Source of the DNA: an uncultured Bacteroidales bacterium
GTDB lineage: Bacteria > Bacteroidota > Bacteroidia > Bacteroidales > Paludibacteraceae
Direction: 5' to 3'
NCBI GenBank assembly: GCA_900318245.1
Contig: ONJT01000024.1
Location: 1-46,742, forward strand
Length of the DNA stretch: 46,742 bases
In this document: positions 1 to 46,742 of the stretch, piece after piece
How the letters are laid out: each line of letters begins with the position of its first letter
Position numbering within the stretch: position 1 is the first letter of the stretch
Notes under the pieces: model-generated
What the model was told of the DNA's origin: nothing
Database searches by the model: none
What the model saw: the letters and a program-made list of their open reading frames with translations, nothing else
Position numbers and translations under genes: made by a program

Positions 1-3000
1 GTTGTTGAACCAGATATAGTGCAGATAAACGCCTGTCTCCGGGTTGATAGTATAGGCCTTGCTCTCGCCCGAGTACGGAGTAGCAGGGTGCCAGTTACAT
101 CCGGCAAAGCAGATAAAGTATTTGCTTGCATCATCCGTCTTGTGGTAAGCTGGATCATAGCCGTTGCTTGTCAGCGGAATGAAGTCTCCGTTTACAAGGG
201 CTTTCTTGCCGTCCTCGAAGGTATAGAGACAGTTCTCATCCACCGCTGCTTCCTCGAACCAGAGACAGTCTTCTTTCTGATAGAGTTTATTATCCGAACC
301 GCTATATACTCCCACTTTCTCGGTAGCCATGAACTGATGCCATTCGTTGAGCATGGTGTAGTTGTAGAATGCAGCCGGATTCGTGCCTAACCACCAATCC
401 GATTCCAGATCTGCTTCGGGATCAGGGTTATACTTTGGACAATTCGCATCCGGCGTTACATTGAACCACTTCATACGAGCTTCCAGACCGGTCTTATCGT
501 GCGAATAAACGGCTGCTGTATATGCATCTTCACCGGCATTTCTATTTTCGTTCTCCTGACCTATATTTTCACCTTCCATATAGGTAAAGAAATAGGTATG
601 GTCAGCCTGTTCGTCTTTATCCTCTTCATGGAACCAGCGACCGTTGACGTTATAGAACGAATTATGGTTACCCATACTACGTGTATAACTGCCATCCTCA
701 TTGCAGAGGTTCGCGGCAGCAATCGGATTGTTTACCCATGTAATGTTGGGAGCACCATCATGCTTCACTTCTACCGCCCAAAGAATATTATCAGAAGGCA
801 GAGCTGTTTGGAAGTTAATCACACCGCCGTTGTTACCCATGATATTCGCACCGCCGGCAGTGGTATAGAGACGACCTTCTTTATAAACATCATTTATTGT
901 AGTATCCTTCACATTCAATACGCCATCGACAATCAGTTTGGCATCATCCAGACCGGCTTTGGAGTTCTCGGCACCACGGTTCTTATGGCTGGTGAGGTTA
1001 TTGAACGAGCGGAAATAGTAGTCATGCACATACTTGCCCCACTGGTCTACATCGTATAGATAGAGCTCGCTTGTCAGATTAACCGTAGCAGTCGGCTTGA
1101 TCTCCACAATCGCACCGGCTTGTACCATCAGCGGATTCGCCAGATTCATGTTACAATCCTTCAAGATGATATGCATGCTGTTCGAGATCGGCAGGATGAA
1201 TTTCTCCGAACTCATATCGATATATACCGTCACATGCAAAGCATCCAACTTCGCCGTTCCGCTCAATTCATAGCAACTCAAGTCCGTCGTCGGGTCGTAC
1301 CACATACGTACTACCGACTGCTCGTCTGTCAGCAAGAACATCGTATTCTCCGGACCAATCATCGAGAAGATGGCATCGTGGTGACCAAAACCGGTAGTGA
1401 TACTGGTAAAGGTGCGCAAGGTCGAGCCATGCTTAAAGGTTGTCGGAATCTCAATGTTCTGAATCGCATAACTCTGGAATGGGAAGAGTTTGCGATGATC
1501 TACTTCGTTATTGTAATAGATATCGAACGAAGCCGTACCACCACGCCAGTCGCCTAACTCGAAGTTCTCCCAAATGGTTGCACCGCTATTAGCGGTAACG
1601 GTACCGGTACCGACGGTGTTATTACCTTGGTCCATATCCTGACCCTTGATGTAACCCCAGCAGTAGAGGTGGGCGCCATTATTGAGATTGATATGACCAC
1701 CCTGTACCATGTTGATCACACCGCATTCTCCGGTCGTATAAGCCGACTTGTTACCACCGCCGGTGGATAGCAGCTTACCTGCTACGCAGATATTACCGCT
1801 ACAGTTGATCGTTACGCCTTCCTTCAGCGTCAGTGTACGATAAGCGGCCAATACCTCTTCCATTGATTTTGGGCTTAGAACTTCCGGAGTCTCTTGCAAC
1901 TCAAAGAAGTCGGCCTTGTGCGGAATCAACAGCGTTACACCCTTCGGAATCGTATAGGTGATCGAGGTAGTACCATCGCCAAGCGTCAGATCCCGCATGA
2001 GGGTAACAAGCTTGCTATCCGAAGAGGTACCTGCGGCAGTGAGGGCTGCGCCCATGTCCGCAAAATAGACATCACCTACTTTGAAGTTCTGTACTTCTAC
2101 CGCCACAAAGGCTGCTTCTACTTCACAGGTCACTGTAATAGAAGTGGTAAAACTCTCTTTGCACGAAACGGTAACACCGTTAATCTTCCATCCTTGGAAC
2201 TGATAACCGGATGCCGGAGTAGGAGCGCTCAAGGTAACTGCATAGAGCGAGGGAGTTGGCTCACCAATGTGTTGTACAAATGATTCACCTACCGTTCGTG
2301 GATCTTCACCTTGGTAGGTTACCACGTACGTACCGTAATCCGAATGCTTATAGGTAATGTCACACGGCGATACAATCGCAATCGGCAGCGCCAGCACCTC
2401 ATGATCGTAGGTATAATCATCCTCCAACACCAACTGACACGCATTACCGGCCGTAGCCTCTTTAGCATCCGCAAGGTTTACTCCACCCTTTAATGCTACC
2501 GTGACCACTTTACCTTCCACGACTTTACCGACGCCTAAGCCGTCTTCACTATCAAATACGACAGAAGAACCGGGTTCTCCGCCGCCGCCAGAGGATGCTT
2601 CCCCATAAATACGTACATTGGTGAAATCGCCGAATGCATCTTGTGACTGTTCAATACGAATCTTTGTCGCAGTCGGAGAGAATGACCAAGTAATATCTTG
2701 ATCTGAAGTAAGATCCACATTCTCATACCCATCAATTACATTCCACACTTCACCAACATATTCTTTAACGGTCCATATTGGATTAGTCGGGGTACCAAAA
2801 TAGTCTCCATCTTTATAATGAAAGGATATTTTGCTTTGCCCGGAAGTCATAAACTCTATCCAAGACGATATCGTCAGTACATCTTTGTCAAATGATGCGC
2901 TTCCAAAAAAACCGCTTTCATATGCCACTAAAGATTGTGCATCAAAGATCTCCTGAGTCAAATTAATCTCCGGAACAGCAACAGCGGGGGTTGCATCTAC

Positions 3001-5463
3001 TATTGTAAAGTACTGCGCTGCCGTTTCGTTCAGTGTTGCGGTTACCTGACGCTTATTAGCCATCGTGAGCGTAATATCCCGAGTGCTAACCGTTCCGTTA
3101 TCATCAATCAGCGCTACCTGCTCTGCGTCCGCTGCAATAACATCGTATTCCGAGATACGCACATCGGTAAATATACCACTATTAAAGCCTTGAGTCTCGT
3201 CTATCCGGATCTTTACTGCATTCGGCGAGAATTGCCAAGTTACCTCTTCGCCGGAAGTAAGAACCACATTCTCATAAAGCACAGCACTTGTATTGTTATT
3301 GTCACCATAATACTCCGTAACTGTCCAGTTAGGTATGCCATAATTACCCGGATCATCATCATAGCTGAAAGAGATGATATTTTGCCCGGCAGTCATGAAT
3401 TCTACCCAACCGCCGCTATTGATAGTCAGTTTATTTTGTGTCTCTTCAAACGATGCTGAGGGTATTTGCTCTCCCATGAACTCGCTGATTTCGTATGTCA
3501 TTACCGAAGGATCCGTATATTGGGAATATAAGTCCAGATAAATCTCCGGTACGGGCGACACGTCGATTGCAGTCTCATATTCCCCTTCAAATGCCGCATA
3601 CGTATCGGTCTGCGGAATTTGAAGATAAAACGCTGCCGATTGGCCGGGCTCATGGTGTAAGTATTCCGCGGTAGCTTCGTTTTTATTAGAAGCCGGATCA
3701 TAGGTAAGCTTGTCTCCGGCTGTCTTTGTCAGCGTCCAATCTCCATCCGAATTGGTAGTAATCGGATTGTAGGCCATAAGACCCTCGCGGATGGAATCCC
3801 AATTCCAAGTAACCGTAGGTTGAGTCAGCGGCACTGCCGTATATCTCAAAGTGAAAGTTGCCGAGACAGGTTCTCCATTGACAGTACTTGTTCCTGAGAT
3901 AGTAAGCGTAGCTTCATGATTGGTGTTTGCCGTCACCGGAGTTTCACGATGCGCACTAAAAGTAAGCGTCTGGGATACTTTACTTAAATTGACGGAACTT
4001 GGGTCAAACTCAAATACTCCATCCGGGTCACTCCATACCTTTTGCAAATCGGTAACTTGTGAGATTAACAAATTAGCCGTTACATCCACTTTGTTAGTTC
4101 CGATAATATTGCCAAAGGAATAAATCTCTTCGTCGCTGGGTGAGTCATCCGATGCAAACGTGATGATGGAACCTTCTTCACAACGGCCACTTAAAGCAAT
4201 GTCATGTGTATCCGTCTGAGCTCCGTTAGTCGCTGTATAACTCGCCACAATACGCAAGGTCGCCGTATGCTCACCGGCTACGGTTGGGGCATAGTGCACG
4301 TCAAATGCACTTAAAAAATTATCGGAAACATAGTTGCCGGAAAACGATTGCGTTCCATTGGGGAACTTAAATTGAGCCGCATTATCGCCAATAATGGTAG
4401 CCGTCCAAACCGTCTTAGTAGCAGTGGTTCTTTTGGCCATAGTGTTCGCATTGGTAACAAGCAGTTTGTTAGCCAAACGCTCACGTTCCGATGCCGCCAC
4501 ATCCATTCCTACATAAAAACGCTCCACTATTTCTTCGTTTACGCGATTCCAATCCAATGCAGACACTACTGTGGAGAAGGTAGGCTGCAAGTTCACATTA
4601 GCTTTAGCACTGGCGGTCTTTGACGTGGCATTATCTTTTGACGTCAGCGTAATAGTAGCCGTTTCGATAGGAAGACCATGCTTATTTTCTGCCGTATAGT
4701 GCACCGGCACAGTTATCACGTTACCGGAACGGGTAGGGATTCCTATTTTAAGCTTCGTGTTACTGCTTGTCCAAGTGAAATTTGAAACCGTTCCTGCTCC
4801 CGACACATTGAATGTCACAGAGGCTTTCCCCTTGTCTGTCGGTGCAGTGATGGAGATCGTTCCGTCTGCTTTTTTGCTCGATACAGAACATCCTTTAATA
4901 CTCTCCTCCGGAATAAAGTACCATTCTTTTCCTGAATTGCTGGACGGTCCATACGAAATGCTTGCGCTTGTGGTTGCGCTGGTGCCCATGTATAAACGAT
5001 TACTATTACCTTTCTTATAGATATTGTAATATTTTTTACCTGACGCTGTTCCCGCCTCTGTTATAGCTATATTGGATTGCGCAGAAGTTGATACACTATA
5101 CATAGACGAACTCATGTACCACGTCTTTCCACCGAATTGATCAACAACCTTAATCTTATAATACCCTGATGTAGTACCGCTTTCAAGCTTAAACAGCACC
5201 GCTTGATTTCCTCTTTCCGTTGCCGAAGAACCTGTAGTCGGACCTAAAGTAATCGAAGTTCTAGTAGGATCAAAATTGGTAACAGAAGTACCTTGAAAAC
5301 ATATAAATCTACCACGCGTTTTGTTGTAGATGTAATAGTTCTTCCCCACTTCCGGAACCTCTGCATAATCAGGCCAGTTGGGTTCAGCTGCCTCTACATA
5401 ATTACTTCCTAACAGCAACAGCATCGCTGCCAGAAATGTTTTAAAATAGTTGAATTTTGTCAT
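1..5463 (-). CDS. Very large secreted multidomain surface protein, 3' end outside the window
   Basis: An uninterrupted frame of 1821 codons runs off the left edge. The N-terminus is a signal peptide (MTKFNYFKTFLAAMLLLLGS, cleavage probably after the following VEAA). Then come an aromatic-rich lectin-like stretch (about 25-190), Ig-like beta domains of the kind seen in Bacteroidales surface proteins (about 200-560), and two homologous discoidin-like repeats at about 650-770 and 850-955. The repeats share W-x-EFMT-(A/S)-GQ and W-x-FSP-x-A-x-KIRI. A Gly-rich linker lies at about 963, an InlB-like repeat with GYQFQGW at about 1088, then a long region rich in N and G suggestive of a beta-helix (from about 1130). 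It is exported and probably surface-displayed; the sorting signal would lie outside the window. Adhesion or glycan binding is inference. It has its own promoter and an unusually long leader. Confidence 0.85.
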   Translation of the reverse strand, partial: MTKFNYFKTFLAAMLLLLGSNYVEAAEPNWPDYAEVPEVGKNYYIYNKTRGRFICFQGTSVTNFDPTRTSITLGPTTGSSATERGNQAVLFKLESGTTSGYYKIKVVDQFGGKTWYMSSSMYSVSTSAQSNIAITEAGTASGKKYYNIYKKGNSNRLYMGTSATTSASISYGPSSNSGKEWYFIPEESIKGCSVSSKKADGTISITAPTDKGKASVTFNVSGAGTVSNFTWTSSNTKLKIGIPTRSGNVITVPVHYTAENKHGLPIETATITLTSKDNATSKTASAKANVNLQPTFSTVVSALDWNRVNEEIVERFYVGMDVAASERERLANKLLVTNANTMAKRTTATKTVWTATIIGDNAAQFKFPNGTQSFSGNYVSDNFLSAFDVHYAPTVAGEHTATLRIVASYTATNGAQTDTHDIALSGRCEEGSIITFASDDSPSDEEIYSFGNIIGTNKVDVTANLLISQVTDLQKVWSDPDGVFEFDPSSVNLSKVSQTLTFSAHRETPVTANTNHEATLTISGTSTVNGEPVSATFTLRYTAVPLTQPTVTWNWDSIREGLMAYNPITTNSDGDWTLTKTAGDKLTYDPASNKNEATAEYLHHEPGQSAAFYLQIPQTDTYAAFEGEYETAIDVSPVPEIYLDLYSQYTDPSVMTYEISEFMGEQIPSASFEETQNKLTINSGGWVEFMTAGQNIISFSYDDDPGNYGIPNWTVTEYYGDNNNTSAVLYENVVLTSGEEVTWQFSPNAVKIRIDETQGFNSGIFTDVRISEYDVIAADAEQVALIDDNGTVSTRDITLTMANKRQVTATLNETAAQYFTIVDATPAVAVPEINLTQEIFDAQSLVAYESGFFGSASFDKDVLTISSWIEFMTSGQSKISFHYKDGDYFGTPTNPIWTVKEYVGEVWNVIDGYENVDLTSDQDITWSFSPTATKIRIEQSQDAFGDFTNVRIYGEASSGGGGEPGSSVVFDSEDGLGVGKVVEGKVVTVALKGGVNLADAKEATAGNACQLVLEDDYTYDHEVLALPIAIVSPCDITYKHSDYGTYVVTYQGEDPRTVGESFVQHIGEPTPSLYAVTLSAPTPASGYQFQGWKINGVTVSCKESFTTSITVTCEVEAAFVAVEVQNFKVGDVYFADMGAALTAAGTSSDSKLVTLMRDLTLGDGTTSITYTIPKGVTLLIPHKADFFELQETPEVLSPKSMEEVLAAYRTLTLKEGVTINCSGNICVAGKLLSTGGGNKSAYTTGECGVINMVQGGHINLNNGAHLYCWGYIKGQDMDQGNNTVGTGTVTANSGATIWENFELGDWRGGTASFDIYYNNEVDHRKLFPFQSYAIQNIEIPTTFKHGSTLRTFTSITTGFGHHDAIFSMIGPENTMFLLTDEQSVVRMWYDPTTDLSCYELSGTAKLDALHVTVYIDMSSEKFILPISNSMHIILKDCNMNLANPLMVQAGAIVEIKPTATVNLTSELYLYDVDQWGKYVHDYYFRSFNNLTSHKNRGAENSKAGLDDAKLIVDGVLNVKDTTINDVYKEGRLYTTAGGANIMGNNGGVINFQTALPSDNILWAVEVKHDGAPNITWVNNPIAAANLCNEDGSYTRSMGNHNSFYNVNGRWFHEEDKDEQADHTYFFTYMEGENIGQENENRNAGEDAYTAAVYSHDKTGLEARMKWFNVTPDANCPKYNPDPEADLESDWWLGTNPAAFYNYTMLNEWHQFMATEKVGVYSGSDNKLYQKEDCLWFEEAAVDENCLYTFEDGKKALVNGDFIPLTSNGYDPAYHKTDDASKYFICFAGCNWHPATPYSGESKAYTINPETGVYLHYIWFNN

Positions 5464-5502
5464 AATTTATAATATTTTAGTTTAACATTATTTTCATCAA
5501 AA

Positions 5503-5578
5503 GTGGCACACAGGCGCAGAATAAAAAAAAATTATTGCGATACAAAAAGATATGACCTGCGCCTGTGCTATTTGCCAC
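5503..5578. repeat. Hairpin next to the start codon
   Basis: Arms 5503-5519 (GTGGCACACAGGCGCAG) and 5557-5578 pair through CTGCGCCTGTG and GCCAC. The outer arm ends about 40 nt upstream of the giant gene's ATG. The pairing is perfect over the 11-bp core. Confidence 0.75.
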
Positions 5579-5626
5579 GAAACTCATATGCATACAAAAA
5601 GCGTAGACTTCGCTGTTGCTCATCTA

Positions 5627-5801
5627 CACACAAGGACCTTCGAACTTGCCCTAACCTAGTAATAAACAACAAAGAAACCTACGCCGATATGACAACACAC
5701 CCGCCAAGAATGGCAGGTACGTATGAATGTCATACCCGTAGGCATCTATTGTTACTTTGTTGTTGACTAGGTTTAAAAAAGTGTTCGAAGCTTTTTGTGT
5801 G
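5627..5801. repeat. 175-nt nested long hairpin (element A)
   Basis: Successive arms pair in order from outside to inside: CACACAA/TTGTGTG (5627/5795), CTTCGAAC/GTTCGAAG (5638/5783), AACCTAGT/ACTAGGTT (5653/5766), AACAACAAAG/CTTTGTTGTT (5665/5755), CCTACG/CGTAGG (5678/5737), TATGACA/TGTCATA (5688/5728), CCCGCCA/TGGCAGG (5700/5711). That is over 50 bp of nested pairing broken by small internal loops. The same architecture with different sequence occurs at 10171-10338 and 28098-28207. Confidence 0.85.
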
Positions 5802-6003
5802 CCAATAACAAAGCGTCAATAAACGCCTTTAATATGTATTGAACCCTCCCACCACAATCATTCTTGCCCCACCGGGCGATTGTATCGGCGTAGATAGATT
5901 CCTGCCCACTTAGGCTGGTGCCGCCCTCCCGTTTAACGTCTATGGAGAAGACGATAGTGTTATTTCAATCCACTATTTTTGTTATCTTTGCAACTTTCGG
6001 CTG

Positions 6004-6034
6004 CAAAGTTACGGAAATATTTCCAATTACACAA
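6004..6034 (-). promoter_or_regulatory. Promoter of the giant surface-protein gene
   Basis: The minus strand has TTG (6034-6032), 20 nt, then TAACTTTG (6011-6004), matching the Bacteroidetes -33/-7 pattern at the same spacing as the other promoters here. The start is expected near 5998. This makes the 5464-6000 segment a transcribed leader. Confidence 0.7.
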
Positions 6035-6217
6035 ATAAAATGGCTAAAAGGTGATAAAAAGTTAGAAATTTGTTTGTAGATTACAAAAAAACACTACCTT
6101 TGCGGCGGAAAATGAATAAATACAGCTTTATTTGATATTCGCCGGCGGGGCGTAGCTGACGCACCCGCACCTACGCTCTCACGTACGTGCGGGAAGTTTA
6201 GGAGTGAGATTGGAAAA

Positions 6218-6430
6218 TTAATGTTGTTTCAGCCAAAGTGCAAAGAACTTCTCATATACTACATACGCGCCATCATCGTTTTGATAGAGCAGTTCTTTTT
6301 CCATTAGATTTTGGATTGCACCGCTGAACGAATCTCCGCGTCCGTACTTACTTTTTTTGCATACGTGCAAATTTACAGCAGAAATTGTTACTATTTTGTT
6401 ATTTTCTGTTATCAATACGTGTGATTCCAA
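6218..6430 (-). pseudogene. C-terminal remnant of an AAA-type ATPase
   Basis: The last 40 or so residues (SFSGAIQNLMEKELLYQNDD, then a segment ending FFALWLKQH) look like the winged-helix C-terminus of Bacteroidales AAA/DUF234-type ATPases, which typically read xLLEKxLI...VYDxFFALWL. No Walker motifs or ATPase domain precede it; the first 30 residues look unrelated. The frame overlaps the end of the next gene upstream by 32 nt in another frame. It is most likely a decayed fragment. The alternative, a small real winged-helix protein, is less likely. Confidence 0.5.
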
Positions 6431-7556
6431 CCTTTTCCAACTTCTCCACGTACTCTTTCACCTCGGGGGTATAGCGACCTAACTCTTTCCATGCGCGGAG
6501 AAACTGGTCGTGGTTATTTTTCTTGTTGTAGTCTTCGACCAATTGTTCGGACATCCATCGGGTGATATCCCGAACGGAGCAGGCACGACGCACATAGCCC
6601 AACTGCCGCAAGGCATAGATAGCCGCCGAAAGGCACTTGAAATAATCCCACTCTTTCTCTTGAATTCGCAAGTACTGCGTCAGCTGTTTCTGCTGATGTT
6701 CGCTCACCTCTTTCTCCCAGAAAAGGACTGGTTTCTCGGGCTTGAGATGGCGGGTGATATATTTCTGCCAATTGACCATCCATTGTGCCCATAGCAGTTG
6801 CCGGTCGTCAGGCAAGGCGTCTATTTCGTCTTTCAGAAAGAGCCAGTTGGTTTCTTGTTCGACGACGAAGTTCCGATGTCTGGCAGCGCGGGGTTGGGCC
6901 CCGGGGAGTTCCCGTACCTGCGCTTGATAAGTAGTCCACACCCAGGTGAGATAGCGTTTGTAGATATCCTCCGCATCTTCGCCTTCAAAGATGAAAGTCG
7001 GTTTGTTGGTTTGGTCGTCACGTTGCAGTTGCTCAAAGAGCGCATTGACCTGCGCGGGGTCGGTCCAGTTCGTGTGTAAAAACTGTTGCCGACGCGTCTC
7101 TGTCTGCGCGGCGTTCAGCAACCATTGGGCAAAAGGTTCTACCCACGGTTCGTATTCCCATATATGGTTTCGGAAGGTCTCAACGGTCAGGTAGCGCATG
7201 TACGTCGTCACTAACTGTAGCGCCAGATCCGACAGCAGCACATTCGGGCATATATCCCCCCACTCAACTTCCGATGTCGCCAAATCGATATACGCGTTAT
7301 TAAGCAACTCAACCTCCGCTTCTAACAATCCCCATTCCTCGCGTCGCACTTCGCGCTCGTACTTCTTGATCCACGCCATCCGCTCCGCGTCGCTGTCTAT
7401 CGCAATATCGCGCCGGACACCCTCTTCCGTGTCCACAATCAACGCACTCAGCAACGCAGCTCCCGCCACGCCGCCTATCTCTATTTCCGTCTGAGCCACC
7501 TTCAGATAGTGGTTCTCATAACGCAATCGGTCGTCTATGATATAGTCTTCTAACAT
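6399..7556 (-). CDS. Unrecognised 386-aa cytoplasmic protein
   Basis: I do not recognise the family. The product is acidic, rich in Trp, Glu, Gln and Arg, has no signal peptide or membrane segment, and appears mostly helical. The ATG at 7556 (MLEDYIIDDRLR) is chosen over an upstream TTG at 7568 because that TTG is part of the -7 box TACCTTTG (7573-7566). The transcript therefore starts only a few nucleotides before the ATG. The gene stands alone between a terminator and an ATPase remnant. Just upstream of its promoter is a 32-bp element shared, at identical spacing, with the toxin-antitoxin operon at 11018. The base composition is like the core genome. Confidence 0.7.
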   Translation of the reverse strand: MLEDYIIDDRLRYENHYLKVAQTEIEIGGVAGAALLSALIVDTEEGVRRDIAIDSDAERMAWIKKYEREVRREEWGLLEAEVELLNNAYIDLATSEVEWGDICPNVLLSDLALQLVTTYMRYLTVETFRNHIWEYEPWVEPFAQWLLNAAQTETRRQQFLHTNWTDPAQVNALFEQLQRDDQTNKPTFIFEGEDAEDIYKRYLTWVWTTYQAQVRELPGAQPRAARHRNFVVEQETNWLFLKDEIDALPDDRQLLWAQWMVNWQKYITRHLKPEKPVLFWEKEVSEHQQKQLTQYLRIQEKEWDYFKCLSAAIYALRQLGYVRRACSVRDITRWMSEQLVEDYNKKNNHDQFLRAWKELGRYTPEVKEYVEKLEKVGITRIDNRK

Positions 7557-7565
7557 AATCGTGGG

Positions 7566-7596
7566 CAAAGGTACAAAAAAAACTGCATATATACAA
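7566..7596 (-). promoter_or_regulatory. Promoter abutting the start codon of the 386-aa gene
   Basis: TTG at 7596-7594, 20 nt, TACCTTTG at 7573-7566. Only 9 nt separate the -7 box from the ATG at 7556, so the mRNA has almost no leader. This decides against the upstream TTG start. Confidence 0.75.
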
Positions 7597-7600
7597 GAAT

Positions 7601-7642
7601 ATTTGCAAAAATAGGCCGGAAGAGGCTGGTATAGGCAGAAAA
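7601..7642. repeat. Promoter-upstream shared element, copy 1
   Basis: The block ATTTGCAAAAATAGGCCGG (7601-7619) and the block TATAGGCAGAAAA (7630-7642) are separated by a 10-bp insertion. Both blocks recur contiguously at 11080-11111. Each copy begins exactly 4 nt upstream of the -33 TTG of its promoter. This placement suggests an operator or UP-like site. Confidence 0.7.
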
Positions 7643-7659
7643 GGGATAACTAAAACAAG

Positions 7660-7686
7660 CGGGCGACTCTCTCATCGAGCCGCCCG
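7660..7686 (-). terminator. Hairpin terminator candidate
   Basis: CGGGCG (7660-7665) pairs with CGCCCG (7681-7686), extended by CTC/GAG across one mismatch. It follows the exported-protein operon and the tail remnant on the minus strand. The downstream run of T is weak (CTTGTTTTAG). Confidence 0.5.
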
Positions 7687-7726
7687 ATTTGTTTCTTTGT
7701 ACTTGGTACTTAGTCCCTTGGTCACT

Positions 7727-7813
7727 TTATTTTATTTCTTGTCCCGTGATGGTATATACCTTCTCTCCGCGGAGAATGAAGATCTGACCGTCACGTAGTA
7801 TCTTGTCCTCTCT
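7727..7813 (-). pseudogene. Detached C-terminal tail remnant of an exported protein
   Basis: Directly after an in-frame TAG (7816-7814) lies a frame reading REDKILRDGQIFILRGEK followed by VYTITGQEIK and a stop. It matches the C-terminal tails of the exported proteins ending at 27383 (...TYTLQGQEVK) and 43168 (...TYMITGQEVK). Nothing coding that resembles such a protein precedes it within 110 nt. It is the left-over end of a lost exported-protein gene, or the former end of the 404-aa gene that now stops at 7925. Confidence 0.6.
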
Positions 7814-7924
7814 CTACAAATATGTAGATTAGCAACACTGCCAATAAAATTTCTATTATGCAGTCAAAACATAAGCTAACGAAACGCTGCGCCTTTGAGA
7901 AGAAGAACCCGTATAAATGGACGG

Positions 7925-9139
7925 CTATAATTCTCTGATTAACAAACCTGGATATAAGTTACCTCCAGAAACTTGTTTGAAATATGTAGCGTCTATATCT
8001 GAATCTACTTCATCTGTTGCCATATAGCGATTGTCCCATATCTTTCCTTCTATCGGCTGAATTACTCCAACCCTTTTGTAAGAATATGCACCATCTTCAT
8101 GCAGCTCAGGTTCCAAAACTTCAAATTTTGTATTGGGATTGACATCTTCTTTCAAGCCAATATAGGCTTTAAAGACTTTATTTTCTGTTGTATTCTGTAA
8201 GCGTGCCTTGATACGGAATAACGGAAATTGGTGTTGCAAAGCTGCAATGTTCATATCCACTAGCCGAACACACGCTTTCTGCACCAGTTTCTGATTGCTA
8301 TAATTGCGCGTGTTTCTCTCCTTTACATGACTTTGGTACTTGCCCAGATAAAGGAGCTGAAAAGTTGATTTGTCCGCATTAAACGCATTCACTTTATTTT
8401 GATCATGGTTAGTCGTTGTCGTATAATAGTTATGGTAGAATATGGCGGCTGTTTCTTCCGTCCATTGTAATTGGAACAGATAAGATACGCAACCGACGGA
8501 TATGTTGGCCAATTGCAAGTCTGCTTTATACAACTGGTTGTTATACCAATCCACATCTTCTCTATTATTGAGATCCAGAACGCGACTTGTAGTGTCCTGT
8601 TTTCCTGCTCCTTTCTGCTTGAACAAAAAGTATTTATGATCAAACGAATAGTCGTGTACGATAATGAAAGTGCGGTGAATCAGTTTTTCGCCTGCATCTG
8701 CCAGAATATGTTCGCCGCGAATTGTTTGCCGCGCAATAGCCACATCTATTTTCGTTGCATTATACAATCCTCTTTCTGTAATAAGGTGTATATCCATATC
8801 GCCTGTTTGTTTCTTGCGTGAAAACCATTTGGCTACCATTTTCTTCCCAACGGTCTGTTGGCGTAGAAAGGAGGCGATTTCATTATGTATGTCTGCCTCG
8901 TTGGTAATGAACTGAACTGTCTTAACTCCCAAATTGTGGTCATTAAAACGTTCTGGTACTTCTTTCTCGCGAAAAATCAAGTCCAGTTCCCGTTCAAAAA
9001 TCCGTCCTCCGCGTGACACCATTAATTCACATATTGATGGACGGTCATATCTGCCCAAAGAATCTTGCTGCGCATATATTGGTGCACATGCAACGAATAT
9101 AAATAGTAAAAATAGGTGGTATTGTTTTAATAGTCCCAT
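7925..9139 (-). CDS. Exported protein of unknown function, 404 aa
   Basis: The N-terminus is a signal peptide (MGLLKQYHLFLLFIFVACAP, then IYAQQ). The mature part has no membrane segment and is rich in K, N, Y and T. I do not recognise the family. It overlaps the end of the upstream exported-protein gene by 13 nt, so the two are co-transcribed and probably translationally coupled. Base composition is more AT-rich than the housekeeping block. A GQE(V/I)K tail of the type seen on other exported proteins is missing here but occurs as a detached fragment 110 nt downstream. Confidence 0.75.
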   Translation of the reverse strand: MGLLKQYHLFLLFIFVACAPIYAQQDSLGRYDRPSICELMVSRGGRIFERELDLIFREKEVPERFNDHNLGVKTVQFITNEADIHNEIASFLRQQTVGKKMVAKWFSRKKQTGDMDIHLITERGLYNATKIDVAIARQTIRGEHILADAGEKLIHRTFIIVHDYSFDHKYFLFKQKGAGKQDTTSRVLDLNNREDVDWYNNQLYKADLQLANISVGCVSYLFQLQWTEETAAIFYHNYYTTTTNHDQNKVNAFNADKSTFQLLYLGKYQSHVKERNTRNYSNQKLVQKACVRLVDMNIAALQHQFPLFRIKARLQNTTENKVFKAYIGLKEDVNPNTKFEVLEPELHEDGAYSYKRVGVIQPIEGKIWDNRYMATDEVDSDIDATYFKQVSGGNLYPGLLIREL

Positions 9140-10059
9140 TCTTCTTCCATATTATATATAATACGCTCCGTATAAACTTGTTCGGTGACCATTAGATTCT
9201 CGCGTAAATATTGAGCATTTGTTTGCTCCAGATTCCTCTTATATATTCCAAGACTATAGCTGTCTTCCATATCTTTCATGGTCAGTTTCTTGTCTATTAT
9301 CTTTAAATCCTTATTAATCTTTTTCAATATTGCTTTTAGACCCGTTCGGACTAATCCGATTTGAAGATCTGGAGCTGGTTCGATAACTTCCACATATTCA
9401 ATATTGAAATCAGAGGGAGCAGTGAACTCATTATCATTTACTTCTCGCTTTTCTATACGGATAAGTTCTGATGCTTGAGAAGACCAAACATCTCCTCCAT
9501 GTTTTTGCATAAATTCTTTCATCTTGCCCGTTTGGTAAGTTTGCACTTTGTATTTTATAGCTATTTTATTTTCATAACCCTTGCCAAATGCACTTACGTT
9601 TAAGAAACAAATAGCATTTGGTGCAAGAGGCACTTCTGCATCTGCGATAAATAATTCTGTGTCAGAAACAACCCCCAGAGTAGACATGTATTGTTTGTAG
9701 AGAGTACCTTCTTTTCCATCTATTGTTTTTGTTTCATTTGTTTTGAATAGGCTTGGATATAATGATGGTGTAGGTACTACATAAGGCAAACTAAAACCTG
9801 TTTTTGTATTGTCGCTCCACATAATAATCCGTTCATTATTATCATAGACAGTGTGCAGACCAGTTGCTTTATGGTATTCATGAACACTGTTACCTTTGAT
9901 TACTATGCACACAGTATCTATACCGTCAATAAATTGAGGAGAGGGGTGCGAATAATGACTGAAAGTCCGATAAATAATATCCCCCTCCAGATAGTTGGTT
10001 TGAGACATTGTGTACATTGATAATACTACTGCACACATAGTTAAAATAATTTTTTTCAT
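9127..10059 (-). CDS. Exported protein of unknown function, 310 aa
   Basis: Signal peptide MKKIILTMCAVVLSMYTMSQ. The mature region (YLEGDIIYRTFSHYSHPSPQ...) resembles GLPGLI/DUF4412-type Bacteroidetes periplasmic proteins in starting with a statement-like beta strand and containing VCIVIKGN and an internal hydrophobic strand pattern, but this is a weak impression. It is the first gene of a two-gene unit with the 404-aa exported protein, and lies about 80 nt downstream of the structured leader B. AT-rich composition. Confidence 0.75.
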   Translation of the reverse strand: MKKIILTMCAVVLSMYTMSQTNYLEGDIIYRTFSHYSHPSPQFIDGIDTVCIVIKGNSVHEYHKATGLHTVYDNNERIIMWSDNTKTGFSLPYVVPTPSLYPSLFKTNETKTIDGKEGTLYKQYMSTLGVVSDTELFIADAEVPLAPNAICFLNVSAFGKGYENKIAIKYKVQTYQTGKMKEFMQKHGGDVWSSQASELIRIEKREVNDNEFTAPSDFNIEYVEVIEPAPDLQIGLVRTGLKAILKKINKDLKIIDKKLTMKDMEDSYSLGIYKRNLEQTNAQYLRENLMVTEQVYTERIIYNMEEEWDY

Positions 10060-10140
10060 GATGTTGTAATTTAGTTTGTATGTGCCTACTCACTTATGGC
10101 TTTTCGGCATACTCCGTAAATTAGATGCATATAAAATTAA

Positions 10141-10366
10141 AAGCGCGAACATTATTCACGCTTATTCCTTCTAACGAGGTTCCTGCAAGACCCTACAACC
10201 AAGAATAAACAATAACGTCCACGCCCGAATATATATAACCCTCCCGCCCGTGAAGGGCGCGAACGGATAATACATACCCACGGGACGCCTATTGCACTAT
10301 CTTGTTTTGGGGTCGTGAATTTTGCAGGATTCCGTTAGACCAAAACTAGCGTCAATAAACGCCTTT
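10141..10366 (-). promoter_or_regulatory. Structured leader B between the toxin gene and the exported-protein operon
   Basis: The gene-free stretch 10060-10402 holds three parts. The first is a hairpin AAGCG/CGCTT (10141-10163). The second is a long nested hairpin: CTAACG/CGTTAG (10171/10333), TCCTGCAA/TTGCAGGA (10181/10322), GACCC/GGGTC (10189/10310), CAAG/CTTG, CAAT/ATTG, CGTCC/GGACG (10216/10283) and an apical GCCC/GGGC. The third is the hairpin GCGT-TTATTG-ACGC in a 19-nt block (10348-10366) identical to 5812-5830. The run GTTTAACGTC (10379-10388) is also shared with leader A (5931-5940). No promoter of the standard type was found inside, so it may be read from the upstream toxin-antitoxin promoter. 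Confidence 0.6.
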
Positions 10367-10402
10367 TATGTCCTCCTGTTTAACGTCAGTGAGTGACGAG
10401 AA

Positions 10403-10807
10403 CTATATAAGTTTAATAAACTCTGCTATCTTAATAATCTCTACCTTCGGCCAGGGAATTTCTTTTAATGGATTGAAGTGTTTATCATTTGTCACTATGT
10501 ACTCAGCATCTGATGCTACTGCGCAATCAACGAATTTATTATCATCCGAATCAGCCGGAAGTAACTCAAAGTGAACGTATGTGTTTTGGAAAACGGTTGT
10601 TGATAGATTTGCAATCGCTTCCACAATATTACGCGCAATCTCCGGAGTCGTTTTAATGGCTAATATCTCTTCGTATTCCTCTAAAATATCCGTGTTGACA
10701 CACAAACAAATACGACCCTCCAACACCTCAGTCCATATTTTATGGAATGGGCTATTGGAAGGTAATGCCTGCAGAAGACAATTGGTATCAAGAACGATGT
10801 ACCGCAT
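10403..10807 (-). CDS. PIN-domain toxin (COG1569 type)
   Basis: The 134-aa product starts MRYIVLDTNCLLQALPSNSP and has the PIN acidic set: D7 in LDTN, a middle Glu in the ILEEYEEIL helix, and D in DDNKFVDCAVASDAEYIVTN followed by D in TNDKHF. PIN toxins are Mg-dependent RNases. This subfamily is the putative toxin component often annotated in Bacteroidetes. Its start overlaps the end of the 76-aa gene upstream by 20 nt, the usual arrangement of an antitoxin and toxin. The RNA target is unknown. Confidence 0.85.
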   Translation of the reverse strand: MRYIVLDTNCLLQALPSNSPFHKIWTEVLEGRICLCVNTDILEEYEEILAIKTTPEIARNIVEAIANLSTTVFQNTYVHFELLPADSDDNKFVDCAVASDAEYIVTNDKHFNPLKEIPWPKVEIIKIAEFIKLI

Positions 10808-11018
10808 AGCGATAAGGAGTTCTCATTCGTTCGTTACCCCATTGTTCAATGGTCTGCTCATTGATCTTACCATTCTCCCAAAGGGCATCTATTTGTTTCT
10901 GCGCTTTGTCTGCAAAATAGCGCGCAAGCATATTACGGAAGTCAATATAATCCCCTTCCGTTTGAATGCCCTTCACAAGGTTGAGCACGTCTAATTGTGC
11001 CATTTGCATGTAACTCAT
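10788..11018 (-). CDS. Antitoxin partner of the PIN toxin
   Basis: A 76-aa product starting MSYMQMAQLDVLNLVKGIQT. ATG 11018 is chosen because longer frames begin upstream of the promoter (11045-11075). The helical N-terminus followed by a charged C-terminus (WGNERMRTPYR) fits a small antitoxin that sequesters the toxin and autoregulates; no classical DNA-binding motif is evident. The assignment rests mainly on the 20-nt overlap with the PIN gene. The promoter carries an upstream element shared with the 386-aa gene. Confidence 0.75.
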   Translation of the reverse strand: MSYMQMAQLDVLNLVKGIQTEGDYIDFRNMLARYFADKAQKQIDALWENGKINEQTIEQWGNERMRTPYRYAVHRS

Positions 11019-11044
11019 AGTGTTCTTGTTTTGATTTTGCGCTG

Positions 11045-11075
11045 CAAAATTACAACTTTTTTTTGAAATGCGCAA
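11045..11075 (-). promoter_or_regulatory. Promoter of the antitoxin-toxin operon
   Basis: TTG at 11075-11073, 20 nt, TAATTTTG at 11052-11045. The leader to ATG 11018 is about 20 nt. Confidence 0.75.
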
Positions 11076-11079
11076 ATAT

Positions 11080-11111
11080 ATTTGCAAAAATAGGCCGGTA
11101 TAGGCAGAAAA
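11080..11111. repeat. Promoter-upstream shared element, copy 2
   Basis: ATTTGCAAAAATAGGCCGG (11080-11098) directly followed by TATAGGCAGAAAA (11099-11111). It starts 4 nt upstream of the -33 TTG, the same distance as copy 1 at 7601. It lacks the 10-bp insertion seen in copy 1. Confidence 0.7.
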
Positions 11112-11444
11112 AACAACGAACATATAATTGCAAAGGGGGCCCCGGAGTAAACCGAAGCCGAAGGCTGTTTGCTACGGGGGAAGCGTAGCATAATATGCAG
11201 CACCATACGAGCGCTGCGCGCGAAGTCGTGCAAGGATTAATGCAAGCGCGCGACAGGATTTTCATAGCTTTTTGTAAGTTATTGATTATCAGTGGTATAG
11301 GTGGCATCTAAATGTCGCGAGTTTTGGAGGTAGTCGTAAAATGGAAAACCTGCATTTTCGAGTATAGCTATACCTAAATTTCCTATATATAGAGGGACTA
11401 TTTTTCTAGACTTCTAATATTAACCATTTAAAACCATTAACATT
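11112..11444. other. Gene-free stretch upstream of the DUF3987 gene
   Basis: No convincing gene. The left half is GC-rich (GGGGGCCCCGG at about 11137, then several GCGC runs at 11212-11246) and unlike its AT-rich surroundings. The right half contains a perfect palindrome GTATAGCTATAC (11362-11373) and an AT-rich run before the ATG at 11445. I found no TTG-20-TAnnTTTG promoter for the plus-strand gene. The palindrome is a candidate operator. Confidence 0.4.
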
Positions 11445-12704
11445 ATGATTCAAAACTTACAATCTGCGATGGAAGCGGAGCAGGATCTGCACATCGCGAA
11501 ACATGTAGAGCCGGAGAACTTACCGGCCATGATTCAACCTATTATGTCGCTTGCGCAGAGTGATGCCGAGCGGGACATGTTATTGATGTCGTTGTTGACA
11601 GCGGCGGGAAGCTGCATGCCGAATCTTTATTTCCGCTACGGACTGACGGGCAAGAAGTACTATCCTAACCTTCAATGCTTTATCGTCGGTTCGGCAGCTT
11701 GCGGCAAGGGTATCGCGAACTTGGCGTTGGAGTTGGTTAGCAAAGTACACGAAGCGTTGCCGCTGGTTATAGCCGGTGACTCGTCTTACCCGGGTTTCTA
11801 CAAGCAGTTGGAGCGTCAGAACGGCCGCGGGTACATCCATGAGAGCGAGGGATCGGTTATTACCGATGTATGGCGTACGTCGGTGGCGAACTACAACACG
11901 GCGCTCCGCAAAGCCGCGGAGCATGAGCCTATCACGCGTAACCGCGCGAACAATAATTCGTGTATCGCGTGCCCGCAGTTGAGTGTGCTGCTCACCGGTA
12001 CGTTCAGCCAGTACAAAGCGCTCGTGCCATCTATCGAGAACGGTTATTTCTCGCGACTCTTGACACTCATTGTGAATGACCAACAAGCCTTCTCCAGCCG
12101 TTATGTAGAGCCCGCGAACGGTTCGAACGGCGTCATGGGTACTGCAGCCCAACAGCTCTTTGACCTCTGTCAGGCGCTGTACAAATGCAGACCGATTGAG
12201 TTCTCGCTTACACGCGAGCAACGTGCGCGTTTGGGACAACACTTGGAGACGGCTTATCCCACCCTCATGTCCCTCCTCGGCGATAACTTTCACTCCGTTG
12301 TGCTGCGTATGGCGGTGCATATAGAACGCATCGCGATGATACTCTCCGCGCTTCGTTTACCGTCTTTGTCAAGTGCTCGGGACATTAGGCCCGAGAATGT
12401 AGTCTGTTCCGATTCTGACTATGCTACCGCCGAACTCATCGGCAACAAACTCATCCTCCACATGGCTGCCGCCTATCGAATGATCAAAGGTGCAGAGGAA
12501 GTGAGTGTACCGAAAGTGCAGGCATTGGATCAACGTCAAATGTTGCTGAGTTTATTGCCGGAAGAGTTTGAGAGCAAGACCCTTATCGCCGAAGCCGCCT
12601 CACAAGGCATCCCGCAAAGTACGGTAATGCGATGGTGTAGTCAATGGATTGACCATGGATTATTGCTTCGAATGGCTTATGGACACTATAAAAAAATTGC
12701 ATGA
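11445..12704 (+). CDS. DUF3987-type mobile-element P-loop protein
   Basis: A 419-aa product resembling the DUF3987 proteins that Bacteroidales carry in mobile and phage-like regions (helicase/primase-like). A Walker-A-like motif GSAACGKG lies at residues 82-89 after a hydrophobic strand, with a possible Walker B in the QLSVLLTGT region. The C-terminus (after about 355) looks like a winged helix (TLIAEAASQGIPQSTVMRWC). No primase, VirE or integrase gene accompanies it. It is followed by a hairpin beginning at its own stop codon, then a 131-aa protein. Transfer is inferred from the family only. Its Arg/Ala-rich, GC-richer composition differs from the AT-rich genes on its left. Confidence 0.7.
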   Translation: MIQNLQSAMEAEQDLHIAKHVEPENLPAMIQPIMSLAQSDAERDMLLMSLLTAAGSCMPNLYFRYGLTGKKYYPNLQCFIVGSAACGKGIANLALELVSKVHEALPLVIAGDSSYPGFYKQLERQNGRGYIHESEGSVITDVWRTSVANYNTALRKAAEHEPITRNRANNNSCIACPQLSVLLTGTFSQYKALVPSIENGYFSRLLTLIVNDQQAFSSRYVEPANGSNGVMGTAAQQLFDLCQALYKCRPIEFSLTREQRARLGQHLETAYPTLMSLLGDNFHSVVLRMAVHIERIAMILSALRLPSLSSARDIRPENVVCSDSDYATAELIGNKLILHMAAAYRMIKGAEEVSVPKVQALDQRQMLLSLLPEEFESKTLIAEAASQGIPQSTVMRWCSQWIDHGLLLRMAYGHYKKIA

Positions 12705-12740
12705 GAAAAGTGAGAATTCTCAGATTTCTCACTTTTCTCA
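12702..12740 (+). terminator. Perfect 15-bp hairpin starting at the stop codon
   Basis: TGAGAAAAGTGAGAA (12702-12716) pairs perfectly with TTCTCACTTTTCTCA (12726-12740), with a 9-nt loop. The first three bases are the TGA stop of the DUF3987 gene. No T-run follows (CAGCAAAAAAAA), so it may be an mRNA-stabilising or processing hairpin, or a terminator for the other strand. Confidence 0.65.
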
Positions 12741-12926
12741 CAGCAAAAAAAATAGCGTTTATGCTTGTCGCATCCATGCGACGCCCTAACCATCCGGACA
12801 CCCCAAAATCGTTAGTGATTCTTATATATTCTTAGTTATTCGTTAATGATTATAAGGGGCATTACGAGACTAAAAAAGGGGTATTCCCTGTTAAATATAA
12901 ATAAATGATTAAATTGTAAATGAATT
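12741..12926. other. Intergenic stretch with a GTCGCAT palindrome and direct repeats
   Basis: GTCGCAT/ATGCGAC (12767-12782) form a near-perfect palindrome. An imperfect direct repeat TCGTTAGTGATTCTTATA / TCGTTAATGATTATAA lies at about 12809-12856, in a tract of roughly 8-bp period. No promoter of the standard type was found for the downstream gene. Confidence 0.4.
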
Positions 12927-13322
12927 ATGGCACATTACGTACCTTCAGACGGTTTTGAGAATTTCACTGGTGCATTAAGCAAAAAGAAAATTCAAGGAAT
13001 AAATCACATGACTGTAACCCGCCGTAAACCGGTTAAAGATCCGTTGACGGGCGAAGTGGTCGGTTTAGGACCGAAAGAGATCTACGCGCAGGAGCGTCGG
13101 GACTACAAGGAGCATCCATTGACGCCCAACGAGACGGTTCAGCGCAGCCGATGGCGCGAAGCCTGCCGCGAGGCAGGAGCTATCATCCGCGACAAGAACC
13201 ATCCTCGTTTTATGGAGATGTACAATCTCTGGCGCGCACAGCTAACGAGTGATGCTCCCTGCAAGCAGTTTCCGAACTTCGTGAGGGCGGTGTTAGCAAG
13301 CGAAAAGCGGAACACACTTTAA
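12927..13322 (+). CDS. Unrecognised 131-aa basic protein downstream of DUF3987
   Basis: I do not recognise the family. The product is basic, without signal peptide or membrane segment, and reads MAHYVPSDGFENFTGALSKK at the start. The repeated Arg/Trp/Glu helices (RSRWREACREAGAIIRDK) could bind nucleic acid. It lies 222 nt after the DUF3987 gene on the same strand and may form part of the same small mobile or remnant island. It is followed by about 220 nt without a gene. Confidence 0.65.
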   Translation: MAHYVPSDGFENFTGALSKKKIQGINHMTVTRRKPVKDPLTGEVVGLGPKEIYAQERRDYKEHPLTPNETVQRSRWREACREAGAIIRDKNHPRFMEMYNLWRAQLTSDAPCKQFPNFVRAVLASEKRNTL

Positions 13323-13470
13323 GTGTGCTCTGGCTATTCGGTTTTTTGTACTAATCAAACGGCAGTTCCAACTGCCCTTTCATAGTGCGTTCGAGGTCAT
13401 AATTCCGAAAAGGGCTGCAAAGATGCTAATTTTTGCCGATACCGGCAAGTTTTTTGCAAAAATAATGCAC
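13323..13470. other. Intergenic stretch between the 131-aa gene and the terminator
   Basis: Contains the small hairpin GGCAGTTCCAACTGCC (about 13362-13377) and, on the minus strand, a TTTGC-rich stretch with ATCTTTG near 13424-13430. A 10-codon minus-strand frame MKGQLELPFD sits at about 13354-13386. Its end resembles the ELPFD/ELPFE seen near the C-termini of the two BRO/DinD-like proteins, but it is too short to call. Confidence 0.3.
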
Positions 13471-13508
13471 AAAAAAATGACATACGCAAGGACGCATGTC
13501 ATTTTTTT
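13471..13508 (-). terminator. Terminator hairpin, TGACAT family copy 1
   Basis: AAAAAAATGACAT (13471-13483) pairs perfectly with ATGTCATTTTTTT (13496-13508), 13 bp with a 12-nt loop. It lies 33 nt after the end of the minus-strand gene at 13542 and, having A and T tails on both sides, can also stop plus-strand transcripts. Related hairpins lie at 22647 and 38798. Confidence 0.8.
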
Positions 13509-13541
13509 GAGGATTTGCCCTATGCAATTAGAGTTGCTCGA

Positions 13542-14792
13542 TTAGTTGATATCTTGCACGAGGCGGACGGAGATACCCATGTTGCGTGCGATAAAGGTGG
13601 AACAATCGGAGTAATAACCGGAGGCGAACTCTACGTAGTAGGAAGCGCTCTCAGTGGTCGAGTACGGCGTCGACGACCAATAACGTCCCACACCGGACTG
13701 GATGCTATTCTTGCTGCTTAGATCGGTTACATAGGTTCCTTGACGCTTACCGGCGCAAGGGAGGAAGATAGCTCCCGCCTGCTCCATCTTGGCCCATTCT
13801 TCTACGGAGTATTGGTTGGTGGCAAAGCCTTGGGGTTCGCCCGTAAAGCTCAGACCGCTCGGCAATACCCATTCATCCGGCAGGATGACAAGACCGCTGA
13901 CATCATTCACTCTGGCCTGCGCAGCCAGATTATTTGCGTTCGGACGCAGTTTGAGTAGATATTTCCACTCATCGCGTGCCAGTGTACGCCAGCCACCGCC
14001 AATAGCGCCTTGCCACCCTGCAAAGTCGCCGCTGTAGTCCAAGTAGTTTTTCGAATCATGGATACCACAGCATGTAGCGTAGGTGCTCCAGCCGAACAAA
14101 TCCACCGTGCCCGGTTCGGACAAGGTGCCGTTGCCGTTGATCTTATTATTGCCGCTGGTATAGCCTATAGCATCCCACTGGTTCGGCGCAAAGCCCCAAC
14201 TCCATGTGCTGCCGTTATAGGTAGCCTGCAGATTACCCGGCGAGAAACGCACCACTGCGGTCGTCGAGATAGAGAAGCGGTCGTGCTTCACGATCTCTCC
14301 GCCAGGAGTATCGCCACCACCCGGGGTGTCACCGCCACCAGGAGTGTCACCACCGCCCGGCGTGTCACCGCCTCCGGGAGTATCACCTCCTCCGGGAGTA
14401 TCACCACCGCCCGGTTCAGGATCTTTGGGTTTTCCGCCGCGGTATAGTTTCATCATCGCAATACCCTTGCTCTCGGTCTTGAAATAGACCTTAGCCATCG
14501 CTTGCGGACCCGGGGCTACCGTAAACAGGATCTTCGCCCAACCTTCTGAATTCGGCACAGCCACTACCGGATCAAAGGTGATCCAGTTGACGTCAGTCGA
14601 GCAAGTAACAGGTACCGAACAGATGACCGGTACGTAGATCTTACCGCCGGAGAGCTCCATCTCCAGATATTCGCCGCACGTTACGCCTTCGGCGATGTTG
14701 GTCGGTTCATTGGCATGGTCGCACGATGCAAAGAGCATCGGCATCAAAGCAGCAAGTATGCCGACTTTGAGCATTGTAAAGAACGTTTTCAT
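13542..14792 (-). CDS. BACON-like / Fib_succ_major lipoprotein with a PGGGDT linker
   Basis: A 416-aa lipoprotein. The N-terminus is MKTFFTMLKVGILAALMPML followed by FASC, a lipobox. Residues about 35-115 resemble a BACON domain (CSTDVNWITFDP). A linker of six PGGGDT units follows (about 125-165). The C-terminal half (about 170-416) is a Fibrobacter-succinogenes-type paralogous domain with WRTLARDEWKYLL and a terminal GRYWSSTPYS...SVRLV, a fold related to formylglycine-generating enzymes and C-type lectins. It is anchored in the outer membrane and probably faces the surface. No reverse transcriptase is near, so there is no sign of a diversity-generating retroelement. Confidence 0.8.
   Translation of the reverse strand: MKTFFTMLKVGILAALMPMLFASCDHANEPTNIAEGVTCGEYLEMELSGGKIYVPVICSVPVTCSTDVNWITFDPVVAVPNSEGWAKILFTVAPGPQAMAKVYFKTESKGIAMMKLYRGGKPKDPEPGGGDTPGGGDTPGGGDTPGGGDTPGGGDTPGGGDTPGGEIVKHDRFSISTTAVVRFSPGNLQATYNGSTWSWGFAPNQWDAIGYTSGNNKINGNGTLSEPGTVDLFGWSTYATCCGIHDSKNYLDYSGDFAGWQGAIGGGWRTLARDEWKYLLKLRPNANNLAAQARVNDVSGLVILPDEWVLPSGLSFTGEPQGFATNQYSVEEWAKMEQAGAIFLPCAGKRQGTYVTDLSSKNSIQSGVGRYWSSTPYSTTESASYYVEFASGYYSDCSTFIARNMGISVRLVQDIN
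14302..14409 (-). repeat. Six tandem 18-bp units encoding PGGGDT
   Basis: Units of 18 bp start at 14302, 14320, 14338, 14356, 14374 and 14392, differing only at synonymous positions. The length is a multiple of 3, so unit gain or loss changes only the linker length. Confidence 0.9.
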
Positions 14793-14905
14793 AATACTAT
14801 ATTTATTTATTTTATTCCGCAGACTGGAACGCTGCTTTCTTGCTGTTCAAGGGACGGAGGCCGTTCTTGAGAGTCTTTTTCTCCGGTGCAGCGACCTTTG
14901 CGCGG

Positions 14906-14936
14906 CAAAAGTAGTCAAAATATTTGACATATGCAA
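14906..14936 (-). promoter_or_regulatory. Promoter of the BACON/Fib_succ lipoprotein gene
   Basis: TTG at 14936-14934, 20 nt, TACTTTTG at 14913-14906. It gives a leader of about 108 nt (14793-14900). Confidence 0.75.
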
Positions 14937-15028
14937 TATCTGCCCTAAGAATTTCTCCTTGTGTTAATTTTTTCCTACTTATTGGGAATGGTACCAGCAC
15001 ATATTCTTGCGTTCAGCAGGTCAACGCC

Positions 15029-15121
15029 CTACTGCTCTTTGGTTAGTTTGCTGCCTTCGATATGGTTGGAGTTATAGGTCAGATTACGTTCGCACTGTTG
15101 TGCAAACAGCCATTTTTTGCT
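15029..15121 (-). pseudogene. Fic-family N-terminal remnant
   Basis: An isolated 30-codon frame closed by stops at both ends reads ...CERNLTYNSNHIEGSKLTKE. The pattern YxSNxIEGxxLTxxx is the inhibitory-helix region at the N-terminus of Fic (AMP-transferase) proteins. No HPFxxGNGR motif follows within the window. It is a fragment of a lost Fic gene in the 14937-15169 gap, which otherwise holds nothing I can name. Confidence 0.65.
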
Positions 15122-15169
15122 TCAAAAACTAAAATTATATAGATATATTTTACTTTTTGTCCAAAAAAC

Positions 15170-15200
15170 TTGCATATTTCAAAAATTTGTTGTAATTTTG
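15170..15200 (+). promoter_or_regulatory. Promoter of the GlgA-like/DUF4270 operon
   Basis: TTG at 15170-15172, 20 nt, TAATTTTG at 15193-15200. It lies inside the longest possible frame of the downstream gene, so translation must begin later, at ATG 15224. Confidence 0.8.
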
Positions 15201-15223
15201 CAGTGCGAAAATATGCATGCCTT

Positions 15224-16060
15224 ATGAAAGAGCCGAATCGTATCCTGTTTATCTCGCAAGAGATTAGCCCTTATCTGGCAGAAGAGACGCCTATCCGGTT
15301 GCTCAATCGTCAGTTGCCGGAGTTCTTCCAGTCCCATGGTTATGAGACCCGTACGTTCATGCCGAAATTCGGCGAGATCAACGAGCGTCGTAACCAGTTG
15401 CATGAAGTGATTCGGCTGTCGGGCATGAACCTGATTATCGAGGAGTCCGACCATCCGCTGCTGATCAAAGTAGCATCGATTCAGGCGGCGCGTATTCAGA
15501 TTTATTTCATTGACAACGATGACCTCTTCCATCGCCGCAAGGGCGTAGTGGATGAGGCAGGTGTGGAATACGCGGACAATGACGATCGCGTGATTTTCTA
15601 CGCGCGCGGCGTGATTGAGACCGTGAAGAAACTGCGCTGGACGCCGAATATCATCCTGTGCTCTGGTTGGATGTCCGCCCTGGCTCCGCTGTACCTGAAG
15701 AAAGCCTACAGCGACGAGCCGTTCTTCGCGCACTCGAAGATCGTGCTGATGCTGGACGATAACGAGTACCAGAAGCCGTTCCCGACCCGCTTCACGGAGA
15801 AATTACGCATCGAAGGTATCTCCAACTCGGACGTGCGCTCGATAGACGGATTCCCCATCGGTTACGAAGAGTTAATGCGTCTGGCGATTGATTTCTCGGA
15901 CGCGATTGTCTATGCTTCGCCGCACGTGAACCAGCGTCTGGTGAACTACACGGAGACGAAGGGTAAACCGAGCCTGCCGTATCAGGAGACGGAGGACGTC
16001 GTAGCTGCTTGTCAGCGGCAGTATGATTTTTTTCAGACTTTGTTAGCAACGAATGAGTAA
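15224..16060 (+). CDS. Glycogen/starch synthase catalytic N-terminal domain (GT5), short form
   Basis: A 278-aa product starting MKEPNRILFISQEISPYLAE, the ADP-glucose synthase N-terminal fold with the usual early E-x-x-P-Y-x-x-x-E pattern. Full GlgA is about 480 aa. This form has only the first Rossmann-like domain, as is common for a stand-alone Bacteroidales paralogue next to DUF4270. Without the C-terminal nucleotide-sugar domain it may not be a working synthase. It overlaps the DUF4270 gene by 8 nt. In Bacteroides the same pair follows panC and panD; those are absent here. Confidence 0.8.
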   Translation: MKEPNRILFISQEISPYLAEETPIRLLNRQLPEFFQSHGYETRTFMPKFGEINERRNQLHEVIRLSGMNLIIEESDHPLLIKVASIQAARIQIYFIDNDDLFHRRKGVVDEAGVEYADNDDRVIFYARGVIETVKKLRWTPNIILCSGWMSALAPLYLKKAYSDEPFFAHSKIVLMLDDNEYQKPFPTRFTEKLRIEGISNSDVRSIDGFPIGYEELMRLAIDFSDAIVYASPHVNQRLVNYTETKGKPSLPYQETEDVVAACQRQYDFFQTLLATNE

Positions 16061-17501
16061 ACGCTTTGCGGGCATAGGGGTGATGATGATGATTCTTGCG
16101 TGCTGTTTTACGGCATGTAAGGACGACACGACGAGTGCCGGTAGCGCCGTATTAGGTCCGGAAGATGCGATCATAGTGATGGCGGATACGTTCCCCTTGA
16201 CCTCGATGGTGGAGAACAGCGGCTCTATCGTAGCGCAATCGGACTCGTGTCTGTTAGGCGAGATAGATACGGACTTCGGCGTACTACGCGCGTCTATCTT
16301 GACGCAGTTAGCCTGTCCGGAAGGCTATTCCTACCCTACGAACGCGACGATTGACTCGATATGCCTGTATATTTACTACTCGAGTTGGGTCGGAGACGGT
16401 CTCTCGCCTATGGCGCTCAACGTCTATATGCTGGACAAGAAGACCTTCGACTATTACGGTAACTATCCTTCGGACCTGAATGTCGATGATTATTTTATCG
16501 ATCCGCAAAACAAAATGCCGGTGCTCAACAACCACCGCATCGTAGTGGCGTCCGAGAAACTGGACTCGGTGCAGGATTCGGATGGCAAATATGTGCCGAT
16601 GTTGCGCATGCGCGTGAACGATGATTTCAAGGATTATTTCTGGTCCATCCAATCGTTCGAGAGCCAAGAGGCGTTCAATCAGCAATTCAAAGGTCTGCTG
16701 ATCGAGAGTTCGTTCGGTTCGTCCACGATGCTCAATATCTCCGATATGGCCTTAGGCGTGTTCTACAGCTTCAGTTATTCGAAAGCTGGTCGTGACACCG
16801 TTGTACACGACATGAAGCCGTTCTACGCCAACTCGGAGGTACGCAGCGTGAACCACCTGCAGTATGAAGACAAAGAGGCGCTGGTAGAAGAGTTAAAAAG
16901 AGACTCCGACACCTATAATTATATTATCGCGCCTGCGGGCGTACATACGCGTATCACGTTCCCGATGGGCCGTATTGCCGATACCATCATGGCGCATATG
17001 AAAGAAGACGGCCGCGTCGTCAAACGGGCGTATGTCAACAAGGCGCAGGTGGATGTAGCCGTAGAGAATATGTTCCAAGGCTCGTCTGCGGACGTCACGC
17101 GCGACGATTGGCTGCAGCCGTCGAACTATATGCTGCTGATCAAAGAAGAGAACGTGGAGCGCTTCTTCGCCGACAAAGAGGTACCGACCGATACCTGTGC
17201 ATTGCTCGGCGCACTCACGCAGAGTACGGACTCCTTAGGCGACAATATCTATTACTACACCTTCGACATGTCGGATTTCCTGACGAGGCAGTTGCGTAAG
17301 AAAGACCAACCTCGTGAGTTGAATATGCTCCTTATTCCGGTGACGGTCAATACCGGTACTACCAGTACGTCAACCACCGTCTCATCCGTCAAGCAACAGG
17401 AGACGCTGTCAGCAACCGTCATTCGGTCGGCTAAGAACGGTATGAAATTCGAGATTGTTTATTCCGGATTCGCTATCCCGAAGACAGCACAAGAACAATA
17501 A
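16053..17501 (+). CDS. DUF4270 lipoprotein
   Basis: A 482-aa protein with signal peptide and lipobox (MMMILACCFTAC, Cys about 23). The mature part matches the DUF4270 pattern: D-TFPLTSMV-x-N-S-G near the start, GEIDTDFGVLRASILTQLAC, and beta-rich C-terminal blocks. Function of the family is unknown; the location is the outer membrane. It is translated from an ATG overlapping the end of the GlgA-like gene by 8 nt. A strong hairpin follows the stop. Confidence 0.85.
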   Translation: MSKRFAGIGVMMMILACCFTACKDDTTSAGSAVLGPEDAIIVMADTFPLTSMVENSGSIVAQSDSCLLGEIDTDFGVLRASILTQLACPEGYSYPTNATIDSICLYIYYSSWVGDGLSPMALNVYMLDKKTFDYYGNYPSDLNVDDYFIDPQNKMPVLNNHRIVVASEKLDSVQDSDGKYVPMLRMRVNDDFKDYFWSIQSFESQEAFNQQFKGLLIESSFGSSTMLNISDMALGVFYSFSYSKAGRDTVVHDMKPFYANSEVRSVNHLQYEDKEALVEELKRDSDTYNYIIAPAGVHTRITFPMGRIADTIMAHMKEDGRVVKRAYVNKAQVDVAVENMFQGSSADVTRDDWLQPSNYMLLIKEENVERFFADKEVPTDTCALLGALTQSTDSLGDNIYYYTFDMSDFLTRQLRKKDQPRELNMLLIPVTVNTGTTSTSTTVSSVKQQETLSATVIRSAKNGMKFEIVYSGFAIPKTAQEQ

Positions 17502-17530
17502 AAAAACGCGGCATTTACACCGCGTTTTTT
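17501..17530. terminator. Bidirectional terminator between DUF4270 and clpX
   Basis: AAAAAACGCGG (17501-17511) pairs perfectly with CCGCGTTTTTT (17520-17530), loop 8 nt. It follows the DUF4270 stop directly. The clpX stop codon (17517-17515) lies in the loop, so one hairpin ends both convergent genes. Confidence 0.95.
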
Positions 17531-18774
17531 AGTCTGTACAGGTCTACCTTTTCCAGTTTCTCTTGCGCAAAAGCTTTCGTCACCGTAAAGGGTTGCGGCG
17601 CCGTGCCGATCTGCTTATGGTTCGGTAGTTCGTACATCACATCCATCATCACCGCCTCCATCAGGCCGCGCAATCCGCGTGCGCCTAACTTATACTCCAG
17701 CGCCTTATCGACGATATAATCCAAGGCATTGTCGTCAAAACTGAGCGTAACGTTATCCATCGCCATCAGTTTCTTATACTGCTTGGTAAGGGCGTTCTTG
17801 GGTTGGGTGAGGATATTTCTCAACGCTTCGCGACTCAGCGGATTGAGGTAAGTCAATACCGGCAGACGACCGATGATCTCGGGGATCAGTCCGTAGGACT
17901 TGAGATCCTGCGGCGCGATATACTGCAGCAGGTTGTTCTTGTCAATCTTAGCGGCTGCTTCTTGCGCTGCAAACCCCACAGTCTGGGCATTCATGCGCTG
18001 CGAGATCTTACGCTCGATACCGTCGAAAGCACCGCCACAGATAAAGAGGATATTCTTGGTATCCACAGCAATCATCTCCTGCTCGGGGTGTTTACGTCCT
18101 CCCTGAGGCGGCACGTTCACGATCGATCCCTCGAGCATCTTCAACAGGCTCTGCTGCACACCCTCTCCGCTCACGTCGCGCGTGATAGAGGGGTTCTCGG
18201 ACTTACGGGCGATCTTATCCACCTCATCGAGGAAGATGATACCCCGCTGGGCTTTCGCTACGTCGTAGTTCGCGTCCTGCAACAGGCGCACGAGCAGCGT
18301 CTCGACGTCTTCGCCTACATAACCCGCTTGGGTCAAGGCGGTCGCATCGCCGATAGCAAAAGGTACCTTCAGCATCTTCGCAATCGTACGCGCGAGGAGC
18401 GTCTTGCCGGTACCGGTAGAGCCGACGAGTAAGATATTACTCTTCTCGATCTCCACGTCGTCGTTGGTGATCTCCTGCAGCACGCGCTTGTAGTGGTTAT
18501 ACACCGCTACGGAAAGGAAACGCTTGGCGTTATCCTGGTCAATGACGTATTGGTCAAGAAACTCCTTGATCTCCTGCGGCGTAGGCAGAGTCTCCAGTGA
18601 GAGGCCCTTATTGTTCGCCAGCTTGTTCTTCGGGTTGGCCATCACCATACGGTGTCCGTTCTCGATGCACTCATCACAGATGAGCACGTTCTCTTCGAGG
18701 CCCGTATACATCGTAGGCATAGTACGCCCGCAGAAACTGCAGGTATAAGGACCGTTGTTTTTATTTTTACCCAT
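17515..18774 (-). CDS. clpX: ATP-dependent Clp protease ATP-binding subunit ClpX
   Basis: A 419-aa AAA+ unfoldase that feeds ClpP in the cytoplasm. The N-terminal zinc-binding set is C12, C15, C33, C36. Walker A is GSTGTGKT (about 115-122), the pore loop is GYVGED, and Walker B is [14 protein letters not shown] in AQTVGFAAQ sits where the IGF ClpP-docking loop is expected. The length is normal. Its ATG overlaps the clpP stop in TAATG, so it is coupled to clpP. Confidence 0.97.
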
Positions 18775-19460
18775 TAGTCTTTGTGGATATACAAGCGATC
18801 AATCATTCCGTACTCGAGTGCCTCTTTAGAGGTCATCCAGTGGTCGCGGTCGGCGTCCTGACGGATCTGCTCAATCGCTTTGCCGGAATGGTCGGAGATG
18901 ATTTGATAGAGTTCCTCCTTGAGTTTGAGAATCTCCTTGGCTGTGATCTCGATGTCACTGGCCTGACCCTGAATACCTCCGAGGGGTTGATGAATCATCA
19001 CGCGGCTATGGGGCAATGCAGCGCGCATACCCTTCTCGCCGGCTACCAGCAGGACAGCACCCATCGAAGCAGCGAGACCCGTGCAGATAGTAGCTACACG
19101 CGCCTTAACGAACTGCATCGTATCGTAGATGCCCAAGCCCGCATATACCGAACCGCCCGGCGTATTCAGATACAGGTTGATATCGCGCTCGCTATCGACA
19201 GAGTCCAGATAGAGCAGCTGCGCCTGGATGACGTTCGCCGTGTAGTCATTCACCTCGGTGCCGAGGAAGATCACGCGGTCCATCATCAAGCGGCTGAAGA
19301 CATCCATCTGCGTCACGTTCAACTGACGCTCCTCGAGGATAGTAGGCGAGATATAGCCGTACGAAGATTGTACGTTTTCTGCACTCTGCGACAAGACCTT
19401 CTCCACATGCATGGAGTTAAGGCCTTGCGCAGTGGCAAATTTCAGAAAGTCATTTTTCAT
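18774..19460 (-). CDS. clpP: ATP-dependent Clp protease proteolytic subunit ClpP
   Basis: A 228-aa serine protease with the nucleophile S132 in [12 protein letters not shown]157 in [12 protein letters not shown] and the third-residue Asp in QDADRD. It is about 30 residues longer at the N-terminus than the E. coli form, as usual in Bacteroidales. It starts 19 nt downstream of the secDF stop and overlaps clpX by one base, so secDF-clpP-clpX is one likely transcript. A trigger-factor gene does not precede it. Confidence 0.97.
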
Positions 19461-19479
19461 TTCTTAGCCCTTGGCACGA

Positions 19480-22400
19480 TTACTTTTTCTCAGCAGCTTT
19501 CTCCGCTGCGCGCTTTGCCTGTGCACGCTGAATATCATATGCAATCGGCGAAGCGATGAACACAGACGAATAGGTACCTACAATCACACCTACCAAGAGT
19601 GCGAATACGAAGCCCTGGATGGTCTCGCCACCGAAGATGAAGATAGCCAGCAATACGACGAACGTACTCATAGAGGTCGAGAACGTACGGCTGAGCGTGT
19701 TGTTCAAAGCGTCGTTGATATTGACTTTCTTCTCGCGTTTCGGATAGAGTTTGTTGTACTCGCGTACACGGTCGAAGATAACCACGGTATCGTTGATCGA
19801 ATAACCGATAACGGTCAGGATAGCCGCGATGAACGCCTGGTCGATCTCCATGGAGAAAGGCATGATCTTCCAGAGGATAGCGTACAGACCGAGCACGATA
19901 ACGGTATCGTGCGCAAGAGCTGTCAGGGCGCCTACCGAGTATGCGAAGTTACGGAACCGCAAGAGGATATAGAGGAAGATCACAACAAGCGCAGCGAGGA
20001 CAGCCCATACAGCACTGGTAGTGATATCATCGGCGATAGCCGGACCTACTTTCTGGCTCGACATGATACCTACCTCAGCGTTCGAGTCGGTCGAGCGGAA
20101 GTCATCGAAGGTGATCTGGTCACCCAAGAACGGCTTGCAGCCCTCGTAGAGCAGTGCCTCGATAGCCTCGTCCGCCTCAGCGTTATCCTCGTGGATACGG
20201 TAGTTGGTCGAGATACGAACCTGGTTAGCATCGTTACCGTAGGTGATTACGTTCAGCGAGAACAACTCACCATCCTCGAGCGTAGCGCTGAAGGTCTTAT
20301 CCAGACTCTCGCGTACGTCTTGCGTATTGATGCTGTTGTCAAAACGAACGACATAGTTACGTCCTCCGGAGAAGTCGATACCGAGGTTCAGTTTACCGAA
20401 GATATGCGGTTCGAGACCCAGGATAGCGAAGATCACTACAGCGCCGGACAGGCAGTAAGCCCACTTGCGGGCAGCCACAAAGTCAAAGTGAATATCCTGG
20501 AGGAAGTTCTTCATCAGACGGGTGGTGAAGGTCAACTCCTTTGCACCCTCGCGTTTTGCATAATCCTCGAGCAACAGACGGGTGATGAACACAGCCGTGA
20601 GGAACGAAGAGATGATACCGATCATGTATGTAACAGCGAAGCCCTTGATAGGACCTGTACCGAAGATCGCCAAGATAGCACCCGTCAGGAACGACGTTAC
20701 GTTCGCATCGACGATGGCGCTGATGGCACCCTTGAAACCGTCCTCGATAGCCTTACGCATACCCTTGCCGGCCTTCAACTCCTCGCGGATACGCTCGTAG
20801 ATAAGCACGTTCGCGTCGACCGCACAACCCATCGTCAAGACGATACCGGCGATACCCGGCAGGGTCAATACAGCGCTGAACGAAGCGAGGATACCTACCA
20901 ACAGGAAGACGTTGCAAACCAATGCAGCATCGGCGATCAGCCCCGGGATCCAACCATAATAGAAGATCATGTAGATCAGGATGAGCACGAAGCCCAGCGC
21001 GAAGGACCAGAGACCCGATTGAATAGCCTCACGGCCCAGCGACGGACCAACCACGCTCTCCTCGATGATACGAGCAGGAGCCGGCATCTTACCCGACTTC
21101 AAGGTGTTCGCCAAGTCCTTGGCCTCTTCTACGGTGAAGTGACCGGTGATCTGGCTGTTACCGCCGGCTATCTCGTTTTGTACAGTCGGGAACGAATATA
21201 CATAGCCATCCAGCACGATAGCTACGGACTTACCGATGTTATCCTTGGTTAGACGCTGCCAGGTCTTAGCACCCTCGGCGTTCATCGACATCGATACGTT
21301 AGCGTATGCGCTGAACTGCGAGAAGTCCGCACGTGCGTCGGTGATCACGTCGCCCTCGAGCGATGCGCGACCGTCACGCTGCGCTTTCAGCGCTACGAGC
21401 TGATAGTATGCGTTTGCCTCATCGATAGCTTTAACCGTCCAGTAGAAACGTGCGTCACGCGGCAGAACAGCCTTAGCGATCTGCGAGTTGAGCATCGCAT
21501 TTACCTTTGCGGTATCTACATAATGTACGGTACCTACTACCGGACCGCGGTAAGCCTGACCGGCCTGGTTAACCGACGGGTTGAGGATAGCGAACAACGG
21601 ATTGTTCTTCTTGTACTCAGCGAGTTGAGCAGCCTGGTCTGCCTCAGCAGCCAAAGAGTCTGCGCCAAGGTTATCTACGAGCTCTGCGAGGTCTTCGCCC
21701 TCAGCCTTCGGAGCCTCAACCTTTTGAACGGCATCGCTGGCTTGCTCCGGTTCTAAACCGGCTTCTGCTTGTGCACCGGCTGCGAACTCACGGTTGATCT
21801 GCGCGAGCATCGGCAGGAGTTCAGAAGCCTCATAGGTCTCCCAGAACTCAAGGTTAGCCGAACCCTGGAGGAGTTTACGAACACGCTCCGGCTCTTTGAT
21901 ACCCGGCAACTCAATCAGGATACGACCCGGTTGAGCGAGTTTCTGGATGTTCGGTTGAACGACACCGAAGCGGTCGATACGTGTACGGAGCACGTTGAAC
22001 GAGTTCTGGATAGCACCGTCAACCTCCTCGCGAATCACTTTCTCTACCTCTGCGTTGGTGGAGTTCAGCGTCACTTTGTCTTTGAGTTCGAAAGTCGAGA
22101 AGATCGAAGCCAACTGGCCTTCCGGATCAATCTCTCTGTACGACTCGATAAAGAGCGTTACGAAATCCGTACCACTCGTTTTCTGTTTCTGCTTAGCCGC
22201 AGCCAATGCTGCTTTGTAGTTCGGGGTCTCGTTGTGACCGCTCAACGCATCGAGAATGTCCGGAACAGACACCTCCATCGTCACGTTCATACCGCCCTTG
22301 AGGTCCAGACCAAGGTTGATCTCTTTCTCACGGCACTCTTTGAGCGTGTAACCAAACCACACTTTCTTTGCTGCAATCGAATCCAAGTACTGGTACTCTT

Positions 22401-22533
22401 TCGCATCATCACCCGCTGCATACTCCTTAGCGGCTTTGTCATAATGACTCGTCACCAACGAGAACGACAGGTAGAAGGCACATACCAGCGCAAGGCAGAC
22501 TGCCAAAATTCTAACAAGTCCTTTGTTTTGCAT
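19480..22533 (-). CDS. secDF: Fused protein translocase subunit SecDF
   Basis: A 1017-aa fusion typical of Bacteroidetes. One N-terminal membrane helix precedes the SecD signature (GLDLKGGMNVTMEV). A large periplasmic domain follows with an inserted Ala/Glu-rich stretch at about 255-305. Then come SecD helices, the SecF signature (LGIDFSGG at about 720) and SecF helices with FDRVREY. It uses the proton gradient to help pull proteins through SecYEG. The long antisense frames opposite it are codon-bias shadows. Confidence 0.97.
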   Translation of the reverse strand: MQNKGLVRILAVCLALVCAFYLSFSLVTSHYDKAAKEYAAGDDAKEYQYLDSIAAKKVWFGYTLKECREKEINLGLDLKGGMNVTMEVSVPDILDALSGHNETPNYKAALAAAKQKQKTSGTDFVTLFIESYREIDPEGQLASIFSTFELKDKVTLNSTNAEVEKVIREEVDGAIQNSFNVLRTRIDRFGVVQPNIQKLAQPGRILIELPGIKEPERVRKLLQGSANLEFWETYEASELLPMLAQINREFAAGAQAEAGLEPEQASDAVQKVEAPKAEGEDLAELVDNLGADSLAAEADQAAQLAEYKKNNPLFAILNPSVNQAGQAYRGPVVGTVHYVDTAKVNAMLNSQIAKAVLPRDARFYWTVKAIDEANAYYQLVALKAQRDGRASLEGDVITDARADFSQFSAYANVSMSMNAEGAKTWQRLTKDNIGKSVAIVLDGYVYSFPTVQNEIAGGNSQITGHFTVEEAKDLANTLKSGKMPAPARIIEESVVGPSLGREAIQSGLWSFALGFVLILIYMIFYYGWIPGLIADAALVCNVFLLVGILASFSAVLTLPGIAGIVLTMGCAVDANVLIYERIREELKAGKGMRKAIEDGFKGAISAIVDANVTSFLTGAILAIFGTGPIKGFAVTYMIGIISSFLTAVFITRLLLEDYAKREGAKELTFTTRLMKNFLQDIHFDFVAARKWAYCLSGAVVIFAILGLEPHIFGKLNLGIDFSGGRNYVVRFDNSINTQDVRESLDKTFSATLEDGELFSLNVITYGNDANQVRISTNYRIHEDNAEADEAIEALLYEGCKPFLGDQITFDDFRSTDSNAEVGIMSSQKVGPAIADDITTSAVWAVLAALVVIFLYILLRFRNFAYSVGALTALAHDTVIVLGLYAILWKIMPFSMEIDQAFIAAILTVIGYSINDTVVIFDRVREYNKLYPKREKKVNINDALNNTLSRTFSTSMSTFVVLLAIFIFGGETIQGFVFALLVGVIVGTYSSVFIASPIAYDIQRAQAKRAAEKAAEKK

Positions 22534-22635
22534 AATTGTTTGTTGTTATTTGTTATGATTTATTTATGCAGTATTTGCTCTTTTATCGCGCACGTGTAAG
22601 GCATGTGTGCCTGTGCACGCCGCAGAAAAAGCGTG

Positions 22636-22666
22636 CAAAGGTACGGAAAAAAAATGACATACACAA
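22636..22666 (-). promoter_or_regulatory. Promoter of secDF
   Basis: TTG at 22666-22664, 20 nt, TACCTTTG at 22643-22636. The -33 lies inside the terminator hairpin of the upstream CoA-transferase gene. The leader is about 95 nt. Confidence 0.8.
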
Positions 22667-22683
22667 GAGTGTATGCCACTTTT
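22647..22683 (-). terminator. Terminator hairpin, TGACAT family copy 2
   Basis: A-rich arm with ATGACATACAC (22654-22664) pairs with GTGTATG (22669-22675) and on imperfectly to CCACTTTT. It follows the CoA-transferase gene (ending 22721) and shares its sequence with the secDF promoter. Confidence 0.6.
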
Positions 22684-22720
22684 CGCTATTTTTTTTGGTT
22701 TTTTACGCCTTTTTAGCTGT

Positions 22721-24217
22721 TTATCGCTTGTAATTCTCCCATTTCGTGTTCCGCATGTCACCCGATTTGAGGAATTCCTCGTGCATCGCGAAGGCGCAAG
22801 ACAGTTCGTGTTGCGTCTGTCCGTGACGCGCGATCTTGAGGTAGTCGCGCAACATCTCACGGTACTCCGGAGCGACACAGTTATTGATAATCTCCTCGGC
22901 ACGCTGACGCGGACTCTTGCCACGCAGATCGGCTACGCCTTGTTCGGTCACCAGCACTTTCACACTATGCTCGCTATGATCGAGGTGGGTCACCATCGGT
23001 ACGATCGAAGAGATGGCGCCGTTCTTCGCCGTCGAAGCGGTCGTGAAGATAGAGAGATAAGAGTTGCGGGCGAAGTCACCTGAACCACCGATACCGTTCA
23101 TCATCTTCGTGCCGCATACATGCGTCGAGTTGACATTTCCGTATATATCGGCCTCGAGGGCGGTGTTGATGGCGATGATACCGAGACGGCGAGCGATCTC
23201 CGGACTGTTCGAAGTCTCCTGCGGACGCAGTAAGAGTTTGTCGCGGTAGAAATCCAAATCCGCCAGCACTTCGGCCATCTTTGACTCTACGAGTCGCAGC
23301 GAGCAACCCGAAGCGAACTTACAGTGGCCCGCTTTGATGAGATCGACTACGGAGTCTTGGATCACTTCCGAGTACATCTCAAACGGCGGGATATGCGGGT
23401 TCTTGCCCAACTCGCCAAGCACTGCATTCGCCACGTTTCCTACACCACTCTGAATAGGCAGGAAGGACGCCGGAATACGACCGGCTTTGAGTTCGGCCTC
23501 GAGGAAAGCCGCTACGTTCGCGCCGATCTTCGCCGTCGTCTCATCTACCGGCGTGAAGGCCGGGATCTCGTTCGGACGATTCGTTTTTACCACTGCTGCA
23601 ATCTTCGCAGGATCAACTTTGATATGATCCGAGCCGCAGCGATCGGAGGGCTTATAGATCGGTATCTCGCGACGTTGAGGCGGGTCGAGCGGTTCGTACA
23701 AGTCATGCATTCCACGCATCGAAGCAGGGAACATCTCGTTCAACTCGATGATGATCTTATCCGCCAGACGGCAGATAGTGGGCATAATACCTACTCCGGC
23801 TGCCGGAACAATCACACCGTCCTCGCCTACATACGAAGCCTCGATGATGGCGAACTTGGGTTTGGGTAGGAAGCCATAACGCAGATCTTGCGCCATGTGG
23901 CTCAGGTGCATATCGAAATAGTGGGTACCTTCGGCATTGATCTCTTCGCGCATCGACTTGTTCGACTGATACGGCGTGCGGAACTCCACCGCGTGAGCAC
24001 GCGCTAAAGCACCGTCACAACTGTCACCCATCGAAGCACCTGTCTCCAGGCCTACACGGAAAGGAATACCCTGTTCGTGCAGCTTCTCTGCGCGTTGAGC
24101 CAAAGCAAAAGGAACCGCCTTAGGCACTCCGGTGGCGGTAAAACCACCCATGCCTAAGACGTCACCATTTTGTAACAATTCAGCAGCTTGTTCAGCTGTC
24201 ATGAAAGGTAAAGCCAT
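22721..24217 (-). CDS. Succinyl-CoA:acetate CoA-transferase / acetyl-CoA hydrolase family
   Basis: A 498-aa class I CoA-transferase. Gly-rich GMGGFTATG is near the N-terminus. The catalytic Glu is in INTALEADIYGNVNSTH, followed by the conserved GIGGSGDFARN and a C-terminal VTEQGVADLRGKSP. Members move CoA between acyl groups, for example succinyl-CoA and acetate, in fermentative energy metabolism. Which acyl pair is used cannot be read from the sequence. It starts 2 nt after the aldolase stop, so both are on one transcript from 26391-26421. Confidence 0.9.
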   Translation of the reverse strand: MALPFMTAEQAAELLQNGDVLGMGGFTATGVPKAVPFALAQRAEKLHEQGIPFRVGLETGASMGDSCDGALARAHAVEFRTPYQSNKSMREEINAEGTHYFDMHLSHMAQDLRYGFLPKPKFAIIEASYVGEDGVIVPAAGVGIMPTICRLADKIIIELNEMFPASMRGMHDLYEPLDPPQRREIPIYKPSDRCGSDHIKVDPAKIAAVVKTNRPNEIPAFTPVDETTAKIGANVAAFLEAELKAGRIPASFLPIQSGVGNVANAVLGELGKNPHIPPFEMYSEVIQDSVVDLIKAGHCKFASGCSLRLVESKMAEVLADLDFYRDKLLLRPQETSNSPEIARRLGIIAINTALEADIYGNVNSTHVCGTKMMNGIGGSGDFARNSYLSIFTTASTAKNGAISSIVPMVTHLDHSEHSVKVLVTEQGVADLRGKSPRQRAEEIINNCVAPEYREMLRDYLKIARHGQTQHELSCAFAMHEEFLKSGDMRNTKWENYKR

Positions 24218-24219
24218 AA

Positions 24220-25221
24220 TTACTCTGCTTTGCCGTCGGAACCGAGGACGTTGATGATTTTATGTTTGTAGAGCTCGGTCATCAGGTCGCGAGCAGGACC
24301 GCAGTACTTACGCGGATCGAACTCAGCCGGTTTCTCAGCGAATACCTTGCGAACAGCAGCGGTGAAGGCCAGACGGCTGTCGGAGTCGATGTTAATCTTG
24401 CAAACAGCGCTCTTGGCTGCCTTGCGAAGCTGCTCCTCAGGAATACCTACTGCATCGGGCAGTTTGCCACCGTACTTGTTAATCATGTCCACATATTCCT
24501 GTGGAACAGAAGACGAGCCGTGGAGAACGATCGGGAAGCCCGGCAATTGCTCCATTACGGCATCGAGTACGTCGAATGCCAAGGGCGGCGGAACAAGACG
24601 ACCAGTCTTCGGATCACGGGTGCACTGCTCCGGAGTGAACTTGTATGCACCGTGGCTCGTACCAATCGAAATAGCCAGAGAGTCACAACCCGAACGGGTA
24701 GCGAAATCTACTACCTCTTCCGGCTTCGTATAGTGGCTGACAGCAGACGAAACCTCATCCTCAACACCTGCCAATACACCGAGCTCAGCCTCAACCGTTA
24801 CATCAAACTGATGAGCGTAATCAACCACTTTCTTCGTCAATGCGATATTCTCCTCATAAGGCAGCGAAGAAGCATCGATCATCACACTCGAGAAACCGAA
24901 ATCAACACAGCTCTTGCAAAGCTCGAAGCTGTCTCCGTGGTCGAGGTGCAAGCAGATCTGCGGATGCTCCCAACCGAGTTCCTTAGCGTACTCCACAGCG
25001 CCCTGTGCCATGTAACGCAACAGCGTCTGGTTAGCATAGTTACGAGCACCTTTCGATACCTGAAGAATCACCGGACTCTTGGTCTCTGCAGCAGCCTTGA
25101 TGATAGCCTGCAACTGCTCCATGTTATTAAAGTTAAACGCAGGGATTGCATAACCTCCCTTGATAGCCTTAGCGAACATCTCACGGGTGTTCACCAAACC
25201 CAATTCCTTGTAACTTACCAT
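24220..25221 (-). CDS. fba: Class II fructose-1,6-bisphosphate aldolase
   Basis: A 333-aa cytoplasmic zinc enzyme of glycolysis. Zinc ligands and active-site motifs are HLDHGD (H92-D97, with D94 catalytic and H95 Zn), GTSHGAYKF with a Zn His, and VLHGSSSVP with a Zn His. The phosphate-binding NIDSD follows at about 276. Length and motifs are those of the class II type B enzymes of Bacteroidetes. Gene order is FucI-like, aldolase, CoA-transferase. Confidence 0.95.
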   Translation of the reverse strand: MVSYKELGLVNTREMFAKAIKGGYAIPAFNFNNMEQLQAIIKAAAETKSPVILQVSKGARNYANQTLLRYMAQGAVEYAKELGWEHPQICLHLDHGDSFELCKSCVDFGFSSVMIDASSLPYEENIALTKKVVDYAHQFDVTVEAELGVLAGVEDEVSSAVSHYTKPEEVVDFATRSGCDSLAISIGTSHGAYKFTPEQCTRDPKTGRLVPPPLAFDVLDAVMEQLPGFPIVLHGSSSVPQEYVDMINKYGGKLPDAVGIPEEQLRKAAKSAVCKINIDSDSRLAFTAAVRKVFAEKPAEFDPRKYCGPARDLMTELYKHKIINVLGSDGKAE

Positions 25222-25261
25222 AATTCTAATTTGTTATTTGTGATTTTTGATTTGTAATTTA
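25222..25261. repeat. Period-8 AT-rich spacer tract
   Basis: The 40-nt gap between the FucI-like gene and the aldolase is almost entirely an approximately octameric run of ATTTG/GATTT words. It belongs to the same class as the in-frame tracts found inside five genes. Confidence 0.5.
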
Positions 25262-26350
25262 TTACTCTCTCCAGAACTTTGCCGCATGGTGACCCTTGAT
25301 CAGCACATGGTGGTTCGCAATCGGCGAAGTCAACAGATACTGACTGACGATCGGCGTTGTCTGAATCCATACCTGCGTACGGCACATGTTCTTCTCATAC
25401 TGGCAACGCGTAACCTTCACATTCACAGCCAGTAAGCGCTTCAGGTCGTGACTCAGTTTGACTAAGGTATAATCGCCGGCAGGTACCTCTCCATGAATCG
25501 CTACACCGATACCCGATTCGAAATGCGTAGTGAACTCATGCTTCTCAGTCATGCTCAGCGCGATCGTACATTTCGCCAACAGGATCTGTCCGTCCGGTTG
25601 AATACGTGCGGGGTTCGCCATCCAACCCGGCTCGCCCGTCAGGTTCTTGCACGCAATCATCGTCAATAGTACCGGAATGTCACTCTCGCAACCAGCCGGA
25701 ATACCTTCGTCTTGCAACTTACTGATAGCCAAACAACCCGTGTTCTTGACGGTCTTGAACAGATCGAAGCAACGCATCGTGATACCGTCCAAATGGTTCT
25801 TCTTGATGATCTCCTTCAAGCGCTCGTAGATAGCCTCAGCTCCCTTCATACCCGGATCTACCTCACCCAGACTCGATACCTCCGTGAACGGGATATCAAT
25901 CAACTGGCAGTTCATCGAAGTCAGTATTTCCTTGTAGTCCACATTCGATGCAATCAACCAATCCGAAGAAGCGCCGACAACGCCCAGACGCAAGATCTTA
26001 TCGTTATGCAGCACTTTTTCCAGCGGTACACGCGTCAACGAATCTGTCTCGCTCGGGTCCGGGAAAATAGTGTCGTTCGCATGCATCATGATCTTCGCCA
26101 AACCGTTACGCTGACGAATAAAACTCAGGATTTCCAAAGCGGCCGGAAGCGAGTTACTGAACTCACTAACCATCAGATAAACAGGACGCTTCAGGTCGAT
26201 TTTCTTCTCGCGAACAAGATCTACGAACTGGGCCTCTGTACCACCGGAAAGGACGGCGATAACTTGGTTCTCTTCAATGAACGAATCCGAAATCTTGAAG
26301 GGCATTCCGGACACCTCAGTATGGAGGTGGGAGCATAAAGTGTGTAACAT
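25262..26350 (-). CDS. L-fucose/arabinose isomerase-like protein (COG2407 type)
   Basis: A 362-aa product. The region DGITMRCFDLFKTVKNTGCL, followed by a segment with IPAGCESDIPVLLTM, matches the core of the FucI/AraA-like sugar-isomerase superfamily, where such Glu/Asp residues bind the metal. The C-terminal strand-rich segment fits the isomerase C-terminal domain. It is much shorter than true FucI (about 590 aa), and the substrate is unknown. It leads the unit with aldolase and CoA-transferase. A role in sugar turnover is inference. A start at 26350 is used; an internal Met at residue 16 is the alternative. Confidence 0.75.
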   Translation of the reverse strand: MLHTLCSHLHTEVSGMPFKISDSFIEENQVIAVLSGGTEAQFVDLVREKKIDLKRPVYLMVSEFSNSLPAALEILSFIRQRNGLAKIMMHANDTIFPDPSETDSLTRVPLEKVLHNDKILRLGVVGASSDWLIASNVDYKEILTSMNCQLIDIPFTEVSSLGEVDPGMKGAEAIYERLKEIIKKNHLDGITMRCFDLFKTVKNTGCLAISKLQDEGIPAGCESDIPVLLTMIACKNLTGEPGWMANPARIQPDGQILLAKCTIALSMTEKHEFTTHFESGIGVAIHGEVPAGDYTLVKLSHDLKRLLAVNVKVTRCQYEKNMCRTQVWIQTTPIVSQYLLTSPIANHHVLIKGHHAAKFWRE

Positions 26351-26390
26351 GGCTGTATGTTATTTGTTAGTGTTGTTACAAATTGCGGCG

Positions 26391-26421
26391 CAAAATTACT
26401 AAAAAGTTTGCATATATGCAA
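26391..26421 (-). promoter_or_regulatory. Promoter of the FucI-like/aldolase/CoA-transferase unit
   Basis: TTG at 26421-26419, 20 nt, TAATTTTG at 26398-26391. The leader is about 35 nt. Confidence 0.75.
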
Positions 26422-26426
26422 ATATT

Positions 26427-26930
26427 TTATTGTTTTTTCACTCGAAATGAGTAATATTTCTGTCCGAAATAGCTGATTATGACCGTTATGACGGTGATAA
26501 ACATCTTACTCGGCGTCGGATACCAGCCCCACATCTCTACGCATAACTTGAGTCCGAAATAGTTGATAGCGAGATTAACAGCCACGATTGTAATATACCG
26601 AATTAACTGCCGCGCGCCGTGCAAATCCGACTGCGTGAAGGTCACGTATTTCTGTAACCAGAAACCCGTCAACAACGTGATCGGAAAGACGATACAAAGG
26701 GTCGCGATATGCGGTGTGAGGCATAATTGAAAATGGGAAATGGGCAATTGGAAATAAACCAAACTATGCCCGATAACAAAGTTATAAATCAAGAAATAGA
26801 GCACCCAATCGAGGACCATATTTCCCCCGCCGCACGCCGCATAACGAAACATCTGTTCCGGCATAACTTTGCGGAACGGCACATAAAAAAAGTCAATTAT
26901 TTTGGTAATACCCTCAGCTAATCTATTCAT
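26427..26930 (-). CDS. GtrA-family membrane protein (first copy)
   Basis: A 167-aa protein with four predicted membrane segments and the GtrA pattern (EQMFRYAACGGGNMVLDWVL, FPITLLTGFWLQKYVTF, YFGQKYYSF at the end). GtrA proteins help move polyprenyl-phosphate sugars across the inner membrane. Residues about 58-69 (FQLPISHFQLC) are encoded by a period-8 tract (26725-26756) and look inserted compared with relatives, where this loop is shorter. ATG 26930 is preferred over GTG 26939. Its leader is repeat RepA copy 1. Confidence 0.85.
   Translation of the reverse strand: MNRLAEGITKIIDFFYVPFRKVMPEQMFRYAACGGGNMVLDWVLYFLIYNFVIGHSLVYFQLPISHFQLCLTPHIATLCIVFPITLLTGFWLQKYVTFTQSDLHGARQLIRYITIVAVNLAINYFGLKLCVEMWGWYPTPSKMFITVITVIISYFGQKYYSFRVKKQ
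26725..26756. repeat. In-frame period-8 tract in gtrA copy 1
   Basis: Units AATTGAAA, ATGGGAAA, TGGGCAAT, TGGAAATA on the plus strand. They encode the loop between the second and third membrane segments. Confidence 0.6.
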
Positions 26931-26937
26931 ATCGAGC

Positions 26938-27024
26938 ACCTTTGCGGCTGCAAAGACTAGGTGTTTCCGTTAAGCGGAAAAACCGCTACAGGGAAAAGGC
27001 CCAACCTTTGCGGCTGCAAAGGTA
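26938..27024 (-). promoter_or_regulatory. Duplicated leader RepA, copy 1 (upstream of gtrA)
   Basis: About 87 nt, nearly the same as 40526-40616. On the minus strand, after the -7 box, the RNA has AGCGG (about 26986) able to pair with CCGCT, and the overlapping TTTCCG able to pair with CGGAAA. The two hairpins exclude each other. A last hairpin CTTTGC-AGCC-GCAAAG lies just before the start codon. The arrangement suggests an attenuator or translation switch. Confidence 0.65.
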
Positions 27025-27047
27025 CTATTTTTTTTTGAAATGTGCAA
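27017..27047 (-). promoter_or_regulatory. Promoter of gtrA copy 1
   Basis: TTG at 27047-27045, 20 nt, TACCTTTG at 27024-27017. It sits at the distal end of RepA. Confidence 0.8.
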
Positions 27048-27284
27048 ACTTTTGAGCACTTTTGTGCATTTTCTTGCTTTTAGGACTCGCGGTGTAGGCA
27101 TGGAGGATTGCCTTGACTTGGCAATCCGAACGGGAGGAGCCGCGGGGAGCGAAGCTCCGACCATAGACTTATTGGTTATCCAGGATAAATGCGGGTGTAG
27201 CCCATGCGGCATGTAGCATTGGCGTTTACCTTCGGTGCTGTTTCTGTTTTTGGCTATTAAGGGGTATTTACCTATTCTCCAGCA
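27048..27284. other. Gene-free stretch with strong hairpins
   Basis: A perfect hairpin GGATTGCC-ttgactt-GGCAATCC (27102-27124) is followed by GGAGC-GAA-GCTCC (about 27139-27152) in a GC-rich patch. A 38-codon plus-strand frame (MEDCLDLAIRTGG...) and a minus-strand frame cross it; neither resembles anything I know. I see no promoter here. Confidence 0.35.
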
Positions 27285-27364
27285 GGTTTCCACCTTGTCC
27301 CAAAGGGTGCTCAATGGGTGCTGAAAGGGTGATCAAAGGCTCCTCAGCCCAAGATCACCCTAAC
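27285..27364 (-). repeat. Dispersed repeat RepB, copy 1 (3' of an exported-protein gene)
   Basis: An 80-nt block about 90% identical to 39500-39579, same orientation, 18 nt after the stop at 27383. On the minus strand it holds the hairpin GGGTGATC/GATCACCC with an inner GGCT/AGCC, and three 11-12-nt tandem units of the pattern (G)ATCACCCTTTC / AGCACCCATTG / AGCACCCTTTG. It probably acts as a 3' end or terminator element. Confidence 0.7.
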
Positions 27365-27382
27365 CAGACTCCAAGAATCTTA

Positions 27383-28045
27383 CTATTTCACCTCTTGTCC
27401 CTGCAGCGTATAGGTCTTGTCTGCATTTTCAACAAGTACTTGGTCCTTTTTGAGTACTTTGCGTGCCGACTTCCGCGGAGCCGAAGGTGTTTCTACATCC
27501 TGTGCTTCACCGTTGCCAGGAAGAGAATAGAAATCGTATTTAGTATTGTTTTTTACCAGTAATTTATAAGCATTTTCTACTTTTACTAGAGTGACTAAAT
27601 CTTCACAAAATGCATTTGTAGATAAAGTTGCTAATGTTTCCCCATATTCTGTTTGAATTTTAATAGTATAATAGTATTTGCAATCTTCAAATGAACAATC
27701 TTCCCATCCTATTGTGTTTGAACGTTCATACGTTACAAAACTCCATTTATTGTCAGCAGTAAATATTCCTCTTGATAACAAGGTATAGGAACAACCTGCT
27801 TTCTTTGTAATTGTCTTATACAAACTACCATCATTAGCATTATAAATATTAATAATTCCCAGGTCTTCATCTTCTTCATAAATAAAATTTCCAACAATTC
27901 CGTGATCGCCATAACGTCCACCTTCAAGTATGGCTATTCCCCATCCAAAATTTATTTGATTTTCAAAAGTGTGTAATAATGTAATCTGCGCGTTGGCAAA
28001 TGTAGCAGCAATCATAGCTGCGAGCATAAAGATAGATTTTTTCAT
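27383..28045 (-). CDS. Exported 220-aa protein with a GQEVK C-terminal tail
   Basis: Signal peptide MKKSIFMLAAMIAATFANAQ. The mature part looks like a small beta-propeller-type or WD-like fold with aromatic strands (GGRYGDHGIVGNFIYEE...). The C-terminus, after APRKSARK, is VLKKDQVLVENADKTYTLQG then QEVK, the tail shared with 43168-44034 and the fragment at 7727. I infer an export or sorting role for the tail; function of the body is unknown. Leader C lies upstream, RepB downstream. Confidence 0.8.
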   Translation of the reverse strand: MKKSIFMLAAMIAATFANAQITLLHTFENQINFGWGIAILEGGRYGDHGIVGNFIYEEDEDLGIINIYNANDGSLYKTITKKAGCSYTLLSRGIFTADNKWSFVTYERSNTIGWEDCSFEDCKYYYTIKIQTEYGETLATLSTNAFCEDLVTLVKVENAYKLLVKNNTKYDFYSLPGNGEAQDVETPSAPRKSARKVLKKDQVLVENADKTYTLQGQEVK

Positions 28046-28097
28046 AATGTTAAATATTTTTAATGGTTATATACATAAAAAATGGACGTTCCTTATC

Positions 28098-28229
28098 ATC
28101 CTTAAGGCTGTAGGAAACGCCCATATACCGATAAGTCACGCCCATATAAATGGACGCTTGCAGACTTATTATTGGTATATCTTCTGAACTTCCTACATTC
28201 TAAGGATTCCAATAAATCGCAAACGCGAT
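28098..28229 (-). promoter_or_regulatory. Structured leader C of the exported 220-aa protein
   Basis: The gene-free stretch 28046-28253 holds a 110-nt nested hairpin. Its arms are ATCCTTA/TAAGGAT (28098/28201), TGTAGGAA/TTCCTACA (28109/28190), ATATACC/GGTATAT (28123/28174), ATAAGTC/GACTTAT (28131/28163), and CGCCCAT/ATGGACG (28139/28150, one mismatch). A small hairpin ATCGC-AAAC-GCGAT (28216-28229) precedes it in the RNA. It stands where leaders A and B have GCGT-TTATTG-ACGC, with different sequence but kept pairing. Confidence 0.6.
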
Positions 28230-28253
28230 ATTCAATATGTCCTTGCTTTTTAA

Positions 28254-28270
28254 CGCTGTCAAGGCCAGCG
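28254..28270 (-). terminator. Hairpin after the BRO/DinD-like gene
   Basis: CGCTG (28254-28258) pairs with CAGCG (28266-28270). On the minus strand a TTAAAAAG run follows, so it is only a weak terminator. It separates the BRO gene from leader C, 6 nt after the stop. Confidence 0.4.
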
Positions 28271-28275
28271 AGATA

Positions 28276-29160
28276 TTAGTTTTTCTTATCCTCCTCGTCA
28301 AAAGGCAGTTCTTCCGCCTTGCTATCTTCTATCGGCTTGAGGTAATCTGATGCCTTCGCCGAAGAAATAATACTGCGACCAAGACCTTTTTCTATATTTT
28401 CACGCGCTGCACGAGCAGCATCACCACCTCTTTTAGCTACTTTCTTATTAGCCTCAACGCCTTTAGGATTATATTGCTTCGAGTACTCAGTAGTAGCGGC
28501 CTCCGCTAAGGTATTGAGCGCCAACTCCAAATTGGTCATATTGTCTCTAAGGTTCTCTTTCTTGAGACCTTTGAATTTCTTGTATTCCCCGGTCGTTTTA
28601 CCGCTCCATGCCTTAGTAATAATGTCCGTCAAAAGTGCAAAATCACGGCCTTCTTGCATTCCGCTACGTTTCCACTCATCCGTTAACTCCTTACGGGTTT
28701 CGATGGACTTAACGCGTTGGTTAATCCAATTCTCTCCGTAGCCTAAGCGGCGATAGTCGTTAATGGCTTGTTTAATGGATAGTTCCGGATCTTGTACTTG
28801 ATCTAAACGGGCACTACCCACTTGCGCTAACCATTGTTTGACAGGTTCTGCTTTCTTGGAAGGAATAGACTGAATAATACGTAATAGTCGCTCTGTATCA
28901 GCTACATCCGTAGAGTAGTTTTTCCCATCAGCAGCTGGCAATTTCAGTTGCTTACAATTTGTAATCAACTCATTTGCACCTTCTTGTTTAAGGCGTTTCT
29001 TAAGTACAGCCCAATAGGTACTTGCACCGCGCGCATCAGGTTGGTCAGTTAATACACCAACGACATCAGTAACAGAAAAATAGTATTTCTGTTCCTCGTC
29101 ATCCCATACGATGCGTACTTGCTTGTCGTCAAATGCTTGTATTTTTAGTTCACGAGACAT
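28276..29160 (-). CDS. BRO-N / DinD-like protein (copy 1)
   Basis: A 294-aa cytoplasmic protein. The N-terminal half (about 10-110) is a BRO-N/antirepressor-like domain with VRIVWDDEEQKYYFSVTDVV. The C-terminal half has a DinD-like pattern (RDFALLTDIITKAWSG, GLKKENLRDNMTNLELALNT, then a basic helix). The end is ELPFDEEDKKN. Such proteins occur in phages, mobile elements and the SOS-induced DinD, which interferes with RecA. It is paralogous to 39625-40518 over its whole length. The promoter is divergent from rsmA. Confidence 0.8.
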   Translation of the reverse strand: MSRELKIQAFDDKQVRIVWDDEEQKYYFSVTDVVGVLTDQPDARGASTYWAVLKKRLKQEGANELITNCKQLKLPAADGKNYSTDVADTERLLRIIQSIPSKKAEPVKQWLAQVGSARLDQVQDPELSIKQAINDYRRLGYGENWINQRVKSIETRKELTDEWKRSGMQEGRDFALLTDIITKAWSGKTTGEYKKFKGLKKENLRDNMTNLELALNTLAEAATTEYSKQYNPKGVEANKKVAKRGGDAARAARENIEKGLGRSIISSAKASDYLKPIEDSKAEELPFDEEDKKN

Positions 29161-29181
29161 GTCTTAAATAACTTTCGGCCG

Positions 29182-29212
29182 CAAAATTACAACTTTTTTC
29201 TCAATTATGCAA
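29182..29212 (-). promoter_or_regulatory. Promoter of BRO/DinD-like copy 1
   Basis: TTG at 29212-29210, 20 nt, TAATTTTG at 29189-29182. The spacing matches the other promoters. No palindrome resembling a LexA box was seen. Confidence 0.75.
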
Positions 29213-29229
29213 GTTTTTTAGCGAAAAAT

Positions 29230-29260
29230 TTGTGTATTCCAAATATTTGTAGTACTTTTG
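29230..29260 (+). promoter_or_regulatory. Promoter of rsmA-corA
   Basis: TTG at 29230-29232, 20 nt, TACTTTTG at 29253-29260, divergent from the BRO promoter. The leader is about 95 nt and starts in a TTTTGCAGCCGCAAAAG palindrome. Confidence 0.75.
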
Positions 29261-29357
29261 CAGCCGCAAAAGCCCGGAAGGGTCCCCTATACATATTTTT
29301 TTACGGGGGAAAGTTTAACTAAATGAACACCATCTATGGACGACTATCACGCGGACA

Positions 29358-30128
29358 ATGCAACAAGTACACGCCAAAAAATTTCTTGGCCAGCACTTCT
29401 TGACGGACCTGAACGTCGCCCGCAGAATTGCTGAGACCATCACCTCGGGCCGAACCATCGAAATCGGACCGGGTATGGGTGTGCTTACTCAATTTCTCCT
29501 CAAAAATCCAAATATCAACCTTACCGCGATCGAGATAGACCGCGAGTCGGTGGCATACCTCAAAGAGTGGTATCCCGAACTGCACCTCATCGAAGGAGAT
29601 TTTCTTAAACTCGATCTGAGTACCATCGTGCCAGAAGGCGAATTTAACGTCATCGGCAATTATCCGTATAATATCTCCTCGCAGATATTTTTCAAAGTAC
29701 TTGACTACAAAGACCGTATTCCCGTTTGTTCGGGTATGATACAAAAAGAAGTAGCGGAGCGCCTGGCTTCCAAACCGGGCAAGAAAGCGTACGGCATTCT
29801 CTCCGTGCTGCTCCAAGCCTATTATGATATAGAATACTTATTTACAGTAGATGAATATGTGTTCAACCCGCCGCCTAAAGTCAAATCGGCTGTCATACGT
29901 ATGACTCGAAACCGACGACGACGGTTGGATTGCGACGAAGCGCTCTTTAAGACAGTTGTCAAAACGGCCTTTAATCAGCGACGAAAACAGATGCGCAATT
30001 CTCTTCAACAGCTGGTAGGAAAGGGAAATCCCATCCTTGAAGAGAAGATATTCACAATGCGCCCCGAACAGCTGAGTGTTGAACAATTTATCGAATTAAC
30101 CACTTTAATCGAAAACAATCATGTCTGA
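29358..30128 (+). CDS. rsmA: 16S rRNA (adenine1518/1519-N6) dimethyltransferase
   Basis: A 256-aa KsgA-type methyltransferase. The substrate-binding N-terminus reads KKFLGQHFLTD. The SAM motif IEIGPGMGVLTQFLL is at about 34, and the catalytic NYPYNISSQI stands where NLPYNIS is usual. The late FNPPPKVKSAVIR follows. It dimethylates two adjacent adenines in the 30S subunit. The length is normal. It overlaps corA by 8 nt. Confidence 0.96.
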   Translation: MQQVHAKKFLGQHFLTDLNVARRIAETITSGRTIEIGPGMGVLTQFLLKNPNINLTAIEIDRESVAYLKEWYPELHLIEGDFLKLDLSTIVPEGEFNVIGNYPYNISSQIFFKVLDYKDRIPVCSGMIQKEVAERLASKPGKKAYGILSVLLQAYYDIEYLFTVDEYVFNPPPKVKSAVIRMTRNRRRRLDCDEALFKTVVKTAFNQRRKQMRNSLQQLVGKGNPILEEKIFTMRPEQLSVEQFIELTTLIENNHV

Positions 30129-31071
30129 AATCAAGATATTCTATAAAGATAAGGAGAAAATCAAAGTAGCTCGTGCTATCTCCGCCCTCAAAGAGATCGA
30201 CAAGAAAGATATCATCTGGATCGACCTGCTCGATGTATCCGACAAGACGGAGGATACGCTGGAGGGTTTCCTCAAAATCGATATCCAGGAAGATGAAGAG
30301 ATGGAAGAGATTGAGCTCTCGTCCCGTTATATCCAGACGGATGACTCGATTGTCGCTAACTCCAACTTCCTGAAGAATAACTTCGAAATGGAGCCGGTGA
30401 ACTTTATTATCAAGAACTCCATCCTCGTCTCTATTCGCGATAACGAACTCGATACCTTTAACGAGACCTTCAAGAAAATCTTCGTCAATACCCGCAACTA
30501 CCCGACGGGTTATCACGTGTTGGTAGCGCTCTTCGAGACGCGAGTAGAGAAGGATGCCGACTTGATTGAGGATACCACGGATTTAATTACCGAACTCTCC
30601 CAACAGATTAATGCTGAGTCGGATCACGTAGATGAAGATTTGCTGGTACAGATTAAGGACTTGCAAGAAAAAGTGACCATCATTCGTCAGAACATCATGG
30701 ATAAACAGCGAGTTATCTCTAATATCCTTAAATGCGATTTCTTCCCCGAAGAACTCAACCCGCGTTTGACGATGATCATCAAAGATATCAACTCGCTCTT
30801 CGACTATACCCGTTTTGGTTTTGACCGTCTTGACTACCTCCAGGATACCTTCCTCGGTTTGGTAAACATCGAGCAGAACCGTATCATCAAGATCTTCACG
30901 GTCATCAACATCATCTTCCTGCCGCCTACCCTCATCGGTAGCCTCTACGGTATGAACTTTGACTTTATGCCGGAACTGCATTGGCGACTCGGTTATCTGT
31001 TCGCCCTCGGATTGATGGTGATGTCGGTAGTCGTTATCTTGCTTATTTTCAGACTAAAAAAGTGGTTATAA
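30121..31071 (+). CDS. corA: CorA-family magnesium/cobalt transporter
   Basis: A 316-aa inner-membrane channel. A large N-terminal cytoplasmic domain with a long helical part is followed by two C-terminal membrane helices. The selectivity signature YGMNF lies at the end of the first helix (about 278). It is on one transcript with rsmA, with an 8-nt overlap. The 160 nt downstream to nadA hold nothing I can name. Confidence 0.93.
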   Translation: MSEIKIFYKDKEKIKVARAISALKEIDKKDIIWIDLLDVSDKTEDTLEGFLKIDIQEDEEMEEIELSSRYIQTDDSIVANSNFLKNNFEMEPVNFIIKNSILVSIRDNELDTFNETFKKIFVNTRNYPTGYHVLVALFETRVEKDADLIEDTTDLITELSQQINAESDHVDEDLLVQIKDLQEKVTIIRQNIMDKQRVISNILKCDFFPEELNPRLTMIIKDINSLFDYTRFGFDRLDYLQDTFLGLVNIEQNRIIKIFTVINIIFLPPTLIGSLYGMNFDFMPELHWRLGYLFALGLMVMSVVVILLIFRLKKWL

Positions 31072-31231
31072 ACAATTTGTTAACAAGTGCGATGCTACAC
31101 AGTATAAAACTTGTTCCACGTTGCATTTATCAAATCAACCAACATTGCTTCTAATTTAATTTTTTAGTATAAAATAGCAAATATCAATCACTTAGCTAAC
31201 TTATTAACACTTTCAACACCTATTCATATTC

Positions 31232-32176
31232 ATGGATTTAGAAAAGAAAAAATATATAGATAAAATTAAATCCTTAGCCCGGGAGAAGAATGCCGTAATT
31301 TTTGCGCACTATTATACGCGACCGGAGATCCAAGAGATAGCGGATTTCATCGGTGACTCACTCGCATTAGCCCAGCAAGCTACGCGCGTACAGGCGGATA
31401 TATTAGTAATGTGTGGTGTGCATTTCATGGGTGAAACGATGAAGATCCTTTGTCCGGATAAGAAAGTCCTCATCCCGGAACCCGCTGCAGGTTGTTCGCT
31501 TGCCGACAGTTGCAAAGCCGAAGACCTAGCAGTTTTCAAGGCGCAGCATCCAGATCATATGGTAGTAAGTTACGTCAATACTACCGCCGAAGTAAAGGCT
31601 TTGACCGACGTAGTAGTTACTTCGTCCAATGCCAAGAAGATAGTAGACCAATTACCCAAGGACGCAAAAATCATCTTCGGACCTGATCATAACCTCGGAT
31701 CGTATATCAATTCCGTAACAGGCCGCAATATGCTTCTCTGGAACGGTGCCTGCCATGTGCACAGCCGTTTTTCACTTGAGGCTTTGCTGCAACTAAAGAA
31801 AGAAAACCCGGGCGTAGAAGTGCTGGCACACCCGGAGTGCAAAGCACCTATCCTCGCGCAGAGCGACGTCATCGGTTCTACTAAAGCGTTACTCGAATAT
31901 ACTATTAACTCTCCCGCGAAGCGATTTATCATCGCTACCGAATCCGGCATTCTCTTTGAGATGCAGCGCGCATGCCCGGATAAAGAGTTTATCCCTGTGC
32001 CGCCGGAAGTGACCGAAGGAATAGGTTGCTCGTGTAACGAATGCGAGTATATGCGGATGAACACCCTTGAGAAAGTATATAACTGCCTACTCCACGAGTC
32101 GCCGGAGATTCAAGTACCGAAAGAGACCGCCGAGAAAGCGGTATTGTCCATCCAACGAATGTTAGAAATGAGTTGA
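31232..32176 (+). CDS. nadA: Quinolinate synthase NadA
   Basis: A 314-aa 4Fe-4S enzyme making quinolinate from iminoaspartate and dihydroxyacetone phosphate in NAD biosynthesis. The cluster cysteines are in CGVHFMGETMKIL, ACHVHSRF, and the third in CSCNECEYM. The substrate-binding patterns FAHYYTRPEIQ and HPECKAPI are present. No nadB or nadC is adjacent. No standard promoter was seen in the 160-nt gap before it. Confidence 0.95.
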   Translation: MDLEKKKYIDKIKSLAREKNAVIFAHYYTRPEIQEIADFIGDSLALAQQATRVQADILVMCGVHFMGETMKILCPDKKVLIPEPAAGCSLADSCKAEDLAVFKAQHPDHMVVSYVNTTAEVKALTDVVVTSSNAKKIVDQLPKDAKIIFGPDHNLGSYINSVTGRNMLLWNGACHVHSRFSLEALLQLKKENPGVEVLAHPECKAPILAQSDVIGSTKALLEYTINSPAKRFIIATESGILFEMQRACPDKEFIPVPPEVTEGIGCSCNECEYMRMNTLEKVYNCLLHESPEIQVPKETAEKAVLSIQRMLEMS

Positions 32177-32259
32177 TATACGATTATTAAGATAAATTAT
32201 ACTAACTATCATAAATTTCGTTTTATTTTAGGTTTTTATTTACGATTACTATTAAAGAC

Positions 32260-32290
32260 TTGTGTATATTATAAAGAAGCAGTAATTTTG
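32260..32290 (+). promoter_or_regulatory. Promoter of the GT4 gene
   Basis: TTG at 32260-32262, 20 nt, TAATTTTG at 32283-32290. This places the start of translation at ATG 32323 rather than TTG 32311. Confidence 0.75.
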
Positions 32291-32322
32291 TCGTCGGTTT
32301 AACAAAATTATTGCTTTTTTGT

Positions 32323-33573
32323 ATGAAGATTCTTTTTGTAATAGACACGTTCTATACGTCGAACAACGGTACTTCTATCTCTGCGCAACGTTATGCAACC
32401 GAACTCCGTAAACGCGGACACGAGGTGCGTGTATTATGCGGTGACAAACCCAAAACGGAACAAGACTCCTATCTCACGGACGGAGATTATTGTACGGGTA
32501 TATTCCATTTTCCGATATTCCAATTCCTTTGCGAGAAGCACGACTTCTTCTATGGGAATGTCAATAAGAAAATCATTCGCCAGGCGTGTAACTGGGCGGA
32601 CATAGTACATATCTATACTCCTTTCTTTTTATCGAATGCTACCCTTTCGTATTGTAAACGAATAGGAAAACCCATTACAGCGGCTTTCCATGTGCAACCG
32701 GAGAATATCACCTCTTCGTTTGCGTTAGGCAATATCAAATGGATCAACACGATGATCTATCGTATTTTCCGCCGCGTGACCTATAGTCGTGTGCGTCATA
32801 TACACACGCCTTCTCTGTTTATCGCCAAAGAGCTCGTCAAAAACGGTTACACCGCGCAGACACACGTCATCTCGAATGGTATCCATAACGAATTTATCGA
32901 AGCCGGAGAAGTAAAACTAAAAAATAAAACTGAAAACTCAAAACTGAATACGGATTGCTATAACATCATGATGATTGGTCGTCTTAGTCGCGAGAAACGC
33001 CAGGATGTCATCATTAAAGCACTGCAATATAGCAAATACGGAGATCGTATTCAACTTATCTTTGCCGGCAAAGGTCCTGAATATAAGCGTTATTTAAAAC
33101 TGTCTAAATCGCTCAAGCACCAACCGCTCTTTATCTACAAACAGCGCCCGGAACTCATTCAGCAGCTGCTGAACACCGACCTCTATATCCATGCTTCCGA
33201 TATGGAAATAGAAGCCATTAGTTGCATCGAAGCCTTTGCAACCGGTCTCGTACCTGTCATCGCCAATTCGGAGAATAGCGCTACGCCGCAGTTTGCACTT
33301 ACCGTGCATTCACTCTTTAGAGCCGGTGATCCGGAAGACCTGGCGCGCGTGATAGATTTCTGGTTGGACCATCCCGCCGAGCGTGCACGTATGGAGAAGA
33401 AATACCACGAGTCAGCCAAAGAATATACGCTTAGTCACTCCGTTATGCTCTTCGAGCAGATGTTGCAGGCCGAGATTAACAATGAAGAAATTAAGCCTTC
33501 GGTTATTCATCATATCCCTGTGCTTTCCGCTGTCAAACGCGGTGCATTGCGCCTCTATAAGCGAATCGCCTGA
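32323..33573 (+). CDS. Glycosyltransferase family 4 (group 1)
   Basis: A 416-aa GT-B fold enzyme starting MKILFVIDTFYTSNNGTSIS, the nucleotide-sugar type with two Rossmann halves. The EX7E motif of retaining GT4 enzymes is EIEAISCIE at about 290-300. Donor and acceptor are unknown. Residues about 197-209 are encoded by an A-rich period-8 tract (32913-32948) in the interdomain loop. The last 92 nt overlap the esterase gene start in another frame. Confidence 0.88.
   Translation: MKILFVIDTFYTSNNGTSISAQRYATELRKRGHEVRVLCGDKPKTEQDSYLTDGDYCTGIFHFPIFQFLCEKHDFFYGNVNKKIIRQACNWADIVHIYTPFFLSNATLSYCKRIGKPITAAFHVQPENITSSFALGNIKWINTMIYRIFRRVTYSRVRHIHTPSLFIAKELVKNGYTAQTHVISNGIHNEFIEAGEVKLKNKTENSKLNTDCYNIMMIGRLSREKRQDVIIKALQYSKYGDRIQLIFAGKGPEYKRYLKLSKSLKHQPLFIYKQRPELIQQLLNTDLYIHASDMEIEAISCIEAFATGLVPVIANSENSATPQFALTVHSLFRAGDPEDLARVIDFWLDHPAERARMEKKYHESAKEYTLSHSVMLFEQMLQAEINNEEIKPSVIHHIPVLSAVKRGALRLYKRIA
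32913..32948. repeat. In-frame A-rich period-8 tract in the GT4 gene
   Basis: Runs of AAAACTAA, AAAATAAA, ACTGAAAA and CTCAAAAC-type words with period about 8 (one unit of 7). The encoded peptide is KLKNKTENSKLN in the linker between the two GT-B domains. Confidence 0.45.
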
Positions 33574-34276
33574 TATCATCCATACCACCTGGTATAGCCA
33601 CGACGAGAACCGTTTTCGCCGCGTGGATATCTATGTGCCGGAGGCCTATAATAAATGTACTGAACCCCTGCCTGTGCTCTATCTCATCCATGGCATCAAC
33701 GGCTACGAGGGTGCTTGGCAGGAACGGGGCAATGCCGTCGATTCGTTTGCTACGATGATCGCCGAAGGACGTTGTAAACCCATGATTCTCGTCATGCCCG
33801 ATTGTAACTTATGGCCGATCAACGAACGACCTCTCACGCGGGGAAACAGGTTGCGGTGTATCTTCGGCTATGCGAGCCTGAGCTATGAGCATCAACTCGA
33901 GTATGCGCTGAGTGATCTCATTACCATGATCGATACGCTCTATGATGTCGCGCCCTATAGCGTCGTAGCCGGTCTGAGTGATGGAGCGCGAATGGCGGCC
34001 AATTTAGCCAATACCCGCCCCGAGCGCATACGCGAGGTGGGACTATTCTCGCCCGTCTTGCATAACGACCAAACGCCCATAGACACCACGCAGCTCTATT
34101 CCATCTATGTGGGTTCGGCGGATATCTTCGCGCCAAACGGTCGGCGTTTTCATCGCCACTTACAAAAAAAGAACTACCCGCATCAGTGGATAGTTCTGCA
34201 TGGCGCCAACCACGACTGGCCTGTCTGGCGGCAGTGCCTCTCGCATTTCTTAGCGCATCTCTCGCTTACTTATTGA
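33482..34276 (+). CDS. Secreted alpha/beta-hydrolase esterase
   Basis: A 264-aa protein with signal peptide MKKLSLRLFIISLCFPLSNA. It has the CE1/esterase-D fold: the oxyanion region YLIHGINGYEGAW, nucleophile Ser in GLSDGARMA and the catalytic His in HGANHDWPVW. Such enzymes remove acetyl or feruloyl groups; the substrate is not evident. The start at 33482 encodes the signal peptide within the last 92 nt of the GT4 gene, in another frame. The longer frame starting at 33383 would bury it. Its stop overlaps the convergent gtrA by 11 nt. Confidence 0.82.
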   Translation: MKKLSLRLFIISLCFPLSNAVHCASISESPDIIHTTWYSHDENRFRRVDIYVPEAYNKCTEPLPVLYLIHGINGYEGAWQERGNAVDSFATMIAEGRCKPMILVMPDCNLWPINERPLTRGNRLRCIFGYASLSYEHQLEYALSDLITMIDTLYDVAPYSVVAGLSDGARMAANLANTRPERIREVGLFSPVLHNDQTPIDTTQLYSIYVGSADIFAPNGRRFHRHLQKKNYPHQWIVLHGANHDWPVWRQCLSHFLAHLSLTY

Positions 34277-34691
34277 ACAACATAAACTTCCGCGCAAAGA
34301 AATTCCAGAAGAATACAATCGCCGTGGAGATTAGTTTGGAAATCATGTAGTGCAGGTGCATCATATCCGTTCCGACGTACATGATCAGTTCATTCAATCC
34401 CAGACCAATCACTCCGATGATAGCAAAGCACACAAATTCTTGCCATACGCGCATTTTTCCGCTGTGCTGGAATACCCAACTGATGCTGATCAGATAATTC
34501 GTCACAAGGCCTAAAATGAAGGCTATCGCGGCGGACCAAAGGTAGGGTACACCCGCATAATGGGTCAGCACGAACAATGTACCGTAATCCACCAGAAAAG
34601 CCACACCGCCAACAAAGCCGTAGCGGAACAACTGCAGCAACCAGTTATTCGTCGGTGCTACAAAGAGCGTATGCATCCATTGCTTAATCAT
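34266..34691 (-). CDS. GtrA-family membrane protein (second copy)
   Basis: A 141-aa protein with four membrane helices (FRYGFVGGVAFLVDYGTLFV at about 22, then AFILGLVTNYLISI). It is the typical short GtrA form, without the extra loop of the first copy. It is the last gene of the operon 38765-34266, starting 8 nt inside the GT-C stop. It probably flips a lipid-linked sugar used by the preceding GT-C enzyme. Confidence 0.9.
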   Translation of the reverse strand: MIKQWMHTLFVAPTNNWLLQLFRYGFVGGVAFLVDYGTLFVLTHYAGVPYLWSAAIAFILGLVTNYLISISWVFQHSGKMRVWQEFVCFAIIGVIGLGLNELIMYVGTDMMHLHYMISKLISTAIVFFWNFFARKFMLFNK

Positions 34692-36264
34692 TTGTCAATT
34701 CCCTTTCTGCGCGTTCGCGGTCAAAAACCAGCATGTACTGGTGGGTGTTCTCGTAATAGATAACGGCCTGCGGGAACAAGTACGGATACTGCTGCAGCGC
34801 CGGATAAAGGTACAGATAGGTTGAACTGTAGCCTAAGTTATCCAATACTACATAATCCACTTTCTTCGCTACCAGATCCAGTATCAGTTCTTTTGCGTCT
34901 TTGGTGTATTTATAATTCACGCCCGGCAACTGACTGTACATCCAAAACATCTGCGGTTTGCGGCTGCAGACGACGCTACCTTTCGGCGCACTTTTCTTCA
35001 TCTGCTTGGCCATACTAAAGAACTGCACGTACTGCGTAGGGTATTTCTGTTTCGATTGTTTGATCTCACTCGCGATACCTTCTTTGGAAGGAATAAACAG
35101 CAGGCAGAGCACCAGCGCACAACCGGTAAACAACCACTTGCTATGCTTGCTGAACGCCCACTGAGCGATTTGCCATATACCGCAGAACAATCCCGCGGCC
35201 AAGAGCGGAAGAATCGTCGTGATATAGCGGTTTCCGCTCGGCGTGGAGAAGATAGAGATCAATCCCAAAGTAGCGGCCAGATAACCGATCATACCCCAAC
35301 GCAGTTTGCCCATCGACCAATAGCCGATCAAGATCACCGCCAGCAGCAAAACGCCGAGCACATAGATCCAGAATCCGTACTCCGGTTGGTCGCAATTCAC
35401 ATCCAGATACGGGAAGATTGTATTCGGTATGGCGTTGAAAACCAACATCTTCAAGGTCCCGAAGAAGCGCTCAATCACTTCCACGAACGACAACGAACCG
35501 GCATCCGGTTGCCAAGGGTTACTCATCGTGATGGTGTCCAAGTAGCGGTTGCCGTTTAATCCTAGCACTTTGTTGCGAATCATATACGGCAGACAACCGG
35601 CGATAAAGCCGACAACCGTCGTTCCTAATCCCACCCAGCGGCGTTGAACCAACAGCAGCAAACCTACACCTGCTACCAGCGCCAGACCTTGTGTACGCAC
35701 GTGGTAGTTGAGCACGAGAAAAACAATCATCACCCATAGCCACGGACTCTTCACGTCGGCCCACCAGCGTTCGTCTTTCTTCTCTTCGCTCAGATAGCGC
35801 GCCAAGGCGTAGAACACAAAGGCTGAGGTGAAGAAGAACGACGCCTCACTCATCATCATCGTCGAGAAGTGCCAGAGCCGCGGACTGAACAAACCCGCCG
35901 CAGCGGCAACCAGACTGATGTCCCAGCGCAAACCGAGCCGCAGCAAGGTAAAGAAGATCAGCAATATGCCGCCTAACACAAACAACTCATTCAGCCATTT
36001 CTGGGCCTCGATGCTGTCGGTCACCACGCGCAGCGGCGTCATCAGCAGCGGATAGCCCGGAGGAAAAGCTGCCGTAGGACGCATATCCGGTGTACTCAGG
36101 TCGCTGTAACCGTGTCCTGTAGCCAACGAACTGGCGTAGATATAATAGTTGAAATTATCGCCGTTCAAGTCCGGTTTGGGATTGAAGGTCTTGGCGGCGA
36201 GGATGCCCCATATGATGGCTAATACGGCGCAGCATACGCCGATAATGGTCTTATTTGCTTTCAT
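34684..36264 (-). CDS. GT-C family membrane glycosyltransferase
   Basis: A 526-aa protein with about ten to eleven membrane helices. The early periplasmic loop has the acidic pair region ([20 protein letters not shown], then [20 protein letters not shown]) and a C-terminal soluble domain. It fits the ArnT/PMT-like GT-C class that uses polyprenyl-phosphate sugars outside the inner membrane. The acceptor is unknown. It overlaps the FAD gene by 14 nt and gtrA by 8 nt. Confidence 0.8.
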
Positions 36265-37837
36265 GATACTCCGTTTCTGTATTCACGTTCCAAATCGCTT
36301 TCTTGTCTTCTATCTTGCCACTCTTGATATGCGCTACGGTCTCGAAAGCCGTCATCATCGAGTGGTCCATATTGTTATACCGATGTTGGCCGTTTCGGCC
36401 CAGGCAGAACAGGTTCGTGATGGTGTCCAAGAACTGCCGTACGGTGTCTAACTGATAATAACTGCCGTAATACGCAGGGTACGCCTTCTGGATCTTCACA
36501 TGGCATGCATCCAGCACGTCTTCTTTGTTGATGATATCTATCTTCGCCAACTCGTCTTTGGCCATCTCGATGAAGTCTTTCGAGTTCATGTTCCATAGCG
36601 CATCGCCTTCCGTGCAGAAATACTCCAGACCTATCCACATCGTGTGTTCATAGTCTTTCACGAGGTACGGCGACCAGTTGTTGAAAACCTGTAGACGACC
36701 TATCTTCACATCCCGCTCCTGGATATAGATCCACGTGTCGGGCACCCGCTCGGCGTAGGTCTTAAGCTTCGTCTCGTTCTTTATCTTCATCTTGTTGACC
36801 AGCAAACCGACGGTGATGAAGTCGCGATACGGCAAACTCTCCGCGAGGGTCTTCACCTCTTCCGGCACATCGATACCCTGCATCGCCGGAACCAAATCCT
36901 TGATCGGCATCGTACTCAGGAAATAGTCGCACTTAATCGTCTCTTTCGTCCCGTCCGCCTTGGTGATCTCTACCTCTTTAATTCTTTCACTCTTTAACTC
37001 TTTCACTCTTTCAACTTTCAACCCCGTCACGGCGCTCTCTAACCGAATCTCGCCGCCCATCTTCTCGATATCCTTTGCTACCGTCTCCCAGAGTTGTCCG
37101 GGACCGTATTTGGGATAGATGAATTGCTCGATTAGCGATGTCTCCACTTCCGAGTTGTCTTTCTTGCCGAAATTCTTGCGCCACATATCTTTCAGCACGG
37201 CGATGATCGACAGTCCTTTCACGCGCTGGCTACCCCAGTCTGCGCCGAGTTTGGACGGATGCACACCCCATACTTTGGTCGTATAGTCTTCGAAGAACAT
37301 CTCGTATAGCGGACGTCCGAAGCGGTTGATATAGAAGTTTTCCAGCGAGGTCTCCGGTAGCTTATGCACGCACGCCCACAGGTATCCGAAGCCCGCGCGC
37401 ATCATCCGCACGAAACCCATGTTCAGAAACGTCTCTTTCTTCATCGAGATAGGATAGTCGAAGAACTTCCGTAGGAAGAAGATACGGCTCACGCGGCGGC
37501 GAAGCAACATCGTGCGGTCCTCTTTCTCCGGATCCGGACCTTCCTTGGCGAACTCTTTCTCCGTCTCGTTCAGCAAGATATCGTCCTTCGACGGCTTCGC
37601 CTGCAGCGGCATCACTTGCTCCCACCAGTTCATCACCTGGTCGCTCTTCGAGAAGAACCGGTGTCCGCCGATATCCATGCGGTTGCCGTGGTGTTCTACC
37701 GTCTGCGAGATACCGCCTATCGCGTCGGTCTTCTCGCACACGATGGGTTTGATGTCCGTCTGCTTGAGCAACTCATACGCCGCGGTCAAACCGGCCGGTC
37801 CTGCTCCTGCAATAACTGCTATTTTCATATCATTCAT
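36251..37837 (-). CDS. FAD-dependent amine-oxidase/UGM-like oxidoreductase
   Basis: A 528-aa product. The FAD motif is [19 protein letters not shown] at the N-terminus, followed by [15 protein letters not shown] and the second GG pattern [12 protein letters not shown]. The C-terminal [16 protein letters not shown] resembles the flavin-contact motif of UDP-galactopyranose mutase-like enzymes. It may alter a sugar nucleotide for the neighbouring transferases; this is inference. Residues about 274-287 ([14 protein letters not shown]) are encoded by a period-8 tract. It overlaps its neighbours by 14 nt (GT-C) and 8 nt (endonuclease-like). Confidence 0.82.
36977..37016. repeat. In-frame period-8 tract in the FAD oxidoreductase gene
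   Basis: Five octamers on the plus strand: TTTAATTC, TTTCACTC, TTTAACTC, TTTCACTC, TTTCAACT. The same words recur at 38052-38083 inside the next gene. Confidence 0.8.
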
Positions 37838-38765
37838 TTTTTATCGTCAATACGATCGGCAAGTGGTCCGAAAAACCATTCTGATACCGAAATCCGTTAT
37901 AGGTCCGTTTGGGCTTCAATCCCATGTATTTCTCATCCGTCTCCTGTATCCACTCCGCGTCATAAATCCGTGCGTCCGCTATGCTGTCTATCGCCGGTGA
38001 GACATAAAACTGATCCAGACACGTCCACAGCCCTTGGTACTTATGCGTCCCCTTCACTCTTTCACTCTTTAATTCTTTCATTCTATTAGAAAGACCCTCT
38101 ATGTCTTCTACCGGCCCGCTATTCATATCACCCATCACGATGATCTTCGCGTTCGGATTCGTCCCGTATACTGAATCAACCGCCTGTTGCAACACCTGTT
38201 TCGCCGCTTGTCTCTTCCACTCGCTCTCAGCCTTTCCGCCTCGCTGACTCGGCAGGTGACACACAAACACATGCATCGTATCCCGTTTATCCACCCTCGC
38301 GCAGACATACAAGATGTCTCGAGTCATCAATTCTTCCACCCGAATCGCTTTCGTCGAAAGCGTATCTACTCTTGCTTTCTTATAGATCAGCGCCACGTCA
38401 ATACCTCGCCGATCCGGACTCTCGTAGTGTACAAAATCGTACTCTCCGCGCCGTAAGGTAGTGCATAGCCGCTTCACGCACAGCGCATTCTCCACTTCCT
38501 GCAATCCCACAATATCCACGCCCGGCCATTCGCCTATATTCGTCAGCACCCGCGCGATATTCTCCACTTTCCGGTAGTACCTGCTATAACTCCATCGCCT
38601 CTCCCCTTCCGGCGTCCATTCCAGATCCTCTTTCTCAATGCCGGCAACGGTATCGTGTTTCGGATGAAACAGGTTCTCCACATTATAACTCACCACGCAC
38701 AACTCTTCTGCCTGCACACCAACCAAGCATCCAACCAACCCCAATATGATTAGTAACGGTTTCAA
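37830..38765 (-). CDS. Exported endonuclease/exonuclease/phosphatase-family protein
   Basis: A 311-aa EEP-fold protein. The motifs are [13 protein letters not shown], the Mg Glu in [27 protein letters not shown] with the catalytic Asp and Asn, and SDHLPI with the terminal His. The N-terminal [20 protein letters not shown] acts as a signal peptide or lipobox, so it works outside the cytoplasm. The start is TTG 38765; longer frames begin inside the -7 box. It may be a nuclease or phosphatase. Residues about 228-238 ([11 protein letters not shown]) come from a period-8 tract. First gene of a four-gene unit. Confidence 0.82.
38052..38083. repeat. In-frame period-8 tract in the EEP gene
   Basis: Four octamers on the plus strand: CTTCACTC, TTTCACTC, TTTAATTC, TTTCATTC. 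It shares the words TTTCACTC and TTTAATTC with 36977-37016. Confidence 0.8.
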
Positions 38766-38786
38766 GCCAGAAGACCTTTGCGGCTG

Positions 38787-38817
38787 CAAAGGTACGCAAA
38801 AAAAATGACATACGCAA
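38787..38817 (-). promoter_or_regulatory. Promoter of the surface-glycan operon
   Basis: TTG at 38817-38815, 20 nt, TACCTTTG at 38794-38787. The -33 TTG lies in the loop of the terminator hairpin of the preceding DUF4251 gene. It excludes translation starts upstream of about 38780. Confidence 0.8.
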
Positions 38818-38833
38818 GAACGTACGTCATTTT
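38798..38833 (-). terminator. Terminator hairpin, TGACAT family copy 3
   Basis: ATGACATACG (38805-38814) pairs with CGTACGTCAT (38821-38830), one A-C mismatch. It follows the DUF4251 gene end (38850) and shares its sequence with the next promoter. Confidence 0.7.
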
Positions 38834-38849
38834 AGGGGATTTTTGACCT

Positions 38850-39371
38850 TTACCACCTCTCGTTGATGGGCGTAATAGTGCCTTCGCAGGCAACCTCGTC
38901 GCGGTCGCCGGGAAGGATACGAACGCGCGCCTCATCGACATTCTCAATCTGGATATAGAACCGGTACTCATCGCCGCCGAAGAAAGTCTTGAAGGTGATG
39001 AGACCGACATTGGTCTCGGGGTTGAAGGTATAGAGATACTCGTCCAAGGGCGAGGTGAACTCCAGTTTCCTGTCTGCGTACTCCCGCGGTGAGGTCTTGA
39101 ACTGCGGAGGATCGTCAGGACGGATCTTAGGTATGTAGCATTGCACGTGCGTCGAATCCACTTTGATCCAATAACCGGAAACCGTTTGGTTCTGACCGAA
39201 CATCGGACGAACCATCGTGAGGTTGATGCGGAAATTCTGTTCCGCGATCGCTTTTTGCGCGTTCTGCTCGATAGCCGCTTGCCGCGCCGCGCGCTCTTCG
39301 GGACTTAACCGCGCTGCACCGCAAGACACCATCATTACAGCGCATAGCATCATCCATAATACTTTTTTCAT
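38850..39371 (-). CDS. DUF4251 lipoprotein
   Basis: A 173-aa protein with lipobox (MKKVLWMMLCAVMMVSCGAA, Cys 17). The body matches the DUF4251 family (FRINLTMVRPMFGQ, YWIKVDSTHVQCYIP, a late PxDEVACEGTI). Function is unknown; location is the outer membrane. No standard promoter was found; it may be read from the BRO/DinD gene upstream through RepB copy 2. Confidence 0.85.
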   Translation of the reverse strand: MKKVLWMMLCAVMMVSCGAARLSPEERAARQAAIEQNAQKAIAEQNFRINLTMVRPMFGQNQTVSGYWIKVDSTHVQCYIPKIRPDDPPQFKTSPREYADRKLEFTSPLDEYLYTFNPETNVGLITFKTFFGGDEYRFYIQIENVDEARVRILPGDRDEVACEGTITPINERW

Positions 39372-39499
39372 ACCTTCCTATTTTTGAGTGTTTGTACTTA
39401 CCTTCTTCCCCACAAAAATTATGCCACCTTTTATACTCGGCCACAGGCCGTTTACGTCGTTCGTTGTCGTGTATGCTATCCGCGTCCTCCCCTCCACGG
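39372..39499. other. Gene-free stretch before DUF4251
   Basis: A hairpin CGGCC-ACAGG-GGCCG type lies at 39438-39450 (arms CGGCC/GGCCG). On the minus strand TAATTTTTG sits at about 39415-39423, close to but not matching the usual -7 spacing. I see no gene. Confidence 0.35.
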
Positions 39500-39579
39500 G
39501 GTTTCCACCTTGTTCCAAAGGGTGCTCAATGGGTGCTGAAAGGGTGATCAAAGGTTGCTCAGTCCAAGATCGCCCCAAC
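39500..39579 (-). repeat. Dispersed repeat RepB, copy 2 (3' of BRO/DinD copy 2)
   Basis: An 80-nt block matching 27285-27364, placed 45 nt after the stop at 39625. The hairpin arm GATCACCC is kept; its partner has one mismatch (GGGCGATC) and the inner stem is lost, so this copy is more decayed. Confidence 0.7.
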
Positions 39580-39624
39580 GTCAAGCCAATATCCTTTATC
39601 TATTAGTGTAGGATTTTTTGGGAA

Positions 39625-40518
39625 TTATTCGTCTTTGTTTTCGTCTTCGGGTTTATTTTCAAACGGAAGTTCTTGGGCCGTACCTTCTTCTATTGGGCGG
39701 ATATAATCGGAAGCCTTTTCGGAGGATATGACCGAGCGACCTAACTGACGTTCCAAGTCCTCGCGTGCGTTCTTTGCTACTTTTCCTCCCGCTTGAGCTG
39801 CCTGCTTACTTTCGCCCATGCCTTTGGGATTGCGCTGACGAGACAACTCCGTAGTAGCTACCTCAGCCAAGGTATTCAGCGCCAGTTCCACATTGGTCAT
39901 ATTATCGCGCAAATTCTCTTTTGTCAGGCCTTTGTAACGCTTGTATTCGCCGGTCGTCATTCCGCTCCATGCTTGCGTGAGGACATTCGTCAAGATGGCG
40001 AAGTCCTTATGCTCCGTGATGCCCGCACGTTGCCATTCGTCGGTTAACTCCTTGCGCATTTCTATGGAGCGCATTCGCTCGTTTATCCACTTATCTGAAT
40101 AACCCTGCCGACGATAGTCCTCTACCGCCATTTGGAAGGTCAGTTCGGGATCTATCATCTGGTCGATGCGCTGTTCGCCTAACTGCGCTAACCACTGCTT
40201 CACCGGCTCTGCTTTCTTGGATGGAATGGACTGAATGATACGGAAAATGCCCTGTAAATCAGCAACATCCGTCTTATATTTCTTGCCGTCCGAAGATGGC
40301 AATTTCAGTTGGTAACAATTTGTTACCGACTCATTTCCCTCCTTTATCAGACGCCCTTTCAGTACCTTCCAATACTTACGAGCCTGCTGATAGTCAAAAC
40401 TACCGGTTAACACTTGTACTACATCTACTACCGAGAAATAGTACTTTTCCTGCTCCGCGTCCCAAACGAGGCGGACTTTCTTCCCTTCGAAAAGTTGTAT
40501 GGCGAAATTGTCTTCCAT
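39625..40518 (-). CDS. BRO-N / DinD-like protein (copy 2)
   Basis: A 297-aa paralogue of 28276-29160, matching from the BRO-N domain (VRLVWDAEQEKYYFSVVDVV) to the DinD-like C-terminus (KENLRDNMTNVELALNTLAE) and the acidic end ELPFENKPEDENKDE. Function is unknown; an antirepressor-like or stress role is inferred from family names. It is bracketed by RepA (leader, 40526-40616) and RepB (3' side). Copy 1 lacks RepA but has a different promoter. Confidence 0.8.
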   Translation of the reverse strand: MEDNFAIQLFEGKKVRLVWDAEQEKYYFSVVDVVQVLTGSFDYQQARKYWKVLKGRLIKEGNESVTNCYQLKLPSSDGKKYKTDVADLQGIFRIIQSIPSKKAEPVKQWLAQLGEQRIDQMIDPELTFQMAVEDYRRQGYSDKWINERMRSIEMRKELTDEWQRAGITEHKDFAILTNVLTQAWSGMTTGEYKRYKGLTKENLRDNMTNVELALNTLAEVATTELSRQRNPKGMGESKQAAQAGGKVAKNAREDLERQLGRSVISSEKASDYIRPIEEGTAQELPFENKPEDENKDE

Positions 40519-40525
40519 AGTAAAT

Positions 40526-40616
40526 ACCTTTGCGGGTGCAAAGACTAGGTTTGTCCCGTAAAGCGGGAAAAACCGCTACAGGGAAAAGGGTCATAACCTT
40601 TGCGACTGCAAAGGTA
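40526..40616 (-). promoter_or_regulatory. Duplicated leader RepA, copy 2 (upstream of BRO/DinD copy 2)
   Basis: About 91 nt matching 26938-27024. It has the same overlapping AGCGG/CCGCT and TCCCG/CGGGA hairpins. In the second hairpin the base pair T-A of copy 1 is C-G here, a compensatory change. The start-proximal hairpin CTTTGC-ACCC-GCAAAG is kept. Confidence 0.65.
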
Positions 40617-40639
40617 CGGCTTTTTTTTTATATATGCAA
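40609..40639 (-). promoter_or_regulatory. Promoter of BRO/DinD copy 2
   Basis: TTG at 40639-40637, 20 nt, TACCTTTG at 40616-40609. The position relative to RepA is the same as in copy 1. Confidence 0.8.
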
Positions 40640-40689
40640 ATTTATGCGGGACTTTTTCGGAATTATTTATGATGTTTGTGTTCATGACT

Positions 40690-41580
40690 TCAACGTCTGT
40701 TATGGTGCAGGCGCGTATCCCAAGGCGGGCAAGGGCGTTTTCTGCGCACAAATGAAGAAGAGTAAAAAGAATAATATAATCGGATACCAAAATCCACGAT
40801 CCGCCGCTCCCGGACTACACCATTAGCACTACGTATGGTACTTTTTGGGATAGGGTCGAAAGTACCAGTTGTCGTAGTTACCAAAGCATCAGGCAGAGGA
40901 TGCCAGTCATTAGGTTCAACTTGCGGTATATATTTTGTCTGATTATTCCAAACTCCTATGTCTGCATATGCCTGAAGGCCCAAGGCACCCGCACTAAGAG
41001 GAAACTCCCAACCGGCTTCTATGCCCATCAACAGATTACATAGCGGGAGTTCTGCCGGACTTGTCTCATTTGTATTTGGCGCAACATATGCTGCATCATT
41101 ATTCGAAGTCGCGCTCGTATTTTCCGTCCCGAAGAAAGGCATCATGAACCTGGGACCTACATTGAGTACAAAGCCCCCGGCATGAAGGGCCATCATCAAC
41201 GAAATATCCGTACGCATATACTGTTCCGTTTGTGTGTAATCTACCGCGTCGCGATATAAACCATGTGCATGCCCATCCCACAAGTATAACACATCATGTG
41301 TTCCGTAGAAACCGGAAGTACTGTATCCGGCATCTATACCGGCAGTTATTCCAAGTCCGGTTTTGAGTCCCACATGACCATAAAACGTGTATCGGAACTC
41401 TACGATACCTTCGCCTCCGATTCTACTTGCAGCATTCCTTCCTTGAGAAACAACTTCAGGAAGCCACATCATCCCACCCCCTCGAACGCCCACCGAAAAT
41501 GTCGATGTCTGCGCCATAAGCGGCATCGCCAGCCATAAAAGCGGAAGAGAGAATAATATGTATTTTTTTATTCCTAACAT
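40690..41580 (-). CDS. Outer-membrane beta-barrel-like protein
   Basis: A 296-aa product with a signal peptide (MLGIKKYILFSLPLLWLAMP, then LMAQT). The mature part has alternating strands with Gly and aromatic girdle residues (VGVRGGGMMWLPEVV, VLNVGPRFMMPFFG, VDFGIRLYYSF), a small porin-like barrel. After that the last 20 residues are basic and non-barrel, which is odd. It is the last gene of the operon starting at 45275. I find no further family name. Confidence 0.7.
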   Translation of the reverse strand: MLGIKKYILFSLPLLWLAMPLMAQTSTFSVGVRGGGMMWLPEVVSQGRNAASRIGGEGIVEFRYTFYGHVGLKTGLGITAGIDAGYSTSGFYGTHDVLYLWDGHAHGLYRDAVDYTQTEQYMRTDISLMMALHAGGFVLNVGPRFMMPFFGTENTSATSNNDAAYVAPNTNETSPAELPLCNLLMGIEAGWEFPLSAGALGLQAYADIGVWNNQTKYIPQVEPNDWHPLPDALVTTTTGTFDPIPKSTIRSANGVVRERRIVDFGIRLYYSFYSSSFVRRKRPCPPWDTRLHHNRR

Positions 41581-41601
41581 TTTATTTTACTTCTTGCCCT
41601 T

Positions 41602-43155
41602 TTAGTGTTCGTACACGTACTTTTCAACGAATCTCATAACGAGAGGTTTAATGAACGGACTATTGACACCTCCGTCGTAAGAGAAAGAGTCCAAAGTGAG
41701 AAAGGAGCCTTCTCTCGTATATCCGGTCGTGAAATCAAAGGTTACAGTATCCGGATAGACGTCTTTGATGTATGAGTTATGAATTCTTATACTTCCTTTT
41801 TCCGGAGAACCTTCATATTCACATTCTAATGCAGAGCTTAACGAAGGCCGATTCTCTACTCCTCTAGGATATTCTTTATAAAGAATCTCATCCTCCGCAA
41901 TAAGCATCACAATCCTTGATGTTTTGGTTGTGTCGTTTACATCATACAAATCATCGCTCCACCATCCTTCAATTCCGGTTGGTTCCGGATCTACAACTTG
42001 TCCTTCTCCGGTTTGTTCTGTAATGACAATATAAAAAGCATCATACGGATTAGCCTCACCACGACTCGGTTGGTATAGATAAACAGCTACTTTTTTTGTC
42101 GAGTTAGCAAAATAATGCTGGAACTCCTTTTGCTTGGATAATGTCTGCCAGATATTTCGCAACTCCGTCTCGTCCGTGGTAGATGTATATTTTCCATTAT
42201 TGTTGATAAAACCGATGCGGTCTAAACCGGGGAAAGGAAGTCCCTCGTCTAAAGGAAGTCCAGCTCGGAAACTTTCAGGAAAAGACAACTTTCCACAGTC
42301 GCCCCAAAGGAGAGTCCCATCCAATAATAGATTTTCCGTGTAGCGGTAGTATAACTTAATATAACCGCAATCATTCGGAGGAAAATAGCCTGACAAAAAC
42401 GGGATTTCAGTGCCTTCTTCCAATTTGTTCGTGACGTTCAGCGCATAGAAACCTCTATTTCGGAAAGTCATGTAATCGATTTTAGAAATCAAGATATGCC
42501 TATGGAGATCCTTCTCTTGCAAATCGCTTCGTGTAAATTCTTCTGAAGGCAGACCAACTCGCAGATTATAGACTTGCAAATATACACTTCCAAGGTCTGG
42601 AAATAAGGTTAAACTATACGTATTGGCATATGTATCATTCCCGCCAAAAGAAGCGTAGCGAAAATCATTGGCAGGGGGAATAATGGCATTTAGAGCGGCC
42701 ATGAGATCTTCCGCCGTATTTTCCGATTGTATCCCTGTTTCATAACTAGCCTTCAGCTCATAACTCGTCCTGACTATTTTGGGGAATACTTTCGATTTGC
42801 GTATATCATTCATCCAATCAATAAAAATAGTCCTGCCTGTTTCAAACTGATTAACGCGAGCAACAAGTGAAACATTACCAACGAGGTTGTTCAGTATGTC
42901 GAATGTAAGTTCTTTGGTAATTCCGTCTACTGTTTTGCTATACTTATTGTTTTTTACAACCGTATAACCATTTTCTTCAAGCAAAGTCTCTGCTTCTGTT
43001 TGCGACATGCCAATACAGGCCTTTATCAAGGTGAAGTCGTTCGTGACGGGATCCTTTTCCTCTGTTGGCGTCACTATCGGCTTATTGAAGCCTAAGTCTT
43101 GATTGCACGCGGCCAATGTGATAGCTGCTAATGCGATAAACAATATTTTTTTCAT
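41602..43155 (-). CDS. Lipoprotein of unknown function, 517 aa, C-terminus possibly frameshifted
   Basis: Lipobox LAAITLAAC (Cys 17). A short SQTEAETLLEENGYTV helix pattern near residue 50 looks PASTA-like, followed by beta-rich regions; I do not recognise the whole. The frame ends RFVEKYVYEH. One base more in the preceding AAAA run (about 41618-41626) would give VEKVRVRTLKGQEVK ending 1 nt before the next ATG, matching the GQEVK tails of other exported proteins. So either a frameshift or sequence error has cut the tail. Confidence 0.72.
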   Translation of the reverse strand: MKKILFIALAAITLAACNQDLGFNKPIVTPTEEKDPVTNDFTLIKACIGMSQTEAETLLEENGYTVVKNNKYSKTVDGITKELTFDILNNLVGNVSLVARVNQFETGRTIFIDWMNDIRKSKVFPKIVRTSYELKASYETGIQSENTAEDLMAALNAIIPPANDFRYASFGGNDTYANTYSLTLFPDLGSVYLQVYNLRVGLPSEEFTRSDLQEKDLHRHILISKIDYMTFRNRGFYALNVTNKLEEGTEIPFLSGYFPPNDCGYIKLYYRYTENLLLDGTLLWGDCGKLSFPESFRAGLPLDEGLPFPGLDRIGFINNNGKYTSTTDETELRNIWQTLSKQKEFQHYFANSTKKVAVYLYQPSRGEANPYDAFYIVITEQTGEGQVVDPEPTGIEGWWSDDLYDVNDTTKTSRIVMLIAEDEILYKEYPRGVENRPSLSSALECEYEGSPEKGSIRIHNSYIKDVYPDTVTFDFTTGYTREGSFLTLDSFSYDGGVNSPFIKPLVMRFVEKYVYEH

Positions 43156-43167
43156 AATGATGAGGTA

Positions 43168-44034
43168 TTATTTAACTTCTTGTCCTGTTATCATATATGT
43201 CTTTCCTTCTCGCTCGATGAGGATTCGCGTACCTCGGAGAATTTTCTTTTCGTTAATAGGAGTTTCTTTAGGTGTTCCCATTGAAGAGCGGGTATAGTTA
43301 AAAGAGCCGCCAATAGTGTAATTCCACTCCTCACTTGTCAGTAAAATCTCATATTCACCTTCCTCTGACAACTCGATGGAAATAGAGTCCGTAAAGGTAA
43401 AAGATTCTGTATTTTTGCGAGCTCTTGCTGCCATATGATTACAAGGAACAGTATGGATGGTAAATGTCACTTGTGCGCCGGTATTATTATGAATTGTAAG
43501 TACATTTCCCGTCAAAGTTGCGTAAATTTGGTTCGGATCTACCGGATCAACGGTCGAAGAACCGGAGTCGTCCCGTGCATACAGAGGAATCGTATCCGTG
43601 GTTTGCTCAGTTACATCGATAAAATCCCCATTCAGTTCAATATTCGACACCAGAATAGTATAATAATAGTTGTGGTCGATGTCTTCGGAGATATAATAGG
43701 TTCCGGAGATGGAAGCAAAAATACTATCATACCATTGTGCCTCAATGGCTTCTAATTGCGCTTGTATCTTTGCATTATCCGTAGTGAGATAGTAAAGGTT
43801 GGTATTTGTTTGCAATGCCATAGTTAAGCATGGAGGGCATGGATCTTCATCACAAGGCATAGCAACCATCACAAGTTTTCCGCTCGTTTCTATGAATGAT
43901 TGATACAATGCCTCAGGAATTGGCGACATACACAATGCCTCACTCATCATCCACAAACTGCTTACTATCGCAAGCACAAGCGTAAAAATCATCTTTTTCT
44001 TAGCCATAATGGCACGATTAATTACATTTTTCAT
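43168..44034 (-). CDS. Exported protein with GQEVK tail, coupled to the TPR-LuxR regulator
   Basis: A 288-aa product. The first 40 residues hold a signal-peptide-like stretch (KKKMIFTLVLAIVSSLWMM). The body has a Cys-rich CDEDPCPPC near 60, probably disulphide-forming. The end is ILRGTRILIEREGKTYMITG then QEVK. ATG 44034 overlaps the regulator's TGA in ATGA; an internal Met at 44007 is the alternative and lies nearer the signal core. Function is unknown; expression is tied to the regulator. Confidence 0.78.
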   Translation of the reverse strand: MKNVINRAIMAKKKMIFTLVLAIVSSLWMMSEALCMSPIPEALYQSFIETSGKLVMVAMPCDEDPCPPCLTMALQTNTNLYYLTTDNAKIQAQLEAIEAQWYDSIFASISGTYYISEDIDHNYYYTILVSNIELNGDFIDVTEQTTDTIPLYARDDSGSSTVDPVDPNQIYATLTGNVLTIHNNTGAQVTFTIHTVPCNHMAARARKNTESFTFTDSISIELSEEGEYEILLTSEEWNYTIGGSFNYTRSSMGTPKETPINEKKILRGTRILIEREGKTYMITGQEVK

Positions 44035-45275
44035 AGTATAGCTGTTTTTAGTAATTTCTCTTGTAATTGTCCGCCGGAGACGCCGAGTTTGCGGGCCGTG
44101 AGGTCTTTGAGTTTACCGATACTCTTCGGCGAGCAGTTGAGCATGTCGGCTATCTCTTTATGGCTCAAACCGATGAGAACCAAGATACACATGCGAATAT
44201 CTTGTTCATTCAAATCTATCTTCTGTAGTTTTGTTGCCAAGCTAAAGAAGCGTTTGTTGATTTCCCGGCACAAGGCATCGAAATCATTCCATTCCAGTTC
44301 CTGACGGATATCTTCACTTTCGAACAAGAGTTGTTTGTTTGCGTTCAGTTCTTGGATGCGCGCTTGCTCAAACTTCGCCTTTTCGGCACGCAGTTTATGT
44401 TGCTGCCAGGCGATGAAAATAAGCCAACTCAATAGTGCTAAACCGCATACAATCAGCAAGATAAACCAAATTGTATATCTTTGTTTTTCGGGGTTCAGTT
44501 CCTGCTGAAGAAAGTTTACGGCGAGCGCCAACTGTCCATGCCGTTCCTTAATCTGCTTTTGTACATCCGCGCGTTCGGACGACAGGCGAAGTAGCGTCTC
44601 TTTGTCGGCCGCAGCATCGTTATGCGTGAGGATATAATAGAGATCATCCAGATAGAACGGATTCGTTGTGCGTGGCAAAAGTTGCTTGGCATACACGTTC
44701 GCCGAGTCATCGATTTGCAGGAACGAGAAAGCTTGCGCGCGAAGCATCAAAAGGTAGTCCGAGGTTTGCGAAGAGGCTGTATAATACAACACAGAGTCAT
44801 ATTCTTGCACAAAGAAACAAGCTGCGGCTCTCGTCTCAATGACTTTTTCGGTCAGCGGATAATACGGATAACAGCTTACCGCCGAATCGACCAGCGCTAA
44901 GGCTTGTGCCTTATGACCCATCGCCGCCTGTTCCCACGCCATATTATTGATTGCGTACGCATAAGCGAGTGAGTCATAGGATTTCGCGAAATGTGCCGTA
45001 GAAAGGGCATAGACTTCAAACGCCGTCTCATGGTCATTTGCCTGGCGGCACATATTCGCCATATTCGAATAGACGCGTCCGAGTAAAGACTCGTTATCGG
45101 TCTCACAATGCGTCGCGCGGATGAAAGCCCGCATAGCCGCGACCTGTTCCCCTTTCTCGCGCAGCGCCTTGCCTTCTTCATAATAGGAACGCGCATCGGC
45201 CGCGCGCCCATAGAGCGGGGCGAGGAACAACAGAAAAACGATAATCCGATAGCTTACTTTCATCGCAGTTTTCAT
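44031..45275 (-). CDS. Membrane-anchored TPR/LuxR-HTH regulator
   Basis: A 414-aa protein. A signal-like N-terminus (MKVSYRIIVFLLFLAPLYGR) starts a periplasmic TPR region (about 30-260). Then come a membrane helix (YTIWFILLIVCGLALLSWLI), a coiled coil (HKLRAEKAKFEQARIQELNA) and a C-terminal LuxR-type helix-turn-helix (CILVLIGLSHKEIADMLNCS, PKSIGKLKDLTARKLGV). It senses something on the periplasmic side and acts on DNA in the cytoplasm as a one-component regulator. It starts at ATG 45275 (45263 also possible); the promoter excludes the longer frame. It couples to the next gene. Confidence 0.82.
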   Translation of the reverse strand: MKTAMKVSYRIIVFLLFLAPLYGRAADARSYYEEGKALREKGEQVAAMRAFIRATHCETDNESLLGRVYSNMANMCRQANDHETAFEVYALSTAHFAKSYDSLAYAYAINNMAWEQAAMGHKAQALALVDSAVSCYPYYPLTEKVIETRAAACFFVQEYDSVLYYTASSQTSDYLLMLRAQAFSFLQIDDSANVYAKQLLPRTTNPFYLDDLYYILTHNDAAADKETLLRLSSERADVQKQIKERHGQLALAVNFLQQELNPEKQRYTIWFILLIVCGLALLSWLIFIAWQQHKLRAEKAKFEQARIQELNANKQLLFESEDIRQELEWNDFDALCREINKRFFSLATKLQKIDLNEQDIRMCILVLIGLSHKEIADMLNCSPKSIGKLKDLTARKLGVSGGQLQEKLLKTAIL

Positions 45276-45284
45276 TTGACGGTG

Positions 45285-45315
45285 CAAAAGTACTGCTTTT
45301 TCTGCATATACGCAA
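45285..45315 (-). promoter_or_regulatory. Promoter of the TPR-LuxR operon
   Basis: TTG at 45315-45313, 20 nt, TACTTTTG at 45292-45285. Only about 10 nt remain to ATG 45275. Confidence 0.75.
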
Positions 45316-45414
45316 GAAAACACCTTTGAAAAGGACAAAACGTAAAACCCTCATTATCAACAACTTACAGATTTGTCTATTTGAAAAGCGACTTTTTGGA
45401 CGCTTTTAAGGCCT

Positions 45415-46650
45415 TTAACTCAGCATCATTTGGGCTTTTTGGAGGGCTGCGATGAAGAGGTCGATATCGTTTTTGTCGTTATACAGCCCGAACGAGACGC
45501 GCACCGTTCCCGGTACTCCCAATTCGTCTATCAACGGCTCTGCACAATGATGTCCAGTACGCACCGCTACACCCTGCTGGTCCAAGAGCGTACCTATATC
45601 GAACGGATGGATAAAGGGGTTAGTGGATGAGGGGATTAGGGGATTAGGGGAGATGTTAAAGCTAATGACGCCAACCTTCGGCTGACCTGCGGCATACACG
45701 TTCACTCCCTCTAACTCGCCTAACCTTCTTTCGCAGTATTCCGTCAATTCCCGCTCGTGCTTCTCAATCGCCTCCAAACCCACCTGCTCCATATACTCGA
45801 TCGCTTTCTGCAACCCGTAGCTGCCTACGAAATTCGGGGTACCCGCTTCGAACTTATACGGCAACTCATTATACGTCGTGCCGCTCCAGCGCACATGATT
45901 GATCATCTCGCCTCCTCCTTCGTGCGGCGGTAATTTCTCCAACCACTCGCGCTTGCCATACAGCACGCCGATACCCGTCGGGCCGTACATCTTATGACCC
46001 GAGAAAGCGAGGAAATCGCAATCCAAATCCTGCACGTCCACCTTCATATGCGGCACGCTCTGCGCACCGTCGATACACACGGGGATATGTTTCTCATGCG
46101 CCAACGCAATGATCTCCCTTACCGGCTGAATCGTACCCAACACATTGCTTACCTGCGCCACGCTTACGAGTTTCGTCTTTTCGCTCAGCATGCCCTTGAA
46201 CGCCTCTATATCGAGCGACAGATCTTCCTTTAGCGGTATATGCCGTAGCACCGCTTTGTTGCGCGCACACACCATCTGCCAAGGCACGATATTCGAGTGA
46301 TGCTCCAGCCCGCTCACGATGACTTCATCGCCTTCGTGCAGCAGCAGTTCGCCTATACTGAACGCCAAGGCATTGATCGCATCCGTCGTACCTTTGGTGA
46401 ACACGATCTCCTCCGGCTCACGCGCGTTGATGAACTGCGCCACCGCCTTTCGTGCCTCCTCATGATGCATCGTCGCTACCTGACTTAAGTGATGCACCCC
46501 GCGGTGGATATTACTGTTCCACGTGCTATACGCCTCTACGATCGCATCCAACACCTGCTGCGGCTTCTGACTCGTCGCAGCATTGTCCAGATACACCAAC
46601 GGTTGTTTGTGTACCTGCTGTCTCAATATAGGAAAATCTTCTCTATTCAT
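45415..46650 (-). CDS. sufS: Cysteine desulfurase SufS
   Basis: A 411-aa PLP enzyme that takes sulphur from cysteine for Fe-S assembly in the SUF pathway. Motifs are YLDNAATSQKP near the start, the PLP Lys K220 in SGHKMYGPTG, and the active Cys C369 in RTGHHCAEPL. Residues about 333-346 (SPNPLIPSSTNPFI) are extra compared with the family, where VISF is followed closely by HPYDIG; they are encoded by a G-rich period-8 tract. Upstream genes (sufD, sufC, sufB) would lie beyond the right edge. The 46651-46742 end shows two short open frames I cannot identify. Confidence 0.95.
   Translation of the reverse strand: MNREDFPILRQQVHKQPLVYLDNAATSQKPQQVLDAIVEAYSTWNSNIHRGVHHLSQVATMHHEEARKAVAQFINAREPEEIVFTKGTTDAINALAFSIGELLLHEGDEVIVSGLEHHSNIVPWQMVCARNKAVLRHIPLKEDLSLDIEAFKGMLSEKTKLVSVAQVSNVLGTIQPVREIIALAHEKHIPVCIDGAQSVPHMKVDVQDLDCDFLAFSGHKMYGPTGIGVLYGKREWLEKLPPHEGGGEMINHVRWSGTTYNELPYKFEAGTPNFVGSYGLQKAIEYMEQVGLEAIEKHERELTEYCERRLGELEGVNVYAAGQPKVGVISFNISPNPLIPSSTNPFIHPFDIGTLLDQQGVAVRTGHHCAEPLIDELGVPGTVRVSFGLYNDKNDIDLFIAALQKAQMMLS
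45616..45655. repeat. In-frame G-rich period-8 tract in sufS
   Basis: Five octamers on the plus strand: GGGGTTAG, TGGATGAG, GGGATTAG, GGGATTAG, GGGAGATG. It has several G3-4 runs on one strand, able in principle to form a G-quadruplex. Confidence 0.85.
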
Positions 46651-46742
46651 GGTTATTTTTCAATTCTTGATTTGTTTTGTTTTCTCTCCCAGTACGCACC
46701 ATCTGATAACAGGAATTCGGCGTATTAGTTCTACTAACAGCG

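What the first reader, a model, noticed from the sequence alone, without database searches (positions are those of the whole stretch)
5464..6034. A 535-nt structured leader with its own promoter precedes the giant surface-protein gene
Seen: a promoter at 6004-6034, then over 500 nt without a gene, at least five hairpins, and a 175-nt nested hairpin with over 50 bp. Such a long, ordered leader is unusual before a Bacteroidales surface gene. I know no named RNA with this order of stems. It could control translation, stability or anti-phase switching of a costly surface protein (inference).
Basis: partly seen in the sequence, partly recalled or inferred. Interest (0 to 1): 0.7.

Follow-up and report, generated by a model that had tools for sequence, protein, structure and literature searches.

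The report
RNA terminator switch before surface genes
The long structured stretch in front of the giant surface-protein gene is one copy of a family of RNA leaders, absent from the standard RNA library and found across Bacteroidales bacteria, that looks built to switch transcription of envelope (and sometimes defence) genes by swapping base-pairing partners.

Summary
A Bacteroidales-type promoter (6035-6004) is followed by a 535-nt leader that folds far better than chance (z -7.7), with a 66-pair nested hairpin at 5801-5627. It is not a one-off: the RNA family has 8 strong copies in this genome, one of them a second copy in this window (10398-10139). The core pattern is in 41 of 61 genomes of the genus, and a model of the 3' part hits 26 of 119 sampled Bacteroidales genomes. 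Rfam 15 does not list it.

The hairpin is half of it. Strand B (5689-5655) covaries with two exclusive partners: A (5771-5738) and T (5626-5601, followed by a U-run). B:T would be a terminator. In copies with their own promoter B also matches a 5' strand S (5895-5883). A long-range helix and H-type pseudoknots complete the fold. Best reading: a cis-acting transcription attenuator, riboswitch-like, signal unknown (0.65). Targets are mostly secreted and surface proteins, also surface-polysaccharide enzymes, sometimes methylase or BREX-like genes. Several copies without their own promoter lie behind toxin genes. No termination, ligand or expression was measured.

The parts
6004..6035 (-). promoter: TTTG (6035-6032) - 20 nt - TAACTTTG (6011-6004)
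   Evidence: same box 59-66 nt before the core in 48 of 104 copies, other windows 0-15
5926..5953 (-). H-type pseudoknot-like piece of the second 5' type: CGUC (5953-5950)/GACG (5940-5937) and CUCC (5947-5944)/GGAG (5929-5926)
   Evidence: related pseudoknots with compensating loop/tail changes (CTC/GAG, CTT/AAG, CTTGC/GCAAG, CCC/GGG), read by eye, no statistic run
5883..5895 (-). strand S, AUCUACGCCGAUA, complementary to B (5689-5677)
   Evidence: 13-nt complement here (G-U allowed); 10 nt or more in 41 of 41 promoter-type copies, 98 of 820 with shuffled upstream DNA
5812..5827 (-). P2, short conserved hairpin GGCGUUUAUUGACGCU
5795..5801 (-). P3a 5' strand CACACAA, pairs with UUGUGUG 5633-5627
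   Evidence: alignment register off by one for this copy
5783..5790 (-). P3 5' strand CUUCGAAC, pairs with GUUCGAAG 5645-5638 (possibly loop-loop)
   Evidence: over 6-7 aligned nt, 86 of 90 copies exact reverse complements, 23 distinct sequences, cross-copy 10.6%
5738..5771 (-). strand A, ascending arm of the long hairpin (antiterminator partner of B)
5655..5689 (-). strand B, shared by A, T and S
5635..5650 (-). P3' region: 3' strand of P3 (5645-5638), which can also sit in the loop of a small hairpin (5650-5648/5637-5635)
5601..5626 (-). strand T, 3' arm of the terminator hairpin B:T
5596..5600 (-). U-run after T (UUUUU)
   Evidence: longest T-run 4 or more in 83 of 90 copies (the copies' ends had been set by a regex that asks for two to four T)
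1..5463 (-). target gene: giant protein with a signal-peptide-like start, 1821+ aa, runs off the contig
10139..10398 (-). second copy of the RNA in this window, without own promoter right in front: pseudoknot 10398-10372, core, T ends 10143, U-run 10142-10139; model match 10232-10131
10403..10807 (-). PIN_3-domain (VapC-like) gene whose stop codon (10405-10403) lies 4 nt before copy 2
9127..10059 (-). gene behind copy 2 (310 aa, signal-peptide-like start)

Best explanation
The leader is a cis-acting RNA switch that decides whether RNA polymerase reads into the surface gene. Shown by comparison: strand B pairs either with A (the long hairpin, closed by P3a and the long-range P3 helix) or with T, a hairpin followed by a U-run; the two exclude each other because the same B column covaries with both. 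In promoter-bearing copies a 5' strand S can also pair with B. Inferred: B:T stops transcription about 400 nt after the start, while A:B (or S:B) lets it through. A signal read by the 5' part (pseudoknot, P2, P3) tips the balance; it may be a metabolite, a protein or, in copies behind toxin genes, translation of the gene in front. The signal is unknown. Predicted energies favour A:B in most copies, so read-through may be the default and something must promote termination.
For: Swap test on 90 copies: own partner better than other copies' partners in 99% of comparisons for P3, 86% for A:B, 83% for B:T; controls A:T 49%, P3:T 53%, P3:B 48%. Double-change cells: state 1, 416 with 92.1% paired (200 shuffles mean 150, max 181; slid 65-99); state 2, 196 with 94.7% (mean 70, max 89; slid 10-66). 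Position 5680 pairs with 5740 as CG 66/UA 23 and with 5605 as GC 66/AU 23 of 90. RNAalifold on the 3' part alone finds B:T; 13 of 21 pairs have double changes. S: 41 of 41 promoter-type copies have a complement of 10 nt or more to B, shuffled 98 of 820; swap test 35 of 48 copies, controls 23 and 25. A gene follows: of 78 copies with enough DNA, 70 have a frame of 100 aa or more starting within 350 nt; the same search upstream on the other strand, 18. Order-wide hits carry P2, which lies outside the model, in 24 of 40, shuffled 4 of 2000.
Against: No RNA was made or measured. By thermodynamics A:B (p>0.5) wins in 76 of 90 copies, B:T in 9, neither in 5; in the window A:B is the free MFE (-145.3) and B:T costs 9.5 kcal/mol more. 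Two of four measures for state 1, pairs with any double change (19) and further pair types (71), do not exceed shuffles (18.8 and 70.1); for state 2 they do narrowly (17 against max 16; 48 against max 47). The U-run count is partly circular, as ends were set by a regex asking for T. A terminator scan found none in 5400-6200, but it allows loops of 3-8 nt only. Homologues of one target mostly lack the RNA (14 of 18). Targets do not share a pathway. Copies are related, so shuffles overstate significance.
Confidence: 0.65

Rival explanations
1. The RNA is mainly a stand-alone non-coding RNA of about 300-400 nt that ends at the B:T terminator and acts in trans; the genes behind it are reached by occasional read-through.
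For: Own promoter and terminator-like end; up to 22 model matches in one genome, 18 of them at E<1e-6 (G017); P2/P3 sequence similarity in 7 of 9 loci of other genera read by eye.
Against: Copies behind toxin genes lack a promoter right in front; a gene follows in 70 of 78 copies against 18 of 78 in the control; A:B conservation is not needed for a simple terminator.
Confidence: 0.13
2. The leader sets mRNA stability or translation (stable 5' structure, start-codon access), and the U-run is incidental.
For: In seven copies the predicted start codon lies 0-3 nt after the end set for T and U-run, so B:T could cover it; a DUF805b element, another Rfam cis-regulatory motif, follows some copies.
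Against: A U-run follows T in nearly all copies (with the circularity named above); the distance to the start codon varies (median 71 nt, 83 of 103 within 130, up to 348); two exclusive long helices are conserved.
Confidence: 0.1
3. A processive antitermination element of the EAR/LoaP kind: the RNA loads a factor on polymerase so that long surface operons are read through.
For: Targets include surface-polysaccharide enzymes and giant genes.
Against: Many targets are short single frames; the element contains its own terminator-like end; no NusG-like partner was looked for.
Confidence: 0.08
4. A DNA element: a recombination or cassette site (P2 as an inverted-repeat core) that shuffles toxin-antitoxin modules and surface genes; the RNA structure is secondary.
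For: Array of small modules with a pseudoknot and hairpin after each (L290); some truncated copies.
Against: Compensatory changes over some 240 nt, with many G-U pairs, fit RNA pairing; U-run at one end. No integrase was searched for.
Confidence: 0.04

Closest known systems
Riboswitches and attenuators with exclusive terminator/antiterminator helices (general class; recalled)
   Same: A 5' structured domain, then one strand shared by a terminator-like and an antiterminator-like helix, upstream of a gene
   Different: No ligand known; a third partner S at the 5' end; about 300 nt; some copies attached to toxin gene ends
Rfam DUF805b (RF02914), cis-regulatory, 35 nt
   Same: Small element near start codons in some of the same leaders; its consensus looks like an H-type pseudoknot (read by eye)
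   Different: A separate element downstream of the switch in some copies; the switch itself matches no Rfam model
LoaP/EAR-type processive antitermination leaders (recalled; LoaP paper PMC12691694 seen in search listing only)
   Same: Structured leader in front of surface-polysaccharide genes
   Different: Here a conserved own terminator-like end; short single genes are targets too
ToxI, RNA antitoxin of type III toxin-antitoxin systems (recalled; named in passages of PMC8040213)
   Same: H-type pseudoknots, sometimes in tandem, next to toxin genes
   Different: Lie behind, not before, toxin genes of families such as RelE, ParE, PIN, HEPN, zeta; followed by the switch or a plain terminator

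Membership tests
Riboswitch (metabolite-sensing leader) | Conserved structured RNA upstream of genes | tested here: met
Riboswitch (metabolite-sensing leader) | Expression platform with exclusive alternative helices | tested here: met
   (covariation of B with A and with T); switching itself not measured
Riboswitch (metabolite-sensing leader) | Direct binding of a ligand | not testable with these tools
   needs in-line probing or binding assays
Riboswitch (metabolite-sensing leader) | Targets share one pathway that names the ligand | tested here: not met
   surface repeats, lipoproteins, polysaccharide enzymes, methylases, kinase, FHA
Any Rfam 15 family | Score at or above a curated cut-off on the leader | tested here: not met
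   Searches (gathering; E-value): on the leader itself only a below-threshold snoR09 match (E 1.9)
Rfam DUF805b | 35-nt motif above gathering score | tested here: not met
   no match in the window; met only downstream of some other copies
Intrinsic terminator | Stable hairpin directly followed by a U-run | tested here: met
   B:T and U-run 4 or more in 83 of 90 copies (ends set by a regex that asks for T); loop too long for the scan
Intrinsic terminator | Stops RNA polymerase | not testable with these tools
   needs Term-seq or in vitro transcription
Type III toxin-antitoxin RNA (ToxI) | Pseudoknot repeats in front of a ToxN-type toxin | tested here: not met
   pseudoknots lie behind other toxin families; ToxN itself was not searched
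LoaP/EAR-type antitermination element | Acts on distant terminators through a NusG-like factor | not tested
   no genetics possible; partner not searched
Integron attC site | RYYYAAC/GTTRRRY core pair and a nearby integrase (recalled) | not tested
   GTTAAAC appears in some pseudoknots only (by eye); integrase not searched

The most novel reading that the evidence does not exclude
A Bacteroidales-wide orphan RNA switch class runs a regulon of accessory envelope and defence genes: surface proteins, surface polysaccharides, toxin-antitoxin, methylase and BREX-like genes. One RNA strand chooses among three partners (S, A, T), and the sensing end is modular: either a promoter-proximal pseudoknot with S, or a pseudoknot placed right behind a toxin stop codon, so that translation of the toxin gene could itself be the signal for the next gene.
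Probability: 0.25. Interest if true: 0.92.

Novelty: new variant of a known kind. Interest (0 to 1): 0.76.

Why it matters
To my knowledge few regulatory RNAs are characterised in Bacteroidales, major gut bacteria, and how they decide which costly surface and defence genes to express is open. A 300-nt RNA family in many genera, with 2 to 22 model matches in each of 10 genomes of the genus and covariation for two exclusive states, gives a testable handle: one RNA class, many targets, a signal to be found. Its place behind toxin genes and before methylase and BREX-like genes suggests a shared way to control accessory genes.

Tried and rejected
Group I/II intron, tmRNA, RNase P, omega RNA, retron: considered while reading; no Rfam or tRNA/tmRNA match on the leader; reverse transcriptase and integrase genes were not searched for. 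Invertible DNA: no repeat pointing that way in 5300-6700 (hairpin arms and two short repeats).

Defence regulon as the main role: padloc matched few of 92 downstream proteins, each listed family in one member (first 25 of 28 families shown), so defence is a minority; kept only in the novel case.

Leader peptide (trp-like): short frames at the 5' end differ between copies when read by eye; no statistic was run.

Kissing-loop geometry for P3: the helix is well supported, but the flanking small stems are weak (H5 mean 4.0 against 3.5 cross-copy, H3 3.7 against 3.3), so loop-loop pairing is left open.

Wider spread: class-level search 3 of 149, namely this genome, one Bacteroidales genome and one weak match (E 1.4e-5) outside the order. 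Viral contigs: 0 with a first pattern, 1 with a second, 0 with a third, 2 with a fourth; two distinct contigs in all. Plasmids: none. Phage records: searches hit two records, one with only the 5' part. Only 26-33 candidates per genome were scored, so absences are not firm.

Dropped rows: of 104 copies, 9 had no 3' end by the regex (truncated, degenerate or variant), one was lost because two copies shared a name (L066), 94 went on, 90 after removal of near-duplicates. All 104 are from the genus. Of 29 rows, 14 were set aside after reading because the promoter lies further upstream or the frame looks spurious. For the order-wide check I fetched 40 of the 104 places outside this genome listed, mainly the best-scoring ones.

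Full report
What was checked. The finding lies on the minus strand. The promoter (6035-6004), the 535-nt leader without a gene of 80 aa or more on its strand, and the nested hairpin are there. The leader folds at -185.4 kcal/mol against -134.4 for shuffles (z -7.7), with 66 pairs inside 5801-5627. A sigma-70/terminator scan adds nothing; it covers neither this promoter type nor terminators with long loops.

A family, not a single leader. The own genome holds partial relatives at other places; three of them share the central part and stand before other genes, the other three share only the promoter stretch. A 27-base pattern from the best conserved part (P2) occurs in 42 of 101 genomes: 41 of the 61 genomes of the genus and one other-genus genome with 3 mismatches, probably chance; the reversed control pattern gave none. 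In the family it occurs in 119 of 358 genomes and 10 of 33 genera. A same-genus genome (G051) has contigs of the same lengths as Candidatus Colicola equi E1_186, a genus of Paludibacteraceae, so the window most likely comes from that group.

A covariance model of the 3' part (R1) finds 8 strong copies here, including a second one in this window at 10232-10131. It matches 10 of 10 further genomes of the genus, 2 to 22 times each at E<=0.01 (a few of these are the other strand of the same place). It matches 26 of 119 genomes sampled across the order and 3 of 149 across the class. Of 40 order-wide places examined, 24 have the P2 motif upstream, outside the model; shuffled upstream DNA gave 4 of 2000. 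By genome, 9 of the 17 examined outside the family have at least one copy with P2; the other 8 rest on the model alone, and 7 more were not examined. Nine loci were read by eye: P2 is clear in seven and weak in two.

Anatomy. I extracted 104 copies with flanks, all from the genus; 90 entered the alignment. From 5' to 3': promoter; a 5' domain of one of two types; P2 (5827-5812); P3a (5801-5795); P3 (5790-5783); A (5771-5738); a variable apical hairpin; B (5689-5655); P3' (5645-5638); P3a' (5633-5627); T (5626-5601); U-run (5600-5596); gene. Type I 5' domains follow a promoter (TAnnTTTG 59-66 nt before the core in 48 of 104; other windows 0-15, the 15 being at 84-91) and carry strand S. Type II domains are H-type pseudoknots such as CGTC-ACTCAC-TGACG-TTAAACAG-GAGG, whose loop and tail change together between copies (CTC/GAG, CTT/AAG, CTTGC/GCAAG, CCC/GGG, read by eye). 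The window copy has a type II-like piece (5953-5926) and then S (5895-5883), so it looks mixed.

Two exclusive states. Covariation without any structure given puts P3 first, with A:B and B:T among the next, and the same B column (5680) covaries with A (5740) and with T (5605). By duplex energy of whole segments, a copy's own partner beats partners from other copies in 99% (P3), 86% (A:B) and 83% (B:T) of comparisons, against 48-53% for three control combinations. Double-change cells number 416 and 196 for the two states against shuffle maxima of 181 and 89. Two other measures are not above shuffles for state 1 (19 pairs with a double change against 18.8, 71 further pair types against 70.1) and only just for state 2 (17 against a maximum of 16, 48 against 47). 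RNAalifold on the 3' part alone returns B:T and the small P3' hairpin. P3, over 6-7 aligned nt, is exactly complementary in 86 of 90 copies although 23 different sequences occur, while other copies' strands fit in 10.6%. S: all 41 aligned promoter-type copies have a complement of 10 nt or more to B (shuffled 98 of 820); of the other 50 rows 23 do (shuffled 103 of 1000), among them copies whose promoter lies further away and some chance matches. The swap signal for S is weaker (35 of 48 copies; controls 23 and 25). B therefore has up to three partners.

What this means for function. B:T plus a U-run (4 or more in 83 of 90 copies, partly circular because ends were set by a regex asking for T) looks like an intrinsic terminator; A:B excludes it. 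This is the logic of an attenuator or riboswitch. Against a simple story, the predicted default is A:B in 76 of 90 copies and B:T in 9, and in the window B:T costs 9.5 kcal/mol more. If so, read-through is the ground state and a signal or kinetic effect must promote termination. Signal, direction of control and even termination are not shown.

What it stands before. A frame of 100 aa or more starts within 350 nt in 70 of 78 copies, against 18 of 78 for the same search upstream on the other strand. Among 92 first downstream proteins, 20 have BspA-type repeats (LRR_5) and 8 Flg_new_2; others are polysaccharide enzymes (DegT 2, FdtA 2, GtrA 2, GLF 1, glycosyltransferase 1), and many more begin like secreted proteins or lipoproteins by eye. 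The 39 order-wide first proteins include LRR_5 (2), SusD-like, an outer-membrane barrel, FkbH, UbiA, a kinase, FHA and VWA. Defence genes are a minority. On a viral contig that also has a terminase (L325) the RNA stands before genes for a PAPS-reductase/DUF4007 protein, a DUF6079 protein, an 802-aa protein without Pfam match and BrxL, which I read as BREX-like (type recalled). A fecal phage record (MT839469) has the RNA before a frame that begins alike, by eye. A leader of the same layout but other sequence, by eye, stands before EcoRI-type methylases (L295, L296).

Toxin link. In 15 copies without a promoter right in front, including the second copy in this window, a frame of 60 aa or more ends within 200 nt upstream (31 to 188 nt before the core). 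Nine of these upstream genes have a toxin-family match: RelE, ParE (2), YoeB, PIN, PIN_3, HEPN, zeta (2). The RelE and one ParE match lie below the curated cut-off, and the second zeta gene is assigned from a tally of two. One more is a DUF1016/YhcG nuclease; five have no toxin match (L045, L048, L055, L060, L129). Elsewhere the same pseudoknot and a short hairpin follow each module of an array of small genes (DUF4160/DUF2442 and others, L290; that these are toxin-antitoxin pairs is recalled), there with a plain terminator, by eye. In some copies, the window's second one among them, the pseudoknot starts about 4-6 nt behind the stop codon, so a terminating ribosome would sit on it; coupling to translation is an inference.

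Conservation with a target. A 225-aa secreted protein of this genome, picked because it recurs behind the RNA, has 18 homologous loci in 16 of 119 genomes. Three (three families) have a strong RNA match directly upstream, one has a weak one, 14 have none upstream. The link holds among near relatives but is not obligatory. The giant protein has no relative in 60 other genomes.

Literature. Searches on structured RNAs of Bacteroidetes, UpxY/LoaP leaders, pseudoknots with toxin-antitoxin, orphan riboswitches and related terms listed no title or abstract beginning that describes such a family; the lists are capped. I read passages only of PMC8040213 and PMC7366714. The first reports thousands of candidate RNAs whose tables I could not search, so an uncurated earlier sighting is possible. 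The second notes long 5' UTRs in B. thetaiotaomicron, about 2% of which were predicted to hold a riboswitch.

Verdict. Chance folding is excluded. A cis-regulatory RNA family with a conserved two-state terminator, firm in Paludibacteraceae and seen in further Bacteroidales families, is well supported; its signal and direction are open. I describe it as working like a riboswitch/attenuator without claiming membership, since no ligand is known and targets do not share a pathway.

Noticed in passing
window 10398-10139 (-): Second copy of the same RNA, starting 4 nt behind the stop codon of a PIN_3 gene and followed, by eye, by a DUF805b-like motif (about 10115-10082; below Rfam's threshold) and a gene with a signal-peptide-like start.
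   Followed up: yes
L290 2103-5208 (G049:C44): Array of small gene modules (DUF4160/DUF2442 and others); three of them end in the same H-type pseudoknot plus a short GC hairpin and a plain terminator before the next promoter.
   Followed up: partly
L325 11745-1386 (-): The RNA directly precedes a BREX-like operon (PAPS reductase/DUF4007, DUF6079, BrxL) on a viral contig with a terminase; a similar start is on phage record MT839469, and MT835926 (L326) holds a decayed 5' half.
   Followed up: partly
L324 330-2381: The RNA stands before an EF-Tu-like GTPase gene on an 85.7-kb contig labelled viral; whether the contig is viral is doubtful.
   Followed up: no
L295, L296 (G033): Leaders with the same layout by eye (pseudoknot, hairpin, long-range helix, terminator) but little shared sequence precede EcoRI-type adenine methylase genes.
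   Followed up: partly
window 5578-5503 (-): A second strong hairpin (22 pairs in the model, followed by TTTT) between the RNA and the giant gene; not seen in other copies by eye, possibly a further terminator.
   Followed up: no
L007 1256-1222, L009, L012, L023, L026, L044, L100, L118, L290: Rfam DUF805b motifs lie downstream of copies, close to start codons; the motif's consensus reads as another H-type pseudoknot.
   Followed up: partly
L058 and L060 (G000:C8, C7): Two contigs of this genome end shortly after an RNA copy, inside near-identical short genes (METLSIPS...), so the assembly breaks at a repeat.
   Followed up: no
L198, L241: Contigs titled Ruminococcus and Pseudobutyrivibrio MAGs carry the pattern; probably misbinned Bacteroidales DNA.
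   Followed up: no
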